A stretch of DNA of 64,000 nucleotides, taken from positions 1,204,501 through 1,268,500 of the forward strand of contig NZ_PSYR01000001.1 in the NCBI RefSeq assembly GCF_003333315.1, read 5' to 3'. Under the pieces are notes generated by a model that saw only the letters and a program-made list of their open reading frames with translations, did no database searches and was not told the origin of the DNA. The translations under genes and the position numbers were made by a program. Origin of the DNA: Acidiferrobacter thiooxydans (GTDB lineage: Bacteria > Pseudomonadota > Gammaproteobacteria > Acidiferrobacterales > Acidiferrobacteraceae). Position 1 is the stretch's first letter; each line of letters begins with the position of its first letter. Positions 1 to 64,000 of the stretch are shown piece by piece.

Positions 1-702
1 GTGGTGCCGTTTGGCATTGAGTATGGAGTGTTCGATAAGGCCGCGCAGCAACATCAGAGGATTGCGGATCTCAAGGCGAGTTTGGGGGGCGACAAGGTGC
101 CCGTGCTCTTTGCTGTCGGTCGGCACGTGTATTACAAAGGTTTCGAGTATCTCATTCGGGCGATGATCCATGTGCCTCAGGGAATTTTGGTGGTCGGCGG
201 GGATGGGCCGCTTACGTCGGATCTTAGGGCGATGAGTACATCTTTAGGGCTCGGGGCGCGAGTCCGTTTCGTTGGGCGGATCCCCGATGCAGAGCTCCCT
301 TTCTACTATCACGCCTGTGATGCCTTCTGTATGCCCTCGGTGGCCCCGGCCGAGGCCTTTGGACTTGTGCAGCTCGAGGCCATGGCCTGTGGCAAACCTG
401 TCGTTTGCTGCGAGCTGCATAACGGAGTCACGTATGTCAATCGCGACGGGGAAACCGGACTGGTTGTACCGCCTCGGGACCCGCAAGCTTTGGCAGCCGC
501 CATCAATAAGCTGCTCGGTAATCCAGCTCTCCGGCAACGCTTGGGAGAACGAGGACGCAACCGTGCCCGGACCGAGTTTTCATTGGACGCGATGGTAGCC
601 GGCACGCTCGCGGTGTACGAAAGGGTGCTGGGAAGGGATGCCGAGGCATGGACGCATGCGCGCCCAGAAGATGACCGTGCTCAGGTAGCCGCGCGGCAAT
701 AG
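1..702 (+). CDS. Glycosyltransferase family 4, C-terminal part (5' end outside window)
   Basis: This is the C-terminal (sugar-nucleotide-binding) Rossmann domain of a GT-B glycosyltransferase. Visible landmarks are the GRHVYYKGFEYLIRA segment near residue 40, GGDGPL near 66, and the donor-site E-x7-E element EAFGLVQLEAMACGKPVV near 117-134. The frame is open at base 1, and the first residues (PFGIE) normally lie well inside such proteins, so the apparent GTG start is not real and roughly 150 residues are missing upstream. It probably adds a sugar to a lipid-linked polysaccharide at the cytoplasmic membrane, as its glycosyltransferase neighbours suggest. The sugar cannot be told from sequence. 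Confidence 0.85.
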   Translation: MVPFGIEYGVFDKAAQQHQRIADLKASLGGDKVPVLFAVGRHVYYKGFEYLIRAMIHVPQGILVVGGDGPLTSDLRAMSTSLGLGARVRFVGRIPDAELPFYYHACDAFCMPSVAPAEAFGLVQLEAMACGKPVVCCELHNGVTYVNRDGETGLVVPPRDPQALAAAINKLLGNPALRQRLGERGRNRARTEFSLDAMVAGTLAVYERVLGRDAEAWTHARPEDDRAQVAARQ

Positions 703-1499
703 CCGTGAATAATGAGGGCCGGTCTTCACTCTGTTGCGTCTGCCGACGATGATAGAGAGGGACCATGTTACAGACTACGAGTTGATAGGTTAATGGATAT
801 CAGCGGTGGTGGAGTTGATGGGTGAATAAGCGCTGACGAAGGACGGGATCCATTGGGAGGGCGAGATAACGTGATCGAAGGCGTGGGGGATGCGTCCTTA
901 GCTGGATGTGAGGCAGAGGAGCGTCCTCGTCTGCGTTGGGCTTGCTATGGTGATGTCACGTTTTGCCCAGCATGTGTATTGCGCATGGCCAGATGAGCTG
1001 AATCCAGCTGAGCTTCGCGTCCTGTAACCGTAAGAGATCAAGCGAGTGACAGGCGTGGGGGTGGCAATGGGGTGGCGAGACGCAATCGGTTTGGGTTCTA
1101 GGATGCTCCCTATTTAGGCCTATTGGGTGGCAAGCCTCCGGAGATTCTCCTGGTGGGTGGGGGGGCCACGGGCCCCACCGGTGCTCCACTTGGATGAGCG
1201 GTCTCTGGAGCGATGGGCTGTGGGCGCTGGTTAGGACCCTATTCGGCACTCTTTTAGGTGAGGGGTTACTGCGGGGACCCCGAAAGCGATCACTGACCCT
1301 TGGCCCCTAACCGGCGGCGGGGCTGGCGATGGGGCTATGGGGGGGTTGTGTCTTGACCCCCTGGTCGGCCAGATAGAGGGAATGAACGGGAGAGGGTGAG
1401 GTTTAATATGGGATTGCAGCGCTACCAAAAAAGAAGGGTCATTCGCGGCGGGATCGGTGAGCCTAGCCCGTCAATTTCCCTTGTTAAGATAGTCGCCTG
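703..1499. other. Intergenic stretch, no gene recognised
   Basis: About 800 bases separate two glycosyltransferase genes. All frames are short and interrupted and I recognise no protein family. A G-rich hairpin-forming patch lies near 1150-1190 (runs of G and C around a GGGCCCC core). Long non-coding gaps are unusual inside a polysaccharide cluster, so this may be the remains of a lost gene, or may hold the promoter for the following gene. Confidence 0.5.
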
Positions 1500-2615
1500 A
1501 TGCCACTTATTGTTGCGGTAGATGCGACGGGCCTCGGCCGCGTTAAGACCGGCACCGCGGTCTACGTTTTGGAAATCCTGCGGATATGGAATGAGGATAA
1601 GCATCTCACGGCCCATTTCCATGTCTTCGTAAGCCCAAAAACCAAGCACTATTTCGATGAACTGAGTCTTGATAGCCGCTTTGAGTATCATTTTGCGCCC
1701 GATGGCCGGGGCGTTCGCAGCCTATGGCAGCATCTGGTTTTGCCGTTCGCGGTGGCCCGTGTTCGCTGCGATGTGCATTGGGGCGCGACATTTGTCGTGC
1801 CCGTGTTGTCGCGTTGTCCGTGTGTCGTGACCGTGCATGATATGACCTTCCAAACCCTACCTGCTGTTCACGAGCGGGTGAAGCGCTGGTATTTTGGTAC
1901 CGTGATCGGCTGGTCGCTCGCGAAGGCGCGCGTCGCGCTTGCGATCTCTGAGACGACGAAGGCCGACATTGCGCGCCTATACCCCGCTATTGCGCAGAAG
2001 ATTCGTGTGACGCTCTTAGGTCCACGAGCCTTTGGTGGCGAGGTCGTAGGCCGATTGGCGGCGGATGGGAGTCCGGAGCCCTACGTCTTGGCGATCGGCA
2101 CCCTTGAGCCCCGCAAGAATTTGCCGCGCCTGCTGCGTGCTTGGTGCGCGCTTGCGCCTGCGATCCGCGGACGGACTCGTTTGTATGTGGCGGGGCCGGA
2201 TGGCTGGATGATGGGGGAGTTGAGCGCGCGAGAGACACAAGAGGCCTACGGAGTGCAGTTTTTGGGATATTTTGAGGAGGCTCGATTGCGTGAGCTTTTG
2301 CAAGGAGCGATGCTTCTGGCCTATCCGTCGCTTTATGAAGGTTTTGGGCTCCCGGTGATTGAGGCTATGAGCGTGGGGGTGCCGGTGCTTACGAGCGGGG
2401 TGGGGGCAACGGCCGAGGTGGCAGGCGATGCGGCGTACTTGGTCGATCCCCTCGATCAGGAGTCGATACGTACGGGCTTGGAGCGATTGCTTAAGGACCC
2501 AGGTTTGCGTGAGACATTGAGCGCCAGGGGCCGTGCTCGCGCGGCGACTTTCTCGTGGAGGCGCACGGCCGAACTGACGTTTCAGGCGCTAGAAGAGGTC
2601 GCGAGGCGATCTTGA
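1500..2615 (+). CDS. Glycosyltransferase family 4 (mannosyltransferase-like)
   Basis: A full-length 371-residue GT-B glycosyltransferase. The N-terminal acceptor domain opens with VAVDATGLGRVKTGTAVYV, which carries the glycine-rich loop of GT4 enzymes. The C-terminal donor domain has GTLEPRKNLPRLLRAW near residue 200 and the E-x7-E motif YEGFGLPVIEAMSVGVPV near 280-297. This layout is common in O-antigen mannosyl- and rhamnosyltransferases (family knowledge). The GDP-mannose-converting genes downstream make a GDP-sugar donor plausible (inference). A hairpin with a short T run follows at 2670-2698. Confidence 0.88.
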   Translation: MPLIVAVDATGLGRVKTGTAVYVLEILRIWNEDKHLTAHFHVFVSPKTKHYFDELSLDSRFEYHFAPDGRGVRSLWQHLVLPFAVARVRCDVHWGATFVVPVLSRCPCVVTVHDMTFQTLPAVHERVKRWYFGTVIGWSLAKARVALAISETTKADIARLYPAIAQKIRVTLLGPRAFGGEVVGRLAADGSPEPYVLAIGTLEPRKNLPRLLRAWCALAPAIRGRTRLYVAGPDGWMMGELSARETQEAYGVQFLGYFEEARLRELLQGAMLLAYPSLYEGFGLPVIEAMSVGVPVLTSGVGATAEVAGDAAYLVDPLDQESIRTGLERLLKDPGLRETLSARGRARAATFSWRRTAELTFQALEEVARRS

Positions 2616-2669
2616 TGGAGGGCTTCTGGCCCCTTGAGACGCAGTCGCCCCATAAGCAATAGACACTAT

Positions 2670-2698
2670 GCTTGCCGCGTAAGCGGGCAAGCCGTTTT
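2670..2698 (+). terminator. Possible intrinsic terminator or attenuator
   Basis: GCTTGCC and GGCAAGC pair around a short loop, with two further GC pairs and one bulge, and CGTTTT follows. It sits between two glycosyltransferase genes and ends only about 20 bases before the next start codon, so it would act as an attenuator if functional. The T run is short. Confidence 0.4.
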
Positions 2699-2718
2699 GA
2701 CGGATGGACGGAGTCGGA

Positions 2719-3870
2719 GTGACGTTTAAGATCGCGGTGGACGCATGCAGCCTGTACCGGCCGTTGACTGGTGTGGGCCGCTATACGCATGAGCTCTGTA
2801 GAGAACTGAGTCAGGACCTGAACACGGATGTGATATTCGCCTGTGGTTGGCGTTGGCAGCGGGACTTTCCTGTGCCCCTGAACGCCGATACCCGAGGTCG
2901 GATCGAGGCCATTCGTGCGGGTCTCCCTGGGGGTCAGGCCCTGATCTACGGCGTGAAGGCCTTGGCCTACCGTGCTTTGGCCCGCTACCATCGGCCCAAC
3001 GTGGTTTTTGCCCCCGGTTTTTTGATTCCGCCGCTGGCTGTGCCGACCGTGATCACGGTTCATGATCTATCCCATATCCGCTTTCCCGAGACCCATCCGG
3101 CCGAAAGACTCCGGCTTTTTCTTAAACACTTAGGAAAGAGTATTGCGCGCGCCGCCGCAGTTTTGACTATCTCTCAGTTCAGCGCCGATGAGATCGTGCG
3201 GGAGTTTCCGGACGTCCGGGACCGGCTTCATATTATTGCGCCAGGGGTCCGGGATATCTTTACGCCAAATGGAGATCCCCACGAAAGCGTGAGCCCCCTA
3301 TCCTTGCCGAATGACAGTCGGCCGTTTTTTCTGTTTCTGGCCACCCTTGAGCCACGCAAGAATCTGGGGCGCTTACTGGCGGCGTATGCCCAGTTGCCAG
3401 CGCGTATGAGAGCCGAATATCGGCTTGTGATCGCGGGCCAAATCGGCTGGAAGATGGACGACTTAGCGGGGACCCTTCAGCAGATGGTGCGCGCCGGCGA
3501 AGTGCAGCTTTTGGGCCATGTGCGAGACCAAGACCTCCCGGGGCTCTACCGTCGGGCATCGGCCCTTGTATATCCCTCGCTCTACGAGGGCTTTGGTCTG
3601 CCGCCGTTAGAGGCCATGGCCTGCGGTTGCGTGACCGTGGTCGCGACTACGAGCGCGATACCCGAAGCCTGTGGGGATGCCGGGCTCTATGTTGATCCGT
3701 GGGATACAGAGGGATTGGCCGCGGCCATGATCCAGATTGTAGAGGATACCGCGTTGCGAGCGACTCTGCGGGAGCGGGGCTTTCAGCGGGCGCGGCTCTT
3801 TCGATGGGAGGAGGCGGGGCGACAATTGCGTACCGTTTTGGTGCAAGCGGGGGAGCTTGGCGTTAGGTGA
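2719..3870 (+). CDS. Glycosyltransferase family 4
   Basis: A GT-B glycosyltransferase of about 383 residues. The acceptor domain starts FKIAVDACSLYRPLTGVGRYT; the donor domain holds TLEPRKNLGRLLAAYAQL and the E-x7-E motif YEGFGLPPLEAMACG. I prefer the GTG at 2719, because a GGAG lies five bases upstream and homologues begin close to the first beta strand. An in-frame ATG at 2704 would add five residues but has no ribosome-binding site. It is the third GT4 in a row and likely extends the same glycan. Acceptor and linkage are unknown. Confidence 0.87.
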   Translation: MTFKIAVDACSLYRPLTGVGRYTHELCRELSQDLNTDVIFACGWRWQRDFPVPLNADTRGRIEAIRAGLPGGQALIYGVKALAYRALARYHRPNVVFAPGFLIPPLAVPTVITVHDLSHIRFPETHPAERLRLFLKHLGKSIARAAAVLTISQFSADEIVREFPDVRDRLHIIAPGVRDIFTPNGDPHESVSPLSLPNDSRPFFLFLATLEPRKNLGRLLAAYAQLPARMRAEYRLVIAGQIGWKMDDLAGTLQQMVRAGEVQLLGHVRDQDLPGLYRRASALVYPSLYEGFGLPPLEAMACGCVTVVATTSAIPEACGDAGLYVDPWDTEGLAAAMIQIVEDTALRATLRERGFQRARLFRWEEAGRQLRTVLVQAGELGVR

Positions 3871-4134
3871 AAAGGGGTGTGCACGATGCCCTTGATGGTA
3901 GGATATCTGTGGATTGCGCTCATTCACCAGTTTTCTGCTGACAAAGAGGAACCGCTGTGGCAGCATCCGGGGACTTGGGAGCGGTTTTTGGAGACGAAAA
4001 ATAATGTCTTTGGTCGGCCGCCAAGCAGGATAGATCAGGGGCAGAAAGGAGTCGGCTCGCCTTTAAAGAGGCACCGACAAAAATCATGGGCGATCGCAGG
4101 GGCGGTTTATGGATAGAACAAAAAAAGGGGTACG

Positions 4135-5265
4135 ATGAAGAAGGCATTGATTACCGGTGTGACCGGCCAGGATGGGGCTTATCTGGCCGAGTTACTCTTA
4201 GACAAAGGTTATGAGGTCCATGGCTTGAAGCGCCGGTCTTCGCTCTTTAATACCGCGCGCGTGGATCATCTGTATAAAGACCCCCATGAATCGGATACCC
4301 GGTTTCTGTTGCACCACGGCGATCTCACCGATACCTCAAGTCTGCAGCGCGTCATTCAAGCGGTCCAGCCCGACGAGATCTACAACTTGGCGGCACAAAG
4401 TCATGTCGCCGTGAGTTTCGAGGAGCCTGAGTATACCGCTAACGCGGATGGTCTTGGCGCCTTGCGAATACTAGAGGCCATTCGGATGCTGGGCCTGGGT
4501 AAGAAGACCCGCTATTACCAGGCGTCCACTTCAGAGCTTTTTGGCAAGGTGCAAGAGGTCCCACAGCGGGAGACGACGCCTTTCTACCCGCGTAGCCCCT
4601 ATGCGGTGGCTAAGCTGTACGCCTATTGGATCACAGTAAACTACCGCGAGGCCTATGGCCTCTATGCCTGTAACGGCATTCTCTTTAATCACGAGTCGCC
4701 GGTTCGGGGTGAGACCTTTGTGACCCGCAAGATCACGCGTGCCTTGGCCCGCATCGTCTTAGGTCTACAGAAACGCCTGTATTTGGGGAACTTGTCGGCG
4801 GCGCGCGACTGGGGGCATGCCAAGGATTACGTCGAGATGCAGTGGTTGATGCTCCAGCAAGAAAAGCCCGAAGACTTCGTGATCGCCTCTGGAACCCAAT
4901 ACACGGTGCGCGCCTTTGTCGAGGCGGCAGCAGCTGAGATGGGAATTCGGTTACGGTGGGAAGGCGAAGGCTTAGGGGAAAAGGGGATTGTCGCAAGCCT
5001 TGACCCCGATCGCCTGCCAAAGGATGTGGTAAACCCCTTGACGGTGGGGGCTGTCATTGTGACGGTGGATCCGCGGTACTTTCGGCCGTCCGAGGTGGAG
5101 TCCCTCCTGGGGGACGCTAGCCTCGCGCGCACCAAATTGGGGTGGGTGCCCAAGATCTCTTTCGAGGAGTTGGTGCGCGAGATGGCCAGAACCGATCTCA
5201 AGGCGGCACAGTGTGATGATCTGATTCGCCGTCACGGTTACCCGTCTTATAATTACCACGAGTAG
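4135..5265 (+). CDS. gmd: GDP-mannose 4,6-dehydratase
   Basis: Converts GDP-D-mannose to GDP-4-keto-6-deoxy-D-mannose with tightly bound NADP, the first step to GDP-rhamnose, GDP-fucose or GDP-perosamine. The 376-residue protein has the dinucleotide-binding motif [15 protein letters not shown] at the N terminus, the catalytic Thr-Ser-Glu in [11 protein letters not shown], and the Tyr-x3-Lys pair in [12 protein letters not shown]. The hallmark [19 protein letters not shown] is present. Length and motifs match canonical Gmd. An AGGGG precedes the ATG. The next gene, a paralogue, begins four bases after the stop, so the two are probably co-transcribed. Confidence 0.96.
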
Positions 5266-5269
5266 GCCT

Positions 5270-6250
5270 GTGACTCAAAAGAGGGCCTTGATTTGCGGTG
5301 TGACGGGACAGGACGGGGCCTATTTGGCGCAGTTGCTCCTCGGGAAGGGCTATCAGGTATGGGGTACGTCACGAAAGGGGCATACAGCTAGGATCGCCAA
5401 TCTGGCCACCTTGGGGATTGCCGATCAGGTCCAGATAGAGTCTATGGTGCTTGTGGACCCCCAAAGCATTCGCGATGTGGTGGAACGCGTTCAGCCAGAT
5501 GAAATTTATCACCTAGCGGGCCAAAGCTCAGTGGGGCTCTCGTTCCAGGAGCCGCGGGAGACCTGGGAAGGTATTGCGACGGGAACCGTGAATCTCCTGG
5601 AGGCGGTGCGGTTAAGTGACCGCCCAATAAGGTTTTACCACGCTGGGTCCAGTGAGTGTTTTGGGGATACGCAAGGCGAGTGTGCCGACGAGACAACGCC
5701 CTTTAGGCCCAAAAGTCCTTATGCGGTCGCGAAAGCGGCCGCCACATGGTCTGTGGCCACTTATCGTGAGGCCTACGGCCTTTATGCTTGTACCGGAATT
5801 TTATTTAACCACGAGTCGCCACTCCGGCCGGATCGGTTTGTCACCAGAAAGATTGTGGCAGCGGCCTGCCGCATTGCGGCGGGCAGTGACGAGAAGCTGC
5901 ATCTTGGTAACGTATCTATCCAGCGGGATTGGGGCTGGGCCCCAGAATATGTGGAGTCCATGTATCGGATGCTCCAACAAGAGAACCCTGATGACTATGT
6001 GATTGCCACCGGTCACACAATCTCTCTGGAGCAGTTTGTGGGCATCACTTTTACAAATGTGGATCGGCAATGGCGGGAGCATGTGGTGATAGATAACGAT
6101 TTACTGCGACCTACGGAAGTGGCGGTGGGATGCGCTAATCCCGCTAAGGCGGCAAGGGTGCTCGGTTGGCGCGCCACGTCTGGTGTAAAGGACGTTATTG
6201 CCAAGCTCATTACGGCAGAAAGGGAGCGCGATTGGGGTGATAGCCGGTAG
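5270..6250 (+). CDS. GDP-mannose 4,6-dehydratase-family SDR (second copy)
   Basis: A 326-residue extended short-chain dehydrogenase, clearly Gmd-like: [20 protein letters not shown] at the N terminus, Ser-Ser-Glu in YHAGSSECFGD, Tyr-x3-Lys in SPYAVAKAAATW, and [11 protein letters not shown]. It starts with GTG four bases after gmd and is about 50 residues shorter, mainly in the C-terminal substrate domain. It does not resemble the usual Rmd reductase. It may be a second dehydratase, or may have taken over the 4-keto reduction or an epimerisation that follows Gmd (inference). The conserved catalytic residues argue that it is active. Confidence 0.85.
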   Translation: MTQKRALICGVTGQDGAYLAQLLLGKGYQVWGTSRKGHTARIANLATLGIADQVQIESMVLVDPQSIRDVVERVQPDEIYHLAGQSSVGLSFQEPRETWEGIATGTVNLLEAVRLSDRPIRFYHAGSSECFGDTQGECADETTPFRPKSPYAVAKAAATWSVATYREAYGLYACTGILFNHESPLRPDRFVTRKIVAAACRIAAGSDEKLHLGNVSIQRDWGWAPEYVESMYRMLQQENPDDYVIATGHTISLEQFVGITFTNVDRQWREHVVIDNDLLRPTEVAVGCANPAKAARVLGWRATSGVKDVIAKLITAERERDWGDSR

Positions 6251-6353
6251 ACCTGGGGGGTTTTGGGCGCGTAGGGCTTGGCCGTGATCTGAAGAAGCAG
6301 AGACGTGAACGCGTCCCTGGTGGCTTGCCAGTAGCGTTTCTTTGTTGGGGTGT

Positions 6354-6387
6354 CCCACTTTTCTAGGTAGATGGCTAAAAAAGTGGG
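6354..6387. repeat. 9-bp inverted repeat between gmd-like gene and methyltransferase
   Basis: CCCACTTTT and AAAAGTGGG form perfect 9-bp arms around a 16-base loop. It lies in a 245-base gap without a gene. It could be an operator, a weak terminator or the end of a lost mobile element; sequence alone does not decide. Confidence 0.4.
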
Positions 6388-6495
6388 TCGGTGTCGGTCT
6401 TTAGTGGCAGGTTACTATTCAGGAAAGGCTCGAGTTGTCGCCTTGCTAATGGAATTTCGGGGCGCATGGCGGCTACTCGGATTGGGGTGCTATCG

Positions 6496-7706
6496 ATGAG
6501 CGACAACTTTTACAGGGCTTTTGAGGAGAAGTACCGCGGTCCAAGGGATTTGATATTGGCCCGTCTTGCTATTTACGGCCCTTTTATCTTGCCGTTAAAG
6601 ACTATTTATCCTGCCCCCCCGCTATTGATTTGGGCTGCGGCCGAGGCGAATGGCTCGAATTCCTGTTGGATGAGGCTTGTTCACCACTCGGTATTGACCA
6701 AGATGAGGAAATGCTGCAAAGCTGCCGCGAGCGAAGCCTACCTGCACAGCAGGGCGACGGAGTCGCTTATCTCGCTACGCTCCCGGACGAGAGCCAGGCT
6801 GTCGTCTCCGCCTTTCATGTCGTCGAACACCTTTCTTTTGATCAGCTGCGTACGGTGGTTTCCAGTGCACTTCGTGTATTGAAGCCGGGCGGTTTACTCA
6901 TTATGGAGACCCCAAACCCCGAAAATATCGTCGTTGCCACCTGTAATTTCTGGCTAGATCCGACGCATTTGCGGCCGATACCTCCTCAACTACTCTCCTT
7001 TTTGCCGGAGTATTATGGGTTTGTTCGCACCAAGATTTTGCGCCTCCAGGAGTCCAAGGAGTTGGCGGCAAACGAATCACCGACTCTGAACGATGTGCTG
7101 CGGGGGGCCAGTCCCGACTATGCAGTCGTTGCGCAAAAAGCGGCGCCTAACGAAACCTTGGTGCTTTTCGACCGGGCGTTTAACCAAGAGTATGGACTAT
7201 CTCTTAACATCTTAGCTGAACGCTACGACGGTTCAATCAGCGCTCGCGCCACCCAGGCCGAAGCTCGCGCCACCCAGGCCGAAGCTCGCGCCACCCAGGC
7301 CGAAGCTCGCGCCACCCAGGCCGAAGCTCGCGCCACCCAGGCCGAAGCTCGCGCCACGGCTTTACTGAACAGCACTTCCTCGCGTTTTACCACACCCTTG
7401 CGTTGCCTTGGTTCGGTCGCGCGCGGCTTACGCGCGAATCCTTGGAAGTCCGGAGCGAAAAGTTTGATCCAGCATGCCGCATCTTACATCCGTAGGCGCC
7501 CGTGGCTCAAGAAAGCGTCCTTAACCCTCTTAAACTGGTTTCCTGGTTTAAGATCACGGCTGTTTCGAGTCGTTAGCGGCGCGACAATGCTACCGGATCA
7601 ACCCCCAAGCGGGCCAGTTGTTGTCGCGCACCTTACCCCTTACGCCCGTCAGATCTATGCTAATCTTAAAACTGCCATCGAGCGTCATCAGAAGGGAAAT
7701 AGCTGA
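6496..7706 (+). CDS. SAM-dependent methyltransferase with heptad-repeat coiled coil, frame broken at a C7 run
   Basis: A class I methyltransferase found with O-antigen-type glycosyltransferases. Residues 1-40 (MSDNFYRAFEEKYRG start) are in one frame; the rest, from AIDLGCGRGEWLEF (SAM motif I), is in another. One extra C in the C7 run at 6614-6620 joins them into about 403 residues. Further motifs are the post-I acidic GIDQD, FHVVEHL and LKPGGLLIMETPNPEN. Near residue 250 comes a run of perfect seven-residue repeats, then a basic C-terminal region. The stop overlaps the next start by one base (TGATG). By analogy with WbdD it may cap or tether a growing glycan (inference). The break could be a sequencing error or phase variation. 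Confidence 0.8.
7242..7357 (+). repeat. 21-bp direct tandem repeat coding heptads (5 copies plus 11 bp)
   Basis: Five identical 21-bp units run head to tail, followed by a partial sixth. Each unit encodes Ala-Arg-Ala-Thr-Gln-Ala-Glu, exactly one coiled-coil heptad, so gain or loss of a unit keeps the frame and changes helix length by about 1 nm. The copies are identical at DNA level, including synonymous sites, which points to recent expansion by slippage or recombination. Confidence 0.97.
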
Positions 7707-10700
7707 TGCGCATCGTCATTGATATGCAGGGCGCGCAGACGGGAAACCGTTTACGGGGCATCGGTCGATATACAATTGCAATCGCGCAAGCCATTGTACG
7801 TAACCGGGGCGAGCATGAAATTCTCCTTATGCTCAACGACCTATTTCCTGAAACCATCGAACCAATCCGAGCTAAGTTTGATGGCCTCCTGCCACAGAAG
7901 AATATCTGCGCGTGGTGTTCTCCTGCGCCTGTGCACATGATGGATGAGGCCAATAGCTGGCGTCGCCGGGCGGCGGAGATTATCCGTGAGGCATTCCTGG
8001 CCGACTTGAAGCCAGATGTGATTATGGTAACCAGCCTGTTTGAAGGTCTGAGGGATAACGCTGTGACCAGCGTTGGGGTTCTGCACCACATCCAGACTGC
8101 CGTCATCCTCTATGATCTGATCCCGCTCATCTATCGCCGGCCATATCTGGAAAATGCCGTGGTTGAGCAATGGTATGAAGCTAAGCTAGGCCACTTACGC
8201 CGGGCCGATCTGTTGCTGGCTATCTCCGCATCTGCGGGACAGGAAGCCATAGACCACCTCGGTTTCCCTGTTAAACAGGTAGTAAATGTGGGGACGGCGG
8301 TGGACCCTCAGTTTAGGCAGAGGGATACTCCAACGGAAACTGCCGTTGGTGCTCGTGCTCGCCTTGGTCTGACCAAGCCTTTCGTGATGTACACAGGAGG
8401 CGCCGACCATCGCAAAAATATCGAAGGCTTGATAGCCGCCTTTGCTCTGCTTCCAGAAGCTCTGCGAAAAAGCCACCAGTTAGCGATTGTCTGTAAGATC
8501 GACGAAGCGGCTAGGGCGACGGTCATGCAGCATGCACGAAAACATAATTTAGCCGCCGACGCAGTCGTGCTCACGGGCTATATTCCAGAAGACGATCTGA
8601 TTGCCCTCTATCATATTTGTGCGGGTTTTGTCTTCCCCAGTTGGCACGAAGGGTTTGGCCTGCCCGCCCTGGAGGCCATGGCCTGTGGTGCACCGGTAAT
8701 TGCCAGCAATACCTCTAGCCTTCCAGAAGTGGTGGGTTGGGAAGAGGCGTTGTTCGATCCCTTCGATGTCACGAGCATCGCCAGCAAACTCACGCGGGTC
8801 TTGACGGATGAGGAGTTCCGGAGGCAACTCGTCGCACATGGTTTGCAACAGGCAGAGCGCTTTTCCTGGGACGACAGTGCGCGGTGTGCCATTGCTGCGC
8901 TGGAGGCGCTGGATGCGCGTCAAATCGGACCCGCCGCCATCCCTCCGCAGAGCATGCCTCGCCCCAAGCTCGCTTATGTCTCGCCATTGCCGCCGGAAAG
9001 AAGCGGCATTAGTGATTATAGTTCCGAGTTGCTGCCTGAGTTATCCCGCTTTTACGATATCGAGATCATCACCGATCAGGAAACGGTACAACCCGCATGG
9101 CTTCGGAGTTTGTTCTCCGTTCGTACTAGTACGTGGCTAAGCGAGAACGTCCACCGATACGACCGGGTGCTATACCATTTTGGTAACTCGCACTTCCATC
9201 AGCACATGTTCGACTTACTGGCGATTGTGCCGGGTGTGGTGGTGCTGCACGACTTTTTTCTCTCCGGAGTCGTCCACTGGCTGGACCATACTGGAAGACG
9301 CCCAGGATACTGGACGCGGTCACTCTACTACAGCCATGGGTATGCAGCACTGGAGCAGCGTATCAAGCGGGATAACCACGAATCGGTAATATGGGATTAT
9401 CCCTGTAGTCGTGAGGTATTGGATGGCGCGCTAGGCGTCATCGTTCATAGTGATTTTTCCTGTCGTCTCGCCAAACAATGGTACGGGTCAGGCGCTGCGG
9501 ATGACTGGGCAATCATCCCGCATTTGCGCAGCTCTGTACATGGGGTTGATCGCTGGCAAGCCCGACGGGACCTGAAACTACCGGGAGCTGCTTTTGTCGT
9601 TTGCAGCTTTGGTGTTCTTGGGCGTCACAAACTTAACCACCGGTTACTTGAAGCTTGGCTCGCCTCGCCACTGGCGCATGATACGCGTTGCCAACTCATA
9701 TTCGTGGGAGAGAATCACGACGGCGACTATGGTGCAAGCCTTATGGCCGCCATCCGCCGCAGTGGGTGTAGTGAACGAATCCATATTACCGGATGGGCCG
9801 ATACTATCGCCTATCGGCAATATCTCGCCGCTGCGGATCTCTCCGTACAGTTGCGTACCCTGTCGAGAGGAGAAACTTCGGGTACTGTGCTCGATTGCAT
9901 GAATTATGGACTTGTCACCATCGTCAATGCCAATGGCTCAATGGCTCATTTACCGCAAGATGCCGTATGGATGCTGCAAGACGAATTTAGTAACGCCGAG
10001 TTAGTTCATGCGCTGGAAACCTTGTGGCTTGATGACACGCGGCGCATGCAAATGGGTAAAAGGGCACGGCAGACCATCCTAACCCGTCATTCCCCACGCG
10101 CTTGCGCTGAGCAATATCACGAGACAATGGAAAAGGTTTATGGCCGGGCAAACGCTGGTCATTTCGGGGCCATGGCGCAGGTCGGGGAACTGCCTCACGA
10201 CGCGGACGATGCGAGCTTGCAGGCATTGGCTATGTGTATGGCGCGAAATCGACCAAAAAAGTCGGCTCACCTATTGTTGGTGGATATTTCAGAACTGGCT
10301 GAACGCGATGCAAGAAGCGGTATTCAGCGTGTGGTACGCAGCATCCTCCAACAGTTGCTCGCTCATCCGCCAGCCGGGTACCGAGTGGAACCTATCTATG
10401 CGACTGCTGATTATGGTTACCGCTATGCCCGTCAATTCACCTTGCGTTTCTTAGAATGCCCGGAAACCATTTTGGCAGACGATCCGGTAGAGTTTCAGTC
10501 TGGCGATCTGTTTTTAGGGTTGGACTTGCAGCCGCAAGTGGTGCAAGCGCGGCAGGCGTTTTATCAGCAACTGCGTAATCACGGGGTACAGGTGCAATTC
10601 GTGGTGTATGATTTGTTGCCGATTCTCCTCCCCACAGCCTTTCCTGCCGGTGCAAAGGAGTCGCATCTGGCTTGGTTAAGGGTGGTGGCCGAAAACGATG

Positions 10701-11431
10701 GTGCCATTTGTATTTCTCAGGCGGTAGCAGATGAGCTAAAAGAATGGCTTGGGAAAAACGGCCTCACTCGACAACGTAAATTTTCAATCAGTTGGTTTCA
10801 TCTGGGCGCGGATATGGACCAGTCGAAACCGACCAAGGGCATACTTGAAGAAGCCCATGTCTGCTTGACGCAGTTGGCAGATCGGCCCAGTTTTTTGATG
10901 GTAGGAACCATTGAACCGCGGAAAAAGCATGCTCAAGCTCTCGCTGCGTTCGAGGAGTTATGGGCGCAGGGACAGGATGTTAATCTTGTGATCGTCGGCA
11001 AGCAGGGCTGGATGGTTGAGGCGCTCATTAAGCAGTTGAAAACGCACGTTGAATTGCATAAACGGCTCTTCTGGCTGGAGGGTATCAGCGATGAATGCCT
11101 TGAAAAGGTATACGCAGCCAGCACCTGCTTGATCGCGGCTAGCGAAGGCGAAGGTTACGGCTTGCCGCTGATTGAGGCCGCACAATACAAATTACCCATC
11201 ATCGCCCGCGACATCCCTGTTTTCCGTGAGGTGGCAGGTAATTACGCTTTCTATTTCACCGGGCTCACTCCTGAGGATTTGGCCAAGGCAGTCCGAGACT
11301 GGCTGACGCGACATGCGCAGGACAAAGCGCCATCATCCGAAAATATGCCATTGCTTACGTGGCGTCAGAGCACACAGAAACTACTTACTGTAATTCTGCC
11401 CGAGGCCGATCTAGCGGGCAACGAGGGGTGA
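7706..11431 (+). CDS. Three-domain glycosyltransferase (polysaccharide polymerase-like)
   Basis: A 1241-residue protein with three successive GT4-like modules. Module 1 (about 1-405) begins MRIVIDMQGAQTGNRLRGIG and has HEGFGLPALEAMACG near 315. Module 2 (about 418-800) begins RPKLAYVSPLPPERSGISDY and has ETSGTVLDCMNYG near 720, a less canonical donor site. Module 3 (about 855-1241) has DISELAERDARSGIQRVVR, GTIEPRKKHAQALAAFEEL, and EGEGYGLPLIEAAQYKLPI near 1147. Multi-domain enzymes of this kind (WsaE, WbdA types) polymerise rhamnan or mannan chains. Its start overlaps the methyltransferase stop, implying coupled expression, and the pair may together set glycan sequence and length (inference). 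Confidence 0.88.
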   Translation: MRIVIDMQGAQTGNRLRGIGRYTIAIAQAIVRNRGEHEILLMLNDLFPETIEPIRAKFDGLLPQKNICAWCSPAPVHMMDEANSWRRRAAEIIREAFLADLKPDVIMVTSLFEGLRDNAVTSVGVLHHIQTAVILYDLIPLIYRRPYLENAVVEQWYEAKLGHLRRADLLLAISASAGQEAIDHLGFPVKQVVNVGTAVDPQFRQRDTPTETAVGARARLGLTKPFVMYTGGADHRKNIEGLIAAFALLPEALRKSHQLAIVCKIDEAARATVMQHARKHNLAADAVVLTGYIPEDDLIALYHICAGFVFPSWHEGFGLPALEAMACGAPVIASNTSSLPEVVGWEEALFDPFDVTSIASKLTRVLTDEEFRRQLVAHGLQQAERFSWDDSARCAIAALEALDARQIGPAAIPPQSMPRPKLAYVSPLPPERSGISDYSSELLPELSRFYDIEIITDQETVQPAWLRSLFSVRTSTWLSENVHRYDRVLYHFGNSHFHQHMFDLLAIVPGVVVLHDFFLSGVVHWLDHTGRRPGYWTRSLYYSHGYAALEQRIKRDNHESVIWDYPCSREVLDGALGVIVHSDFSCRLAKQWYGSGAADDWAIIPHLRSSVHGVDRWQARRDLKLPGAAFVVCSFGVLGRHKLNHRLLEAWLASPLAHDTRCQLIFVGENHDGDYGASLMAAIRRSGCSERIHITGWADTIAYRQYLAAADLSVQLRTLSRGETSGTVLDCMNYGLVTIVNANGSMAHLPQDAVWMLQDEFSNAELVHALETLWLDDTRRMQMGKRARQTILTRHSPRACAEQYHETMEKVYGRANAGHFGAMAQVGELPHDADDASLQALAMCMARNRPKKSAHLLLVDISELAERDARSGIQRVVRSILQQLLAHPPAGYRVEPIYATADYGYRYARQFTLRFLECPETILADDPVEFQSGDLFLGLDLQPQVVQARQAFYQQLRNHGVQVQFVVYDLLPILLPTAFPAGAKESHLAWLRVVAENDGAICISQAVADELKEWLGKNGLTRQRKFSISWFHLGADMDQSKPTKGILEEAHVCLTQLADRPSFLMVGTIEPRKKHAQALAAFEELWAQGQDVNLVIVGKQGWMVEALIKQLKTHVELHKRLFWLEGISDECLEKVYAASTCLIAASEGEGYGLPLIEAAQYKLPIIARDIPVFREVAGNYAFYFTGLTPEDLAKAVRDWLTRHAQDKAPSSENMPLLTWRQSTQKLLTVILPEADLAGNEG

Positions 11432-11489
11432 TCGAATTGAACCCGGCAATCATTATCCATTTCCGCGAGAGCTTCGACGAGATGCTCGG

Positions 11490-11693
11490 GTGGCGGCCGC
11501 CAAGCGTCTCCTCTCCCGCATTGACTTCCACTACACCCCGAAGCGTGCGAGCTGTCTCAATATGGCCGAGATGGAAATCAGTATCCCCTCACACCAGTGG
11601 GTGGCCCGCCGTGACGGGGAGCAAGCGGCCATTGCTGCCGAGGGGACCGCTTGGCAGAAACGGTGCAATGCCGCCCGATGCGGTATCGTGTAG
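11490..11693 (+). pseudogene. IS630-family transposase remnant (C-terminal end)
   Basis: The frame reads FHYTPKRASCLNMAEMEISI and then a tail ending WQKRCNAAR, which matches the C-terminal part of IS630-family DDE transposases (usually HYTPKHxSWLNMAE, with the catalytic Glu in that segment). The rest of the transposase is absent, and the GTG at 11490 is only where the frame happens to open. It lies between the large glycosyltransferase and the convergent sulfotransferase gene and marks a past insertion at the edge of the polysaccharide cluster. Confidence 0.75.
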
Positions 11694-11696
11694 ACC

Positions 11697-12605
11697 TTAC
11701 GTGCCCCCCGTGAGAAGTCGCTCGCTACGAGAAAAACTGCGCATGATGGCATTACGCTCCAAAGAGTGCGAGTTGATACCTGGCTGTTGGCGGCGCACGA
11801 TCTCATGCCAGAGTACCCGGTCTAAACGAGTGCGTGTTTCCAGTAGCGATAATGTCTCACTATCCAATTCCCCGCAAAGACTGGTCCGGATATTTATTTG
11901 TCTAGTGGCATTGCTGTGCGGAAGCTGAAAAGGCACTCCTAACCAGTCTTGTAGGTTTTTCGCCATATCCGAGTTTTCTAGCACGTCGACAAAAGCAAAT
12001 CGTTTTAGTTTCTTCTGTGCATCCATCAATAATTGTGTATCGTTATGAGGATCAATCGGATCTTGGACAGGAATAAGTGGATGTGGTGAGAGCAGCATGC
12101 GCACGCTGAGATTGTCTGTTTGACAATAGATATCTCTGTCATTTAGAAATTTACCCAGTGGATCATAAGCTCGCAGAACAATGTCGGCCCAACTGCCAAC
12201 GCCCGCCAGTTCATCGCGGTTGTGACTTCGCCAAAATAGCCAGTGAGAAAGGAGACGCGATGTTGGCTCGCGTAGAATGGTGATTACCTGCCCGCGGGGA
12301 TAGACTTTAGTTAGGTGGCTATATGAAAAGTGTCCGGTCACAAGATCGGCCTGTGCGGGAAGATGATTCTGCCCTACATAGACGCGAGACGCCTCTATGG
12401 AAGAGAATTCCGAGAAGGCAGTAAAATGCCCAAACAAAATACCATCTAAACCACCTATAATCGATGAATTGGGATGAATGGCATTCTGAATACCAGTGGC
12501 CAGACTAGTGCCAGCGCTCTTAGGGATATGCAAGAAAAGTAGGGGATAGTGTGGATTGCGTCGGACAGGTTGATGGTGTTTAAAAATCGGCAATACAAAG
12601 GTCAT
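11697..12605 (-). CDS. Sulfotransferase family protein
   Basis: A 302-residue PAPS-dependent sulfotransferase. The 5'-phosphosulfate loop is LLFLHIPKSAGTSLATGI near residue 22-40, and the 3'-phosphate-binding segment is ITILREPTSRLLSHWLFWR near 110-130. Such enzymes move sulfate from PAPS to sugars or other hydroxyls. Next to a polysaccharide cluster the likely target is a glycan (inference). It is transcribed opposite to the cluster, looks AT-richer than the neighbours, and sits beside an IS630 remnant, so it may be a separate acquisition. The 150-base divergent gap to the next gene should hold both promoters. Confidence 0.85.
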   Translation of the reverse strand: MTFVLPIFKHHQPVRRNPHYPLLFLHIPKSAGTSLATGIQNAIHPNSSIIGGLDGILFGHFTAFSEFSSIEASRVYVGQNHLPAQADLVTGHFSYSHLTKVYPRGQVITILREPTSRLLSHWLFWRSHNRDELAGVGSWADIVLRAYDPLGKFLNDRDIYCQTDNLSVRMLLSPHPLIPVQDPIDPHNDTQLLMDAQKKLKRFAFVDVLENSDMAKNLQDWLGVPFQLPHSNATRQINIRTSLCGELDSETLSLLETRTRLDRVLWHEIVRRQQPGINSHSLERNAIMRSFSRSERLLTGGT

Positions 12606-12758
12606 TGTGGTATACCACGCAAGAGTCTCACAAAAGTATACTTCTCAGCGCTTCGATGATCTCGTAGCGTAAACGCATGAATCCAAAAAATGGGCATCAT
12701 TCTGTCGCAAGGTGCATCTCCAGAAAGGAGTCTATCTGATTGTTCTGTGTGATTTTCC

Positions 12759-13439
12759 ATGCATATCCCAACATCAGACGGTACCGATGTCAAGAAGAAG
12801 CGAGATCTTGCACCTAGTCAGTTGGAGGCTATAAAGACACGGCTGGCGCGTATAGACGTTTTCCTGGAAAAGATTCAGGCGCAACATGAGCGCATAGTGC
12901 TGATGCCAGGAGCGCTTTCAGAAGAAATAGCGGGGCGTGTACAGGGCTACAGGGATGCGACAATGCCGGATGGAATCAGTGAGGAATTCCTGGCACGGTT
13001 AGTGGGCCGTGCCGGACTATCCTCGCGCTCCGACTGGTATCGGCATATAGGCGAGGAGTTCGCGAACGATGCCGATACGGCAAGGGTTTTGCGTGTAGAA
13101 CTCGTGGACCCGGCGTATAACTCGCTTTTCATTCGAAGCGGTGAGGCTTTCGCAAGTGACGGCATCCGAAGGTTGAAGCTGCCTGCATTGCTGACGACCG
13201 TATTGGTCGCCCGCGTCTATGATCGGCCGATAGAGGTGGCGCGGGAGGCGATTCGAATGGCGCAATTCGTTCATTCAGGCGGGCTCTCAGGACTTTTGGG
13301 CTGGGCGAAGGAATATGGAACGGAATACTTCGCGGAGGCAATGGCTGAGAAGACAAGAGCGGGCCTAGAAGGCATATCGACTTGGGCGAGGATGGAGAGG
13401 GGTGTGGCAAAATGGATAGGAGTGGAGATCAAGAAATAG
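12759..13439 (+). CDS. Unknown protein coupled to a NUDIX hydrolase
   Basis: I do not recognise this 226-residue protein. It is soluble, with no signal peptide or membrane helix. Residues about 20-60 look like a charged helix (QLEAIKTRLARIDVFLEKIQ), a mixed region follows, and the C-terminal third is helical (TTVLVARVYDRPIEVAREAI). The NUDIX gene starts inside its last 28 bases, so the two are very likely translated together and act in one process. The unit stands alone between a sulfotransferase and insertion sequences, typical of accessory modules. No function can be assigned. Confidence 0.75.
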   Translation: MHIPTSDGTDVKKKRDLAPSQLEAIKTRLARIDVFLEKIQAQHERIVLMPGALSEEIAGRVQGYRDATMPDGISEEFLARLVGRAGLSSRSDWYRHIGEEFANDADTARVLRVELVDPAYNSLFIRSGEAFASDGIRRLKLPALLTTVLVARVYDRPIEVAREAIRMAQFVHSGGLSGLLGWAKEYGTEYFAEAMAEKTRAGLEGISTWARMERGVAKWIGVEIKK

Positions 13440-13930
13440 TGGAATATAAGAACCAGTGGTTTAGGGTAATTAGGAAAGGCAAGTTTCATTACGTTGACGA
13501 GCCGATGGCACATAATGCAGCGGTTGTGTTTATCGAGTTTCAGGGCCAACTGGTCCTGATAGAACAGTACAGAGTAGCTGCCGGGTGCGTACTTTTGGCG
13601 ACTCCGAGAGGGTACGGAGAAGGGCAGGAAACAAGTGCCGCATGTGCAGTTCGAGAGGCGTTCGAGGAGACGGGGTTTCGTGTATCGGAGCGAGATCTTA
13701 AATACCTGGGGAAGGTGCGACCGAATTCGGCGATTTTGACGAGCGTCGTGGATGTGTATTTCGGTGTGGCAAAAGAAAATAGGGCTGAGCGTCTGGATAC
13801 GGATGAAGTCACGCGCGTGGTGTTGTGCTCCTACGATGAATTCGAGAGGAAGGTGACAGATGGGTATGTGACGGATGGGTTTACGTTGGCGGGATATTTG
13901 TTTTTGAAATTGAAAATGAGATCGAGCTAG
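13412..13930 (+). CDS. NUDIX hydrolase (ADP-ribose pyrophosphatase-like)
   Basis: A 172-residue NUDIX protein. The NUDIX box is complete in two adjoining pieces, GYGEGQETSAACAV and REAFEETGF, fitting G-x5-E-x7-REU-x-EE-x-GU and so keeping the metal-binding glutamates. NUDIX enzymes cleave nucleoside diphosphates linked to another group; the overall look (long N-terminal strand region, LVLIEQYR before the box) is closest to ADP-sugar pyrophosphatases (family knowledge). The ATG at 13412 has GAGAGGGG about nine bases upstream and lies within the previous gene. The stop abuts an IS200-type left end. Confidence 0.88.
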   Translation: MDRSGDQEIVEYKNQWFRVIRKGKFHYVDEPMAHNAAVVFIEFQGQLVLIEQYRVAAGCVLLATPRGYGEGQETSAACAVREAFEETGFRVSERDLKYLGKVRPNSAILTSVVDVYFGVAKENRAERLDTDEVTRVVLCSYDEFERKVTDGYVTDGFTLAGYLFLKLKMRSS

Positions 13931-14049
13931 CCTACAAAGGGAGCCCCCCCGGCTCTGCCGGGGAGGCAGTAAAAGTTTGACAAATAGGGGAGTCCATCGA
14001 CGAAACTCCCATTCGTGAGCCGCCAAGCTAACGAAGAGGAAATTTCACG

Positions 14050-14481
14050 ATGGACGAGTACCAAAGCCTAAGCCACTCGAAGTGGGAGTGCAAATATCAT
14101 GTGGTGTTTATTCCGAAATGTCGCCGAAAAACGCTATACGCCCAGCTGCGGCAGCACTTAGGCGAAATATTCCGCAATCTGGCAGAACGCAAGGAAAGCC
14201 GGATCGAGGAGGGCCACCTGATGTCAGATCATGTGCACATGATGATATCGATTCCACCCAAGTACGCAGTCTCACAGGTGGTCGGGTACATCAAGGGCAA
14301 GAGCGCCATTCATCTGGCACGCGTGTACGGGGAACGGAAACGCAACTTCGTCGGGCAGCACTTCTGGGCCCGAGGGTACTTTGTCTCCACGGTCGGGCGC
14401 GATGAGGCCACCATCCGGGAGTACATCAGAAACCAAGAGCAAGAAGATCAGCGCCTGGACCAAATGAACCTGTGGCGTTGA
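14050..14481 (+). CDS. tnpA: IS200/IS605-family transposase TnpA (Y1 HUH)
   Basis: A 143-residue single-domain Y1 transposase that moves single-stranded DNA ends. It has the HUH metal site in MSDHVHMMISIPPKY (His-Val-His), and the C-terminal helix EATIREYIRNQEQEDQ carries the candidate nucleophilic tyrosine. The start YQSLSHSKWECKYHVVFI is typical of the family. Length is normal and the frame is intact, so the protein is probably active. A hairpin GCCACCG-TG-CGGTGGC lies directly after the stop (14484-14499). No TnpB partner is present. Confidence 0.95.
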   Translation: MDEYQSLSHSKWECKYHVVFIPKCRRKTLYAQLRQHLGEIFRNLAERKESRIEEGHLMSDHVHMMISIPPKYAVSQVVGYIKGKSAIHLARVYGERKRNFVGQHFWARGYFVSTVGRDEATIREYIRNQEQEDQRLDQMNLWR

Positions 14482-14549
14482 TGGGCCACCGTGCGGTGGC
14501 CCCCAAGAACCGGGGCCGCGTGAGCGACCCCCTGATATGTATTGACCTG

Positions 14550-14860
14550 TCAACTACTGGTATGGGTTTTCTTTTGTCTTTTCGCTCCTTTTGTCCGTAA
14601 GTCTTTGAGTCAAGGCACGAGCGGCTGTTAACGACGGTCGATCACTCTGATATACGCGGGTTGGATACCGCCTGACTTCGCTTCGTCGTGGAGCTGCCTC
14701 GCTCTATAATCGAGGGTCACCGGGTTGAATCGGCGCCTCATAGGGGGGCCGAGGATTCTCCCACCGGGCCACTCCTGCCTTGATATAAAGACTCACGTCT
14801 CATGGTTAATAGTTTACCAGTCACACTGACAATTATAGTATACTCGAAGTCTTATGCGCT
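14550..14860 (-). ncRNA. Candidate seekRNA/bridge RNA region of the IS1111-like element
   Basis: IS110/IS1111 transposases are guided by a structured RNA from the element's own non-coding part; in the IS1111 group it lies downstream of the transposase gene. The 318 bases after this transposase's stop are within the element, encode nothing and contain several short self-complementary stretches. I have not folded it or matched guide loops to the target, so both the boundaries and the RNA itself are inference from position. Confidence 0.35.
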
Positions 14861-14867
14861 ATGTTGG

Positions 14868-15980
14868 TTACTGGGTCTCCGTCTGGACGGCACAGGCCAC
14901 GGCCCACAGGAAGCCTGTGAGCTCACGGGCAATGGCCGTGCACACCTGCACCTTGATCTTGCCGGCGCGGATCAGGTGCTGGTAACGGCCGCAGAGCCGC
15001 TTCTGGGCCTTCCAGGCGATGGCCTGCACGGGATCGCTGGTGTTCTTGGCCCGCCGTTGCAGATGCGCGGTCTTGCGCGCCGGGAAGCGGTAGCACCAGG
15101 CGGCCTCGGTGAGCACCCGCCGGACGTGCCCATTGCCGGTCTTGGTAATGCCGCCGCGGCGGGTGGTGGCGCCACTGGAGGATTCGGAGGGCACGAGCCC
15201 CAGATAGCTCATGAGCTGCCGGGGCGAGGTAAAGCGCGTGAGATCCCCGATCTCGGCGACCACGGTAAGGGCCGTCACGAGCTGTATGCCGCGCAGCGCC
15301 ATCAAGGCGCGCACGATGGGGGCTAATGAGAAATCGTCCAGGACCCGCACCATCTCCTCTTCCAGGGCCGCCACCCGGCCGGTGAGATGGGCCACGGTAT
15401 CGACGTACTCCTGGAAGACGTTCTGCTGGACGGGGGCCTCGAACTTGAGGGTCATGAGCCACTCACCATGGGCCTTGGTCCATTTGGTCTTGCCCGCGGC
15501 ATAGAGGCGACCATGACGCAGGAGAAAGGCCGATAGGCGCTGCTTGGCCTGCCGCTCGAGGGCCTTGGTGTCTTCCCGGGCGCGGGTGAGGTCGCGCACC
15601 GCCTCTTGCTCGGGTCCTGGGACCCAGACCGCCGTGAGCTCGCCGGCGCGATGCAAGCGGGCGAGCGATTCGCTATCCCGGCGATCGGTCTTCACCCGAT
15701 CCCCGGGCTTTACGGGGATGAGCGAGGGGGCGACCACGGCGCAGGCATGGCCCAGATGGGTCAACTGCCGGTGGATGCCGTAGCCGCAGGGGCCGGCCTC
15801 GTAGCAGAACGACAGCACCTCACCGGCCGGGCTCAACTTCTTCACGAGCTTGGCCACCGCCTCCGGGGTGTTGGCGATCTCCCCGTAGTAGCGCGGCTTA
15901 CTCTGGCCGGCCTCGGCAATAGCCACCGCTATCGTGTCCTTATGTGTATCCAAGCCTATGTACTTGCTAAACTTCGTCAT
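14868..15980 (-). CDS. IS110/IS1111-family transposase (DEDD)
   Basis: A 370-residue recombinase. The N-terminal RuvC-like DEDD domain starts KYIGLDTHKDTIAVAIAEAG, with acidic residues in LDTHKD, CYEAGPCGYGIHR and KTDRRDSESLARL. The C-terminal domain has LRGIQLVTALTVVAEIGDLT and SYLGLVPSESSSG, with the conserved serine typical of the family. The ATG at 15980 has AGGGGGCAGG directly upstream and is preferred to a TTG five codons earlier. Frame and length are intact. The gene lies between the 13-bp inverted repeats and opposes the IS200 transposase. Confidence 0.95.
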   Translation of the reverse strand: MTKFSKYIGLDTHKDTIAVAIAEAGQSKPRYYGEIANTPEAVAKLVKKLSPAGEVLSFCYEAGPCGYGIHRQLTHLGHACAVVAPSLIPVKPGDRVKTDRRDSESLARLHRAGELTAVWVPGPEQEAVRDLTRAREDTKALERQAKQRLSAFLLRHGRLYAAGKTKWTKAHGEWLMTLKFEAPVQQNVFQEYVDTVAHLTGRVAALEEEMVRVLDDFSLAPIVRALMALRGIQLVTALTVVAEIGDLTRFTSPRQLMSYLGLVPSESSSGATTRRGGITKTGNGHVRRVLTEAAWCYRFPARKTAHLQRRAKNTSDPVQAIAWKAQKRLCGRYQHLIRAGKIKVQVCTAIARELTGFLWAVACAVQTETQ

Positions 15981-16177
15981 GACCTGCCCCCTCAATTGTG
16001 GCTCTGAGCTGATGGTGGTTTTCCCGACCTCAAGCTTAATCCACGTCGCTTGAGGCCGGGCAGGTCAATACATGATGTCTATAGCCGCTTTGAGCGGCTC
16101 ACAAATTAAAGCCCCCGGCTCTGCCGGGGGATGTTTACCCAGGTGGCCCGTCATGTGAGCACGGCGGGTTTATTTGC

Positions 16178-16732
16178 GTGAGCGTCAAGGGGCTGATTGG
16201 GGGTAATGTGGACGGCACGACACTTTTTACAGCGGTATTTGCTCTATATTTTGCGGCTAATATCGCATCGGCGCGCAGCTATAGCGCGTTTGATACCGCC
16301 GCAATGGTTGGTGGTGACGGAAGGGCCTGCGGGAGGTTTTTGGTAGGGACGGCGTTCTTGAATGTGGCGCCGACTTTTTACTATCTATGGATATTGGGGA
16401 AGATTGAGCGTTTTCCGCGACTGAATCCGCCATATTGTACATTGATGCAGTTTAAGTGGGAGATTCTGATACTGTTGTTGGGTATGGTAGGGGCAGGGTT
16501 TTACCGTATATTCGCAGGTTGTCTGGCAATACGCACTGATGGTGATCGCTTTTTCTTTTACGCGGCCGATGACCCGGGGCAGAAAAACGGGAATGAGTAC
16601 AATAAGAGGGGACATTCGGTGCGGCCTGGTTGTGGAGCGGTGCGCGGGGAAATAGGGGCCAGGGAGCATTTTTGTGGGAGCTTGCTGTATTTTCTGCCAC
16701 CCTTTTTATTGTACTACGCCATAGTCAAGTGA
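16178..16732 (+). CDS. Hypothetical membrane protein
   Basis: An unrecognised 184-residue protein with a GTG start. Three or four hydrophobic stretches are visible: TTLFTAVFALYFAANIA near residue 15-30, FLNVAPTFYYLWILG near 60-75, WEILILLLGMVGAGFY near 92-108, and LLYFLPPFLLYYAIV at the C terminus. The middle is charged. It lies between the mobile elements and the dsr operon, is less GC-rich than the dsr genes, and shows no link to either. It may be a fragment of a transferred gene. Confidence 0.5.
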   Translation: MSVKGLIGGNVDGTTLFTAVFALYFAANIASARSYSAFDTAAMVGGDGRACGRFLVGTAFLNVAPTFYYLWILGKIERFPRLNPPYCTLMQFKWEILILLLGMVGAGFYRIFAGCLAIRTDGDRFFFYAADDPGQKNGNEYNKRGHSVRPGCGAVRGEIGAREHFCGSLLYFLPPFLLYYAIVK

Positions 16733-16907
16733 GATCAACGCCGGACTGCGGTGACGTGAAGGTATTGAACGTAAGTTAGTGTGGTCTAGAGCTACCCCTG
16801 ACGAGATATCCCTCCCGGAATCATTCTATCCCCTCTGGGGCATAGGCGGTCTGGAGGGTGTTACGTAGTCTGTCGGTCATGCCTTAGCCCTTGCGTAAGG
16901 AGTGGCA
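16733..16907 (+). promoter_or_regulatory. Leader of the dsr operon
   Basis: This is the only sizeable gap upstream of the 12-kb dsr gene run, so its promoter should lie here. A clear ribosome-binding site AAGGAG (16897-16902) stands five bases before ATG 16908 and fixes the dsrA start. A TTGAAC near 16766 could be a -35 element, but no convincing -10 partner is visible. Confidence 0.45.
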
Positions 16908-18184
16908 ATGACAGACGGAAAGAAGATGCCGAAGACCCCGATGCTCGACAAGCTCGAGGGGGACCTTGGCCGAGTTTTGTAACCGGCTTGAAGCGGCTCG
17001 CCAAAGACGAGTCCAAGCCCTATGCCCCGGTCATGAAAGACCTCCTGGGTCAGCTGGAGCATTCCTACGAGACCCGCAAGGGCTACTGGAAGGGCGGCAC
17101 GGTGGGGGTGATAGGCTACGGCGGGGGCGTGATTCCGCGCTTCTCCGAGGTTGCCGACAAGTTCCCGGCGTCCGCCGAGTTCCATACCCTGCGCATCATG
17201 CCGCCGCCCGGCATGCACTACACCACCGAGGTGTTGCGCAAGATGTGCGACGTCTGGGAGGAGTACGGTTCGGGGCTCATCGCCCTGCACGGCCAGAGCG
17301 GCGACATCATGTTCCAGGGCTGCACCTCGAAGAATGTGCAGCCGGCCTTCGATGCCTTGAACGACATGGGCTTCGATATGGGTGGGGCGGGACCGGCGCT
17401 GCGTACCTCGATGTCCTGTGTAGGCCATGCGCGCTGCGAGCACTCCTGCTATGACGAGCCACGCGCCCACCGGCTCGTGATCAATGAGTTCCTGGACGAG
17501 ATGCATCGTCCGGCGATGCCCTATAAGTTCAAGTTCAAGTTCTCAGGCTGCCCCAACGACTGCACGAACGCCATCCAGCGCTCGGATATGGCGGTGATCG
17601 GCATGTGGCGCGATGACATGAAGGTCGACCAGAAAGAGGTCAAGGCCTTCGTGGCGGAGCGCGGGCGGTCTTATGTCATCGACAACGTGATCACGCGCTG
17701 TCCGACCCATAGCCTTAAGCTCGCCGACGACGATACCCTGAAGATCGATAATCGCAACTGCGTGCGCTGCATGCACTGCATCAATGTCATGACCAAGGCC
17801 CTGCATCCGGGCGACGATCGGGGCGTGGCGTTGCTGCTGGGGGGCAAGCGTACCCTGAAGATCGGGGACCTCATGGGGACTGTGATCGTGCCGTTCCTGC
17901 CCTTGAAGACCGACGAGGACTACGAGCAGCTGGTCGACATCGGGCGCCGGGTCATGGAGTTCTTCGCCGATAACGCCCTGGAGCACGAGCGTACCGGCGA
18001 GATGATCGAGCGTATCGGTTTCGCCAACTTTATGGACGGCGTAGGCCTGCCGATCGACCCCAACATGGTCAGCCATCCGCGCACCAATCCCTACGTCCGC
18101 ATGGACGAGTGGGATGCGGCGGTGGCCGCCTATGAGGAGGGCCGCAAGGGTCAGGGGGCGCATAACAAGGGGGGTCAGTCATGA
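16908..18184 (+). CDS. dsrA: Dissimilatory sulfite reductase alpha subunit, frame broken at a G run
   Basis: Alpha subunit of siroheme sulfite reductase, here of the oxidative (reverse) type, converting DsrC-bound persulfide sulfur to sulfite in the cytoplasm. Motifs are YETRKGYWKGGTVGVIGYGG, CVGHARCEHSC and SGCPNDC for the siroheme-[4Fe-4S] site, and CVRCMHC in the inserted ferredoxin domain. The start at 16908 has a strong Shine-Dalgarno. After about 17 codons the frame is lost at the G5 run 16958-16962; one more G gives LEGGPWPSFVTGLKRL, as in other DsrA, and a normal length of about 425 residues. In the given sequence only a TTG start at 16988 gives an open frame. The stop overlaps the dsrB start. 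Confidence 0.93.
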
Positions 18185-19248
18185 GCGCACGCCGTGCCGT
18201 GGAGTCGGGGGTACCGGAACTCGACCCCTATCTGCATCCGCTGTTGAAGAAGAACTATGGGGCCTGGAAGTGGCATGACCGCCCGCGCCCCGGGGTACTG
18301 CACCATGTAGCGATGAGCGGGGACGAGGTGTGGACGGTGCGTGCCGGCACCCAGCGCCAGTTGGACGTCTATACCATCCGCACGTTGTGCGACCTCGGCG
18401 ACCGCTATGCCGACGGCTTCCTGCGCTTTACCTCGCGCAGCAACGTGGAGTTCATGGTCGCCAGTGAGGCGCAGGTGGCGCCGCTCATCGAGGCCCTGGG
18501 CAAGGCCGGCTTCCCGGTCGGCGGGACAGGCAATTCGATCTCCATGATCTCGCATACGCAAGGCTGGCTGCACTGCGACATCCCGGCGACCGACGCCTCG
18601 GGGGTAGTGAAGGCCTTGATGGACGAGCTCCACGAGGAGTTCATCCACGAGCGTATGCCAAACAAGCTGCGCATCTCGACCTCGTGCTGCGAGATCAACT
18701 GCGGCGGCCAGGCCGATATCGCCGTCAATATCCAGCATACCAAGCCCCCGCGCATCAACCACGACGCGGTGGGCAATATCTGCGAGCGGCCGACGGTAGT
18801 GGCGCGCTGTCCGGTGGCGGCGATCCGCCCGGCGCTTGTGAACGGTAAGCCGTCTCTGGAGATCGACGAGCGCAAGTGCATGTGCTGCGGGGCCTGCTAT
18901 CCGCCGTGCCCGCCGATGCTCATCAATGATCCGGAGAACTCCAAGATCGCGATCTGGGTGGGTGGCAAGCACGCCAATGCGCGCAGCAAGCCCACCTTCC
19001 ATAAGCTCGCGGTGGCCAATCTTCCGAACAATCCGCCCCGCTGGCCGGAGGTGGCGGCGGTGGTGAGGGCCATTATCCATGCCTACAAGGACGATGCCCA
19101 CGACTGGGAGCGCCTCGGGGAGTGGATCGAGCGTATCGGCTGGCCGCGGTTCTTCGAGCTCTCGGGGCTGCCGTTCACGAAGTTCCATATCGACAACTGG
19201 CGCGGCGGGCGGGGGAGTTTGAACGCCTCGGCGCACCTGCGCTTCTAG
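18181..19248 (+). CDS. dsrB: Dissimilatory sulfite reductase beta subunit
   Basis: Beta subunit of DsrAB, carrying the catalytically active siroheme in the alpha2beta2 enzyme. The 355-residue protein has the cluster cysteines in STSCCEINCGGQAD, VARCPVAAIRP leading into the ferredoxin domain, and its ligands in KCMCCGACYPPCPPM. The C-terminal WERIGWPRFF-type segment (WIERIGWPRFFELSGL) is present. ATG overlaps the dsrA stop (ATGA), so the two subunits are translationally coupled. The frame is intact, which argues that dsrA next to it is also under selection. Confidence 0.97.
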   Translation: MSARRAVESGVPELDPYLHPLLKKNYGAWKWHDRPRPGVLHHVAMSGDEVWTVRAGTQRQLDVYTIRTLCDLGDRYADGFLRFTSRSNVEFMVASEAQVAPLIEALGKAGFPVGGTGNSISMISHTQGWLHCDIPATDASGVVKALMDELHEEFIHERMPNKLRISTSCCEINCGGQADIAVNIQHTKPPRINHDAVGNICERPTVVARCPVAAIRPALVNGKPSLEIDERKCMCCGACYPPCPPMLINDPENSKIAIWVGGKHANARSKPTFHKLAVANLPNNPPRWPEVAAVVRAIIHAYKDDAHDWERLGEWIERIGWPRFFELSGLPFTKFHIDNWRGGRGSLNASAHLRF

Positions 19249-19261
19249 GCGGGAGGGGCGG

Positions 19262-19621
19262 ATGAAGATCGGCATCCTGGTGAACGAAGGCCCGTATACC
19301 CATCAGGCCTCGGACTCCGCCTACCAGTTCGCGGTGGCGGCGTTGAAGGCCGGGCACAAGGTGACGCGGGTGTTCTTCTATCACGACGGGGTCTATAACG
19401 GCTCGTCGCTCACCGAGCCCCCACGCGACGATCGCCAGATCGTCGAGCGCTGGGGCAAGCTCGCCAGCCAGTACGAGGTCGATCTCGTGGTGTGCGTGGC
19501 GGCGGCGCTACGGCGCGGTATCCGCGAGCAGAATCTCGCCCAGGGCTTCCGGATCTCGGGGCTCGGGCAGCTCGTGGAGGCCGGTATCCAGAATGACAGG
19601 CTCGTGGTGTTCGGGGACTAA
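19262..19621 (+). CDS. dsrE: Sulfur relay protein DsrE
   Basis: Subunit of the DsrEFH hexamer, which takes sulfur from TusA and hands it to DsrC in sulfur oxidisers. The 119-residue protein has the TusD-like fold start KIGILVNEGPYTHQASDSAY and a cysteine at residue 78 (VDLVVCVAAALRRG), the position of the sulfur-carrying Cys78 known from Allochromatium. Presence of dsrEFH is a marker for oxidative Dsr (family knowledge). It starts 14 bases after dsrB with GGGAGGGG upstream. Confidence 0.95.
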   Translation: MKIGILVNEGPYTHQASDSAYQFAVAALKAGHKVTRVFFYHDGVYNGSSLTEPPRDDRQIVERWGKLASQYEVDLVVCVAAALRRGIREQNLAQGFRISGLGQLVEAGIQNDRLVVFGD

Positions 19622-19632
19622 GGGGAGGGGTG

Positions 19633-20022
19633 ATGAGCGAAGACGACGGCGACACACCAGGAATCGTCAAGCGTTTCCTGTTCGTGAACCGCAAGGCCCC
19701 CTACGGCACGATCTATGCCCTGGAGGCCCTGGAGGTGGTGTTGATTAGTGCCGCCTTCGACCAGGACGTGAGCCTCGCCTTTCTGGACGACGGCGTCTAC
19801 CAGGTGTTGGCGGGTAACGACCCCTCGGGGATCGGCATGAAGAATTTCTCGCCGACCTACCGCGCGCTCGATGACTACGACATCACCAAGCTCTATGTGG
19901 AGCGCGAGTCCTTGGTCGAGCGGGGTCTGTCCGAGGACGGCTTCGTGGTGCCGGTGAATGTCGTATCGCGCGCCGAGATGGCGGCGATCATGAGTCAGCA
20001 GGACGTGGTGCTGTCCTTTTAG
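19633..20022 (+). CDS. dsrF: Sulfur relay protein DsrF
   Basis: Second subunit of DsrEFH, TusC-like. Recognisable by KRFLFVNRKAPYGTIYALEA at the N terminus and ALEVVLISAAFDQDVSLAFLDDG; it lacks a catalytic cysteine at the DsrE position, as usual for DsrF. ATG 19633 is preferred to the GTG one codon earlier because GGAGGGG has better spacing. 129 residues. Lies 11 bases after dsrE and 15 before dsrH. Confidence 0.94.
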   Translation: MSEDDGDTPGIVKRFLFVNRKAPYGTIYALEALEVVLISAAFDQDVSLAFLDDGVYQVLAGNDPSGIGMKNFSPTYRALDDYDITKLYVERESLVERGLSEDGFVVPVNVVSRAEMAAIMSQQDVVLSF

Positions 20023-20037
20023 GCGATCGGGGGAGAG

Positions 20038-20340
20038 ATGTTGCATACCGTGAACAAGTCACCATTCGCAAGCCCGACGCTCGCGCAGTGCCTGGGGCAT
20101 CTGGCCCCCGGCGCGGCGGTGCTTTTGATCGAGGATGCGGTGGTGGGGGCGACCGCGGGGAGCGCGCCGGCAGCCCTGCTCGCCGAGTGCCTGAAGGGGC
20201 ATGCGGTGTATGTCCTGGGGCCGGATCTCATGGCCCGCGGGATCAGCGAGGAGCGGTTGGTGAAGGGGATACAGACAGTGGATTACACGGGGTTCGTGCG
20301 GCTCGTGACCGAGCACGAGGCCGTGCAATCGTGGCTTTAG
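20038..20340 (+). CDS. dsrH: Sulfur relay protein DsrH
   Basis: Third subunit of DsrEFH, TusB-like, 100 residues. Cys18 in SPTLAQCLGHLAPGAAVLLI corresponds to the conserved cysteine (Cys20 in Allochromatium). The body VLLIEDAVVGATAG and C-terminal YTGFVRLVTEHEAVQSWL match the family. Located between dsrF and dsrC, the canonical order. Confidence 0.93.
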   Translation: MLHTVNKSPFASPTLAQCLGHLAPGAAVLLIEDAVVGATAGSAPAALLAECLKGHAVYVLGPDLMARGISEERLVKGIQTVDYTGFVRLVTEHEAVQSWL

Positions 20341-20367
20341 CGCAATCAACGGGGTGAGGAGTCCATC

Positions 20368-20700
20368 ATGGCATATGAAGTCGACGGCAAGACGATAGCG
20401 GCCGACGAGGAAGGCTACATCGTCAATCTCGCGGATTGGAGCGAGCCCTTGGCGGCGATTATCGCCAAAAGCGAGGGTCTGGAGATGACCCCGAATCACT
20501 GGGAGGTCGTGAACTTCCTGCGCGAGTACTACAACGAGTTCCAGATCGCGCCGGCGATCCGCGTGCTCACCAAGGCGATCGGCAAGAAGTTGGGACCCGA
20601 CAAGGGCAACAACAAGTACCTCTACGACCTGTTCCCGTACGGGCCGGCCAAGCAGGCCTGCAAGATCGCCGGGCTGCCGAAGCCCACGGGCTGTATTTAG
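20368..20700 (+). CDS. dsrC: Sulfur carrier protein DsrC
   Basis: Small protein that carries sulfur as a persulfide or trisulfide between DsrEFH, DsrAB and the DsrMKJOP membrane complex. The 110-residue sequence ends CKIAGLPKPTGCI, placing the two redox-active cysteines at 98 and 109 on the flexible C-terminal arm, the spacing of true DsrC rather than TusE. Body motif NHWEVVNFLREYYNEFQIAP is canonical. An AGGAG stands upstream. It follows dsrH by 27 bases. Confidence 0.97.
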   Translation: MAYEVDGKTIAADEEGYIVNLADWSEPLAAIIAKSEGLEMTPNHWEVVNFLREYYNEFQIAPAIRVLTKAIGKKLGPDKGNNKYLYDLFPYGPAKQACKIAGLPKPTGCI

Positions 20701-20775
20701 GGTCAGGCGTGCGGCCGGATCGGCGAGGGCCAATCCGCCGCACGGGCTTCCGGGTAGGGGCAGCAGGAGGGCGTC

Positions 20776-21551
20776 ATGTCGGCGTGGACCATAGCGTATG
20801 CGGTGCTCTTGTACGTGGCCTTCACGGTGTTGGTGGGGGGGTCATCTACAAGATCGGGATCTACGCCATGACGCCTGCGCCGTTGCGCATACCGACCATG
20901 CCGGCGCCGCGCACGCGCAGCGGTGTGGCGGTGCGCCTGGGGCGCGAGGTGGTGCTCTTTGCGAGCCTCTTTCGGGGCGATAAGTGGGCGTGGATCTGGA
21001 GTTATCTCTTCCATGTGAGCCTGCTGCTGGTGCTCATCCAGCATCTGCGCTATGTGCTCGTGCCGGTGCCGCAGTGGCTGGTGCTCGAGTCGCCGTTCGG
21101 GAGCTACGCGGCGTTCGTGTTGCTCATCTCGCTCGCAGGCCTGCTCGGTCGCAGACTTATGATCGCCCGCGTGCGCTTCGTGACCGCGCCCTCGGACTAT
21201 CTGATGCTGGCGCTGTTGCTTGTGATCGCCAGCACCGGCGCGCTCATGCGCTTCGTCGACCGGGCCAACATCGTCGGCTTCAAGGCCTTCATCCAGGGCC
21301 TCATGGCGCTGCAGCTTAAGCCCTTGCCGCTAAGCCCCTTGATCCTGGTGCATGTGGCCTCGGTGGCGGGGCTCATGGTGATCTTCCCGTTCAGCAAGCT
21401 TATGCATGCCCCGGGGGTATTCTTCAGTCCCACGCGCAACCAGGTGGATTCGAGCCGCCTGGAGGCACAGGGCGCGGGGGATGTCACGGTGGGCGATGCC
21501 GAGGAGCGGCCGCCGGCGCATGCCCCAGCCATGCGTGAGGGGGTGCGATGA
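20776..21551 (+). CDS. dsrM: DsrM, membrane cytochrome b subunit, frame broken at a G7 run
   Basis: DsrM is the NarI-like di-heme cytochrome b of DsrMKJOP, exchanging electrons between DsrK and the quinone pool. ATG 20776 starts a hydrophobic segment (MSAWTIAYAVLLYVAFTVLVGG) that loses frame at the G7 run 20835-20841; one more G continues with VIYKIGIYAMTPAPLRIPTM and yields about 258 residues. Further helices include YLFHVSLLLVLIQHLRYV with candidate heme histidines, AAFVLLISLAGLLGR, DYLMLALLLVIASTGALMR and LILVHVASVAGLMVIFPFS. The stop overlaps dsrK by four bases. A start at ATG 20870 would lose the first helix. Confidence 0.88.
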
Positions 21552-23038
21552 GCGACATCGAGGTCCCGGTCCTTCAGGACTACGTCCCGACCCCGGAGCT
21601 CCATCCGGGGGCCATGAGCCACTTGAAGCCCTTCAAGGCCTCGCCCGAGCACCAGGCGGCGCTGGGATTCCCGGGGACGCTGGTGGACGACTGGAAGGAG
21701 GTGGCGATCCGCAGGCTCGGCGAGCTCGTGGACGGCTCGCGGGCCTTGCGCGTCTATCTCGACTCTTGCGTCAAATGCGGGGCGTGCACCGACAAGTGTC
21801 ATTATTTCCTGGGGACCGGCGATCCGCGCAACATGCCGGTGGCGCGCCAGGACCTGTTGCGCGGGGTCTACCGGCGCTATTACACCTGGGTGGGACGCTA
21901 CCTGCCGTGGCTCGTGGGGGCCACCGATCTCACCGAAGAGGTGCTGAACTTCTGGTATAGCTACTATCACCAGTGCTCGCAGTGCCGGCGCTGTTCGGTG
22001 TTCTGCCCGTTTGGTATCGACACCGCCGAGGTGTCGATGGCCGCGCGCGAGATCCTCGATTCGGTGGGGGTGGGGCAGAAGTACTGTAACGAGATCCTGG
22101 GCAAGGTCCATAAGATCGGCAACAACCTGGGGCTGCCTGAGCCTGCGTTGCGCAATACCGTGGAGGGCCTGGAAGAGGATGTGAAGGAGGCCACCGGGGT
22201 CGACGTGCGCTTCCCGGTGGATGTGGTCGGGGCCGAGGTGCTGTTGATCACGCCGTCCGCGGATTTCTTCGCGGAGCCGCATATCGACGGGCTGATAGGC
22301 TACGCCAAGGTCTTCCATCAGGCCGGCATCAGCTGGACCTTGAGTTCGCAGGCCTCGGAGGCCGCCAACTTCGCGATGTTCATCGGCAGCCGCGAGCAGA
22401 TGCAGAAGGTCGCGCAGCGCGTGCGCGACGCCGCCCTCGCCTTGAAGGTCAAGCGCATCGTGGTCGGCGAGTGCGGGCACGCATGGCGCGTGGCCTACGC
22501 CTTCTGGGGCACGCTCATAGGGCCGCTCGACTTCCTTGACCCGCGCTACCCGCGCCCGCAGCACATCTGCGAGGTGACCGAAGGGTTGATCGCGCGCGGG
22601 GCCTTGAAGCTCGACATGTCGGCCAACGACGACAAGGTCGTGACCTTCCATGACTCGTGCAACGTGGCGCGCGCCACGCGCATGGGGGATCGTCCCGGCG
22701 GCCAGTTCACGGTGCCGCGCTCGGTGATCCGCTCGGTATGCGCGCATTACGTCGACATGGACCCCGCGACCATTGGGGATCGCACCTTCTGTTGCGGGGG
22801 CGGCGGGGGGCTTTTGACCGACGACCTCATCGAGCTGCGCGTGAAGGGCGCCCTGCCCAGACTGCAGGCCCTGAACGCCGTGGTCGAGGACAAGAAGGTG
22901 ACGCACATGGCGGCGATCTGCGCGATCTGCAAGACGCAGTTTAGCAAGGTGCTGCCGTATTACGGACTGCCGCGCGAGATGGTGGTGAGTGTCCATCAGC
23001 TCGTCGGGGATGCCATTGTTTTGGGTGCCAAAGAATAG
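21548..23038 (+). CDS. dsrK: DsrK, HdrD-like iron-sulfur subunit
   Basis: Cytoplasmic catalytic subunit of DsrMKJOP, related to heterodisulfide reductase HdrD, thought to oxidise or reduce the DsrC disulfide/trisulfide. The 496-residue protein has two [4Fe-4S] motifs (CVKCGACTDKCHYF and CSQCRRCSVFCPFG) and CCG-domain elements: GECGHAWR, HDSCNVARA, FCCGGGGGLLTD and CAICKTQF, which bind a special catalytic cluster. Its ATG overlaps the dsrM stop and the frame is intact. Confidence 0.96.
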   Translation: MSDIEVPVLQDYVPTPELHPGAMSHLKPFKASPEHQAALGFPGTLVDDWKEVAIRRLGELVDGSRALRVYLDSCVKCGACTDKCHYFLGTGDPRNMPVARQDLLRGVYRRYYTWVGRYLPWLVGATDLTEEVLNFWYSYYHQCSQCRRCSVFCPFGIDTAEVSMAAREILDSVGVGQKYCNEILGKVHKIGNNLGLPEPALRNTVEGLEEDVKEATGVDVRFPVDVVGAEVLLITPSADFFAEPHIDGLIGYAKVFHQAGISWTLSSQASEAANFAMFIGSREQMQKVAQRVRDAALALKVKRIVVGECGHAWRVAYAFWGTLIGPLDFLDPRYPRPQHICEVTEGLIARGALKLDMSANDDKVVTFHDSCNVARATRMGDRPGGQFTVPRSVIRSVCAHYVDMDPATIGDRTFCCGGGGGLLTDDLIELRVKGALPRLQALNAVVEDKKVTHMAAICAICKTQFSKVLPYYGLPREMVVSVHQLVGDAIVLGAKE

Positions 23039-23059
23039 CCGTCATATAAGGGGATGAGC

Positions 23060-24967
23060 ATGGCCAATGAAACGCACACCGCGGAGTCGAGCCGCACCTT
23101 CCGCCGCTACCAGGACGGGGATACGACGCCCGAGTCGTGGCAGGAATACATCTTCAAGGCCGGCTGGTCCTACAAGTGCCCGGTCTATGTGCAGCGTACG
23201 CCGACCTGCCAGAACGGCTGCCCGGCGGGCGAGGACATCCGCGGCTGGCTCGATGCGGTGCGCGGCCTCGACAAGCCCGCGCCGGGCGTCACATGGCAGG
23301 AGCAGGCCTTCCGGAGGCTCACGCGCGCCAACCCGTTCCCGGGGATCATGGGCTATGTGTGCCCGGCCCCGTGCGAGGATGCGTGCAATCGCCGGGCGGT
23401 CGAGGACCGGGTCGGCATCAATGCCGTCGAGCAGTTCATCGGTGAGGCCGCGCTGAAGGCAGGCTTCACGTTCGCTAAACCCGCGAAGGAGAGCGGCAAG
23501 CGCGTGGCCATCGTCGGCGGCGGCCCCGGGGGGCTCGCGTGCGCCTATCAGCTGCGCCTCAAAGGCCATGCGTGCACGATCTTCGAGTCGCGCGAGCAGT
23601 TGGGTGGCATGCTGCGCTACGGGTTGCCCAACTATCGCACGCCGCCTGCGGTCGTCGACGGCGAGATCCAGCGCATCCTCGATCTCGGCGTGACCGTGAA
23701 GACCGGCGTGCGCGTGGGGCAGGATATTCCCTTCGAGCAGCTCGATCGTGAGTATGACGCGGTATTCTGGGCGATCGGCACGCAGGTGGGGCGTATCCCC
23801 GAGATCCCCGGGGCCGATGCCGAGAACTGCATCGGCGGCATAGAGTTCCTGCGCGAGTTCAACGAGGGGCGCCTGCCGTCGGTGCCGCGGCGCATCGTGG
23901 TCATAGGGGGCGGCGACACCTCGATCGATGTCACTACCGTGGCACGCAAGATCGGCGGCTTCTCGGGGATGAAGTCCGACGGTTCGCCGCTCACCTATAC
24001 CGCCGACATGGTCACGCAGGCGGCCATCCACAGTGGCCAGAAGGTGACCCTGACATCGGTCCTGCCGACCAAGAAGCTGAAGGCCGCCGAGCGCGAGGTC
24101 GAGGACGCGCGTTCGCTCGATGTCGCGATCATCGGCAACATCATGCCGCTGTCGGTGACCCTGGACCGCGACCACCGGGCCTGCGGGGTGCGCTTTGCGC
24201 CCTGCGAGCACACGAAAGAGGGCAAGCGTGTGCGCGCCCCCGGCGATGAGATCGAGATCGAGGCCGATCTCGTGGTGTTCGCCATCGGTCAGATGGCCGA
24301 CATGACCGGTCTTGAGATGCTCGATAACGGCCGCCACGCCATCGCCCCGGGGCCCGGTCTGCAGGTCATAGGGTACCCCAAGCACTTCGTGGGCGGCGAC
24401 ATCATCGTGCCGCATCTGCTCGCGACCGCCGTAGGGCATGCCGCGGTGGCCGCCGAAGGGATCGATGCCTTCCTGAACGGCCAGCCGGTGGTGCGCCGAC
24501 CGCACGTCGACAAGCGACATTTCGAGATCCGCGAGACGTTGCCGAAGAATGCAAAGCCCGTCGATGGCATGGTGACGAGCCCGGCGGCGGTGCACAACTT
24601 CGAGAACCGCGCGCATCGCGAGGTGATCGAGGCCGATGCCCTGTTCCTCGCACACTTCCCCACGACCCCGCGCATCGAGCGTACGGAGCGCAGGCTCTCC
24701 GAGCTGTTCGCCGAGGGCGGCACGCGCATCGCCGTGCTCGATGAGGCGCAGGCGGTGGCCGAGTCCAAGCGCTGCATGAGCTGCGGGTTGTGTCTCGAGT
24801 GCGATAACTGCGTGGTGTTCTGCCCGCAGGTGGCGGTGAAGAAGGTGCCGCGCGATCAGGCGGCGCTCGGCTACTACGTGACCACCGACTACACGCGCTG
24901 CATCGGCTGTCACATCTGCGCCGATGTCTGCCCGGCGGGTTATATCCAGATGGGCCTGGGGGAGTGA
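23060..24967 (+). CDS. dsrL: DsrL, NAD(P)H:acceptor oxidoreductase
   Basis: Iron-sulfur flavoprotein that couples DsrAB-DsrC chemistry to NAD(P)H, essential for sulfur oxidation in studied species. About 635 residues, related to glutamate synthase small subunit: an N-terminal cysteine cluster (TCQNGCPAGEDI, CPAPCEDACNRRAVEDR), FAD site VAIVGGGPGGLACAYQL near 150, NAD(P) site IVVIGGGDTSIDVT near 285, and a C-terminal two-cluster ferredoxin domain (CMSCGLCLECDNCVVFCP, CIGCHICADVCPAGY) that is typical of DsrL. ATG 23060 is preferred because AAGGGG is well spaced from it and too close to ATG 23054. Confidence 0.95.
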   Translation: MANETHTAESSRTFRRYQDGDTTPESWQEYIFKAGWSYKCPVYVQRTPTCQNGCPAGEDIRGWLDAVRGLDKPAPGVTWQEQAFRRLTRANPFPGIMGYVCPAPCEDACNRRAVEDRVGINAVEQFIGEAALKAGFTFAKPAKESGKRVAIVGGGPGGLACAYQLRLKGHACTIFESREQLGGMLRYGLPNYRTPPAVVDGEIQRILDLGVTVKTGVRVGQDIPFEQLDREYDAVFWAIGTQVGRIPEIPGADAENCIGGIEFLREFNEGRLPSVPRRIVVIGGGDTSIDVTTVARKIGGFSGMKSDGSPLTYTADMVTQAAIHSGQKVTLTSVLPTKKLKAAEREVEDARSLDVAIIGNIMPLSVTLDRDHRACGVRFAPCEHTKEGKRVRAPGDEIEIEADLVVFAIGQMADMTGLEMLDNGRHAIAPGPGLQVIGYPKHFVGGDIIVPHLLATAVGHAAVAAEGIDAFLNGQPVVRRPHVDKRHFEIRETLPKNAKPVDGMVTSPAAVHNFENRAHREVIEADALFLAHFPTTPRIERTERRLSELFAEGGTRIAVLDEAQAVAESKRCMSCGLCLECDNCVVFCPQVAVKKVPRDQAALGYYVTTDYTRCIGCHICADVCPAGYIQMGLGE

Positions 24968-24968
24968 G

Positions 24969-25448
24969 ATGCGCGCTCGCGCGGCGATGCTGGCAATTCT
25001 TTCCGTGCTGCTCGCTTTGGGGGCAGTATGGGCGACCCACCAAGGGCCGGTGCCCATGCCGGTGATCCCGCGAGCCCCCGGGCACTGCGTGCTGCCGACC
25101 GCGACCATGCGCCGCACGCATATGATGCTGCTGCGCGCGGTGCGCGAGGAGATCGTGCGGCACGATGCGCGCGACACACGCTTTCAGCTCACGCATTGCG
25201 TGGCCTGCCATGTCCAGTACACCGCCGCCGGCCTGCCGATCCCGGTGAACGCCCCCGGACAGTTCTGCGCGACCTGTCATACCTATGTGGGCGTGCATCT
25301 CGATTGCTTTGCGTGCCATGCGGCGGTGCCGAGGAGTCCGTTCAAGATGGGCGACATCGGCGGATCGAATGCGGTGCAGGCGGCGTTTCGCATCCCGCGG
25401 GCGCTGCGCGGCCGGTTCCGGGCGGGTCGTACCGGAGGTGGACGATGA
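24969..25448 (+). CDS. dsrJ: DsrJ, triheme cytochrome c
   Basis: Periplasm-facing triheme c-type cytochrome of DsrMKJOP. 159 residues with an N-terminal signal anchor (AMLAILSVLLALGAVW) and three heme-binding motifs, CVACH, CATCH and CFACH. A free cysteine at residue 40 (APGHCVLP) fits the unusual Cys distal ligand known in DsrJ. The start follows the dsrL stop by one base and the end overlaps dsrO by four, so expression is coupled. Confidence 0.95.
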   Translation: MRARAAMLAILSVLLALGAVWATHQGPVPMPVIPRAPGHCVLPTATMRRTHMMLLRAVREEIVRHDARDTRFQLTHCVACHVQYTAAGLPIPVNAPGQFCATCHTYVGVHLDCFACHAAVPRSPFKMGDIGGSNAVQAAFRIPRALRGRFRAGRTGGGR

Positions 25449-26224
25449 GCCACGACGAACGCGACCGGCCGTTGGCCGATGAGGTCTATGGCGACGAGGC
25501 GCCGGATGGCGCGCGCCGCCGGCTCTTGAAGATGGCCGGGGCGGCGGTGGCCTTGACGCTCGCCCCCGGGGTCACGGTGCTCGCGCGGGATCTGGTGTTC
25601 AAGGGCGGGCGCAAGGGCCGGTCGCCGGTGCGCTACGGGCTTTTGATCGACGCCAACGCCTGCCAGAGCGGCTGTGACGCGTGCGTGCGCGCCTGCCAGG
25701 ACTACAACGGGTTGTCCCACGACCCGGGTCCGGACAACGCCCAGTGGATCCGCAAGGTCACGATCACCGATCCCGGGACCGGGTTTACGCGCAGCTTTCC
25801 GGTCATGTGCCAGCACTGCGAGAACGGGGCGTGCGTGGACGTGTGCCCGACCGGGGCCTCGTTTCGGCGCCCCGACGGCATCGTGCTCGTGGACAAGCAC
25901 CGCTGCATCGGCTGCCGCTATTGCCTCATGGCCTGCCCCTACAAGGCGCGCTCCTTCGTGGGCCGCAACGTGACCGACCAGCGCCCGTGGGCGCCGCGCG
26001 GCAAGGGCACCGCCGAGGGCTGCACGATGTGCGTCGAGCGCGTCGAGGCCGGCAAGCTGCCGGCCTGTGTGGCGGCCTGTCAGCGTGCCGGCCACAAGGC
26101 CATGATGTTCGGGAATCTGCACGACCCGAAGAGCGCGATCGCGGTGCGGCTCTCGGAGGTTGCGACCACCACCATACGCGCCGACCTCGGTATGGGGCCG
26201 GGCGTGCATTACCGGGGGATTTGA
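25445..26224 (+). CDS. dsrO: DsrO, periplasmic iron-sulfur subunit
   Basis: Ferredoxin-like electron-transfer subunit of DsrMKJOP. The 259-residue protein has a Tat signal (RRRLLKMAGAAVALTLAPG near residue 23), so it is exported folded. Cluster motifs are CQSGCDACVRAC, CQHCENGACVDVCP, CIGCRYCLMACPY and CTMCVERVEAG. The order matches NrfC/DmsB-type subunits, which pair with NrfD-type membrane proteins such as the next gene. The start overlaps dsrJ. Confidence 0.96.
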   Translation: MSHDERDRPLADEVYGDEAPDGARRRLLKMAGAAVALTLAPGVTVLARDLVFKGGRKGRSPVRYGLLIDANACQSGCDACVRACQDYNGLSHDPGPDNAQWIRKVTITDPGTGFTRSFPVMCQHCENGACVDVCPTGASFRRPDGIVLVDKHRCIGCRYCLMACPYKARSFVGRNVTDQRPWAPRGKGTAEGCTMCVERVEAGKLPACVAACQRAGHKAMMFGNLHDPKSAIAVRLSEVATTTIRADLGMGPGVHYRGI

Positions 26225-26227
26225 GCG

Positions 26228-27517
26228 ATGGGCAGCGAGGCCAAAGGGGCGATGACGAAGGTGGCCTATCGGGAGATCGCCGGCAAGAGCGGCGGCTACG
26301 TGGCGGCGGTGATGGCGTGCGCGCTGCTCGCCCTGGTGGGTCTGGCCTCGGCGCTCTACATGCGCGCGGAAGGCCACCACGTGACTGGCATGAACAACCA
26401 GATCGTGTGGGGCATGCCGCATGTGTTGGCGGTGTTTTTGATCGTCGCCGCCTCCGGGGCCTTGAATGTCGCCTCGATCGCCTCGGTATTCGGGCGCAGC
26501 CTCTACAAGCCCCTGGCGCGCCTGTCCGGGCTTCTGGCGGTGGCGCTGCTGATCGGGGGTCTGTGGAACTTGGTGCTCGATCTCGGCCGCCCCGGGCATA
26601 TCCTGGCTGCGGTCTTGTATCCGAACTTCCGTTCGATCTTTGCGTGGAACATCTATCTCTATACTGGTTTTTTGGTGATCGTCGGCTTCTATCTGTGGTT
26701 CATGATGGAGCGACGCCTAAACCCCCATACCCATAAGGTCGGGGTGCTCGCCTTCCTGTGGCGCCTGGTGCTGACAACTGGCACCGGGTCCATTTTCGGG
26801 TTCCTCGCCGCGCGTAGTGCTTATGACTCCGCGGTGCTGGCGCCCCTTTTTATTCTCACGTCCTTCGCCCTGGGGCTTGCGATCTTCGCGCTCGTGCTGG
26901 TGGCGGGGTTCAAGGCCCTTGCGCGGCCGATAGGCGCACGCGTGCTGGCGCATCTGAGGCAGCTCCTGGCGGTGTTCGTGGCCGCCACGATGTACTTCGT
27001 GGCGGTCTACCATCTGACCAACATCTATATCGCCGGCCACCGCGGCATCGAATCGTTCGTACTCTTGAACGGTGGCATCTACACATGGCTCTTCTGGGCC
27101 GGGCAGATCGGCATCGGCGGGGTGGTGCCGCTCGTGCTGTTGCTGCGCCGCATAGCGCGCGATGATACGGCGCGCCTGCGCCGCTCGCTCGTAGCCGGCG
27201 CGGCGGCGGTGGTGGCAGGCGGGCTGTGTCAATTCTATGTGCTCATCATCGGCGGTCAGGCCTATCCGCTCCAGATGTTCCCGGGGATGGTGGTGCGCAG
27301 CTCGTTCTATGACGGCGTGGTGCACAGCTACATCCCGCGCTGGCCCGAGACGGTGCTGGCGTTAAGCGGCGTGGCGGTGGTCGGGCTCATCGTTCTGATC
27401 GCCATACGCCTCCTGGCATTCTTGCCCGAGAGCCTCGCAGACGAGGTGGTGAGCGCCCATGGCGCGCCGGCGCCGGCCGCCGAGGCGCAGACCGCCAAGA
27501 CTGCGGTGCGCGCATGA
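26228..27517 (+). CDS. dsrP: DsrP, NrfD-type membrane subunit
   Basis: Integral membrane quinone-interacting subunit of DsrMKJOP. The 429-residue protein shows about ten hydrophobic helices, with typical NrfD/PsrC segments: MPHVLAVFLIVAASGALNV, LGRPGHILAAVLYPNFRSIF near 120-140, and GGQAYPLQMFPGM near the C terminus. It ends in an alanine-rich cytoplasmic tail. It starts three bases after dsrO and overlaps dsrN by four bases. Confidence 0.95.
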   Translation: MGSEAKGAMTKVAYREIAGKSGGYVAAVMACALLALVGLASALYMRAEGHHVTGMNNQIVWGMPHVLAVFLIVAASGALNVASIASVFGRSLYKPLARLSGLLAVALLIGGLWNLVLDLGRPGHILAAVLYPNFRSIFAWNIYLYTGFLVIVGFYLWFMMERRLNPHTHKVGVLAFLWRLVLTTGTGSIFGFLAARSAYDSAVLAPLFILTSFALGLAIFALVLVAGFKALARPIGARVLAHLRQLLAVFVAATMYFVAVYHLTNIYIAGHRGIESFVLLNGGIYTWLFWAGQIGIGGVVPLVLLLRRIARDDTARLRRSLVAGAAAVVAGGLCQFYVLIIGGQAYPLQMFPGMVVRSSFYDGVVHSYIPRWPETVLALSGVAVVGLIVLIAIRLLAFLPESLADEVVSAHGAPAPAAEAQTAKTAVRA

Positions 27518-28947
27518 GCGCGCGCCTCTATCTCTCGGCCGCCCACAAGTCCTCGGGCAAGACCACCGTGGCCATAGGGCTTACGCGCGCCCTCAAGGAC
27601 CTCGGGCACGTCGTCCAGACCTACAAGAAGGGTCCCGATTATATCGATCCGCTGTGGCTCACCGCGGCCTCGGGCCGGGCCTGCCAGAACCTCGATTATC
27701 ACACCATGGACGCAGGCGAGATCGGCGCGCTCTACGAGCGTGCGGCGATCGGCGCCGATATCCGGCTGATCGAGGGGAACAAGGGGCTCTACGACGGGGT
27801 GGCGCTCGATGGCAGCAACAGCAACGCCGCGCTCGTCGCGCAGTGTGCCACCCCGGTGGTGCTCGTGATCGATTGCCGCGGGGTGAGCCGCGGGGTAGCG
27901 CCGCTTGTCATCGGCTACCGGCATTTCGACCCGTCGATCGCGATCGCGGGCGTGGTATTGAATCGCGTGGGTGGCGCGCGTCACGAGGGGAAGTTGCGCG
28001 CGGTGCTGCAGGCGTATACGGATGTACCGGTACTCGGTGCCGTGCATGAATCGGCGGATCTCGCCATCACCGAGCGCCACCTGGGACTCGTGCCGAGCGG
28101 CGAATGGGAGGGGGCCGAGGCGCTCATCGCGCGTCTCGGGCGCGCGATCGCAGCGCAGGTCGATGTCGAGGCGATCGCGCGCCTGGGCGAGGATGGGCGG
28201 GCCCCGCAAGGCGGGCCCGTCGCGCGCGATGGCGGTCGGGATGTGCGCATCGGCATCGCCCGCGACCGGGCGTTCAGTTTCTATTACCCCGGTGATCTCG
28301 AGGCCCTGGAGGCCGCCGGTGCCGAGCTCGTGTTCTTCGATACCTTGAACGATACGCGCCTGCCGGAGGTCGATGGCCTGTTTCTGGGGGGCGGTTTTCC
28401 CGAGACCGAGGCCGAGGAACTGAGCGCCAATGCCGCCCTGCGCGCGGCCATACGGACGGCGATCGAGGCGGGGATGCCGGCCTATGCCGAATGCGGCGGC
28501 CTTATGTATCTCACGCGGCGTTTGAGTTACGAGGGGCGCAGCTATCCCATGGCCGGCGTGATCGCCGCCGACACGGTCATGGAGGCCAAGCCCGCCGGGC
28601 ATGGTTATGTGAGATTGAAGGCCACGGCCGCGCACCCGTGGGCACGCGGGGCGCTCGACCAGGGCCCGCTGCCGGCCCATGAGTTCCATTATTCCCATCT
28701 TGTGAATATCGCCCCGGATACCGTGTATGCCTACGAGGTCACGCGGGGTACGGGCATTGTCGGGCGGCGCGACGGCATCGTGTACAAGAACCTGCTGGCA
28801 GGCTATGCCCATCTGCGCGATGTGGCGAGCTGTCCGTGGACTGCCGCATTCGTGGGCTTTGTGCGCGCCTGTCGCGCGCAGCGCGCGCTGCCGTCGTGGG
28901 TGCGGTCGATGCCATCGGGCGAGGCCCGCCATGTCCAGGCCCTATGA
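27514..28947 (+). CDS. dsrN: DsrN, siroheme amidase (CbiA/CobB-like)
   Basis: Glutamine-dependent amidotransferase thought to amidate siroheme for DsrAB. 477 residues in CbiA order: an ATP-binding domain with the P-loop-like LSAAHKSSGKTTVAIGL and YKKGPDYIDPLW, then a class I glutaminase-like domain with GLFLGGGFPETEAEEL and the nucleophile-region YAECGGLMYL, and a C-terminal HEFHYS. It overlaps dsrP by four bases, as expected for a cofactor-tailoring gene in the dsr operon; cysG for siroheme itself lies 6 kb downstream. Confidence 0.93.
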   Translation: MSARLYLSAAHKSSGKTTVAIGLTRALKDLGHVVQTYKKGPDYIDPLWLTAASGRACQNLDYHTMDAGEIGALYERAAIGADIRLIEGNKGLYDGVALDGSNSNAALVAQCATPVVLVIDCRGVSRGVAPLVIGYRHFDPSIAIAGVVLNRVGGARHEGKLRAVLQAYTDVPVLGAVHESADLAITERHLGLVPSGEWEGAEALIARLGRAIAAQVDVEAIARLGEDGRAPQGGPVARDGGRDVRIGIARDRAFSFYYPGDLEALEAAGAELVFFDTLNDTRLPEVDGLFLGGGFPETEAEELSANAALRAAIRTAIEAGMPAYAECGGLMYLTRRLSYEGRSYPMAGVIAADTVMEAKPAGHGYVRLKATAAHPWARGALDQGPLPAHEFHYSHLVNIAPDTVYAYEVTRGTGIVGRRDGIVYKNLLAGYAHLRDVASCPWTAAFVGFVRACRAQRALPSWVRSMPSGEARHVQAL

Positions 28948-30364
28948 TGTCGCGGTCATAGGCTGCGGGGCCGGGGGCTATCAGGCGGCGGTCAGCGCCG
29001 CGCAGTGCGGGGCACGGGTGGTATTGATCGAGCGCGCGGGCGCCGGCGGGGCCTGCCTCAATCGCGCCTGCGTGCCGAAGAAGGCCGTGGCGCATGTGGC
29101 CTCGGTGCTGGCGACGGCGCATGGCCTGCTGGGGCGGGGGTTGGCCGGGGCCATGTGCGGCGATCTTGCGGCGATGATGGCGCACGAAGAGGCGCTCGTC
29201 GCCGATCTGCGGCGCGGATTCCCGCAGCGCCTGAAGGCGCTCGCCATCGACCTGGTGGCCGGGCACGCCCGGCTGCAGAGCGCGCACGCGATTGTCGTGA
29301 GCGGGGACCGTGGGACTACGACCATCGAGGCGCGGCGCGTGATCCTGGCGGCCGGGGCGCGCCCGCGCCCGCTCCCCGCCTGCCCCATAGACGGTGAGCG
29401 CGTAGTGGCCGCCGACCGTCTCATCCCCTTGCTTGCATCCGAGCCTAAGCGGCTCTTGTGTCTGGGTGGCGGCGCCACCGGGGTCGAGGCGGCGTTTGTG
29501 TTCCGCGCGTTCGGCGCGGAGGTCACGCTCGCCACCCGCGGCGACCGGCTGCTGGCAAGGCCCATGATCTCGGAGCGCGCCGCGCGGCTCCTGGAGCGCC
29601 GGTTGTCGGAGTCGGGGGTGACGATCCTGAAAGGGGTATCGGTGATCGCCACCCAGGTCGATGACGCCGGGGTCACGGTACGCTTTCAGGATGGGCGCGA
29701 GGGGCGCTTTGATCGTGTGTTGGTGGCGGTGGGCAGCGTGCCACGCACAGATGACATCGGCTACCGGGCCCTTGGGGTGCGGTGCGACAGCGAGGGCTTC
29801 GTGGCGACCCGCGAGACCCTGGAGACCAGTGTGCCCGGGATCTATGCGGTGGGGGACATGAAGGGCGGTCCGATGACCGCGGCCGCGGCCCTGCATGACG
29901 GACGGATTGCCGGTGAGAACGCGGCACTCGGTGGCCATAGGCGACGCAACTATCACCAGGTTCCGCTGGTGATCGATTCCATCCTGCCGTTGGCGGCCGT
30001 AGGGCTGTCCGAGGACCTGGCCGAGCGCGCCGGGTTTGCGCCGGAGGTGGTCTATATTCCCTATGGGGCGTCGGTGAAGGCCCGCGCCCAGGGCGCGAGC
30101 GCGGGCTTCATCGAGATCGTGCATGACGAGGAGACCGGGCAGATGCTCGGGGGCTGCGTGGCCGGGGGCGGGGCCGATGAGCTCGTGCACCTGGTGCTCG
30201 CCGCCTGCCGATCGCGCCGCGGCCTCTGGTCGCTTGCCGATCTCGACTACGGACACCCCTCATATGGGGAAGAACTGGGGGCGGCGGTGAGCGCCCATCT
30301 CGCGGGCTTCATGCGCTCGCGGCCTACGGTATTTAGGCCAGGGATCTACGCATTCAGGGATTGA
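28931..30364 (+). CDS. Dihydrolipoamide dehydrogenase-like flavoprotein attached to the dsr operon
   Basis: A 477-residue FAD pyridine-nucleotide disulfide oxidoreductase. The FAD site is DVAVIGCGAGGYQAAVSAAQ; the redox-active disulfide is in GGACLNRACVPKK (C-x4-C); the NAD site is LLCLGGGATGVEAAFVF; the second FAD motif is SVPGIYAVGDM. The C-terminal YGHPSYGEEL supplies the His-Glu pair needed for thiol-disulfide exchange, so the enzyme looks catalytically complete. It starts 17 bases inside dsrN and thus belongs to the operon. Lpd-like genes are best known from the lipoate-dependent sHdr sulfur pathway, so its substrate here (a lipoyl protein, DsrC or another thiol) is an open question. Confidence 0.85.
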   Translation: MSRPYDVAVIGCGAGGYQAAVSAAQCGARVVLIERAGAGGACLNRACVPKKAVAHVASVLATAHGLLGRGLAGAMCGDLAAMMAHEEALVADLRRGFPQRLKALAIDLVAGHARLQSAHAIVVSGDRGTTTIEARRVILAAGARPRPLPACPIDGERVVAADRLIPLLASEPKRLLCLGGGATGVEAAFVFRAFGAEVTLATRGDRLLARPMISERAARLLERRLSESGVTILKGVSVIATQVDDAGVTVRFQDGREGRFDRVLVAVGSVPRTDDIGYRALGVRCDSEGFVATRETLETSVPGIYAVGDMKGGPMTAAAALHDGRIAGENAALGGHRRRNYHQVPLVIDSILPLAAVGLSEDLAERAGFAPEVVYIPYGASVKARAQGASAGFIEIVHDEETGQMLGGCVAGGGADELVHLVLAACRSRRGLWSLADLDYGHPSYGEELGAAVSAHLAGFMRSRPTVFRPGIYAFRD

Positions 30365-30454
30365 GGGCGGGGTTTTCAGGATTCGAACGCAGGGACGGGG
30401 AAGGGTATAGTGGCCCATGTGTAGGTATTGGCGGGGCTTGGGTGCGAGGTCGGC

Positions 30455-32080
30455 ATGGAAGGGTCCTTCTGGCAGAGGGTTGGTGTGCGCGATAGGCGCG
30501 GCGGTATCGATGGCACGCCGCCCGCGCGCGGTTGGGCGCGGCCCAGGCGGCTGTGGCTCATGTGGGTGGCGCCGACCCTGCTTGCCGGCCTGCTCGCGAC
30601 TGCGCTCGTCGCCGTGGCCCTCGACGGAGGTCCGCACCCGGTGCTGACCCACGATCTGGCGCTCGCCGCGCTCGCCGCCGCGCTGCTGGTGGCCGCGATC
30701 TTGTGGGTGGCTACGGTCCGGTCGCTGTGGCGGCCGCTTGCCTCTTTGCGCTGCTGGGCGATGCGCGTGCGTAGCGGCAATCTCTCGGCGCGCATCCCCG
30801 AGGACCGGGCGGCAGGCGAGTTCGCGGAGCTGGCCTCGGATGTGAACGCCCTGGGGGAGCGCCTGAAGACCCTGACGCAGGAGCGCGCGGGCGGGGATTC
30901 GCGGGTGATCGCCCGTTGGCTCAGTGTCCTGAACGCCATCACCGCCGGTATCGCCTCATCCCAAGACCTGGACGAACTCCTGCCGCGCTTTTTGTTCACG
31001 CTGCATAGCGCAGGCGAGGTGCGCGGGGGCATCGTGCGGCTCTTGACCGGCGATGGCCACCTGCGGCTGGTAGCGAGCATCGGCCTGCCCCAGGACATCG
31101 TCGAACACGAGCGGCGCGTGACCCTCGACTGCTGCCTGTGCGGGCAGGCGGTGGGTCGCCGGACCTTAAGCGTGGACCAGGACCTGAAGGCGTGCTGCAC
31201 CTCCTGGGGCCAAAACCCGTTTCCCGGGGAGGACCTCGTGCTGCTCGCCATCCCCTTGCGCTACGACGGGCGCGTGGTGGGGCTCTACAACCTGTTCATG
31301 GAGCGCACGCGCGTCATCGGGCAAAGCGACGTCGAGGATCTCTTGCTGGGCCTAGGCCAGCACCTGGGGGCGGCGATCGAGAAGATGCGCCTGCAAGACG
31401 AGCGCCGCCAGCTCTCGCTTTTGCAGGAGCGCATGGCAATCGCCCACGAACTGCACGACTCGCTCGCCCAGACCCTGGCAAGCCTGCGCATCCAGGCCCA
31501 GGTGCTGGGCGAGACCATAGAGCCGGATGGCTATTCGGCGACGCGTACCGAATTTGCGCGCCTTACCGCCGGGCTCGAGATTGCCCACAAGGAGGTGCGC
31601 GGGTTGATTCGCAACTTCCGCGCCGGCGGGGCCGAGGGCGGGCTGTTGCCGGCCCTGGACGCGGCTATCGTGCGCTTCAAGGAGGAGACCGGCATCCCCG
31701 TCTATGTGCAGAAGGATTGGCACGGGACCCTGCCTGCGACCCACGAGACCCATGTGCTGCGCGTGATCCAGGAGGCCCTGGCCAATATCCGCAAGCACGC
31801 CCATGCGCAGACCGTGCGGGTGCTGCTGCAGTCCGAGGCCGGCGGGGACTACAAGGTGCTGATCGAAGACGATGGCGAGGGCCCGGTATCGGCGGCCGAG
31901 CGCGCCGATCGCGATGACGGGCACTTCGGACAGACGATCATGCGCGAGCGCGCGCATGCGATCGGGGGTGAGTTGCGTGTGGAGCACGAGGCTGGGGAGG
32001 GCACACGGGTATGGCTCACCTTCCCCGATCCGGCGCGCGTGACCGAACGGGCGGTGGCGGTGGCGGAGGTGGTGCGGTGA
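30455..32080 (+). CDS. NarX-like sensor histidine kinase
   Basis: A 541-residue membrane sensor kinase. After a basic start come two membrane helices (near 30-50 and 62-85), a HAMP linker, a GAF-like domain (about 160-310) and a HisKA_3 dimerisation domain with the phospho-acceptor in RMAIAHELHDSLAQTLASLR, then HATPase (VIQEALANIRKHAHA, IEDDGEGP). The GAF part has clustered cysteines (LDCCLCGQAVG, KACCTSW). ATG 30455 is chosen over an upstream TTG. It overlaps the regulator gene by four bases. Position next to dsr suggests control by sulfur or redox state (inference). Confidence 0.88.
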   Translation: MEGSFWQRVGVRDRRGGIDGTPPARGWARPRRLWLMWVAPTLLAGLLATALVAVALDGGPHPVLTHDLALAALAAALLVAAILWVATVRSLWRPLASLRCWAMRVRSGNLSARIPEDRAAGEFAELASDVNALGERLKTLTQERAGGDSRVIARWLSVLNAITAGIASSQDLDELLPRFLFTLHSAGEVRGGIVRLLTGDGHLRLVASIGLPQDIVEHERRVTLDCCLCGQAVGRRTLSVDQDLKACCTSWGQNPFPGEDLVLLAIPLRYDGRVVGLYNLFMERTRVIGQSDVEDLLLGLGQHLGAAIEKMRLQDERRQLSLLQERMAIAHELHDSLAQTLASLRIQAQVLGETIEPDGYSATRTEFARLTAGLEIAHKEVRGLIRNFRAGGAEGGLLPALDAAIVRFKEETGIPVYVQKDWHGTLPATHETHVLRVIQEALANIRKHAHAQTVRVLLQSEAGGDYKVLIEDDGEGPVSAAERADRDDGHFGQTIMRERAHAIGGELRVEHEAGEGTRVWLTFPDPARVTERAVAVAEVVR

Positions 32081-32721
32081 AGGTGTTTTTAATAGACGAT
32101 CATGCGTTGTTCAGAAGCGGACTCGAGCACCTGCTCGTGCGCCGCGGCATCGAGGTGGTGGCCACCAGCAATGACGGCGAGCAGGCCCTGAGGTCCATCC
32201 AGGAGACGCGCCCCGACATCGTCCTGCTCGACATCCGCATGCCCCGCATCGGCGGTATTGAGACCCTGAAGGCGCTACGCGCAGGCGGGGTGACCGCGGC
32301 CATCGTCATGCTCACCACCTCGAGCGAGGAGGCCGATCTCGTGGCCTCACTGCGTTACGGGGCGCGCGGCTATCTCTTGAAGGACATGGAACCCGATAGT
32401 CTGGTCGCGGCGCTCGCGCGTATCGAGGCCGGGGAGATGGTGGTGGCCCCGGAGTTCGCGCCGGTGCTCGCGCACTTCATCCAGAGCGGACCGCAGGCCC
32501 TGACCGCCTCACATGCCTTCAGTGAGCTTACCCCCCGGGAGCTTGAGATCCTGGGGCACCTCGGGGATGGCCAGAGCAATAAGCTGATTGCCCGCGACCT
32601 CGGGATCTCCGAGGGCACCGTGAAGCTCCACGTGAAGGCCATCCTGCGCAAGCTCAAGCTCACATCCCGCGTGCAGGCCGCGGTACGCTCCGTGGAGGAG
32701 GGCCTGAGCCGCAAGAGTTGA
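32077..32721 (+). CDS. NarL/FixJ-family response regulator
   Basis: Partner of the preceding kinase. 214 residues: receiver domain with phospho-acceptor Asp52 in DIVLLDIRMPRIGG and acidic DD at 7-8, then a LuxR-type helix-turn-helix SELTPRELEILGHLGDGQSN ... DLGISEGTVKLHVKAILRKL near 150-200. The GTG at 32077 overlaps the kinase stop (GTGA) and places the first beta strand (KVFLIDDHALF) at the very N terminus, as in NarL proteins. It probably binds DNA as a dimer; targets could include the dsr promoter, untested. Confidence 0.93.
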   Translation: MKVFLIDDHALFRSGLEHLLVRRGIEVVATSNDGEQALRSIQETRPDIVLLDIRMPRIGGIETLKALRAGGVTAAIVMLTTSSEEADLVASLRYGARGYLLKDMEPDSLVAALARIEAGEMVVAPEFAPVLAHFIQSGPQALTASHAFSELTPRELEILGHLGDGQSNKLIARDLGISEGTVKLHVKAILRKLKLTSRVQAAVRSVEEGLSRKS

Positions 32722-33350
32722 TGTGTGCCTCGCGGGATGCGCGAGGGACCCATCGTTCGAGATTGATCGGCCGTATCCACGCCCAATACCTGGGCCCCCG
32801 CAGGACAAGAGCGGGTTTGCGGGTGGCCGGGTTCGGGCCTCGGGCAGGCCTCCAAGAGGCGGCTACCGCCGCCCCCGGGGGTTATGGGCCCCGATAGGGT
32901 TTACGGCCCCCGCGGTTGTGCTGCCGGGCGCGGGGCCTCTTTGGGGCCCCTGGCTTTTGGGGCGCCGCAGGCAACAAGGCGCGGACTCCATCAGGGACCG
33001 AGGCATGTGCCTTGCCAAAGCCCGGATGCCGGACGGTCACTTCACCGTATTACCCTCCTAACCCGGTAAATGTGTTCTCAAGGTCCGGATGCCTCGGTTA
33101 CCGAGTGGAGTGATCGGCCAAACGCGACAGATAGCGCGTCTTCGGCTGCCGGGGGCGGTTTTGGTGCCGATTGTGCCGCTGTGGGCACGACGCAGCCGCC
33201 AGACTTCCTCCGCAGAACAGCTTTGATCAGGGTCGTTGATTTTTCCGGATTCTCGCTATACGCTCCCTCAAAGTGGGCGCATAGACGCCCAGAACAGTAA
33301 TGATATCAATCGGCCTATTATTTGGGAAAAACCAAGAAAAAGGGGGGATA
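32722..33350. other. Intergenic stretch upstream of the TraT-like gene
   Basis: About 630 bases with no recognisable gene; frames here are compositional. It is rich in short G and C runs that can form hairpins. Just before the next gene, AGGGGGG (33341-33347) is a clear ribosome-binding site for ATG 33351. Confidence 0.5.
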
Positions 33351-34088
33351 ATGTTGCAACGAGGTCTACGTCTCGTGCCCGTGCTCACGCTTGGGGCGCT
33401 GCTGGCAGGTTGCGCCACGGCCAACGGTCCGGCACCACAGAGCACGAGCTCCAGCGGTCTGTCGGCCGGGAACATGCGGCTATCTGCGCGCATGTCGTCT
33501 AGCATCTTCCTACAGCCCGTCGGGCCGGCCAAAAAGGTGGTCTATGTGGAAGGGCACAACACGTCGAGCGCCCAGGGCATCCATTTTGGTCAGCTCATCG
33601 TGCAGGAGCTCACGGCCAAGGGCTACCGTATCACCAACAACCCCCGTTATGCGCATTACATGCTCCTCTACAATATTCGCTATGTAGGTAAGGAGCAGTC
33701 GTCGCATGCGGCCGCAGGCGCCTTGGCCGGCGGCTTCGGTGGCGCCGTAATCGGGGGTGTGGCGGGCAACGACAATGGCGCCTTGATCGGCGGTGGAGTG
33801 GGCGCCCTGGCCGGCGGCATTATCGGGGCGATCTTCCCAACCAATCATTATATGATGGTGGTGGATATCCAACTCGAGCAACGCCAGAAAGGGGCCTATA
33901 CATCCACCAATACCCTGGCGAGCCAGGGCATTGATAGTTCGGTCAGCAGTTCGGCCGGGGGTATCAATGGTTGGATGATCTATCGTGATCGCATCGTGGC
34001 CCAGGCCGCCGGGACACGCCTGCGCTTTTCCTATGCGACGCCCGCCATGAGCCATGAAGTGGCCGGGGAGCTTGCCGGACTTTTCTAA
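33351..34088 (+). CDS. TraT-family outer-membrane lipoprotein
   Basis: A 245-residue lipoprotein. The signal peptide ends in the lipobox LLAGC, giving a lipidated Cys near residue 20. The mature part has SSSIFLQPVGPAKKVVYVEG, a conserved YRITNNPRYAHYMLLYNI, and a long glycine-alanine hydrophobic block (AAGALAGGFGGAVIGGVAGN) around 120-165, the hallmark of TraT, followed by MMVVDIQLEQRQKG. TraT of conjugative plasmids blocks mating and complement attack. A chromosomal copy with no transfer genes nearby probably serves a general envelope role (inference). Confidence 0.85.
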   Translation: MLQRGLRLVPVLTLGALLAGCATANGPAPQSTSSSGLSAGNMRLSARMSSSIFLQPVGPAKKVVYVEGHNTSSAQGIHFGQLIVQELTAKGYRITNNPRYAHYMLLYNIRYVGKEQSSHAAAGALAGGFGGAVIGGVAGNDNGALIGGGVGALAGGIIGAIFPTNHYMMVVDIQLEQRQKGAYTSTNTLASQGIDSSVSSSAGGINGWMIYRDRIVAQAAGTRLRFSYATPAMSHEVAGELAGLF

Positions 34089-35082
34089 GGCATGTGCCTG
34101 GGGTCGCGACGGGTGCGCCAGCGGGCGCGCCGGTCGCGCGGACATGGCGTGGATGGAACGGATACGTGAGGACCAGCCCGGTGTGAACATCGGGTGAGTC
34201 GGCGCCGTGTGCCTATCGATCAACGCCAGCAAGGCGACGGCGCGCATCCGCGCATGGTTCACCTATGTACGCGAGAGGCCCCGGCATGGAGGCCGGGGAG
34301 CTAGGGCGCCGATCGCAAAACGATCGCTACCCTAGGGCGGATCCGTAGGGGCGCAATCGTCTCTGCGAGGCCCACCCTGAAGCGGACCCTGCCAGCGCGC
34401 CTTCAATGCGGCGGCGGATGGGCGGGCGGGTCGGGCCTTTGCCGGAAAGACCGCCGACACGATCCTCGTGCCGAAGATCTATGGCCAGGCATGGCGTACG
34501 CGGTTTGGTCTCTCGGCCCCGATGGCAGTATCGGGACCCTGCGAGGCCTATAAGCCCGACAAGAGCAGAGGGCGCGCGGTTTCGCAGGACACAACGTACA
34601 AAGACGGGTAGTGGGGCCGTCTGTCAACGGCGTGCCGGGATCGCCGACAAGGCACGGCGCGCAGGCGTAGAGCTTATGATCATCGATCCCCGCCCGCGGG
34701 ATCTACCCGGCCAGTGGATACACCGGCCCGGCCGGCGTGAACGCGGCCCGAACCATGCGGGTCTGGGCCGCCGTCAAGCGGCCCAAGGTCTCGGAATCAC
34801 CGCAGACCATCGTGATTGAGTCCAGGGACAAGCGCCGGGCTTCTGGCCTGGATATGGATCAGGACGCGACAACCCGCCCCATCCATGGGGAGCGGGCGAG
34901 CGCGCGCCGAAACCCGCCACTTTTGACACAGCAAAGTATGGCGTGTGACAGTTACGCTAGGCATCACGTCTTTCGCGAGGTAGGCCGGCCCAGGGCCAGG
35001 CCTGGGAACGTATCCCTACGGGGGTATGGCCTGGAAGGCGCCTGCGGTGTGGACTGTGTCTAAACTTTGCCAAGAGACGCTT
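34089..35082. other. Intergenic stretch, possible decayed coding remnants
   Basis: Nearly 1 kb between the lipoprotein and cysG. Short open frames such as one around 34406-34819 have no features of a known family and several stop codons interrupt each frame. A CCCAGG/CCTGGG hairpin lies at 34989-35006. I see nothing I can name; it may be a decayed gene plus the cysG promoter. Confidence 0.4.
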
Positions 35083-36492
35083 ATGGACTATTTACCCATT
35101 TTCCTCGACATCCGCTCGGCCCGTGTCCTGGTGGTCGGTGGTGGCGAGGTCGCGGCCCGCAAGGTCGGTCTGCTCCAGGGTGCGGGCGCCCACGTGGTGG
35201 TCGTATCCCCAGACCTGTGCTCGAAGCTTGCGGCGGCAAAGGCTGCGGGCGAAATCACCCATATCGCGCGGGTGTTCACGGTGGCCGACGTCGCCGGCGC
35301 GCGCGTCGTGATCGCCGCCACCAATCATGCCCCCACCAACAAGCATGTCTATCAGGCCGCTACGGCCGCGCGCGTGCCGGTCAACGTGGTCGATCACCCG
35401 GCGCTCTGTACCTTCATCATGCCCTCGATCATCGACCGTTCTCCGGTGCTGGTCGCGGTGTCGAGCGGTGGCACGTCACCGGTGCTCGCGCGCCTCCTGC
35501 GCGCGCGCCTGGAGACCCTGGTCGCATCGACCTATGGGGCGCTTGCCGCCTTCATGGCGCGCCACCGGCCCGAAGTCCGTCAACGGATCACCTCGCCTAC
35601 CCAGAGGCGCCGCTTCTGGGAGCGCATCCTTCAGGGGCCGGCCGCCGAATTGCTGCTCGCCGGCGAAGAGCATGCGGCCACGGAGATCTTCGAGCGGGAG
35701 CTGGCGCAGCCGGAAGGCAGCGGTGTGGGACTCGTGTCTTTGGTCGGTGCGGGCCCCGGCGATCCGGATCTGCTCACCTTGCGCGCCCTGCGGCTCATGC
35801 AGGAGGCCGACGTCGTCGTCCATGACCGCCTGGTGGCTGCCCCCATTCTCGCGCTCTGCCGGCGCGAGGCGCAGCGCATCGATGTCGGCAAAGACGCCGG
35901 ACACCATGCCGTGCCCCAGGAACGGATCAACCAGCTCCTCGTGGAGCTGGCTACAAACGGCCGCCGGGTCGTGCGTCTCAAGGGCGGCGACCCCTTCATC
36001 TTCGGGCGCGGCGGCGAGGAGATCGACGCCCTCGTGGAGGCCGGCATCCCCTTCCAGGTGGTGCCCGGTATCACCGCCGCACTCGGCTGTGCGGCCTACG
36101 GCCATCTGCCGCTCACCCATCGCGACTACGCCCAATCCTGCGTCTTCGTCACCGGCCACTGCCGCAAGGACGACTCGACCCTGAACTGGGAGGCGCTCGC
36201 CAAGCCGCACCAGACCGTGGTCTTCTACATGGGGGTCGCGGCGCTGCCGACCATTAGCCGCGAACTCGTGGCCCACGGCCTGCCGCGCTCCACCCCGGCG
36301 GCGTTGATCGAACGGGGCACGACGCCTGGGCAACGCGTCCTCACCGGCACCCTCGCCGACCTTCCCGACATCGTCGCCCAAGAGGCCATCCAACCGCCCA
36401 CGCTCATCGTTATAGGCGAGGTGGTGCGCCTCCACGACCGCTGGGCGCGAAGCCGCGGTGCCGAGGGGAGCGACCTGCGCGCGGCCGGATAG
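35083..36492 (+). CDS. cysG: Siroheme synthase
   Basis: Trifunctional enzyme making siroheme from uroporphyrinogen III: methylation at C2 and C7, NAD-dependent oxidation, and ferrochelation. 469 residues: the N-terminal precorrin-2 dehydrogenase/ferrochelatase starts MDYLPIFLDIRSARVLVVGG (NAD site VLVVGGGEVAARK); the methyltransferase begins near 215 with VSLVGAGPGDPDLLTLRALR, then VVHDRLV, RLKGGDPFIFGRGGEE and VVPGITAALGCAAY. The ATG at 35083 gives the canonical start. In this window the obvious customer is DsrAB, whose siroheme is then amidated by DsrN. Confidence 0.96.
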   Translation: MDYLPIFLDIRSARVLVVGGGEVAARKVGLLQGAGAHVVVVSPDLCSKLAAAKAAGEITHIARVFTVADVAGARVVIAATNHAPTNKHVYQAATAARVPVNVVDHPALCTFIMPSIIDRSPVLVAVSSGGTSPVLARLLRARLETLVASTYGALAAFMARHRPEVRQRITSPTQRRRFWERILQGPAAELLLAGEEHAATEIFERELAQPEGSGVGLVSLVGAGPGDPDLLTLRALRLMQEADVVVHDRLVAAPILALCRREAQRIDVGKDAGHHAVPQERINQLLVELATNGRRVVRLKGGDPFIFGRGGEEIDALVEAGIPFQVVPGITAALGCAAYGHLPLTHRDYAQSCVFVTGHCRKDDSTLNWEALAKPHQTVVFYMGVAALPTISRELVAHGLPRSTPAALIERGTTPGQRVLTGTLADLPDIVAQEAIQPPTLIVIGEVVRLHDRWARSRGAEGSDLRAAG

Positions 36493-36979
36493 ACCGAAGC
36501 CCGCACCTGATCCCTCGGCGCAAAGCGCATGATGGGCGGCCGCTTAGGCCGCCAAAGCGCGGGCCCGTAAGGGGCGCGCCACGTTCCCCTGGCCTATCCG
36601 AAAGCGGGGCGGCGGCTGCCATGCGGCGAGCCCTGATGCGCTCCCGCGCGATCGCAGCCCAAAGCACGAGGCCGTTTCCTGGCGGCTCGCCTTTAGAAGC
36701 CTCTGATAGACCGTGGGCTTTGGCCCCTATCCAGCCCGCTGCATCGGGTGGGATTTGGCCGGTATTCGTGCGTCTTTGGCATAAGTCGGGAGATCCCTTT
36801 CCGGACAGGGTTTCTTGTGATATGTAATGAACGAGGACAGGTCTGGGCGCAAGGATTCCCATTTCTGTAAAGAATAAGAATTGTCGTAAAGACGACAGAG
36901 CGGCAGGGTCTCGCTCTTCGTGGGGGCGTCTGCGACGCGCACGCAAAGGATCGGGATTATAAAAACAACGGGAGGGTGC
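36493..36979. other. Intergenic stretch
   Basis: About 490 bases without a recognisable gene. A perfect palindrome TGTCGT-AAAG-ACGACA lies near 36882-36897, some 80 bases before the next start, and could be an operator. GGAGGG at 36971-36976 is the ribosome-binding site of the next gene. Confidence 0.4.
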
Positions 36980-37885
36980 ATGAAAAGAAAGACGGCGGAT
37001 AATCTGGGTGTACTACTGCGCAGTTACGAGGCCTTGTACAACTGGCGGGCACTGGTCATGCTGGCAGGGAGTTTCGCAGTGGCCGGGCTTGCCATCATCG
37101 GGGGCTCGGATATGGCTATGGGCGGCGGGGGACGAATGGCCGTGGCCATGCTCCTTGGCTTGGTGGCGCTGGTGGTGGCGGTCATGGGTGTGAATGGCAG
37201 CGGTCTGATGCTGGCAGACCAGGCCTATGATCGGCCGATTCGCTCGTTCATGAGCGCGTTTCTCGGGGGGCTGCGGGTGACGCTGGCGGCGATCGGCGTG
37301 CTCGTGGTGTTGGCGCTTGGTTATGCGCTGGTGTGGCTGGTGGTGTTTCTGCTGGCGCTGCTCGCGCGCATCCCCGGCATCGGCGGGGCATTCGCCTTTG
37401 TGTTCGCGGGTCCCTCGGTGCTGGTGTTGGCATTGACGGTGGCGGTGCTGCTGCTCGCCGCACCCCTGGCCCTGGCAAGCCTATGGCACGGGGACGGCAT
37501 GACCGCGGCCTTGCGGCGCGCTGTGACCATCGTGGTCAGGCGTCCGCTCGATGTGTTCATGCGTTTTCTGGTACTGGGGTTGATTGTCATGCCCGCGGCG
37601 CTCTTCCTGTTCGCAATGGTGGGCATGGGCGATATGAGTGTCACCGGGATGTATCTCGTCGATGCCCTGAGGTCCATGGGCGGCACCTATGGCGGGATGG
37701 GCGGGGGTGGTTATGGCGGCATGGGCCCCATGGCCGCGCTGTTTGGGTCGCTGATGGGCCAGGGTCTGGGGGCCGCCGGCGTGTCCACGGCGCTTGTCTG
37801 GTATCTGGCGATTGCAGTCGTGGGGCTGATTCACATGCTGGGCGTGATATGGATCTACGAATCGGTGAGCGATGGTAGCGGATGA
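36980..37885 (+). CDS. Hypothetical polytopic membrane protein with a Gly/Met-rich loop
   Basis: A 301-residue protein with about seven hydrophobic segments: residues near 27-45, 52-72, 98-130, 145-165, 195-220 and a C-terminal helix (VWYLAIAVVGLIHMLGVIW). Between the last two lies a short glycine-methionine loop (GGTYGGMGGGGYGGMGPM) and several Met-rich turns (GGSDMAMGGGG). I do not recognise a family. Met-rich loops can bind soft metals such as copper, but that is speculation here. The ATG with GGAGGG upstream is well supported. Confidence 0.65.
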   Translation: MKRKTADNLGVLLRSYEALYNWRALVMLAGSFAVAGLAIIGGSDMAMGGGGRMAVAMLLGLVALVVAVMGVNGSGLMLADQAYDRPIRSFMSAFLGGLRVTLAAIGVLVVLALGYALVWLVVFLLALLARIPGIGGAFAFVFAGPSVLVLALTVAVLLLAAPLALASLWHGDGMTAALRRAVTIVVRRPLDVFMRFLVLGLIVMPAALFLFAMVGMGDMSVTGMYLVDALRSMGGTYGGMGGGGYGGMGPMAALFGSLMGQGLGAAGVSTALVWYLAIAVVGLIHMLGVIWIYESVSDGSG

Positions 37886-39053
37886 GAGGGACTGGATGTG
37901 GTGCAACGCCAGGCGGCGCGTATCAAGGCGCGCATGAGCGAACAGGGGCCGGCCTCGAAAGGGCCGGACAAATCTTCGTCCTGATTAGGTCGAGGGCCGT
38001 GTGTAACCGGCGGTATGGGGCTTAACGCGGGGTGCTTGAGGGGGCCGGGTCCGTGGCTGTCGCCCTGAGCGAGGGCTCAGGTCCATCCACCAATCCGATG
38101 CGTTCCTGTTCGCGGCGCCGTTGCGGGCGGATACGGTAGTCGCGCCGCATGATCGGGGTCCGATAGGCGTCACGCCGGAGGGTTCGGGCGGAGCCGGCTT
38201 AATCGCGTCATCGAGATCCATGGGCTGGCATATCGGCGTGCCCGCATACGCCGGTCACAGGTCGGCCGCGTGCCGCGCGATGCGTGCGGTCCGGGCATCC
38301 GCGTGGTGCGAGCGGCGAGCACGGCCGGTCACCCACCGCCTCTGGCAAGATGAGGCGGACGTCCGTAGACACCGAGGCGTGCATAGCCGTACCCTATTGA
38401 CAAGATCGAATGGCGGACGGACTATTTCTTTTGAGGGACGCGTGATAGCGGGGGGCTGGGCGTGCCCAAGCGGTCTGCAACCCCGGGCACAACGGGGTAC
38501 GGGGTATGTGGTGTCTTTGGGCGGCGCTGGGGTGTCGGTGCGGACGTTGGTCTTGCCATAGGGATTCCGGCAGGGACATGCATGCCATTGCTCGGCGAAC
38601 GGCAGGCGCGCATGGTCATCATACCTTGCCTGCGCGTGCCGAAGGTGGCGGACGCTGAGCGCCCAATCATGGGCTGTATGCCGAATACGCGACGGTTCCT
38701 CGTGGCGCCCGCGCCCACAGACGGCCCTAGCGTCGGATGCGGGCACGCAACGACGTCGACGGCTTGAGCATCGATGGCGCAGGCGCGGCCCACGCCACGC
38801 GCGATATCAGCCATTGCAATTAGCGCGTGAATCTGGACCGAGGATCCTATGTCACCCATGAGCGGTTGACGGTCACGGGATACGGGGATGTGCCGTGTGA
38901 TCGTGGTCACCGGCGGCAGGCGCAGGCCCGGTCTGCAGTGCGCGCCCGGCGGGGGCTAGGAGCGCGGGCGCGGTGATCCCCGTGGGTGGTGCCGGTCGAG
39001 GCCGGCGGGATCCGTCAGGGGCCGGGCATGGAGGGGGGAACCGGGGGTGCGGC
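37886..39053. other. Long intergenic stretch, no gene supported
   Basis: About 1170 bases between two membrane-protein genes. Every frame is either short or has no recognisable motif. A minus-strand frame at 38422-38910 is open but proline/arginine-rich and looks compositional. A 28-codon frame (starting near GTG 37898) could be a small gene but has no support. Confidence 0.4.
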
Positions 39054-39611
39054 ATGAATGCCATCGACGCGATTGCGACGTGTTATCGCAAAAGCTTTCA
39101 TAAGCGTGGGCGCGCGAGCCGCTCGGAGTTCTGGTGGTTTGCGCTATACTACCTCATCCTCGAGGTGGCCTTTGAGCTGCTGGTGCAGCACCGGACGCCT
39201 CACACGCCGCCATCGTTGGCCACCGGACTGCTGGCCGTGGTGGTCGCTCTGTTCGCGGTCTATTCCTTTTTCCCGTTCGTGTCTGCCGAGGTCCGGCGTC
39301 TGCATGACGTCGACCGCAGCGGTTGGTGGCTTGTGGCGAGCATGCTCATGGCGGCGCTGAGCGAGGCGGCGTTGGGGGTGGATGTGATGTCGGCCCTGGC
39401 CACGCATCGGCTGCGGCAGTTCGTGCGCGCACTTATGCATGGTGGTCATTGGGGGCTCACCTTTGCGCTTTTTGCGACCGTGGCGATCAATATCACGGTG
39501 TTCATCTTTCTGGTGCTGCCCGGGACCCCCAGTGACAACCGCTACGGTCCCGATCCGCTCGGTGCGGGGCGCGCGAAACGGGGTGATCCTCGTTTTGTGG
39601 GCGGGCATTAG
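39054..39611 (+). CDS. DUF805-family membrane protein
   Basis: A 185-residue inner-membrane protein of the DUF805 family, function unknown. It has the family's opening (CYRKSFHKRGRASRSEFWWF), a helix, then the conserved RRLHDVDRSGWW near residue 80-92, and further helices near 92-105 and 140-165. The C-terminal PGTPSDNRYGPDP is also typical of the family. Start ATG 39054 has GGGGGG-type sequence upstream. No operon partner is apparent. Confidence 0.88.
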   Translation: MNAIDAIATCYRKSFHKRGRASRSEFWWFALYYLILEVAFELLVQHRTPHTPPSLATGLLAVVVALFAVYSFFPFVSAEVRRLHDVDRSGWWLVASMLMAALSEAALGVDVMSALATHRLRQFVRALMHGGHWGLTFALFATVAINITVFIFLVLPGTPSDNRYGPDPLGAGRAKRGDPRFVGGH

Positions 39612-39779
39612 GCACGGAGCGGCCTGCGGCCCGCGGAGGGAGACGGCCACGCGCCTAGACGGGGTGGGTGCCGCGATGCAGTGGGCCGGTGGATAGGGGT
39701 CGCAGTCGCTTCCCCAGGGCTCCGCCGATGGGGTAGCATAGCCGGGGTTGTCATGACCGCCCGGAATCCGTGAACCCCC

Positions 39780-42700
39780 GTGCCTCCCGCTCAGACACCG
39801 GCACTGCGCCCGCGCATCGTCCTGATCGCAGCGCTCGCAAACATCCTCATTGGCGCCGCCGCGCTATGGGGCTGGCTGACGTTGCGCCCGGGGTTGGTGC
39901 AATGGAATGGCCATCTGGCGCCGATGCCGTTCAACGGCGCGGTGTCGCTGGTGCTTGTGGGGCTGGGGCTCGTGTTGCTCTATCGCGGCCTGTTCCGGTC
40001 GGCCGTGCTCGTGGCCTTGCCGGTCGTGCTCTACAGTACGCTCGCGGCCGTAAGCCAGCTCGTGCACACCCATCTCGGCATCAATCATCCGCTGTTGTTG
40101 CCAGTCCACACCCCCATTTTTTCCACAGACCGGTGCGCATATCGTCCTTGAGCAGCGCGATGCTCATGGTCGTGAGTGGCGCGACGGTATTTGCCGGGCT
40201 TATCCGGGCGCGCGCCCCGGGACCGGCGGCCGGCGCCCTGCTCGTGGCCTTGAGTGCCGCCGGGCTGGTTGGCCAGCTGAGCCCCTTGTGGCCGATTTGG
40301 CGACCCCTGCGTGAGGTGTCTCTGCCCGGATCGCTGGCCCTTTTTACGCTAGGCGCGGCAGTGCTGGCACGCGGCTGGACCGAGCTGCGCTCGCGGCGCC
40401 TGGGGCTTGCGTTCGTCACTGCGACCATGCTGCTTACGGTCACCGTGGTGTTGACGGTGGCCGTGAATACCTATGAGGACGACGAACTCATGCGCATGAC
40501 CGGGGGCGTCTTGCAGGGGGTCGCAGACCAGATCCGCGCGCAAGAGCACAGGCCGCTTGCGGTGGCGCGCATGGCCGCCCGCTGGGAGGCCTTCGGTATG
40601 CCTCCGGTCGCGCGCGCCATGGGGGCCGCGCGGCTTTTGCAACAACAGGTCCCGGGCCTGCAGGCGGTCGTGTGGGTCGCGCCCTCATCGCGGGTCGTAT
40701 GGCGGGTGCCCAATCCCGGCCATCCCCGGGTGGTCGGCCGGTTCTTGGATGCCGACCCGCGCCGCGCCTTGGTGCTCGAGCGCGCGCGCATCAGCAATCG
40801 TCCGGCGATGACCTCGCTTATCCCGCTGTTCAAGGGCGGGCGCGGTTTCGTGGTGGTTGCGCCGGTGCGTATCCAGGGCCGCTTCATCGGTTATCTCGGG
40901 GGTATATTCGATACGCGCGGGCTGCTCTCGCGCCTCGTCGCCAATATCTGGCAGGGCTACCACGTCAGTGTGCGGCTGCATGGTCAGCGTTTCTTCGTGC
41001 GCGGGCTCCCCGGTGCGACCCGCTACCGCCATACCGGCCACGTGCGCTTTCTCGGGCAGAATCTCACGATTGAGGTGACCCCCGGGGCGCGCATTGTGCG
41101 CAAGATCGCAGTCGGGCTGCCGACGATCGTGCTCACAAGCGGCCTTTTGCTCGCGCTGTTTGCCGCCGCCGCCGTGTATGCCATGCAGGAGGCGCAACGC
41201 CATGCCGCGTCGCTCGATCGCCTGAATGCCGGTCTCGAGAATCTGGTGCTGGCGCGTACCGCGGCGCTACGCGAGGAGCGTGAGCGCTGGCGGGTGACGC
41301 TCATGAGTATCGGTGACGGCGTCATCGTCACCGATCACGAGGGCCGGGTGCGGGTCTTGAACGCCGAGGCCGAGCGCTTGACGGGTTATCGCGACGACGA
41401 GGCGCGCGGGCTGCCCGTGGATAGCGTTTTTCCGCTCCATCGCGATCCCGAAGGACCACCGGTCGAAGGGCCGGTCGCGCAGGCCTTGCGGACCGGCGAG
41501 GTGCAGCATCTGCGCGGCCCGGTGGCCTTGAAGACCCAGGACGGGCGGGTCCTGAAAGTGAGTGATTCCGCGGCCCCGATCCGTGATGAGGATGGGGAGG
41601 TCACCGGGGCGATCATGGTGTTTCGCGATGTCACCCAGCGCCAGGCCCTGGAGGAGCAGGCGATGAAGGTGAAGAGCCTCGAGGCCCTGGGGGTGCTGGC
41701 CGGGGGCATTGCCCATGACTTCAATAACATCCTGACGGCGATCTTTGGGAATATCACGCTCGCCAAGATCTACGCGCCCAGTGACGGGACCTTGCAAGGG
41801 GCGTTGGCCGACGCCGAACGGGCCAGCTGGCGGGCGCGCGAGCTCACCTTCCAGCTGCTCACCTTCGCCAAGGGTGGGGCGCCGGTCAAGAAACCGGGCT
41901 CGATCGGGGAGACCACGCGTGATCTCACCGGGTTTTTCGTGAAGGGCTCGGCGGTGCGCTGCGAGCTCGACATCCCCGAGGATCTGTGGCCGATCGAGTT
42001 TGATCCCGACCAGATGGGTCAGGTGATCCAGAACATCGTCCTAAACGCCAAGGAGGCCATGAATGGCGCCGGGGTCTTACGGGTCACGGCGCGCAATGTG
42101 AGGCTTGCGTCCTCTGAGGTTGTGGATCTCGCCGCCGGCGATTACGTCGAGATCGCGTTTCGCGATAGCGGCCGTGGGATCGCGCCGGAGTACCTGGCGC
42201 GGATCTTCGACCCGTATTTCTCCCTGAAGCCTTCGGGCACGGGGCTGGGCCTTGCCGTCACCTTTTCCGTGGTCAAGCGCCACCAGGGCATGGTGACCGC
42301 GGATTCCGTGGTCGGGCAGGGCACGACGCTGACGCTGTACCTGCCGCGATCGGGGATCAACCCCGTGCCGGCGGTGGTCACCCCCGGCCAGGGACCGGTG
42401 GCGGCCGTGGGGCACGGCCGGCGGATCCTGATCATGGATGATGATCGGGATGTGCGCGCCATCGGCGTGCGACTGTTGCAGCGCCTGGGCTACGAGGTCA
42501 GCGAGGCCGCTGATGGCCAAGAGGCGGTGCGGCTCTACGAGCAGGCGCATGACGGACGGCCGTTCGATGCCGTGATCCTGGATCTCACGGTGCCCGGCGG
42601 CATGGGCGGCAAGGAATGCGTACGCCGGCTGCGCGCGCGCGACGGCAAGGTGCGCGCCATCGTCGCCACCGGCTATTACACCGATCCGATCGTGGCCCAG

Positions 42701-42787
42701 TATCAGGCCTATGGTTTTGGTGCCTCTGTCCAGAAACCCTATCGCCTCGAGGATCTGGCGGCGGCCCTCACGCGCGTGCTCGCCTAG
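39780..42787 (+). CDS. Hybrid histidine kinase with N-terminal membrane region, frame broken
   Basis: Membrane hybrid kinase. An N-terminal multi-helix region (starting at GTG 39780, IVLIAALANILIGAAALWGW) is in one frame; the remainder, from about SSLSSAMLMVVSGATVF, is in another. One extra base between 40100 and 40151, for example in the T6 run 40117-40122, joins them into about 1002 residues. Then follow an extracytoplasmic CHASE-like sensor (about 240-430), another helix, a PAS domain (VTLMSIGDGVIVTDHEG), HisKA with LAGGIAHDFNNILTAI, HATPase (DSGRGIAPEYLARIFDPY) and a C-terminal receiver (ILIMDDDRDV, AVILDLTVPGG). Hybrid kinases with terminal receivers pass phosphate on to a separate protein, not seen here. 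Confidence 0.8.
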
Positions 42788-42871
42788 CCGGGCCGAACGT
42801 CGCTTGTCGGCCGCGGCGGCCTCTGCGCACACTCCATCACGAGCTAGGCGCGGCGGCCGCAAGGGGATGGT

Positions 42872-44428
42872 GTGGGGCGGATACGGGGCACAGGGTGGGG
42901 GTGGGCGATCATGGCGGCCGTGGTGCTTGCCGGCGGCGCACTCACCACGGCGTACGCCTTCGATTACGCTGATGTGGTCGGCAAGGCCCAGCAACTGGCG
43001 GCGCGTCCCTTCAAGCCGCAGCCGCGCATCGCGCAGCTGGCGGGCCTCACCTACGACGAGTATCGTAGTATCCATTTCCGGCCGACCGCCACCTTGTGGC
43101 CGCGACGGCATCTGCATCTCCAGTTCTTCGCCCCCGGCTACCGCTTCGTGCGCACGGTATCGATCTCGGTGCTGGCCGCCGGGCATGTCCACAGGCTGCG
43201 GTTCCGGCGCTCCTTGTTTCATATCCCCCCCGGTCTCTATCCTCACCGGCTGCCGCGAAGCGTCGGCTATGCGGGCTTTCGTGTGCTCTCCAACAGTTAT
43301 CATCCCGACCGGTCGCCGGTGGCGCCCAACAGTCAGGTGATCGTGTTCCTCGGGGCGAGTTATTTCCGTGCCAAGGGGTCGCATGAGCAGTTTGGGCTGT
43401 CGGCGCGTGCCCTGGCCCTCGATACCATCGCCCCGCGCCCCGAGGAGTTTCCGCACTTCATCGCATTCTGGATTCGGCGTCCGGCGCGTCGCGCGCATGC
43501 CCTCACGGTATTTGCGCTCCTGAATAGTCCCAGCGCCACCGGGGCCTTCCGATTTCGCATCCGCCCCGGGCGTGCCGTGCATGTCCGGGTGCGTGCGACA
43601 TTCTTTTTTCGCAGGCGCGTGTATGAGCTTGGCATTGCACCGCTCTCCAGCATGTATATGTATGACCTGTGCGACCGGCGCCCGTGGGCCTATCCGCGTC
43701 CCGCGATCCATGATTCCGAGGGATTTCTGCTCGCCAGCCGGCACGCGGTGCGCTGGCGACAGCTCGCCAACCCTGCGCGCGTACATCAGTTCGTGTTCCC
43801 GGTCCGCCATCTGCGCGGCTTCGGTCTCATTCAGCGGGACCGGGACTTTTTTGACTACGAGTCGGTATCGATGCGTTATCAAGGGCGGCCCAGTGTCTGG
43901 ATACGGCCGCGTGGCGCATGGGGGCCGGGTGCGGCGACCCTGGTCGAGATCCCGACCCCCAACGAGACCAACGACAACATCGCCGCCTTCTGGCAGCCGG
44001 CGCACCCGCCATCCCCTGGGCACGCCTATCGCCTGCGCTATACCCTGATCTGGAACGGATCGGGACCACGGGAGTCGCGGGCGCAGGTCGTGCGCACCCG
44101 CGCGAGCGAGCGTTGTGTGGGGCGCCCGGTGCGCTTTGCCATCGACTTTCAAGGGACGCGGCTCGGCCGGCTGATCGCGGCCAGGCGCCTTGCCGCGCGC
44201 CTGCGGACCACGGCCCCGGGCACGCCGATCTCGCATGTGCGTTTGCGCGCGGTGGCCCACGATCGCGTGCGCCTGAGCTTTACGGTGGCTGCGCACCGTC
44301 CGCGCGCGCTACGGATCCGCGCCGTGCTCATCGCCGGCGGCCGGCCGGTGAGCGAGGTCTGGGATTATGTGGTGGCGCGCGAGGAGCCACCGATGCAAGT
44401 GCTGCGGCGCACGCAGGGTGGGGCATGA
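42872..44428 (+). CDS. OpgG/MdoG-like periplasmic glucan protein
   Basis: A 518-residue exported protein of the OpgG/OpgD family, which shapes osmoregulated periplasmic glucans. A signal peptide ends near TTAYAFDYADVV. Family landmarks are GLTYDEYRSIHFRP, QLQFFAPG-type strand (HLQFFAPGYRF), VFLGASYFRAKG, FGLSARALALDT, LGIAPLSSMYMY near 250, GFGLIQRDRDFFDYESVSMR, and LVEIPTPNETNDNIAAFW near 365. GTG 42872 has AAGGGG five bases upstream. It overlaps the next gene (ATGA). No glucosyltransferase lies beside it; opgH is 10 kb away with its own opgG. Confidence 0.9.
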   Translation: MGRIRGTGWGWAIMAAVVLAGGALTTAYAFDYADVVGKAQQLAARPFKPQPRIAQLAGLTYDEYRSIHFRPTATLWPRRHLHLQFFAPGYRFVRTVSISVLAAGHVHRLRFRRSLFHIPPGLYPHRLPRSVGYAGFRVLSNSYHPDRSPVAPNSQVIVFLGASYFRAKGSHEQFGLSARALALDTIAPRPEEFPHFIAFWIRRPARRAHALTVFALLNSPSATGAFRFRIRPGRAVHVRVRATFFFRRRVYELGIAPLSSMYMYDLCDRRPWAYPRPAIHDSEGFLLASRHAVRWRQLANPARVHQFVFPVRHLRGFGLIQRDRDFFDYESVSMRYQGRPSVWIRPRGAWGPGAATLVEIPTPNETNDNIAAFWQPAHPPSPGHAYRLRYTLIWNGSGPRESRAQVVRTRASERCVGRPVRFAIDFQGTRLGRLIAARRLAARLRTTAPGTPISHVRLRAVAHDRVRLSFTVAAHRPRALRIRAVLIAGGRPVSEVWDYVVAREEPPMQVLRRTQGGA

Positions 44429-45771
44429 CCGGGGCCGGCAGGCCACCCCGGTGGGCCTCCTGGATGGCGTTGGCGGCAACGCTCGTGCCTTGGCCGACCT
44501 GGGGGAGGGGGTATGAGGCCGATAGCCGTGGCGCGGCCCCGGTGGCGTGCGCCTTTTCGCGCATCGTGCCGCTCTCGTGGCCATCCCCGGCGCGCCGTGC
44601 GTCCGCGCGCCCCTGGGCGCGGCTTGCCGGGCGGCGCGGGTCCTGGGTGTGGTGCGGGGGCGACGGCCGCCGGGGCCTGTCCGTGACCCTACCCGGAGGG
44701 CGATCGCGACGCTGCGCGGGCGTGCGCGTCACGGTGCCCGGGGGTGGCGGCCGGCGCGTGACCTGGTTGGCCATCGGCCACGGCTCGTTCTGGGCGCGGC
44801 CGCTCGGGATGTCACGAGGGGTATCGGTACGCGCCCTCGGCGCCCGGGGGATATTTCGACGCGTGACCCTGGCTGTGCATAAGGGGCAGCTGGTGGCCGT
44901 GGCGAGTGTCAGCGCCCCAGGCGCCCAGGCGCGCTATCATCTGACCGTGTCTGGTCGCCAGACGGTGCACATGACAGTGATCGAGAGAGCCTCCTATCTG
45001 GGTGCGGCCGTGGCCCGACGGGATCGGCCGGCGCTCGCGGGATTTTATGACTTTGGGGTGGGCACGGCGATGTCGGCCATGGCCATCGACCCGGCACGCC
45101 ATGATGCCGATGGCCTGTGGCTCAGCGATGCCCGCGGCCCCTCATGGGCGCCGCTGCGTAATCCCCGTCACCCCTGGCGGCAGACCTATGGCCCGAGGGT
45201 GCGCGCCTTTGGTCTCCTGCAGCGCGATCGTACGCGGCACTATTATGGCGTGCATGCCGCGCGCCAACAGGATGCCCCGGATGTCATCGTGCATTGGCCC
45301 GGGCTGGGGACGCGGGTGGTGTTGCGCGAGCGGCCGACGGCGGGACGCATGGCACCCAATGTGCGGGTGATGTTCGGGCCGTGGGCGGCGGATCGCGAGA
45401 CGCTGCGCTATCGTCTCACGTGGACGCGTATCCAAAGGCGTGCTGGAGATCGCGCAATCGTGGTGTCCACGCGTCTGGGCGGCAATGTCCGCACCGGGGC
45501 GCGCATGTACGTCATCGACTATGCGGGAGGGGCTATCGCCCGACGGCTCCCGGTCCATGCCGTCGCCGGAAAGGTGCAGGTCCATCCCGACACCTTCGTC
45601 ACCCAGGATAGCGTGCGCTACAACCCCTATACGCACGGCTACCGCCAGGTCTTGCAGGTCCTGCCAATGGCTGGGCGCAATATCCATGTGCGCGCTTGGC
45701 TGAGCGTTTACGGTCAGCGCCTCTCGGAGACCTGGCGCTATACACTCTTCGCCCCGCGCATTGCCCACTAG
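44425..45771 (+). CDS. Divergent OpgG-like protein, tandem paralogue
   Basis: A 448-residue exported protein overlapping the previous gene by four bases. The second half keeps pieces of the OpgG pattern: HDADGLWLSDARGPSWAPLR, VRAFGLLQRDRTRHYYGV, and a C-terminal immunoglobulin-like stretch RMYVIDYAGGAIARRLP and SETWRYTLFA. The first half is shorter and arginine-rich and lacks the GASYFRA and GLSARG motifs, so the active groove is probably altered. It likely acts with its neighbour, perhaps as a non-catalytic partner (inference). An IS200-type end begins directly after its TAG stop. Confidence 0.65.
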   Translation: MTGAGRPPRWASWMALAATLVPWPTWGRGYEADSRGAAPVACAFSRIVPLSWPSPARRASARPWARLAGRRGSWVWCGGDGRRGLSVTLPGGRSRRCAGVRVTVPGGGGRRVTWLAIGHGSFWARPLGMSRGVSVRALGARGIFRRVTLAVHKGQLVAVASVSAPGAQARYHLTVSGRQTVHMTVIERASYLGAAVARRDRPALAGFYDFGVGTAMSAMAIDPARHDADGLWLSDARGPSWAPLRNPRHPWRQTYGPRVRAFGLLQRDRTRHYYGVHAARQQDAPDVIVHWPGLGTRVVLRERPTAGRMAPNVRVMFGPWAADRETLRYRLTWTRIQRRAGDRAIVVSTRLGGNVRTGARMYVIDYAGGAIARRLPVHAVAGKVQVHPDTFVTQDSVRYNPYTHGYRQVLQVLPMAGRNIHVRAWLSVYGQRLSETWRYTLFAPRIAH

Positions 45772-45830
45772 CCTGCAGGCCCCGGCCCTGCCGGGGAGGC
45801 AGCTAAAGTGTGACGCAAGGGGAGTCCATC
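45772..45830 (+). mobile_element. Solitary IS200/IS605-type left end
   Basis: A hairpin CCCCGGC-CCT-GCCGGGG (45780-45796) and the following bases AGGCAG...GGGGAGTCCATCG match, over about 50 bases with one gap and few mismatches, the left end in front of the Y1 transposase at 13947-13996. No transposase follows. Both copies sit right after a gene's TAG stop with the same CTAGCCT flank. It is either a relic left by the IS66 insertion at 45842 or a non-autonomous end mobilised by the intact TnpA. Confidence 0.65.
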
Positions 45831-45841
45831 GTGTCCTTCCG

Positions 45842-46512
45842 GTAAGCATGCAGGAAGTGGTTTTTTGCCCCTGCTAACGTTCGCTGCGTACTCCAACCGA
45901 TAAGGAACGCAGCGAATGAACAAGACGAGAGAGACGGAACCAGGACGGGATGGCGACGAGACCCCAGAGCAGACCCAAGCGCTCTTCCAGCGCTGGCGGG
46001 AGAGTCGTCGGCCGGGCGCGCGTATCCCCAAGGTCTTATGGGCGGCGGCCGTCAGAATGGCCAAGCGCTACGGGGTGCCACAGACGGCGCAGCACTTGCG
46101 CGTCGATAGTCAGCAGCTCCTAAAGCGCATCGAGGGCGCAGGGGGCGCGGCTCCCACCGGGCCACGCCCCATCGCGTTTGTCGCGTTGCCGGGACTCGCG
46201 CCATCGGCTGAGGCCGGGATCGCCGAGTGTGTCGTGGAGCTTCAGAATGCGCGTGGGGGGACGATGCGGGTGCGCTTGCAGGGCCTGGGGCTTACCCATC
46301 TGGCGCCTCTGTGCGCGGCCTTCTGGGAGGCGCCATGATCGCCATTACCCCGCACATGCGGGTGCTGGTGGCGGTGGAATCGGTGGACTTTCGGGTCGGT
46401 ATCGACGGGCTGGCGCAACGCTGTCGGGCGGTCCTGCAAGAGGATCCCTTCCAGGGGACGGTGTTCGTGTTCCGCAGCCGCTCGCATACGGCCATCAAAC
46501 TCCTTATTTACG
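45842..46512 (+). mobile_element. IS66-family element, left half only
   Basis: Begins at or near GTAAGCATGCAGG (45842), which has the GTAAG start of IS66-family inverted repeats, and contains tnpA and the first part of tnpB. The rest of tnpB, tnpC and the right end are missing; homology stops near 46512. It was probably inserted into the IS200-type relic and later truncated. Confidence 0.65.
45916..46338 (+). CDS. tnpA: IS66-family accessory protein TnpA
   Basis: A 140-residue accessory protein of IS66 elements, with FQRWRESRRPGARIPKVLW at the N terminus (helical DNA-binding region) and the family end AECVVELQNARGGTMRVRLQ ... LAPLCAAFWEAP. The frame is intact and its stop overlaps the tnpB start (ATGA), the usual arrangement. 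Without TnpB and TnpC it cannot transpose by itself. Confidence 0.88.
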   Translation: MNKTRETEPGRDGDETPEQTQALFQRWRESRRPGARIPKVLWAAAVRMAKRYGVPQTAQHLRVDSQQLLKRIEGAGGAAPTGPRPIAFVALPGLAPSAEAGIAECVVELQNARGGTMRVRLQGLGLTHLAPLCAAFWEAP

Positions 46513-46562
46513 ATAAATGGTACGCACCGAGTAATGTGGAGTGGCCAGTCGGTCGCGCTTAA
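46335..46562 (+). pseudogene. tnpB: IS66-family TnpB, truncated
   Basis: Starts ITPHMRVLVAVESVDFRVGI and continues through QEDPFQGTVFVFRSRSHTAI and KLLIYD, the N-terminal half of IS66 TnpB (normally about 115 residues). After about residue 60 the sequence no longer matches and runs into a 13-bp inverted repeat. The deletion also removed tnpC. Confidence 0.85.
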
Positions 46563-46599
46563 GCAGCCGAAGAATTATCCGACCCAACTCCACATTACT
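46530..46599. repeat. 13-bp inverted repeat at the IS66/integrase junction
   Basis: AGTAATGTGGAGT (46530-46542) and its exact complement ACTCCACATTACT (46587-46599) enclose 44 bases. It lies exactly where IS66 homology ends and about ten bases before the stop of the integrase remnant. It may be a terminal repeat of the element that carried the integrase, or a small two-ended relic formed by deletion. Confidence 0.75.
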
Positions 46600-46608
46600 A
46601 CTCGTCAC

Positions 46609-47095
46609 TTACAGCGATTCGAGCCATTCAAGAACTGAAGTGTTTTTGTGCCACTGAGTCGGGCGTCCCAGAGGACTGTGGGGCGCGGCCGCTTTGGCGA
46701 GGGCCTGTCGCTTCATGTCCAGATCGATCGTCGCATAACGGTTTGTCGTGTCACTGCTGGCATGCCCTAACCACTTGCTGATGTCGGCAAGCCCTACACC
46801 CGACTTGAGCAAATAGATCGCGCAGCTGTGTCGTGCTGAATGCGGGTGAAGACGTTTGACGCCCAACGATGGGCAGTTGACCGCCGCAGGGCGGCAATAT
46901 TTACCGAAAACATAGCGAATCCCGAACCGCGTGAGGCGCTCGCCGCGATGATTACAGAACACTGGCGCAGCCGAGTGCAAGTTCAGTTCGTTCTTGGTGA
47001 CAAACTCCTTTATGACTTGCGCCGTCTGCGGCCATAGAGGGCAGATGCGCGTCTTGCGCCCCTTGCCCACGATTTTTGTCAGATTGGAGAGACAG
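46609..47095 (-). pseudogene. Tyrosine recombinase/integrase, C-terminal fragment
   Basis: The catalytic part of a tyrosine recombinase. It holds HPHSARHSCAIYLLKSGV (H-x-x-R) and WLGHASSDTTNRYATID (G-H and the nucleophilic Tyr), and ends KNTSVLEWLESL. The frame can be read from NLTKIVGKGRKTR, but a TAA lies just upstream and the N-terminal arm-binding half and first catalytic Arg are gone. The C-terminal style resembles integrases of transposon-like recombinase-trio elements (tentative). It is non-functional as an integrase. Confidence 0.85.
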
Positions 47096-47198
47096 TGTTA
47101 TGTGAGCGATACAAGCCTATTGTCCTCCCTCCCCAAAAACGGAAGTCGCGGTTTTTTAGGGCGCCACTGTCATCGCGGCTTTTCTTGCGAGGCAGACT

Positions 47199-47486
47199 TC
47201 ATCCGATGCCGCGCATCTCGGCCACGGCCTCAGCGATCACCCGCTCGTCCACGCCGCGGCGCTTGAGGCTATCGACGAACCCGGATAGTGGCGTCTCGTC
47301 GAGCCGCTCGAGGTCGTGGCGTAGTCCCTCACCGATATAGTGGCGCATGAGCGGCTGGTAGCCACCAAAGCCCAGTAGCGGTGCGATGCGCTTCAAGTCC
47401 TCGACCACGTCCTCGGGTACGCGTAGCGAGACCATGACCAATGTCCGATCCTTGCGCAACCGCTTTTTGGGATCAACCGTCTTCAT
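47199..47486 (-). CDS. Ribbon-helix-helix antitoxin (BrnA/CopG-like)
   Basis: A 95-residue protein with a ribbon-helix-helix signature, RTLVMVSLRVPEDVVEDLKR, followed by FGGYQPLMRHYIGEGLRHDL and an acidic C-terminal tail. Such proteins bind DNA as dimers and neutralise a partner toxin. Its ATG lies within the end of a BrnT-like toxin frame, the usual toxin-first order. It is more GC-rich than the phage-like genes around it. Since the toxin is broken in this sequence, the antitoxin may be a relic or its pair may be misread. Confidence 0.75.
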   Translation of the reverse strand: MKTVDPKKRLRKDRTLVMVSLRVPEDVVEDLKRIAPLLGFGGYQPLMRHYIGEGLRHDLERLDETPLSGFVDSLKRRGVDERVIAEAVAEMRGIG

Positions 47487-47768
47487 AGAGTCTCCGTTCC
47501 GCCACGGTAGCGGGTCTCGCCGAGATCAGGCGAAAGATCTCGTCTGTGTGCTCAATGTGCACAACGAATAGCAATCGTCCCTCGCGCGTCATTCCGATCA
47601 GCGCATCGCGCGTTCATTTTCACCGCTTGCCTCCACCACCCGCACGAACGGGTCAAAGAACGCCTCGCGCGCGATCTCGAAAGACACCCCGTGCTTGCGC
47701 AGATTGGCGGCGGCTTTCTCCGCATCCCACTCGAAGCGGACGCCGTACAGAGTCGTTTCAACCTTCAC
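47473..47768 (-). pseudogene. BrnT-like toxin, frameshifted
   Basis: A BrnT/DUF497-type RNase toxin. The start is VETTLYGVRFEWDAEKAAAN followed by LRKHGVSFEIAREAFFDP; the end, in the next frame, is DALIGMTREGRLLFVVHIEH then IFRLISARPATVAERRLYE. One extra base near 47600-47615 would join both into about 98 residues, the normal size. The downstream frame runs into the antitoxin start. As given it would end early and be inactive; a single-base consensus error is the alternative. Confidence 0.75.
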
Positions 47769-47952
47769 AAGGAGGGAGTCTAGGTAGACATATATCTATT
47801 GTCAATACGCTGCTTATTCCAGCATGCTCATCGGGACAATCCACTGCATGATCGCCTTTTGTGACGTGATCTCGCGATCTTTTGGCAAACGGAACGTTTT
47901 AAGGCGGTTATTCGCGACTTGCATCCTTCTTGAACCTGTCACGATCCCCCGT

Positions 47953-48237
47953 ATGAGTATCCAACATCAGTCATACCTCAGCGTCATCCAAGCCGCCTTC
48001 CCAGGAAAAGTGTTTCTTTCCGTCGACGACGCGGCACGCGCTTTATCACGCGCGGTCGGAGCCATAAGAAACGACATTAGCGACGGCTCCTTCCCGATAA
48101 AAACCGTCAAAATTGGAGCCCGGCGCCTCATCCCCATTCTGGAGCTGGCCCTCTATATGGACCAGTTGGTGGAGGGCAAACCTCACCCCGGCCGCCCCCG
48201 TACTGCTTCCAAGGGCAAGGGGGTGCTCGATGTCTAA
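47953..48237 (+). CDS. PrtN-like small regulator
   Basis: A 94-residue protein. SYLSVIQAAFPGKVFLSVDD and AARALSRAVGAIRNDISDGS, then FPIKTVKIGARRLIPILELA, look like a winged or excisionase-type helix-turn-helix as in pyocin activator PrtN and similar plasmid regulators. It starts a short plus-strand group of phage-like genes and overlaps the next by eight bases. The assignment rests on the fold-like pattern only. Confidence 0.55.
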   Translation: MSIQHQSYLSVIQAAFPGKVFLSVDDAARALSRAVGAIRNDISDGSFPIKTVKIGARRLIPILELALYMDQLVEGKPHPGRPRTASKGKGVLDV

Positions 48238-48715
48238 GGCTGGACAGAAGAAAGCGGCTCACCTCCGAACCCTCCGGGACGACACCCAGGGGTTTATAAA
48301 AAAGTGCGGCAGCATCGAGCGTGCTGCGGACGTAATTCTGTCATCCCCGGGCCGTTCACAGCACGCGGCGGACATCAGGGAAACGACTCTGCAGGGGATC
48401 GCGATGCCCGACGAGGACGCCATGCAATACCTCGTAGATGACAAACTCATGGACGTCGAGCCGACGGACAATTATAGCGACCCAGTGCATAAGTACATCT
48501 TGTGGGAGGAAGCGATCGCCGCGCCGGAACTGCCCCGCATAAGCGGCAAATTTGGGCGCATTTTTGAACTGGCTGCGATGGGAAAATCGGCCCAGGAAAT
48601 TGCGGATGATATGCATCTTACGAGACGGCAAATAAACAACATCCTCAGAGACAATCATGGGACGTTGCAAGGGAAGATCGAAGCTGCAGCGAGGCAGTTG
48701 GAGCTGCCGCTATGA
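48230..48715 (+). CDS. Hypothetical protein with C-terminal helix-turn-helix
   Basis: An unrecognised 161-residue protein. The C-terminal part, MGKSAQEIADDMHLTRRQIN followed by NILRDNHG near residue 120-150, has the spacing of a helix-turn-helix; the N-terminal part is charged. It overlaps the previous gene and ends four bases past the next start, so the three probably formed one operon. The context is a decayed phage or plasmid segment. Confidence 0.6.
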   Translation: MSKAGQKKAAHLRTLRDDTQGFIKKCGSIERAADVILSSPGRSQHAADIRETTLQGIAMPDEDAMQYLVDDKLMDVEPTDNYSDPVHKYILWEEAIAAPELPRISGKFGRIFELAAMGKSAQEIADDMHLTRRQINNILRDNHGTLQGKIEAAARQLELPL

Positions 48716-49003
48716 CGGGTTTCCTAAACCCTGATGTGATCGGGGCGTTGGAAAGTGCTGGCATTCGATACCGCAAGTCGGCGCGTGGGTGCGAATTCGC
48801 GCAATCTGGCGCGATGGTGACGAGCCGAACATCGCCATTAGATTAACAGTGGCGGATGGTACGACCATGCCACCAAGGAGAAGGGGGCTTGGCCGGAAAT
48901 CGCGGCCAAGCTCGGGATCTATTGTCCACAACCCAAGAACAAGCCTTGGACGCAAGAAGATAAGAAAGCGTGGGCGGCCAAGAAAGCGGCGCAAAAGAGC
49001 TAA
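48712..49003 (+). pseudogene. Primase-like phage protein, broken by two single-base losses
   Basis: Three frames carry consecutive pieces: MTGFLNPDVIGALESAGIRY, then IRAIWRDGDEPNIAIRL, then SGGWYDHATKEKGAWPEIAA to KKAAQKS. Adding one G in the GGG near 48786 and one A near 48844 joins them into a smooth 97-residue protein. The pattern (residue order A-I-R...W-Y-D-H-A) resembles the zinc-finger-like N terminus of phage primase/helicase proteins, but the zinc cysteines are not evident. The start overlaps the preceding gene. Confidence 0.5.
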
Positions 49004-49015
49004 AGAGACTAAACC

Positions 49016-49156
49016 GTGAGTATGGTAACAGCGGTTTTTGCGGGCATGGGGGCGGTCGTGTTCTATGGGCTGGGCGTGGTATTCTTGGCGGCGTGGGGTT
49101 CCAAAAAGCGCCATGGGAAGAGGGCGCGAACAGCAGGCGGCTCCCACCATCCGTGA
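49016..49156 (+). CDS. Small single-helix membrane protein
   Basis: A 46-codon frame beginning GTG (or ATG 49022). A hydrophobic helix, MVTAVFAGMGAVVFYGLGVV with FLAAW after it, is followed by a basic tail (SKKRHGKRARTAGGSHHP). It comes 12 bases after the primase-like remnant, in the same direction, and is shorter than usual gene-finder limits. The helix-then-positive-tail layout is typical of phage or plasmid small membrane proteins, but there is no clear ribosome-binding site. Confidence 0.35.
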   Translation: MSMVTAVFAGMGAVVFYGLGVVFLAAWGSKKRHGKRARTAGGSHHP

Positions 49157-49558
49157 GCGGCGCGGCGGCGAAGCGACTACCGCCCACGCCGTTGCTTTAA
49201 CCGTTCATCTCATTGAGTTTACTATGAAAGGGTGATGACTAAAGGCAATACACCCCCGACCCCGTAAACGCGGCAAGAGAGTAAGACCATGTCGAACGGG
49301 TGATGCGGCGCGCGGTGCGCATATCGTTGCCAAGTAGCCGAAGTGCCTTCGCCAGGAAACCTGGCGAGGCCTTTTTACTGTGCGTGCTCAATGGCGACCA
49401 TTCGGGGTACGAGTCGGCTGCTTGGATCACACGAGCGTGCGGGGTTAAGGCCCCAAAGAAATGATCGATCTCAGACAACGGCGCACCGCGCACCCCTATT
49501 TTCTTTCATCATCCGGGGTGGTGGCAAACTCTTTCGCCCACCATTGATAGCAGGTGTC
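49157..49558. other. Intergenic stretch at the edge of the mobile region
   Basis: About 400 bases without a gene other than the terminator at 49345-49376. It is the border between the decayed mobile segment and core genes; no tRNA or attachment-site duplication is visible to me. No strong Shine-Dalgarno stands before the GNAT start at 49559. Confidence 0.45.
49345..49376 (+). terminator. Intrinsic terminator
   Basis: CGCCAGG-AAA-CCTGGCG forms a perfect 7-bp stem, extended with a bulge by GCC/GGC, and CTTTTT follows. It would end transcription from the phage-like gene group and shield the GNAT gene. Confidence 0.75.
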
Positions 49559-50293
49559 ATGGCAAAGACGGAAAGGAATCTCTTGGGGCAGGAGGTGGGG
49601 TTGCCGGTGGTCGGCTGGCGGCCGCCACCGTATCCGGATGATCGTGCGCTCAGCGGGCGCTTGTGCACGGTCGAACGGATAGATGCAATGCGCCACGCGC
49701 AGGCCCTCTACGATGCCTATGGCCTCGACCAGGAGGGTCGCCTGTGGACCTATCTTCCGCACGGGCCGTTCGCGAATTTTGCCGACTATCGGGCCTGGCT
49801 TGTCGACGCGCAACACCGTGCCGATCCGTGGTTCTACGCGATCGTGGATCATACCACCGGGCAGGCGGTGGGTAGCGCCGCCTATCTGCGCATGAATCCC
49901 GAGGCTGGATCGATCGAGGTGGGGGCGCTGGTCTTTTCCCCGCTTCTACAGCGCCGGCCGGCGGCCACCGAGGCCATGGTGCTCATGATGGCGCACGCCT
50001 TCGCGCTCGGTTATCGCCGCTATGAGTGGAAATGCGATGCCCTGAACCAACGCTCGCGCGCGTCGGCGCTGCGTCTCGGATTCTGCTACGAGGGCACGTT
50101 TCGCAAGGCGGCGGTGGTCAAGGGCCGCAATCGCGACACCGCCTGGTTTGCCATCACGGACGACGAGTGGCCGGCGCTTTCACGGATCTTGTCGCGCTGG
50201 CTGGATCCCACAAACTTCGATGCCGCCGGGGGGCAGCGCGTGGCGCTATCGTCCCTTACGCGGGCCTGGCGCGCGTCGCACGATGAGTTCTGA
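49559..50293 (+). CDS. GNAT-family acetyltransferase (RimJ/RimL-like)
   Basis: A 244-residue GNAT protein. After an N-terminal region with a proline-rich WRPPPYPDDRALSGRL come the substrate-side FADYRAWLVDAQHR, the beta4 strand AGSIEVGALVFSPLLQRRPA with the acetyl-CoA pyrophosphate loop, and LNQRSRASALRLGFCYEGTF typical of RimL-type enzymes that acetylate protein N termini or small amines. The substrate is unknown. It appears to be monocistronic. Confidence 0.85.
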   Translation: MAKTERNLLGQEVGLPVVGWRPPPYPDDRALSGRLCTVERIDAMRHAQALYDAYGLDQEGRLWTYLPHGPFANFADYRAWLVDAQHRADPWFYAIVDHTTGQAVGSAAYLRMNPEAGSIEVGALVFSPLLQRRPAATEAMVLMMAHAFALGYRRYEWKCDALNQRSRASALRLGFCYEGTFRKAAVVKGRNRDTAWFAITDDEWPALSRILSRWLDPTNFDAAGGQRVALSSLTRAWRASHDEF

Positions 50294-50410
50294 CCGAAAC
50301 TAGGAACGGACGTTAGACCCAGGCGATGGCGCGATCCGGCACGGCGGCTCAGCTTGTTGCCATGCCGATCGCGGTTCACACTGGCGCCATCGCGATGTGG
50401 AGGGTAGGCG

Positions 50411-52690
50411 ATGGCGGTACAGCGGGAGGCATGGCGGCATCGCGCCTGGGAGGTCCTCGGTCAGGTCTCGGCCGAGGCGATGATCGCTTGGACCTGTGAC
50501 GGGCGGGTGCTGGTCTGGAACGAGGGCGCCACTCGTTTCTATGGTTATGAGGCCCAGGAGGTGATCGGGCGCGACGCGCGATCGCTGCTTGGTACCCCCG
50601 AGCACGTCCCCTGGCCACCCGCGGATCTGTGCGGGCATCGCGCCCTCGAGCTTAACCGCCGCCACAAGAACGGCACGCCGCTTACGGTGCTTGCCGAATT
50701 GCGTCCGATAGAAGACGAGCACGGTCAGGTCATCGGTGTCGCCGAGGTCGGCCGCCTCGCCCCGCACACCCTCAGCATGGCGCGCGCGCAGCAGCAGGCC
50801 GCGCGCCTGCATCTGGCGGCGATCGTCGAATCTTCGGAAGATGCGATCATAGGCAAATCCTTGAATGGCGTAATCCAGTCATGGAACGGCGGGGCCGAGC
50901 GCGTGTTTGGCTACAGCGCCGAGGAGGCGGTCGGTCGTCCGGTGACGATGTTGATCCCGCCGGATCGCTGCGACGAGGAGGAGCGCATCCTCGCGGCCAT
51001 ACGCGCAGGCGAGCGCATGCCGCCCTACGAGACCATCCGGATCCGCAAGGATGGACGTCCGATCCAGGTGTCGCTTACGATTTCGCCGGTCTATGACCTC
51101 CTCGGTCGCGTGGTCGGGGCCTCCAAGATCGCTCGTGACATCACCGCCCACCGCGCCGCGGAGCGCGCCCTGGCGCAGGCCGAGGAGCGCCTGCGTGCGG
51201 TGGTCGAGGCCGCGCCCGTGGTGCTGTTTGCGTGCGATGCGCAGGGTCATTTGACCTTGCTGAAGGGGCGCGCGCTCGAGAGTCTCGGTTTTAAGGCCGA
51301 GGGGCTCATCGGGCGCCCGTTCCAGGGCATGCAAGGCGGCGCTGCGGCAGGCTTCGCGACCCAGCTTGCACGCGCCTTGCGCGGCGAGCAGTTTACTGCG
51401 GTCCTGGGGGTTGCCGGCGGGCTCGTGGAGATACGCTGGTTGCCGGTGCGGGGGGCGGAGGGGGTGATCGCCGGCGCCGGCGGGGTGGCGATAGAGATCG
51501 CCGAGCAGCGGCGTGCGCAGGAAGAGGCGCTCCGCGCCAGCAAGTGGGAGCTGTTCGGCGCGCTTGCGGGCGGGATTGCGCACGATTTCAACAATGTGCT
51601 GGCGGCGATCGTGGGGAACCTTGCGCTCGCGCGCATGAAGCTCGGGCCGGCCTCGGAGGCCGCGACCTTTCTCCTCGAATCCGAGAAGGCGGCGATGCGC
51701 GCGCAGGGCCTCACCCGCCAGCTGCTCGGGTTCGCCAAGGGCGAGCGCGCGGTGCGGGGCATGGTGGATGTCGCGGCCTTGATCGAGTCGACTGCGCGCT
51801 TTGCCCTGGGGGGATCAAACGTTCGTGCGCACGTGCTCGTCGCCCGGGACCTGTGGAAGGTTCGTGGCGATGAAGGGCAGCTAAGCCAGGTCATGAATAA
51901 TCTCGTCATCAATGCCCAGCAGGCGATGCCGTGGGGCGGGTCTGTGGAGATCCTGGCGCGCAACGTGTCCCTGGACGGGCACGAGACCGCGCTTCCCGCC
52001 GGGGATTATGTGCGTGTGGACTGCGTGGATCGGGGTGTCGGCATCGATGAGCAGGATGTGGCGCGTATCTTCGATCCGTTTTTCACGACCAAGGCGCAGG
52101 GCAGCGGGCTTGGGTTGACTACCAGCGCACGTATCGTAGGCGAGCATGGCGGGCGCATCGAGGTCCAATCACGTCCAGGGGAGGGTACACGTGTGCGTTT
52201 CTATCTTCCGCGATCTCGTGAAGAGGCGCCTGAACTGCAGGCCGGGGGTTCCGTCAGACCGCCCAAGGCGCGTATCCTGTTCATGGACGACGAGGAGCCG
52301 ATCCGTAAGGTCACGCACGCGATGCTGACGCATCTCGGTTACGAGGTGTGTGTCGCCGCCGACGGTGGGGCGGCGCTACGCGAGTACCGAAAGCAGCGCT
52401 ATGACATCGTCATCCTCGATCTTACGGTGCGCGATGGTCTCGGGGGGCTTGCCACGCTGGAGCGCTTACGCGCGCTCGACCCGAGCGTGGTGGCGATCGT
52501 CTCGAGTGGTTATTCGAGTGATCCGGTGATGGCCGACCACGAGCGTTATGGCTTTGTGGCCAAGGTCCCCAAGCCCTACACCCCCGAGACCCTGGATGCC
52601 GCCATCACGCCGCTTTTGGGGGGCATCGGGCGCGCCGAAGGCGCACGCCGGAGCGCGACCGGCGCCGACCAGGATAGGGGGGCGCGATAG
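50411..52690 (+). CDS. Soluble hybrid PAS histidine kinase with receiver
   Basis: A 759-residue cytoplasmic sensor: PAS 1 near 15-120 (MIAWTCDGRVLVWNEGATRF), PAS 2 near 135-260 (IVESSEDAIIGKSLNGVIQS, with a PAC motif VVGASKIARDIT), PAS 3 near 265-380, then HisKA with the phospho-His in LAGGIAHDFNNVLAAIVG, HATPase (CVDRGVGIDEQDVARIFDPF), and a C-terminal receiver with Asp in IVILDLTVRDG. The kinase and receiver are close in sequence to the membrane hybrid kinase at 39780-42787, suggesting duplication with a swapped sensor. No output protein is adjacent. Confidence 0.92.
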   Translation: MAVQREAWRHRAWEVLGQVSAEAMIAWTCDGRVLVWNEGATRFYGYEAQEVIGRDARSLLGTPEHVPWPPADLCGHRALELNRRHKNGTPLTVLAELRPIEDEHGQVIGVAEVGRLAPHTLSMARAQQQAARLHLAAIVESSEDAIIGKSLNGVIQSWNGGAERVFGYSAEEAVGRPVTMLIPPDRCDEEERILAAIRAGERMPPYETIRIRKDGRPIQVSLTISPVYDLLGRVVGASKIARDITAHRAAERALAQAEERLRAVVEAAPVVLFACDAQGHLTLLKGRALESLGFKAEGLIGRPFQGMQGGAAAGFATQLARALRGEQFTAVLGVAGGLVEIRWLPVRGAEGVIAGAGGVAIEIAEQRRAQEEALRASKWELFGALAGGIAHDFNNVLAAIVGNLALARMKLGPASEAATFLLESEKAAMRAQGLTRQLLGFAKGERAVRGMVDVAALIESTARFALGGSNVRAHVLVARDLWKVRGDEGQLSQVMNNLVINAQQAMPWGGSVEILARNVSLDGHETALPAGDYVRVDCVDRGVGIDEQDVARIFDPFFTTKAQGSGLGLTTSARIVGEHGGRIEVQSRPGEGTRVRFYLPRSREEAPELQAGGSVRPPKARILFMDDEEPIRKVTHAMLTHLGYEVCVAADGGAALREYRKQRYDIVILDLTVRDGLGGLATLERLRALDPSVVAIVSSGYSSDPVMADHERYGFVAKVPKPYTPETLDAAITPLLGGIGRAEGARRSATGADQDRGAR

Positions 52691-52890
52691 ACGCAGCGGC
52701 TGAAGGTCGGGCACGGTTTGGGGGATGCGATGGGGTATTCGCCCAAGCGTGGCGCCGACATATGTGCGGTGGCGCGGATGTGCGCGAGCGGTGCGGCAGG
52801 GGACCGGCGACGGTCGCATCTCGACCCATCGGGACCCCTGCGATCACCGTTGTGGTTTATCGGAAGGGGCGGAAGGAGCGGGGGAATCCA

Positions 52891-53310
52891 ATGAAGAAAA
52901 ATGGGGGGTCGCGACGACCCGGAGGCAGTCTGGATGGCGGGCGCCTTGATGCCATCGTGGCGCGCGCCCATAAAGAGGCGGACACGCGTATGGGCGGCTA
53001 TCGCGAGCAGTCGTTACGGCTGCACCCGCATGTCTGCGCGCGCTGTGGTCGCGCCTTCGATCGCAGCAATCTGCACGAACTGACCGTCCATCATAAGGAT
53101 CATAACCACGACAACAACCCGCCCGATGGCAGCAACTGGGAGAATCTCTGCCTGTACTGCCATGATTGGGAACACCAGAAGTATTCGTACGCAGTGATCG
53201 GGGCTTATGCGGATTTCGGGCTCACGACCAAGCCCGCGGCCTCGGCCGAGGCCAAGCATAACCCGTTCGCGGGGCTGAAGGAGGCGCTCACCCGCAAGCG
53301 CGAGGAGTGA
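52891..53310 (+). CDS. HNH nuclease family protein (YajD-like)
   Basis: A 139-residue protein with an HNH endonuclease motif: CARCGRAF, then LTVHHKDHNHDNNPPDGSNW and LCLYCHDWEHQKY, giving two C-x2-C pairs for zinc and the His-Asn-His residues. The length and the layout match YajD-like proteins, whose role is not known. An in-frame upstream extension lacks a ribosome-binding site, so ATG 52891 is chosen. It converges with the cold-shock gene. Confidence 0.85.
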   Translation: MKKNGGSRRPGGSLDGGRLDAIVARAHKEADTRMGGYREQSLRLHPHVCARCGRAFDRSNLHELTVHHKDHNHDNNPPDGSNWENLCLYCHDWEHQKYSYAVIGAYADFGLTTKPAASAEAKHNPFAGLKEALTRKREE

Positions 53311-53331
53311 TCGATGGGCCCCAAATGGAAA

Positions 53332-53364
53332 GACCGGCGGCCCCGAGGGGACCGCCGGCCGGTC
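53332..53364 (-). terminator. Hairpin terminator of the cold-shock gene
   Basis: On the minus strand an imperfect stem (GACCGG...CCGGTC outer arms, GGTCCCC/GGGG inner part) is followed by TTTCC. It lies 30-60 bases after the cold-shock stop and between convergent genes, so it could serve both. Confidence 0.5.
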
Positions 53365-53392
53365 TACGACAGGTCTTAAGCCTTTTTCGGGC

Positions 53393-53596
53393 TTAGGCCG
53401 GTGTGACCTGAGTGGCCTGAAGACCCTTCGGTCCCTTCTCGACCTGATAGGTCACGGCCTGGCCTTCGGCAAGGGTTTTGAAGCCCGAGCCGCTGATAGC
53501 CGAGAAATGCACGAATACGTCCGCGCTTCCGTCCGAGGGGGAAATGAAACCGAAACCCTTCGCTTCATTGAACCACTTCACTGTTCCTGTTGCCAT
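53393..53596 (-). CDS. Cold-shock domain protein
   Basis: A 67-residue nucleic-acid chaperone of the CspA family: [20 protein letters not shown] holds RNP1 (KGFGFI), and VFVHFSAI holds RNP2. It binds single-stranded RNA and DNA and melts structure. The protein is complete. The long leader upstream on the minus strand (about 140 bases or more) fits the long 5' untranslated regions of cold-shock mRNAs, though its structure was not tested. Confidence 0.96.
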
Positions 53597-53958
53597 TCTG
53601 GTATTGCCTCGATGTGTATGAAGAACTGATCCCCGTTATCCGGGTATAATTGCAGGATCGAAGGAGATATACGGGAAATTGCCGAGTAAAACTTCGTGTA
53701 ACGTCCGTTCGTGTAACGTCCTAAAGAGCAGCTGCAATGGGGATACGCTACGCTAGTTCTGCGGGCCTTGCAACTGGGATAATGGAGGGGGCGGCCTTGG
53801 TCGGAGACCGGTGCGGCGGCGGGCTTGGCACAATCTCGCCATGGCTCGGTCCGGCGTACGGAACTTCCGGGGGGCCCTATGGACTTAACGGGGTGCGGGC
53901 AGGCAAAGTCGTCATGGCAAGGCGCGGGTGCAAGGGCGGATGTGATGAAGGGGATGGC
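53597..53958. other. Divergent intergenic region between csp and the opg genes
   Basis: About 360 bases. A TATAAT (plus strand, near 53645) and an AT-rich patch near 53690 are the only promoter-like features; the -35 partners are weak. An in-frame extension of the following gene runs through here but begins without a ribosome-binding site. Confidence 0.4.
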
Positions 53959-54327
53959 GTGACAGGAGACGAGCGAACGCATAGGCGGGTGCGTATGATG
54001 CCGCTCGACGTGGTCGAACCCGCGGAGATCCGTACGCGGGTGCGCGCCTATCTCGCGATCCTCGGGTTCGATGCGGCGCGCGCCGAGGCCTGGGTGCAGC
54101 AGGCCTGCGAGGGCGCCGCGAGCGGCGGCGAGGCGTTCACGCGGTTACGCGCCATGCTGGTCGCGGAGCTCGCATCGCAAGCCCCGCAGGTTACCGATGA
54201 CCCGGAGTGCGCGGCGCTCGCGCGCCTGTCCGTATGGTTGCATGCCGAGCCCGCGAGGCTCGCTACCCTGCCGCTCACGCCCCCGCTCACGCGCCAGTCG
54301 ATGGCGTCAGAGCGAGTGCGTTCATGA
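53959..54327 (+). CDS. Hypothetical protein upstream of opgH
   Basis: An unrecognised protein of about 122 residues. GTG 53959 has GAAGGGGA a few bases upstream; ATG 53995 is an alternative. The core RTRVRAYLAILGFDAARAEA continues with WVQQACEGAA, and SQAPQVTDDPECAALARLSV follows; it is mostly alanine-rich helices without signal peptide. Its end overlaps opgH by four bases, so it is probably co-translated with the glucan synthase and could regulate or stabilise it (inference). Confidence 0.6.
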   Translation: MTGDERTHRRVRMMPLDVVEPAEIRTRVRAYLAILGFDAARAEAWVQQACEGAASGGEAFTRLRAMLVAELASQAPQVTDDPECAALARLSVWLHAEPARLATLPLTPPLTRQSMASERVRS

Positions 54328-56438
54328 GCAGCGGTCCACGGCGCGGGCCCGCATCGCGTTACGGGGGGGTGTGGCGGGGACTGTTGCTGGCCTTACTGGT
54401 GTTGGTGCCAGGCGTCGTGGCCGGCGAGTTCCTGCTCGAGGTCCTTCCGCACCCGGGCTTTACGGTCTTGAATGATGCCCTGGCGGTGGTGTTCGGCTGT
54501 CTGTTCGGATGGATATCGATCGGGCTTTGGATCTCGCTTGCCGGCGCGCTGCTGTTGCTATTTCGCAGGCGCTCGCGCCTGAAGGTGCCGGTCGCCACTA
54601 CGAGCGATGCGCGCGTGGCGCTCGTCATCCCCGTGTTTCGCGAAGACCCGCACCCGGTGTGCGCGCGCATCGAGAGCGTGTACCGGTCCCTGGAGGCCGC
54701 CGGGCGCCTCGCGCAGTGCGATTTCTTTCTGTTAAGTGACAGCAATGACGCCGACGCCTGGGTGGAAGAGGAGGTGGCGTGGGCCGGGCTGCGTGCGCGC
54801 TTGGGGGCCGACGCGCGCATCTACTACCGGCGCCGACGCCTCAATATCAAGCGCAAGAGCGGCAATATCGCGGATTTCTGCCGGCGCTGGGGCTCGCAAT
54901 ACCGCTATATGGTGGTGCTCGACGCTGACAGCCTCATGACCGGTGAGGCCCTCGGACGGCTCGTGGATCTCATGGAGCATAATCCTTCCGTGGGCCTGAT
55001 CCAGACCTTGCCGGCGGCTATCCACCAGAACACCCTGTTTGGCCGTGTCCAGCAGTTCGCAAGCCGTTTGTATGGCCCGGTGTTTGCGGCCGGACTGCAT
55101 TTTTGGCACATGGGCGAGGGTCATTACTGGGGTCACAACGCCATCATCCGTGTGGCGCCGTTCGTGCGTCACTGCGCGCTGCCGCGCCTGCCGGGTACCG
55201 GGGCGTTCGGCGGCGAGATCATGAGCCATGACTTCGTCGAGGCGGCGTTGTTGCGGCGCGCCGGCTGGGAGGTGTGGCTGGAGCCGGGGCTCGAGGGCAG
55301 CTATGAGGAGACGCCGCCGACCTTACTCGACGAGTTGAAGCGCGACCGGCGTTGGGCGCAGGGCAATATCCAACACACGCGCCTCATCTTTGCGCGCGGT
55401 TTCGTGCCGCTGCACCGCGTGGTGTTCGCCAACGGCATCATGTCCTACGGGTCATCGCTTTTGTGGCTGGCGTTCTTGCTGCTGTCGACTGCCGAGGTGA
55501 TCCTGCACGTCCTCATCCCGCCGCGCTATTTCCCGCGTGCGCACGTATTGTTCCCGGTGTGGCCGGTGTGGCACCCGGGGTGGGCGGCGATGCTGTTGTG
55601 GTTTACGCTCGCGATCCTGTTCGTCCCCAAGTTCCTGGCGATCGCGCTCGCCATCGTGAACCGGCGCACGCGCGGCTTCGGGGGGGCGGGACGGTTGCTG
55701 ACCGGGGTCTTTGCCGAGAGCCTGGTGTCTTCGTTGCTTGCGCCCGTGCGCATGCTCTTTCACACGGTGTTCGTGATCTCGGTGCTCATCGGGCGCAAGA
55801 CCCAATGGGGCCCGCAGGCGCGCGGCGATGCCAGCACCGGCTGGCAGGAGGCGGCACGCCACCATGGTCCGGGCACGGCGCTCGCCATCGGCTGGGGGGG
55901 CTTGGTCTACCTCCTGAGCCCGTCCTATTTCTGGTGGCTGCTACCGGTCATGGGCGCGTGGGTCGTGGCCATACCTGTATCGGTGTGGCTAAGCCGCGTG
56001 GGGCCGGGGCGCAAGGCGCGGGATCTGGGGTTGTTTGTGACCCCTGAGGAGACCGATCCGCCGGCGCTTTTACGTCTCTATCGGCAGGCGCTGGCGGCGC
56101 CCGGCCTTAGGCGTTGCACCGCCGCCCGGGGTTTCCTTGCGGCGATCATCGATCCGGGGGTGAACGCCCTGCACTGCGCCCTCCTGCGCCCCACGGAGAG
56201 CCGTCACGAGGGCATGGTGCTAAGCCGCCAGCAGCTGATCCTGACGGCCATCAAGGATGGGCCGGCGGCATTGAGCGCAAGCGACAGGCTGCGGCTTTTG
56301 AATGACCGTGACAGCGTGGCGGCTTTGCATTGGCGGGTATGGGCTTTGCGCACGCCGCGCGCGCGGTATTGGCTTCCAGACGACATGACACCGGCCGATC
56401 GGCCGACACCGCCGCCGGTCGTCCAGATGCACCAGTAG
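54324..56438 (+). CDS. opgH: Glucans biosynthesis glucosyltransferase H
   Basis: Inner-membrane GT2 enzyme that polymerises the beta-1,2-glucose backbone of osmoregulated periplasmic glucans from UDP-glucose. 704 residues: two N-terminal helices (near 18-38 and 55-75), then the catalytic domain with LVIPVFREDP, FFLLSDSNDADAW, YMVVLDADSLMTGEAL, GEIMSHDFVEAALLRRAGW and the RRWAQGN (QxxRW-type) motif, then six or so C-terminal helices. Shorter than the E. coli protein (about 850) mainly at the N terminus. opgG follows 35 bases later, the reverse of the usual opgGH order. Confidence 0.93.
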   Translation: MSSGPRRGPASRYGGVWRGLLLALLVLVPGVVAGEFLLEVLPHPGFTVLNDALAVVFGCLFGWISIGLWISLAGALLLLFRRRSRLKVPVATTSDARVALVIPVFREDPHPVCARIESVYRSLEAAGRLAQCDFFLLSDSNDADAWVEEEVAWAGLRARLGADARIYYRRRRLNIKRKSGNIADFCRRWGSQYRYMVVLDADSLMTGEALGRLVDLMEHNPSVGLIQTLPAAIHQNTLFGRVQQFASRLYGPVFAAGLHFWHMGEGHYWGHNAIIRVAPFVRHCALPRLPGTGAFGGEIMSHDFVEAALLRRAGWEVWLEPGLEGSYEETPPTLLDELKRDRRWAQGNIQHTRLIFARGFVPLHRVVFANGIMSYGSSLLWLAFLLLSTAEVILHVLIPPRYFPRAHVLFPVWPVWHPGWAAMLLWFTLAILFVPKFLAIALAIVNRRTRGFGGAGRLLTGVFAESLVSSLLAPVRMLFHTVFVISVLIGRKTQWGPQARGDASTGWQEAARHHGPGTALAIGWGGLVYLLSPSYFWWLLPVMGAWVVAIPVSVWLSRVGPGRKARDLGLFVTPEETDPPALLRLYRQALAAPGLRRCTAARGFLAAIIDPGVNALHCALLRPTESRHEGMVLSRQQLILTAIKDGPAALSASDRLRLLNDRDSVAALHWRVWALRTPRARYWLPDDMTPADRPTPPPVVQMHQ

Positions 56439-56473
56439 CGTCGTGCTCGGTTTTCAAGATACAAGGGGGGATT

Positions 56474-58225
56474 GTGGGTAGACAGAGTTTCTGGCCGATG
56501 ATGGTCATCGGCGCTGCGGCTGTGGCCTTGACCGGGTGTGCGACCACCGGGGCGGTCCGCAAGGTTGCACTAGAGGCCAAGAAGGCCGACGAGAAGGGTC
56601 GTCAGGCGTTGGCGGCGGTCAAGGCCCTGCGCCGCGAGCGCCAGACATCCGACCAGGCCTTCGCGCAGGCCATTGCACAGATCGCAGGCGAGCAGCAACA
56701 GCTTGCGCAAGGCCTCGGGCGGCTGCGTGCCCAGGAGCGCCAAACGATGCACCGCGTAGCCCCCAAGGTCGCGCCGCGTCCGGCGGCGATCACCAAGGCC
56801 GCCGCGGATGCCTTCTTCGGTCAAGTGGTGGCGCGTGCCCGGGCGCTGGCGGCCGCCCCCTACAAGGCGCCAGCGCAGGTCTCCAAGGGCCTGCGTAAGC
56901 TCGATTTTTCCCAATACAGCAAGATCTCCTATGCCGGCCGCGTCCCGGGATGGCCGGTCGGTACGCCGTTTCACATCCAGCTGTATCCGGCCGGCTATCT
57001 CTTCACCTGGCCGGAAACGATCCACATCATGTCCGGCGCACGGCGCATTACGCCGCAGCTGCCGATCACGGTGGCCGGCGACCCCAAGCTCGCCGCGCGC
57101 CTGCCCAAGACCATCCCGCCGGCAGGTTTCAGTGCCTTCACCGGTTTTGGCAAGGGTCCGCCAGTCGATGAGTTTCTGTCGGTGTTGGGCGCGAGCTACT
57201 TCCGTGCGGTCGGGGCCGGACAGTCCTGGGGGCTATCGGCGCGCGGAGTGGCGGTCGATACGGCACTCCCGCACCGCGCCGAGGAATTTCCGTATTTCCG
57301 GGAGTTCTGGGTGTTCGCGTCCCATCCGGGCGCCCGTCATCTGGCATTTTGCGGGCTGCTCGATAGCCCGAGCCTCACGGGCGCCTACCGCTTCGTAGTG
57401 CGTCCCGGCGCCGACACTGTCGTCGATGTCAAAGAGGTCTTGTTCGAGCGCCAGCATGTCCAACGTCTGGGGATAGCGCCGCTCACCAGCATGTTCCTCC
57501 AGGGGCGGTTCAGTCACCGCCGCTTCGATCCCATGATCCGTTCCGCGCACGATTCCGACGGGCTTGCCGTGGCGCTGCCCAATGACGGGCGCCTGTGGTG
57601 GCCGCTGCGCGACCCCAAGCGCATCGCCATCTACCGCTTCCCGGAGACGAACCCGGGCGGTTTTGGGCTCATGCAGCGGGCGCGCCGCGCCGGCGACTAT
57701 CGCGCCTACGGCATGCATTATGAGCGGCGTCCGAACGCCTGGGTGACACCGGAGGGCAACTGGGGCCCCGGGCATTTGCTGTTGGTGGAGCTGCCGACCA
57801 CCACCCAGACCAACGACAACATCTCGGCCTTCTGGGTACCGAAAAACCAGCCGCCGGCACTTACGCCCATGACCTTCCATTACCGTATCAATTGGACTGG
57901 CGACGATCCGCGCGGCGCGCATCTCGGTTATGTCACCGCCTGGCGGCGCGCGCCGCGCCCGGCCCACACGCAGACCTATGTCATCGACTTTAAGGGGCCG
58001 GTGTTGGCGCGGCTCAGTCCCGCGGCGCTCGCCCCGGTGGTGCATGCCTATGGTCCGGCGCGCGTGGTCAATCCGTGGCTTACGCGCAATGCCGCAGGCG
58101 ATATCCGCATGCAGTTTGGGGTCGTGCGCACGGGTTCGGCACCGGTCACCATCCATGCCGCGCTCGTGCACGGCGGCGAGCGCGTGACCGAGACCTGGGC
58201 GAACGCCCTGCCGGCCACCGGCTGA
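56474..58225 (+). CDS. opgG: OpgG-type glucan protein with lipoprotein coiled-coil extension
   Basis: Periplasmic OpgG/MdoG, needed with OpgH to make branched glucans. GTG 56474 has AAGGGGGG upstream. Unusually, the N terminus is a lipoprotein signal (VIGAAAVALTGCATTG) followed by about 75 residues of predicted coiled coil (VALEAKKADEKGRQALAAVK, QAFAQAIAQIAGEQQQLAQG), and only then the glucan domain near 115: PPVDEFLSVLGASYFRAVG, WGLSARGVAVDTA, EEFPYFREFWVFA, LLDSPSLTGAYRF, LGIAPLTSMFLQG, LVELPTTTQTNDNISAFW. 583 residues instead of about 510. The extension probably anchors it to a membrane. Confidence 0.9.
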   Translation: MGRQSFWPMMVIGAAAVALTGCATTGAVRKVALEAKKADEKGRQALAAVKALRRERQTSDQAFAQAIAQIAGEQQQLAQGLGRLRAQERQTMHRVAPKVAPRPAAITKAAADAFFGQVVARARALAAAPYKAPAQVSKGLRKLDFSQYSKISYAGRVPGWPVGTPFHIQLYPAGYLFTWPETIHIMSGARRITPQLPITVAGDPKLAARLPKTIPPAGFSAFTGFGKGPPVDEFLSVLGASYFRAVGAGQSWGLSARGVAVDTALPHRAEEFPYFREFWVFASHPGARHLAFCGLLDSPSLTGAYRFVVRPGADTVVDVKEVLFERQHVQRLGIAPLTSMFLQGRFSHRRFDPMIRSAHDSDGLAVALPNDGRLWWPLRDPKRIAIYRFPETNPGGFGLMQRARRAGDYRAYGMHYERRPNAWVTPEGNWGPGHLLLVELPTTTQTNDNISAFWVPKNQPPALTPMTFHYRINWTGDDPRGAHLGYVTAWRRAPRPAHTQTYVIDFKGPVLARLSPAALAPVVHAYGPARVVNPWLTRNAAGDIRMQFGVVRTGSAPVTIHAALVHGGERVTETWANALPATG

Positions 58226-58236
58226 GCGGCCGACCC

Positions 58237-58788
58237 CTACAGGCGGTAGCGGATGCTGAGCAGGACGCTTCGCAGGCTCTGTGTGAGCGCCCCATGGCCG
58301 ATAATGTACTGGTATTGGAGGCGCACGCCCCACGGCCGCGCCAGGCGGTAGGACAGGCCCGCGGCCACCAGCGGATTGAAGCCGCGGGCCCCGCGCCGGC
58401 CGTTGGGGCTTTCGCTCCAATGCGCGCCGCCGGCCATGCCGATGAGGCGCAGACGCGCGCTCAAGGGCACCGAGACGTCTGCGGTGAGCTCGGCCAACGT
58501 CATCTCGTAGGCGGTCACGGATTCGTAGCCGGCGCGCACCCCGAGCCATGAGAGCGGCCGATAGCTGAGCGCAAGTCCGAAATCCTTCGAGGTGCCGTCC
58601 CCGGAGGCCCGGGAGGCGCCGATATTCACACCCACGGCCCACGGGGGGCGCCGCGCCAGGGCCTGCGGTGCGGCGGTTACAAGAAGCGCCAGCAAGACCG
58701 GCGCGAGGGGCATCCAGGGGTGTCGGCGCACACGTCGGGAATCGTCGGTATCGCGCGGTGTTCGTGGATAGTCTAAGCTTGTGGTCAT
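58237..58788 (-). CDS. Outer-membrane beta-barrel protein
   Basis: A small porin-like barrel of about 183 residues. A long N-terminal region precedes a hydrophobic signal segment (PLAPVLLALLVTAAPQALA). The mature part alternates strands: WAVGVNIGASRASGDG, DFGLALSYRPLSWLGVRAGY, LRLIGMAGGAHW, PLVAAGLSYRLARPWGVRLQ and YQYIIGHG to a C-terminal SIRYRL strand. About eight strands, similar in layout to OmpA/OmpW-like barrels. Converges on opgG and is divergent from a methyltransferase gene whose start codon it overlaps. Confidence 0.7.
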   Translation of the reverse strand: MTTSLDYPRTPRDTDDSRRVRRHPWMPLAPVLLALLVTAAPQALARRPPWAVGVNIGASRASGDGTSKDFGLALSYRPLSWLGVRAGYESVTAYEMTLAELTADVSVPLSARLRLIGMAGGAHWSESPNGRRGARGFNPLVAAGLSYRLARPWGVRLQYQYIIGHGALTQSLRSVLLSIRYRL

Positions 58789-59413
58789 GTCGCTACCTTC
58801 CGTGGAGTTGCGGGCGTTGCTCGATGCCACCTTGGCCCATTACGAGGACCGTGCGGCGGCATTTTGGGCGGTCACGCGCGACCATGACGTGACGCAAAAC
58901 CGGAGTGCGTTACTGGCTGCGCTCGGCCCCGGTGGCCCCTGGACGATCCTCGATGTCGGTTGCGGTCCTGGCCGCGATCTTAAGGCCTTTTCCGAGCTCG
59001 GCCATCGGGCGATCGGCGTAGAAGGCGCAGGTCGCTTTGTGGCCATGGCTCAAGCATACAGCAATTGCGAGGTCTGGCAGCAGGATTTCTTGGAGCTGGA
59101 TCTGCCGCAGGGGCGGTTCGATGGCATTTACGCCAACGCCTCCCTGTTTCATGTCCCGCGCCAGAGCCTGCCGCTGGTCTTGGCGCGGCTGCATGCCGCC
59201 TTGCGCGCCGACGGTGTATTCTTTGCCTCGAACCCGCGCGGCACCGGCGAGGAGGGGTATCGGGATGGGCGCTACGCGGTCTTGTATGACTGGCCTTCGT
59301 GGCGATCGCTCGTGGCGGCGGCGGGCTTTGCGCCGGTATCGCATTATTACCGCCCCGGGGACGTGCCGGTGGCGCAGGCCCAGTGGATAGCGAGCGTATG
59401 GCGCAAGATCTAA
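58787..59413 (+). CDS. Class I SAM-dependent methyltransferase
   Basis: A 208-residue methyltransferase. SAM motif I is TILDVGCGPGRDLKAFSEL near residue 45-63; motif II acidic end is IGVEGAGRFVAMA; DFLELDLPQGRFDGIYANAS is motif IV-like, and DGVFFASNPRGTGEEG follows. Small standalone enzymes of this type modify small molecules or lipids; substrate unknown. It overlaps the next gene by 16 bases, and its start shares bases with the start of the opposing barrel gene. Confidence 0.87.
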   Translation: MSLPSVELRALLDATLAHYEDRAAAFWAVTRDHDVTQNRSALLAALGPGGPWTILDVGCGPGRDLKAFSELGHRAIGVEGAGRFVAMAQAYSNCEVWQQDFLELDLPQGRFDGIYANASLFHVPRQSLPLVLARLHAALRADGVFFASNPRGTGEEGYRDGRYAVLYDWPSWRSLVAAAGFAPVSHYYRPGDVPVAQAQWIASVWRKI

Positions 59414-59970
59414 CCATGCCGGCGAGGGCGCGGGGTTGGCGTCGCATCTTGGGGGTGGCGGTGCTGGGCGTACTCGTGGCGGGGGCGGCCCATCCCGTGC
59501 CCCCGCGGCCCGCGCTTTTTGGCGTATTGCTGCAGACCGCCACTCGCGCCATGCTCACGCGCGCGCTGACCCACGCCCATATGACCCTCGCCCCCCACGG
59601 CCGACATCGGTGGTACGACCTCTATGAGGTCAACGGGGTCCTGAAGCACGCCAGCAAGCTCGCCGTGAGCTACACCCGTGGCGGGCGCTTCGTCAAGGCG
59701 GTCTACACGTTCCCAAGCTTCATCAGCACCCGGCATTTCCGCGAGGTGATGAAGATGGTGACCGCCAAGTACGGGCCGCCGACCCACATGAGCGGGCAGT
59801 CCTCCATCGGCCGGGCGCGGGCGCGCTGGGATCTGCCGCATGGCTTCGAGATCATCGTCAAGCGGCGCTGGCCGAACCCGACGACCTATATGGTCATCGA
59901 AAATCGCGTGACCCTACTGCGCATGAAGGCCGAGCAGAGGCATGTCATGGCGCACAGCGGCGCGTTTTAG
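59398..59970 (+). CDS. Hypothetical exported protein
   Basis: A 190-residue protein of unknown function. A signal or anchor helix (ILGVAVLGVLVAGAAHPVP near 16-34) follows a basic start, so it acts outside the cytoplasm. The rest, HRWYDLYEVNGVLKHASKLA, then AVYTFPSFISTRHFREVMKM and VTAKYGPP, is a mixed fold without cysteines. ATG 59398 or 59416 are both possible; the former overlaps the methyltransferase by 16 bases and implies joint expression. Confidence 0.65.
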   Translation: MAQDLTMPARARGWRRILGVAVLGVLVAGAAHPVPPRPALFGVLLQTATRAMLTRALTHAHMTLAPHGRHRWYDLYEVNGVLKHASKLAVSYTRGGRFVKAVYTFPSFISTRHFREVMKMVTAKYGPPTHMSGQSSIGRARARWDLPHGFEIIVKRRWPNPTTYMVIENRVTLLRMKAEQRHVMAHSGAF

Positions 59971-60195
59971 CGAGCGTCCTGCAAAGGGCACATCCCCCCA
60001 TTGCGCAAAGGGGCCTTTGGCCGCATAATGGCAACTCAGGATGGCTAATGTCTGTAGTGTTGTCGATATCACCGTATTCCGCACCTTCCGACCTCCGTCA
60101 GTCGTTACCCTAATCCCGTCATGACCATCGCCGCCTTCAGGGTGCCGATGGTGTGCGGCCTCGCGCCGCTTCCCTAGGTTTTTTCAGGAGTCTTC

Positions 60196-61524
60196 ATGTC
60201 CTTTGCATCACTGAATCTGGCTGCCCCGTTGTTGAATGCCCTCGAGGCCGCCGGCTATGAAAAGCCCACCCCCATTCAGGCGAGCGCGATTCCGGCGGTA
60301 CTCGCCGGTCGCGACGTCATGGCCTGCGCCCAGACCGGGACCGGCAAGACCGCGGCCTTCCTGCTGCCCACCTTGCAGCGGTTGGAGACGCGCCGGGCCC
60401 CCGCCGGACGCGGCCCCAGGGCGCTGGTGCTGACCCCCACGCGCGAACTCGCGACCCAGGTACGGGATGCCGCCTCTGTGTACGCCAAGGGGCTCCCGCA
60501 CCTGCGTTTTGGGACGATCGTAGGCGGGGTCCCTTATCCGCCGCAGGAAAAGCTCCTCATGCGGCCGCTGGATATCCTGGTGGCGACCCCGGGGCGCTTC
60601 CTCGACCATATGGAGCGCGGGCGCGTCGATTTTTCGCGTCTTGAGGTCGTGATCCTAGACGAGGCCGACCGCATGCTCGATATGGGCTTTCTCACGGATG
60701 TCGAACGGATCATGGCGGCGACCCCCGCCACCCGCCAGACGGTGATGTTCTCGGCGACCTTCGAAGGTCGTATCGCGACCCTGGCCGGACGGCTTTTAAA
60801 GGACCCGGAGCGTATCCGCATCGCCGCCACCGAGGCACAGAATGCCAAGATCGCCCAGCACGTCCACTATGTGAGCGACGTCGCGCAAAAGAAGGCCATG
60901 CTGATGGCCTTGCTGAACGAAGACGCGATGGGGCAGGCGATCGTGTTTACCGGTACCAAGCACGGCGCCGACCGACTGGCCACGGCCATCGGCCAGAACG
61001 GACACACGGCCGCGGCCCTGCACGGCGACATGCGTCAGGGCGCGCGTAACCGCACGTTGGCGCAGTTTCGTGCGGGTACGGTGCGCGTGCTGGTGGCCAC
61101 CGATGTCGCGGCGCGCGGCATCGATGTCGCCGCGATCTCGCATGTCTTCAATTACGATCTCCCGCGCTCCGCCGAAGATTATGTCCATCGCATCGGGCGC
61201 ACCGGACGCGCCGGGCAGAGCGGTTCGGCGGTATCGTTTGCCTTGCGTGCCGAGCACGGGGCGCTAAAGCGCATCGAGCGCTTCACCGGCCAGCCGATCC
61301 CGGTGCGCGTGCTGGCCGGCTTCCCAGTTACGGAGGCCTCGGCACAGGGCGCGAAGGGTGCGGCGCCGGCCGGACGCGGCCGGCCGCAGCGGTCCGGGGA
61401 TCGCAATCGCGCGGGACGGCCAGAGGGCGCGCCCGGGGGCGGACGGGGTTTTGCGCGCCGATCGCAGGAACGGGACGGTCGGGCACCGGCGGGGCGTGCG
61501 CGCCTCGAATCGATAGGCGGGTAG
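60196..61524 (+). CDS. rhlE: DEAD-box ATP-dependent RNA helicase
   Basis: A 442-residue RhlE-type helicase for RNA remodelling in ribosome assembly and decay. Motifs in order: Q motif (YEKPTPIQASAIP), I AQTGTGKTAAF, Ia PTRELATQ, II VILDEADRMLDMG, III SATFEG, IV IVFTGTKHGAD, V ATDVAARGIDV, VI HRIGRTGRAG. A disordered tail of about 70 residues rich in Arg and Gly follows. It is preceded by a 225-base gap without a gene and followed by a strong terminator. Confidence 0.96.
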   Translation: MSFASLNLAAPLLNALEAAGYEKPTPIQASAIPAVLAGRDVMACAQTGTGKTAAFLLPTLQRLETRRAPAGRGPRALVLTPTRELATQVRDAASVYAKGLPHLRFGTIVGGVPYPPQEKLLMRPLDILVATPGRFLDHMERGRVDFSRLEVVILDEADRMLDMGFLTDVERIMAATPATRQTVMFSATFEGRIATLAGRLLKDPERIRIAATEAQNAKIAQHVHYVSDVAQKKAMLMALLNEDAMGQAIVFTGTKHGADRLATAIGQNGHTAAALHGDMRQGARNRTLAQFRAGTVRVLVATDVAARGIDVAAISHVFNYDLPRSAEDYVHRIGRTGRAGQSGSAVSFALRAEHGALKRIERFTGQPIPVRVLAGFPVTEASAQGAKGAAPAGRGRPQRSGDRNRAGRPEGAPGGGRGFARRSQERDGRAPAGRARLESIGG

Positions 61525-62331
61525 TCCTGGGCATTCTGGACGGCCCGTACGGTCGTGCAGGGATCGACGAAGGGGGGCCTTGTGCCCCCCTTTTTTTATG
61601 GTGCGCCCGGCCGGGCGCCGCTACGGGGAAGACCGCCACGCACCCGGCACGGGGAAGTGGGGGCCGAAGGCGGAGGGTTGTGTGGGGGCGGCGGGTCGAG
61701 AGGTGGCCGCAAGCCGCCGCGTTGGTCTGACGAACCGGCAACGGACAGGAGGCGACCTTCGGGGGTAGTAGGCCCCGTGGCGGCAAACCCGGTACGGGCA
61801 TGGCACGACGCAGCGGAGAGCCGACAGGCAGGGGCGCGCGCTACCCGCTGAGGTGTGACCGTGTGCCCCAGAGGGCCACCGGCATGGGGGCGGCGGGAGG
61901 CGCGGTCGACCGACTGATCCCGCCGGTCCTGCCGTAGGTGAGGCGCTCGACCTTCGCGCTGACGTTCTTGGGCGGGCGCGACGGTGTTCGTCCGCGGGCC
62001 TGCCGGGCGGCGGATCCGGGCCGGGATCACGGCGCCTTTGGCGGGGCGTTCACAGCAGACCGTGAGCGGGGCCAGGATGCGGCGGGGCGGCGCTTGGCGC
62101 AAGTCCCTAGGCGCTCGTCCGGCTTGGGCCCGCTTAGGGCAGGTCTTGCGCGTGGCGGTCCACCAGCGACGCCGGTGTTCCTCCGGGAACCGCCGGATGC
62201 GAGATTGCGCGCTCGGTGGCGCGAGTCGGTGTGAGGAGGTGCCCCTTCGGCTACTCGCTGGCACGGGCTATGCAAGGATTATCGGGGGACTATGCAGGGA
62301 TTATCAGGGAACAAGGAACCGAGGGTACGAG
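61525..62331. other. Intergenic stretch between rhlE and the GGDEF gene
   Basis: About 800 bases, very GC-rich. Apart from the rhlE terminator I recognise no feature. Open frames on both strands are proline, arginine and glycine-rich and look compositional. Confidence 0.45.
61570..61597 (+). terminator. Strong intrinsic terminator of rhlE
   Basis: AAGGGGGG and CCCCCCTT pair around a seven-base loop, and seven T residues follow (61591-61597). It is 45 bases past the rhlE stop. Confidence 0.92.
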
Positions 62332-63747
62332 ATGGGTCAGGACGGGGAGGAGTATCTGGTACTGACGCTCGGTCAGGCGCCGGCCACGGCCTCGGTGCGT
62401 ATGGCCGCCGCCGCCATTATCGGGACGCTTGCGGTGGTGACACTCGTGGTCGCCACGCACGCCCGGGCCCCGATGCTCATCCTGCCGGGTTTTCTGCCGG
62501 CCCTTGCCCCATTGACCGCGCTCGCCGACATGTTGACCGCCTACCTGTTATGGGGGCAGGCACGGGCCGGCGAGGAGCCGGCACTGGCGCTGCTGGCGGT
62601 CACCTATCTCGGCAGTGCGGTCTTGGTGGCGGCCAACGCCTGGCTCTTTCCGGCGGCGTTTTTCGTGGCCAGAGGACGCATGGGCGAGGCCTCAGCCTGG
62701 CTATGGGTCTTCTGGCACGCGCTCTTTGCCGGCGGCGTCACGGCCTATGGCCTGTACCCGGCCGCCTGGTCGCGCCCCGCGAACTTCCCGCGCGTCGCGC
62801 GACGCAGCGCCGGGATCATGGCGATTTTGGTGGTCGTGGCCGTGACGCTGGCGCGATCGGGGTCTCTGCCGGCGCTTGTCGGCAGTGCGCGCTTTCATGT
62901 GCCCGCCTTTCTGATGGCCTTGATGCCGGTTGCCATGGTATTGGCGATGGTGGCGCTGGCTTATGGCCGCAGGGCACGGACCGTACTCGATACCTGGCTA
63001 TTCGTGGCCATGGCCGGGATATGGTGTGACGCCGCGCTCATGCATCGCGGGGCGGGGCGGTTTAGCGTCGGCTGGTATGCCGCCCACGCCGTGAGCCTCG
63101 CGGCGTCCCTGGCGGTGCTCCTTGGCTGTTTGGCGGAGGTGAACCGTCTCTATGGCCGGCTCGTGTGGCGCGAGGCGCGCATGAATCACGCCAATGCCCA
63201 CCTGCGCGCCGTAAACAGCGAATTGAGCACCATCGCCGAGCGCGACGCCCTGACGCAGCTTTTGAACCGCCGTGCCGTCTTTCAGCATCTGAGCGAGCAC
63301 TTCGAGGCCTGGCGTCTGGGCGATGCGCCGTTTGGCATCCTCATGATCGATCTCGATCATTTCAAGATGATCAACGATGAACGGGGGCATCTCGCCGGCG
63401 ACGAGGTGTTGGCACAGGTCGCCGCGCGTCTGCGTATGACGGTGCGTAGAAGCGATGTCGTCGGACGCTATGGCGGCGAGGAGTTTCTGGTGGTGTTGCC
63501 GGGCACCGGTGCGCAAGGCGTGCGCGCCACCGCCGCGAAGCTGCTCGAGGCGGTGCGCAGTACGCCTTTCGGGTACCAGGACCGGCTGATCCCAGTGACC
63601 GTGAGCATCGGCGCGACGTGCGTGGATGACAAGGATGCTGACGCCGACAGTATCATTGCCCGCGCTGATCGCGCCCTTTATGCCGCCAAGCGCGATGGGC
63701 GGGATCGTCAGGTGTGGGCGGACCCTGCGGCGGACCAGTGTGCCTGA
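62332..63747 (+). CDS. Membrane-bound diguanylate cyclase
   Basis: Makes cyclic di-GMP from two GTP. The N-terminal 285 residues form about eight membrane helices of a MASE-type sensory domain, then a short coil (NAHLRAVNSELSTIAERDAL) leads to the GGDEF domain: DALTQLLNRRAVF, DLDHFKMINDERGHLAGDEV, and the active loop GRYGGEEFLVVLPG. RRSD just before it fits the inhibitory RxxD I-site, so product feedback is likely. 471 residues. No EAL domain. It seems to be a single gene. Confidence 0.93.
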   Translation: MGQDGEEYLVLTLGQAPATASVRMAAAAIIGTLAVVTLVVATHARAPMLILPGFLPALAPLTALADMLTAYLLWGQARAGEEPALALLAVTYLGSAVLVAANAWLFPAAFFVARGRMGEASAWLWVFWHALFAGGVTAYGLYPAAWSRPANFPRVARRSAGIMAILVVVAVTLARSGSLPALVGSARFHVPAFLMALMPVAMVLAMVALAYGRRARTVLDTWLFVAMAGIWCDAALMHRGAGRFSVGWYAAHAVSLAASLAVLLGCLAEVNRLYGRLVWREARMNHANAHLRAVNSELSTIAERDALTQLLNRRAVFQHLSEHFEAWRLGDAPFGILMIDLDHFKMINDERGHLAGDEVLAQVAARLRMTVRRSDVVGRYGGEEFLVVLPGTGAQGVRATAAKLLEAVRSTPFGYQDRLIPVTVSIGATCVDDKDADADSIIARADRALYAAKRDGRDRQVWADPAADQCA

Positions 63748-63771
63748 CATCGGGGGGCGGATGTCAGGCAC
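63740..63771. repeat. Perfect 12-bp inverted repeat overlapping the GGDEF stop
   Basis: GTGCCTGACATC and GATGTCAGGCAC flank an eight-base G-rich loop; the first arm contains the stop codon. There is no T run after it, so it is not a standard terminator; it could protect the mRNA 3' end or bind a protein. Confidence 0.7.
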
Positions 63772-64000
63772 AGGGGCGGGGAGTTATCCGCGGCCGGATA
63801 GTCGTTCCTTCCTCCCCATCTCACCGAATGGCCATTGGCCTTCGTCAAACTTGACCACGCTCGCTCGTGAAGCGGGCTAAGGGCGCGCAGGGCCCGCGCA
63901 TCGTCCAGGGACTTTAGGATCTCGCCGCCGGCCTTGGGTCTCGTGCATTGCCGCGATCGCCGATGGAGAGGCCCGCGCCAAGGTATGGGCCGCCCTCCGG

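Follow-up and report, generated by a model that had tools for sequence, protein, structure and literature searches.

Members of the IS200 group of the IS200/IS605 family, which carry TnpA only, encode a single-tyrosine (Y1) HUH transposase and possess subterminal hairpins with a guide located 5' of the hairpin; they insert 3' of a fixed tetranucleotide and do not duplicate the target. For IS608 of Helicobacter pylori, movement as a single-stranded circle is established, and the fourth base of its guide pairs with the fourth base of the target. Unlike IS200-group elements, IS608 encodes tnpB in addition, and it uses TTAC as left target and TCAA as right end. REP sequences and their cognate TnpA-REP transposases show a comparable organization, featuring a hairpin with a 5' tetranucleotide, a location between genes and a high copy number. 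In Haloquadratum, core deletions between terminal palindromes left terminal-only units (PATEs) of approximately 50 bp, as described in the available part of PMC3119063.

The window, i.e. the whole stretch of 64,000 nucleotides analysed here, represents C1:1204501-1268500 of a 3.25-Mb genome in four contigs. It harbours an IS200-group element and, further downstream, a second copy which differs from the known members of the group in consisting of a truncated left end only. It can be stated with high confidence that positions 45772-45831 represent the decayed left end of a TnpA-only element of the IS200 group, whose insertion was directed by CTAG and a guide and which an IS66-type block later truncated. 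It is a broken IS200 remnant of the ordinary kind and nothing mobile of a new type. The features of both loci are listed below, with the evidence in brackets.

13927 to 13930, plus strand: CTAG target of the first copy, with TAG (13928-13930) as stop codon of a NUDIX-domain gene (ORF 13382-13930, domain, empty site)
13931 to 16138, plus strand: IS200-group element measuring 2208 bp together with its IS110-type insertion (borders coincide with the junction of the empty site)
13931 to 13999, plus strand: left end with guide AGCC (13942-13945) and hairpin (sequence, fold, alignment)
14050 to 14481, plus strand: tnpA, encoding a single-tyrosine HUH transposase (Y1_Tnp, IS200/IS605 family) of 143 aa (domain, NCBIfam, structure match)
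14532 to 16085, minus strand: IS110-type element within the IS200 element, ends approximate, transposase at 14868-15995 (ORF, domain)
16108 to 16138, plus strand: right end with guide AAAG (16108-16111), hairpin and terminal TTAC (16135-16138) (sequence, fold, empty site)
45768 to 45771, plus strand: CTAG target, with TAG (45769-45771) as stop codon of an mdoG-like gene (mdoG of the same-genus genomes G005 and G002 also ends in CTAG and is not followed by an element there)
45772 to 45831, plus strand: IS200-group left-end remnant with guide AGGC (45777-45780), hairpin and tail (sequence, genome match, fold, alignment)
45832 to 46562, plus strand: truncated IS66-type remnant with a TnpB_IS66 domain in 46335-46562 (edge common to a second genomic copy from approximately 45835)

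The transposase of the first copy was identified by a match to PF01797 and by a score of 148.7 bits against the IS200/IS605 NCBIfam model NF033573 (cut-off 55 bits). It contains the HVH motif within the peptide MSDHVHMM and matched solved IS608 TnpA structures with an E-value of 1.3e-17, these not being the top match. Both ends of the element were predicted to fold into hairpins (z -2.12 and -3.43), and terminal inverted repeats were found by eye to be absent from the ends CCTACAAAGGG and GATGTTTAC. In G005, the NUDIX gene (98% protein identity) is followed by an element-free junction reading GAGCTAG and then CCAGGTGG; thus, GAGCTAG directly precedes CCAGGTGGCCC in G005, and the element lies between GAGCTAG and CCAGGTGGCCC in the window. 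It follows from this empty site that insertion occurred 3' of CTAG without target duplication and that the right end is TTAC, terminating at 16138. In G001, also of the same genus, the NUDIX gene likewise closes with CTAG, and the downstream sequence differs. The Y1 HUH transposase, the hairpins at both ends and the lack of terminal inverted repeats correspond to the IS200 group, as do the tetranucleotide kept at the left flank without duplication (one empty site, in G005; 29/29 loci of Acidovorax temperans) and, among the matches listed, guides complementary to the left (45/46 and 44/46) and right (32/34) cleavage sites.

A second full IS200 copy in the same genome carries a TGA within tnpA (C2:504101-504457), so that the tnpA of the window appears to be the sole intact one of its subtype among the copies found. 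In this copy (C2:503952-506159), an IS110-type element occupies exactly the position that it has in the window copy (14532-16085), flanked by two conserved hairpins. The two composites differ at eight positions, all of which belong to IS200 sequence, the roughly 1.5 kb of IS110 sequence being free of differences. It is therefore unlikely that both elements travelled as one unit, and the IS110-type element probably entered each IS200 copy separately at the same site.

Regarding the second locus, positions 45780-45831 were matched to the left end of the first copy in a whole-genome search (87% identity over 53 bases, E 7e-11), and in a multiple alignment the similarity reached the CTAG border once a gap of eight was allowed. 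Furthermore, the 13-base motif GGGGAGTCCATCG from the shared tail, searched with at most one mismatch, occurred at two sites of the window only, namely both left ends (0.16 expected by chance). These results agree with a preliminary description of this DNA, in which a shared left end including the hairpin and a position of both copies directly behind the TAG of a gene had been proposed: CTAGCCT was found at 13927-13933 and 45768-45774, where the NUDIX ORF and the MdoG-domain ORF (43918-45771, ending with TAG at 45769-45771) terminate. The same description had taken CTAGCCT as the border, of which CTAG alone proved to be the target, CCT being element sequence. The remnant has retained the guide AGGC, with a spacer of 5 nt instead of 11 nt between cleavage site and guide, and possesses the left hairpin alone, whose predicted fold is not unusual compared with shuffled sequences (z -1.07). 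Near 45772, tnpA was detected neither at the DNA level (E up to 1) nor through a Y1_Tnp family search (E up to 0.001), and a right-end search (E up to 10) yielded no right end there; accordingly, the combination of both ends and tnpA that characterizes an autonomous element was not found.

The match to the left end stops at 45831 because the IS66-type block starts within approximately four bases. Its TnpB_IS66 domain (46335-46562) scored 54 bits in Pfam (cut-off 26.6) and 51.8 bits in NCBIfam (cut-off 50). The same block edge recurs at C2:656183 with 99% identity and without a left end in front; the edge is defined to within approximately 10 bases, since CCTTCCG precedes GTAAGC in two copies and partly in a third one. 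Inspection by eye showed that the gene behind mdoG in G005 and G002 corresponds to the one located near 49560 of the window; both genomes thus lack positions 45772 to approximately 49500, a stretch that was probably inserted. Since mdoG ends with CTAG in G005 and G002, both of which are free of the second copy, the CTAG stop probably predates the insertion; in more distant relatives, mdoG closes with TGA or TAA.

Further structures were observed within the same stretch. An inverted repeat, AGTAATGTGGAGT / ACTCCACATTACT, is located behind the truncated IS66 block in the window (46530-47070) and at C2:657684-657881. It adjoins a tyrosine-recombinase fragment (46609-47070, minus strand), and the same junction recurs in C2. 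Moreover, a hairpin (CGCCAGG...CCTGGCG) followed by AGGCCTTTTTAC was detected at 49320-49375, close to the right-hand border of the presumed insertion, and could be a terminator or the end of another element.

In order to evaluate the target rule, at least 557 confirmed relatives in the genome collection were considered, of which 80 loci were kept, 29 of them from A. temperans DSM 7270. Among the matches listed, CTAG was present at the left border of all 29 A. temperans loci. These represent 28 distinct sites, as loci 124 and 139 have common flanks and were counted once; the 28 sites are not fully independent, several being located within copies of one repeated sequence (e.g., 115 and 120). 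In L122, another insertion separates the right end from the remainder of the element. The base after the target was C or T at all 28 sites, as opposed to 49% of the other CTAGs in the same flanks (p 2e-9). This resembles the preference of IS608 for C, with purines being disfavoured, just after the target, as given in the available text of PMC5934647. The fixed short target that had been suggested for the two window copies is thus supported by the empty site in G005, by the 28/28 distinct CTAG sites and by the complementarity of target and guide. CCAG and CTGG at two old copies of the window's genome (C2:423718 and C2:1067577, respectively) count against this explanation, as do the left tetramers TTAG, CTAC and CTGG in relatives. 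CTAG is rare in the window's genome, with 221 occurrences in a 464-kb sample (GC 63.7%) compared with 507 expected from a trinucleotide model and 1549 from base composition. In the literature surveyed, mainly titles and abstract openings with subscription papers scarcely covered, CTAG is not named as an IS200-group target; it is mentioned as a mutated REP foot in the available part of PMC8266576 and as an avoided tetramer in that of PMC3119063.

Guide and target were compared for the 51 non-Acidovorax loci, of which 46 have a readable left end and five do not; the 29 Acidovorax loci were omitted as near-identical. The 46 elements are not independent, four representing a single element shared by Polaromonas and Achromobacter and two being located on one contig; L101, L110, L160 and L164 start at or near a contig edge. 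Among the matches listed, the left targets comprised CTAG (27), TTAA (7), CTAA (5) and seven further tetranucleotides with a single occurrence each. Target base 1 was complementary to guide base 2 in 45/46 and target base 4 to guide base 4 in 44/46 of these listed elements, with CTAG borders set by pattern and the 19 other borders by eye. For the non-CTAG targets, 11 genomes were checked, ten of which hold one copy; the TTAA border was examined on two copies in the genome of L148, whose common sequence starts from TTAA. Right-end guides and terminal tetranucleotides were complementary at position 4 in 32/34 cases among the 51 loci (the reading pattern presets TT), and the right end was TTAC with a matching guide in 30/34 readable cases among the matches listed. 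Here CTAG on the left and TTAC on the right take the place of the two IS608 tetranucleotides. The crossed scheme fits the IS608 structure, in which guide base 1 pairs with target base 2 and guide base 2 with target base 1, including the pairs A+16 with T-3 and A+17 with T-4 (PMC5934647, available text). Closely related TnpA proteins accompany left ends with differing targets (CTAG, TTAA, CTAA, TTAG and TTAT) and matching guides in the series L092-L171. Such closely related natural elements equipped with different guides (CTAG, TTAA, CTAA and others) lend themselves directly to testing the DNA-guide rule of IS608.

By analogy with IS608, the following course of events is proposed. The IS200 element would move as a single-stranded circle, with TnpA folding its ends into hairpins. 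The four-base guide 5' of the left hairpin would pair with the target CTAG, and the element would be joined 3' of it without target duplication. A share of the CTAGs in this genome are gene stops (xxC TAG), where insertion spares the upstream protein; both window copies landed on such stop CTAGs. Later, the IS66-type block would have cut the second copy, the left end alone remaining. The 60-base leftover adjoins the end of a gene because the transposon inserts after CTAG, which here includes the stop codon.

The preliminary description had further postulated a harmless insertion habit at gene ends and proposed that all genome copies be tabulated with their flanks. Genes were called with a simple codon-usage ORF caller, so that the categories 'inside', 'stop' and 'intergenic' are approximate. 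In the 464-kb sample, the 221 CTAGs were classified by this caller as 31 stops, 109 inside ORFs and 81 between them. Among nine left-end-type matches at E 0.001 in the window's genome, seven are located at CTAG, the other two at the CCAG and CTGG mentioned above, and five of the seven lie behind a stop, one of these (L005) resting on a 65-codon ORF. Relatives in the genus and family contributed 3/9 CTAG copies behind a stop, resulting in 8/16 altogether; these counts omit the non-CTAG copies, i.e. CCAG and CTGG in the window's genome and, in relatives, TTAG, CTAC, CTGG, TTAA of L078 and the decayed L215. The fraction of 8/16 exceeds that of random oriented CTAGs (31/442, p 4.5e-6) and of non-genic CTAGs (31/193, p 0.0017) and hardly exceeds a stricter guess at harmless sites (31/112, p 0.048); in these comparisons, the control for the relatives' copies is the window's genome only, and the copies are taken to be independent in the Fisher and binomial tests. 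Likewise, when open frames of at least 100 codons ending at TAG were counted independently of a gene caller, 9/16 copies compared with 83/410 CTAGs were obtained (p 0.002), the nine cases not all being the same copies as the eight stop cases. Chance choice among CTAGs alone consequently fails to describe the genus of the window.

A different picture emerged outside the genus and family. In A. temperans, 1/28 sites is located at a stop and 13/28 inside ORFs, compared with 2 stops and 35 inside among 100 other CTAGs in the same flanks, and the open-frame test gave 4/28 vs 17/164. In other bacteria, this test showed no excess either (5/24 CTAG copies vs 17/82 among the matches listed; out of 27 such copies, the 24 whose left flank reached 350 bases were included). 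These findings indicate that the mechanism picks CTAG and not gene ends, and survival of insertions that did no harm is the preferred reading of the stop excess in the genus of the window. The proposed habit thus holds for the genus and family as an observed bias, and targeting of gene ends is not supported. A plain rule, insertion after CTAG, combined with survival can mimic deliberate insertion at gene ends.

Other explanations were weighed against survival. The left target of the lineage could itself have been selected as a stop-codon tetranucleotide, the guide having evolved a safe-site rule visible as the 8/16 stop sites, because insertion 3' of a stop would spare the upstream protein. 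The last three bases of the left target are in fact TAG, TAA or TGA in 42/46 non-Acidovorax elements among the matches listed (27 CTAG, 7 TTAA, 5 CTAA and one each of TTAG, CTGA and GTAA); however, 13/28 A. temperans sites are located inside ORFs, the sample is phylogenetically clustered and 19/46 borders were set by eye, and this scenario is considered unlikely. A true preference for stop codons or transcript ends, acting in addition to the CTAG rule, would account for the 8/16 CTAG copies in the genus and family, but no sign of it appeared in A. temperans, whose near-identical copies indicate a young expansion, by stop count or open-frame test, or in the 24 CTAG copies of other bacteria by the open-frame test; gene-end targeting is accordingly judged very unlikely.

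It is highly improbable that left-end hairpins behind genes were kept for mRNA stability or termination, as REP hairpins can be. The hairpin stem is preserved (by eye) in the gene-end remnants consisting of a left end only at C1:1160087, at C2:1645383 and at 45772 in the window, and effects of REP sequences on mRNA stability and termination are reported in the available part of PMC6006769. On the other hand, copies are few, the fold at 45772 is not unusual, and neither G005 nor G002 has the unit at the orthologous locus. An intrinsic terminator at 45772 was rejected, as no T-run follows the hairpin (by eye) and its fold does not stand out. The element also differs from REP systems in that its TnpA, at 39.6 bits, falls short of the REP-transposase cut-off of 80 and that the genome contains nine left-end-type matches at E 0.001; judged on the TnpA of this element, the high copy number and cognate TnpA-REP of REP sequences were not observed.

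The solitary left end had also been regarded as a possible non-autonomous unit, which would be moved in trans by the TnpA of full copies; although a full tnpA exists at 14050-14481 and short units resembling fused left- and right-end tails with one hairpin occur at C1:20874, G001:C92 and G006:C44, similar to the 52-bp terminal-only units of Haloquadratum (PMC3119063, available part), this idea was dismissed as barely credible, because the piece at 45772 lacks a detectable right end, is cut off at the IS66-type block and has a shortened spacer, and a second copy of its truncated form was not found in the genome search. Both ends repeated as the same unit, as in terminal-only PATEs or MITEs, were not seen at 45772, where, unlike in the Haloquadratum units as far as described in PMC3119063, left-end sequence 3' of the hairpin is kept.

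The short units themselves measure approximately 40 bp and are each located behind CTAG, at C1:20874 of the window's genome (L029), G001:C92:28484 (L091) and G006:C44:2798-2832 (L220). They combine the left guide of IS200 with a single hairpin region and a tail resembling a right end, with one copy in each of the three genomes, and apparently represent core deletions between the two terminal hairpins, comparable to the core-deletion products of Haloquadratum.
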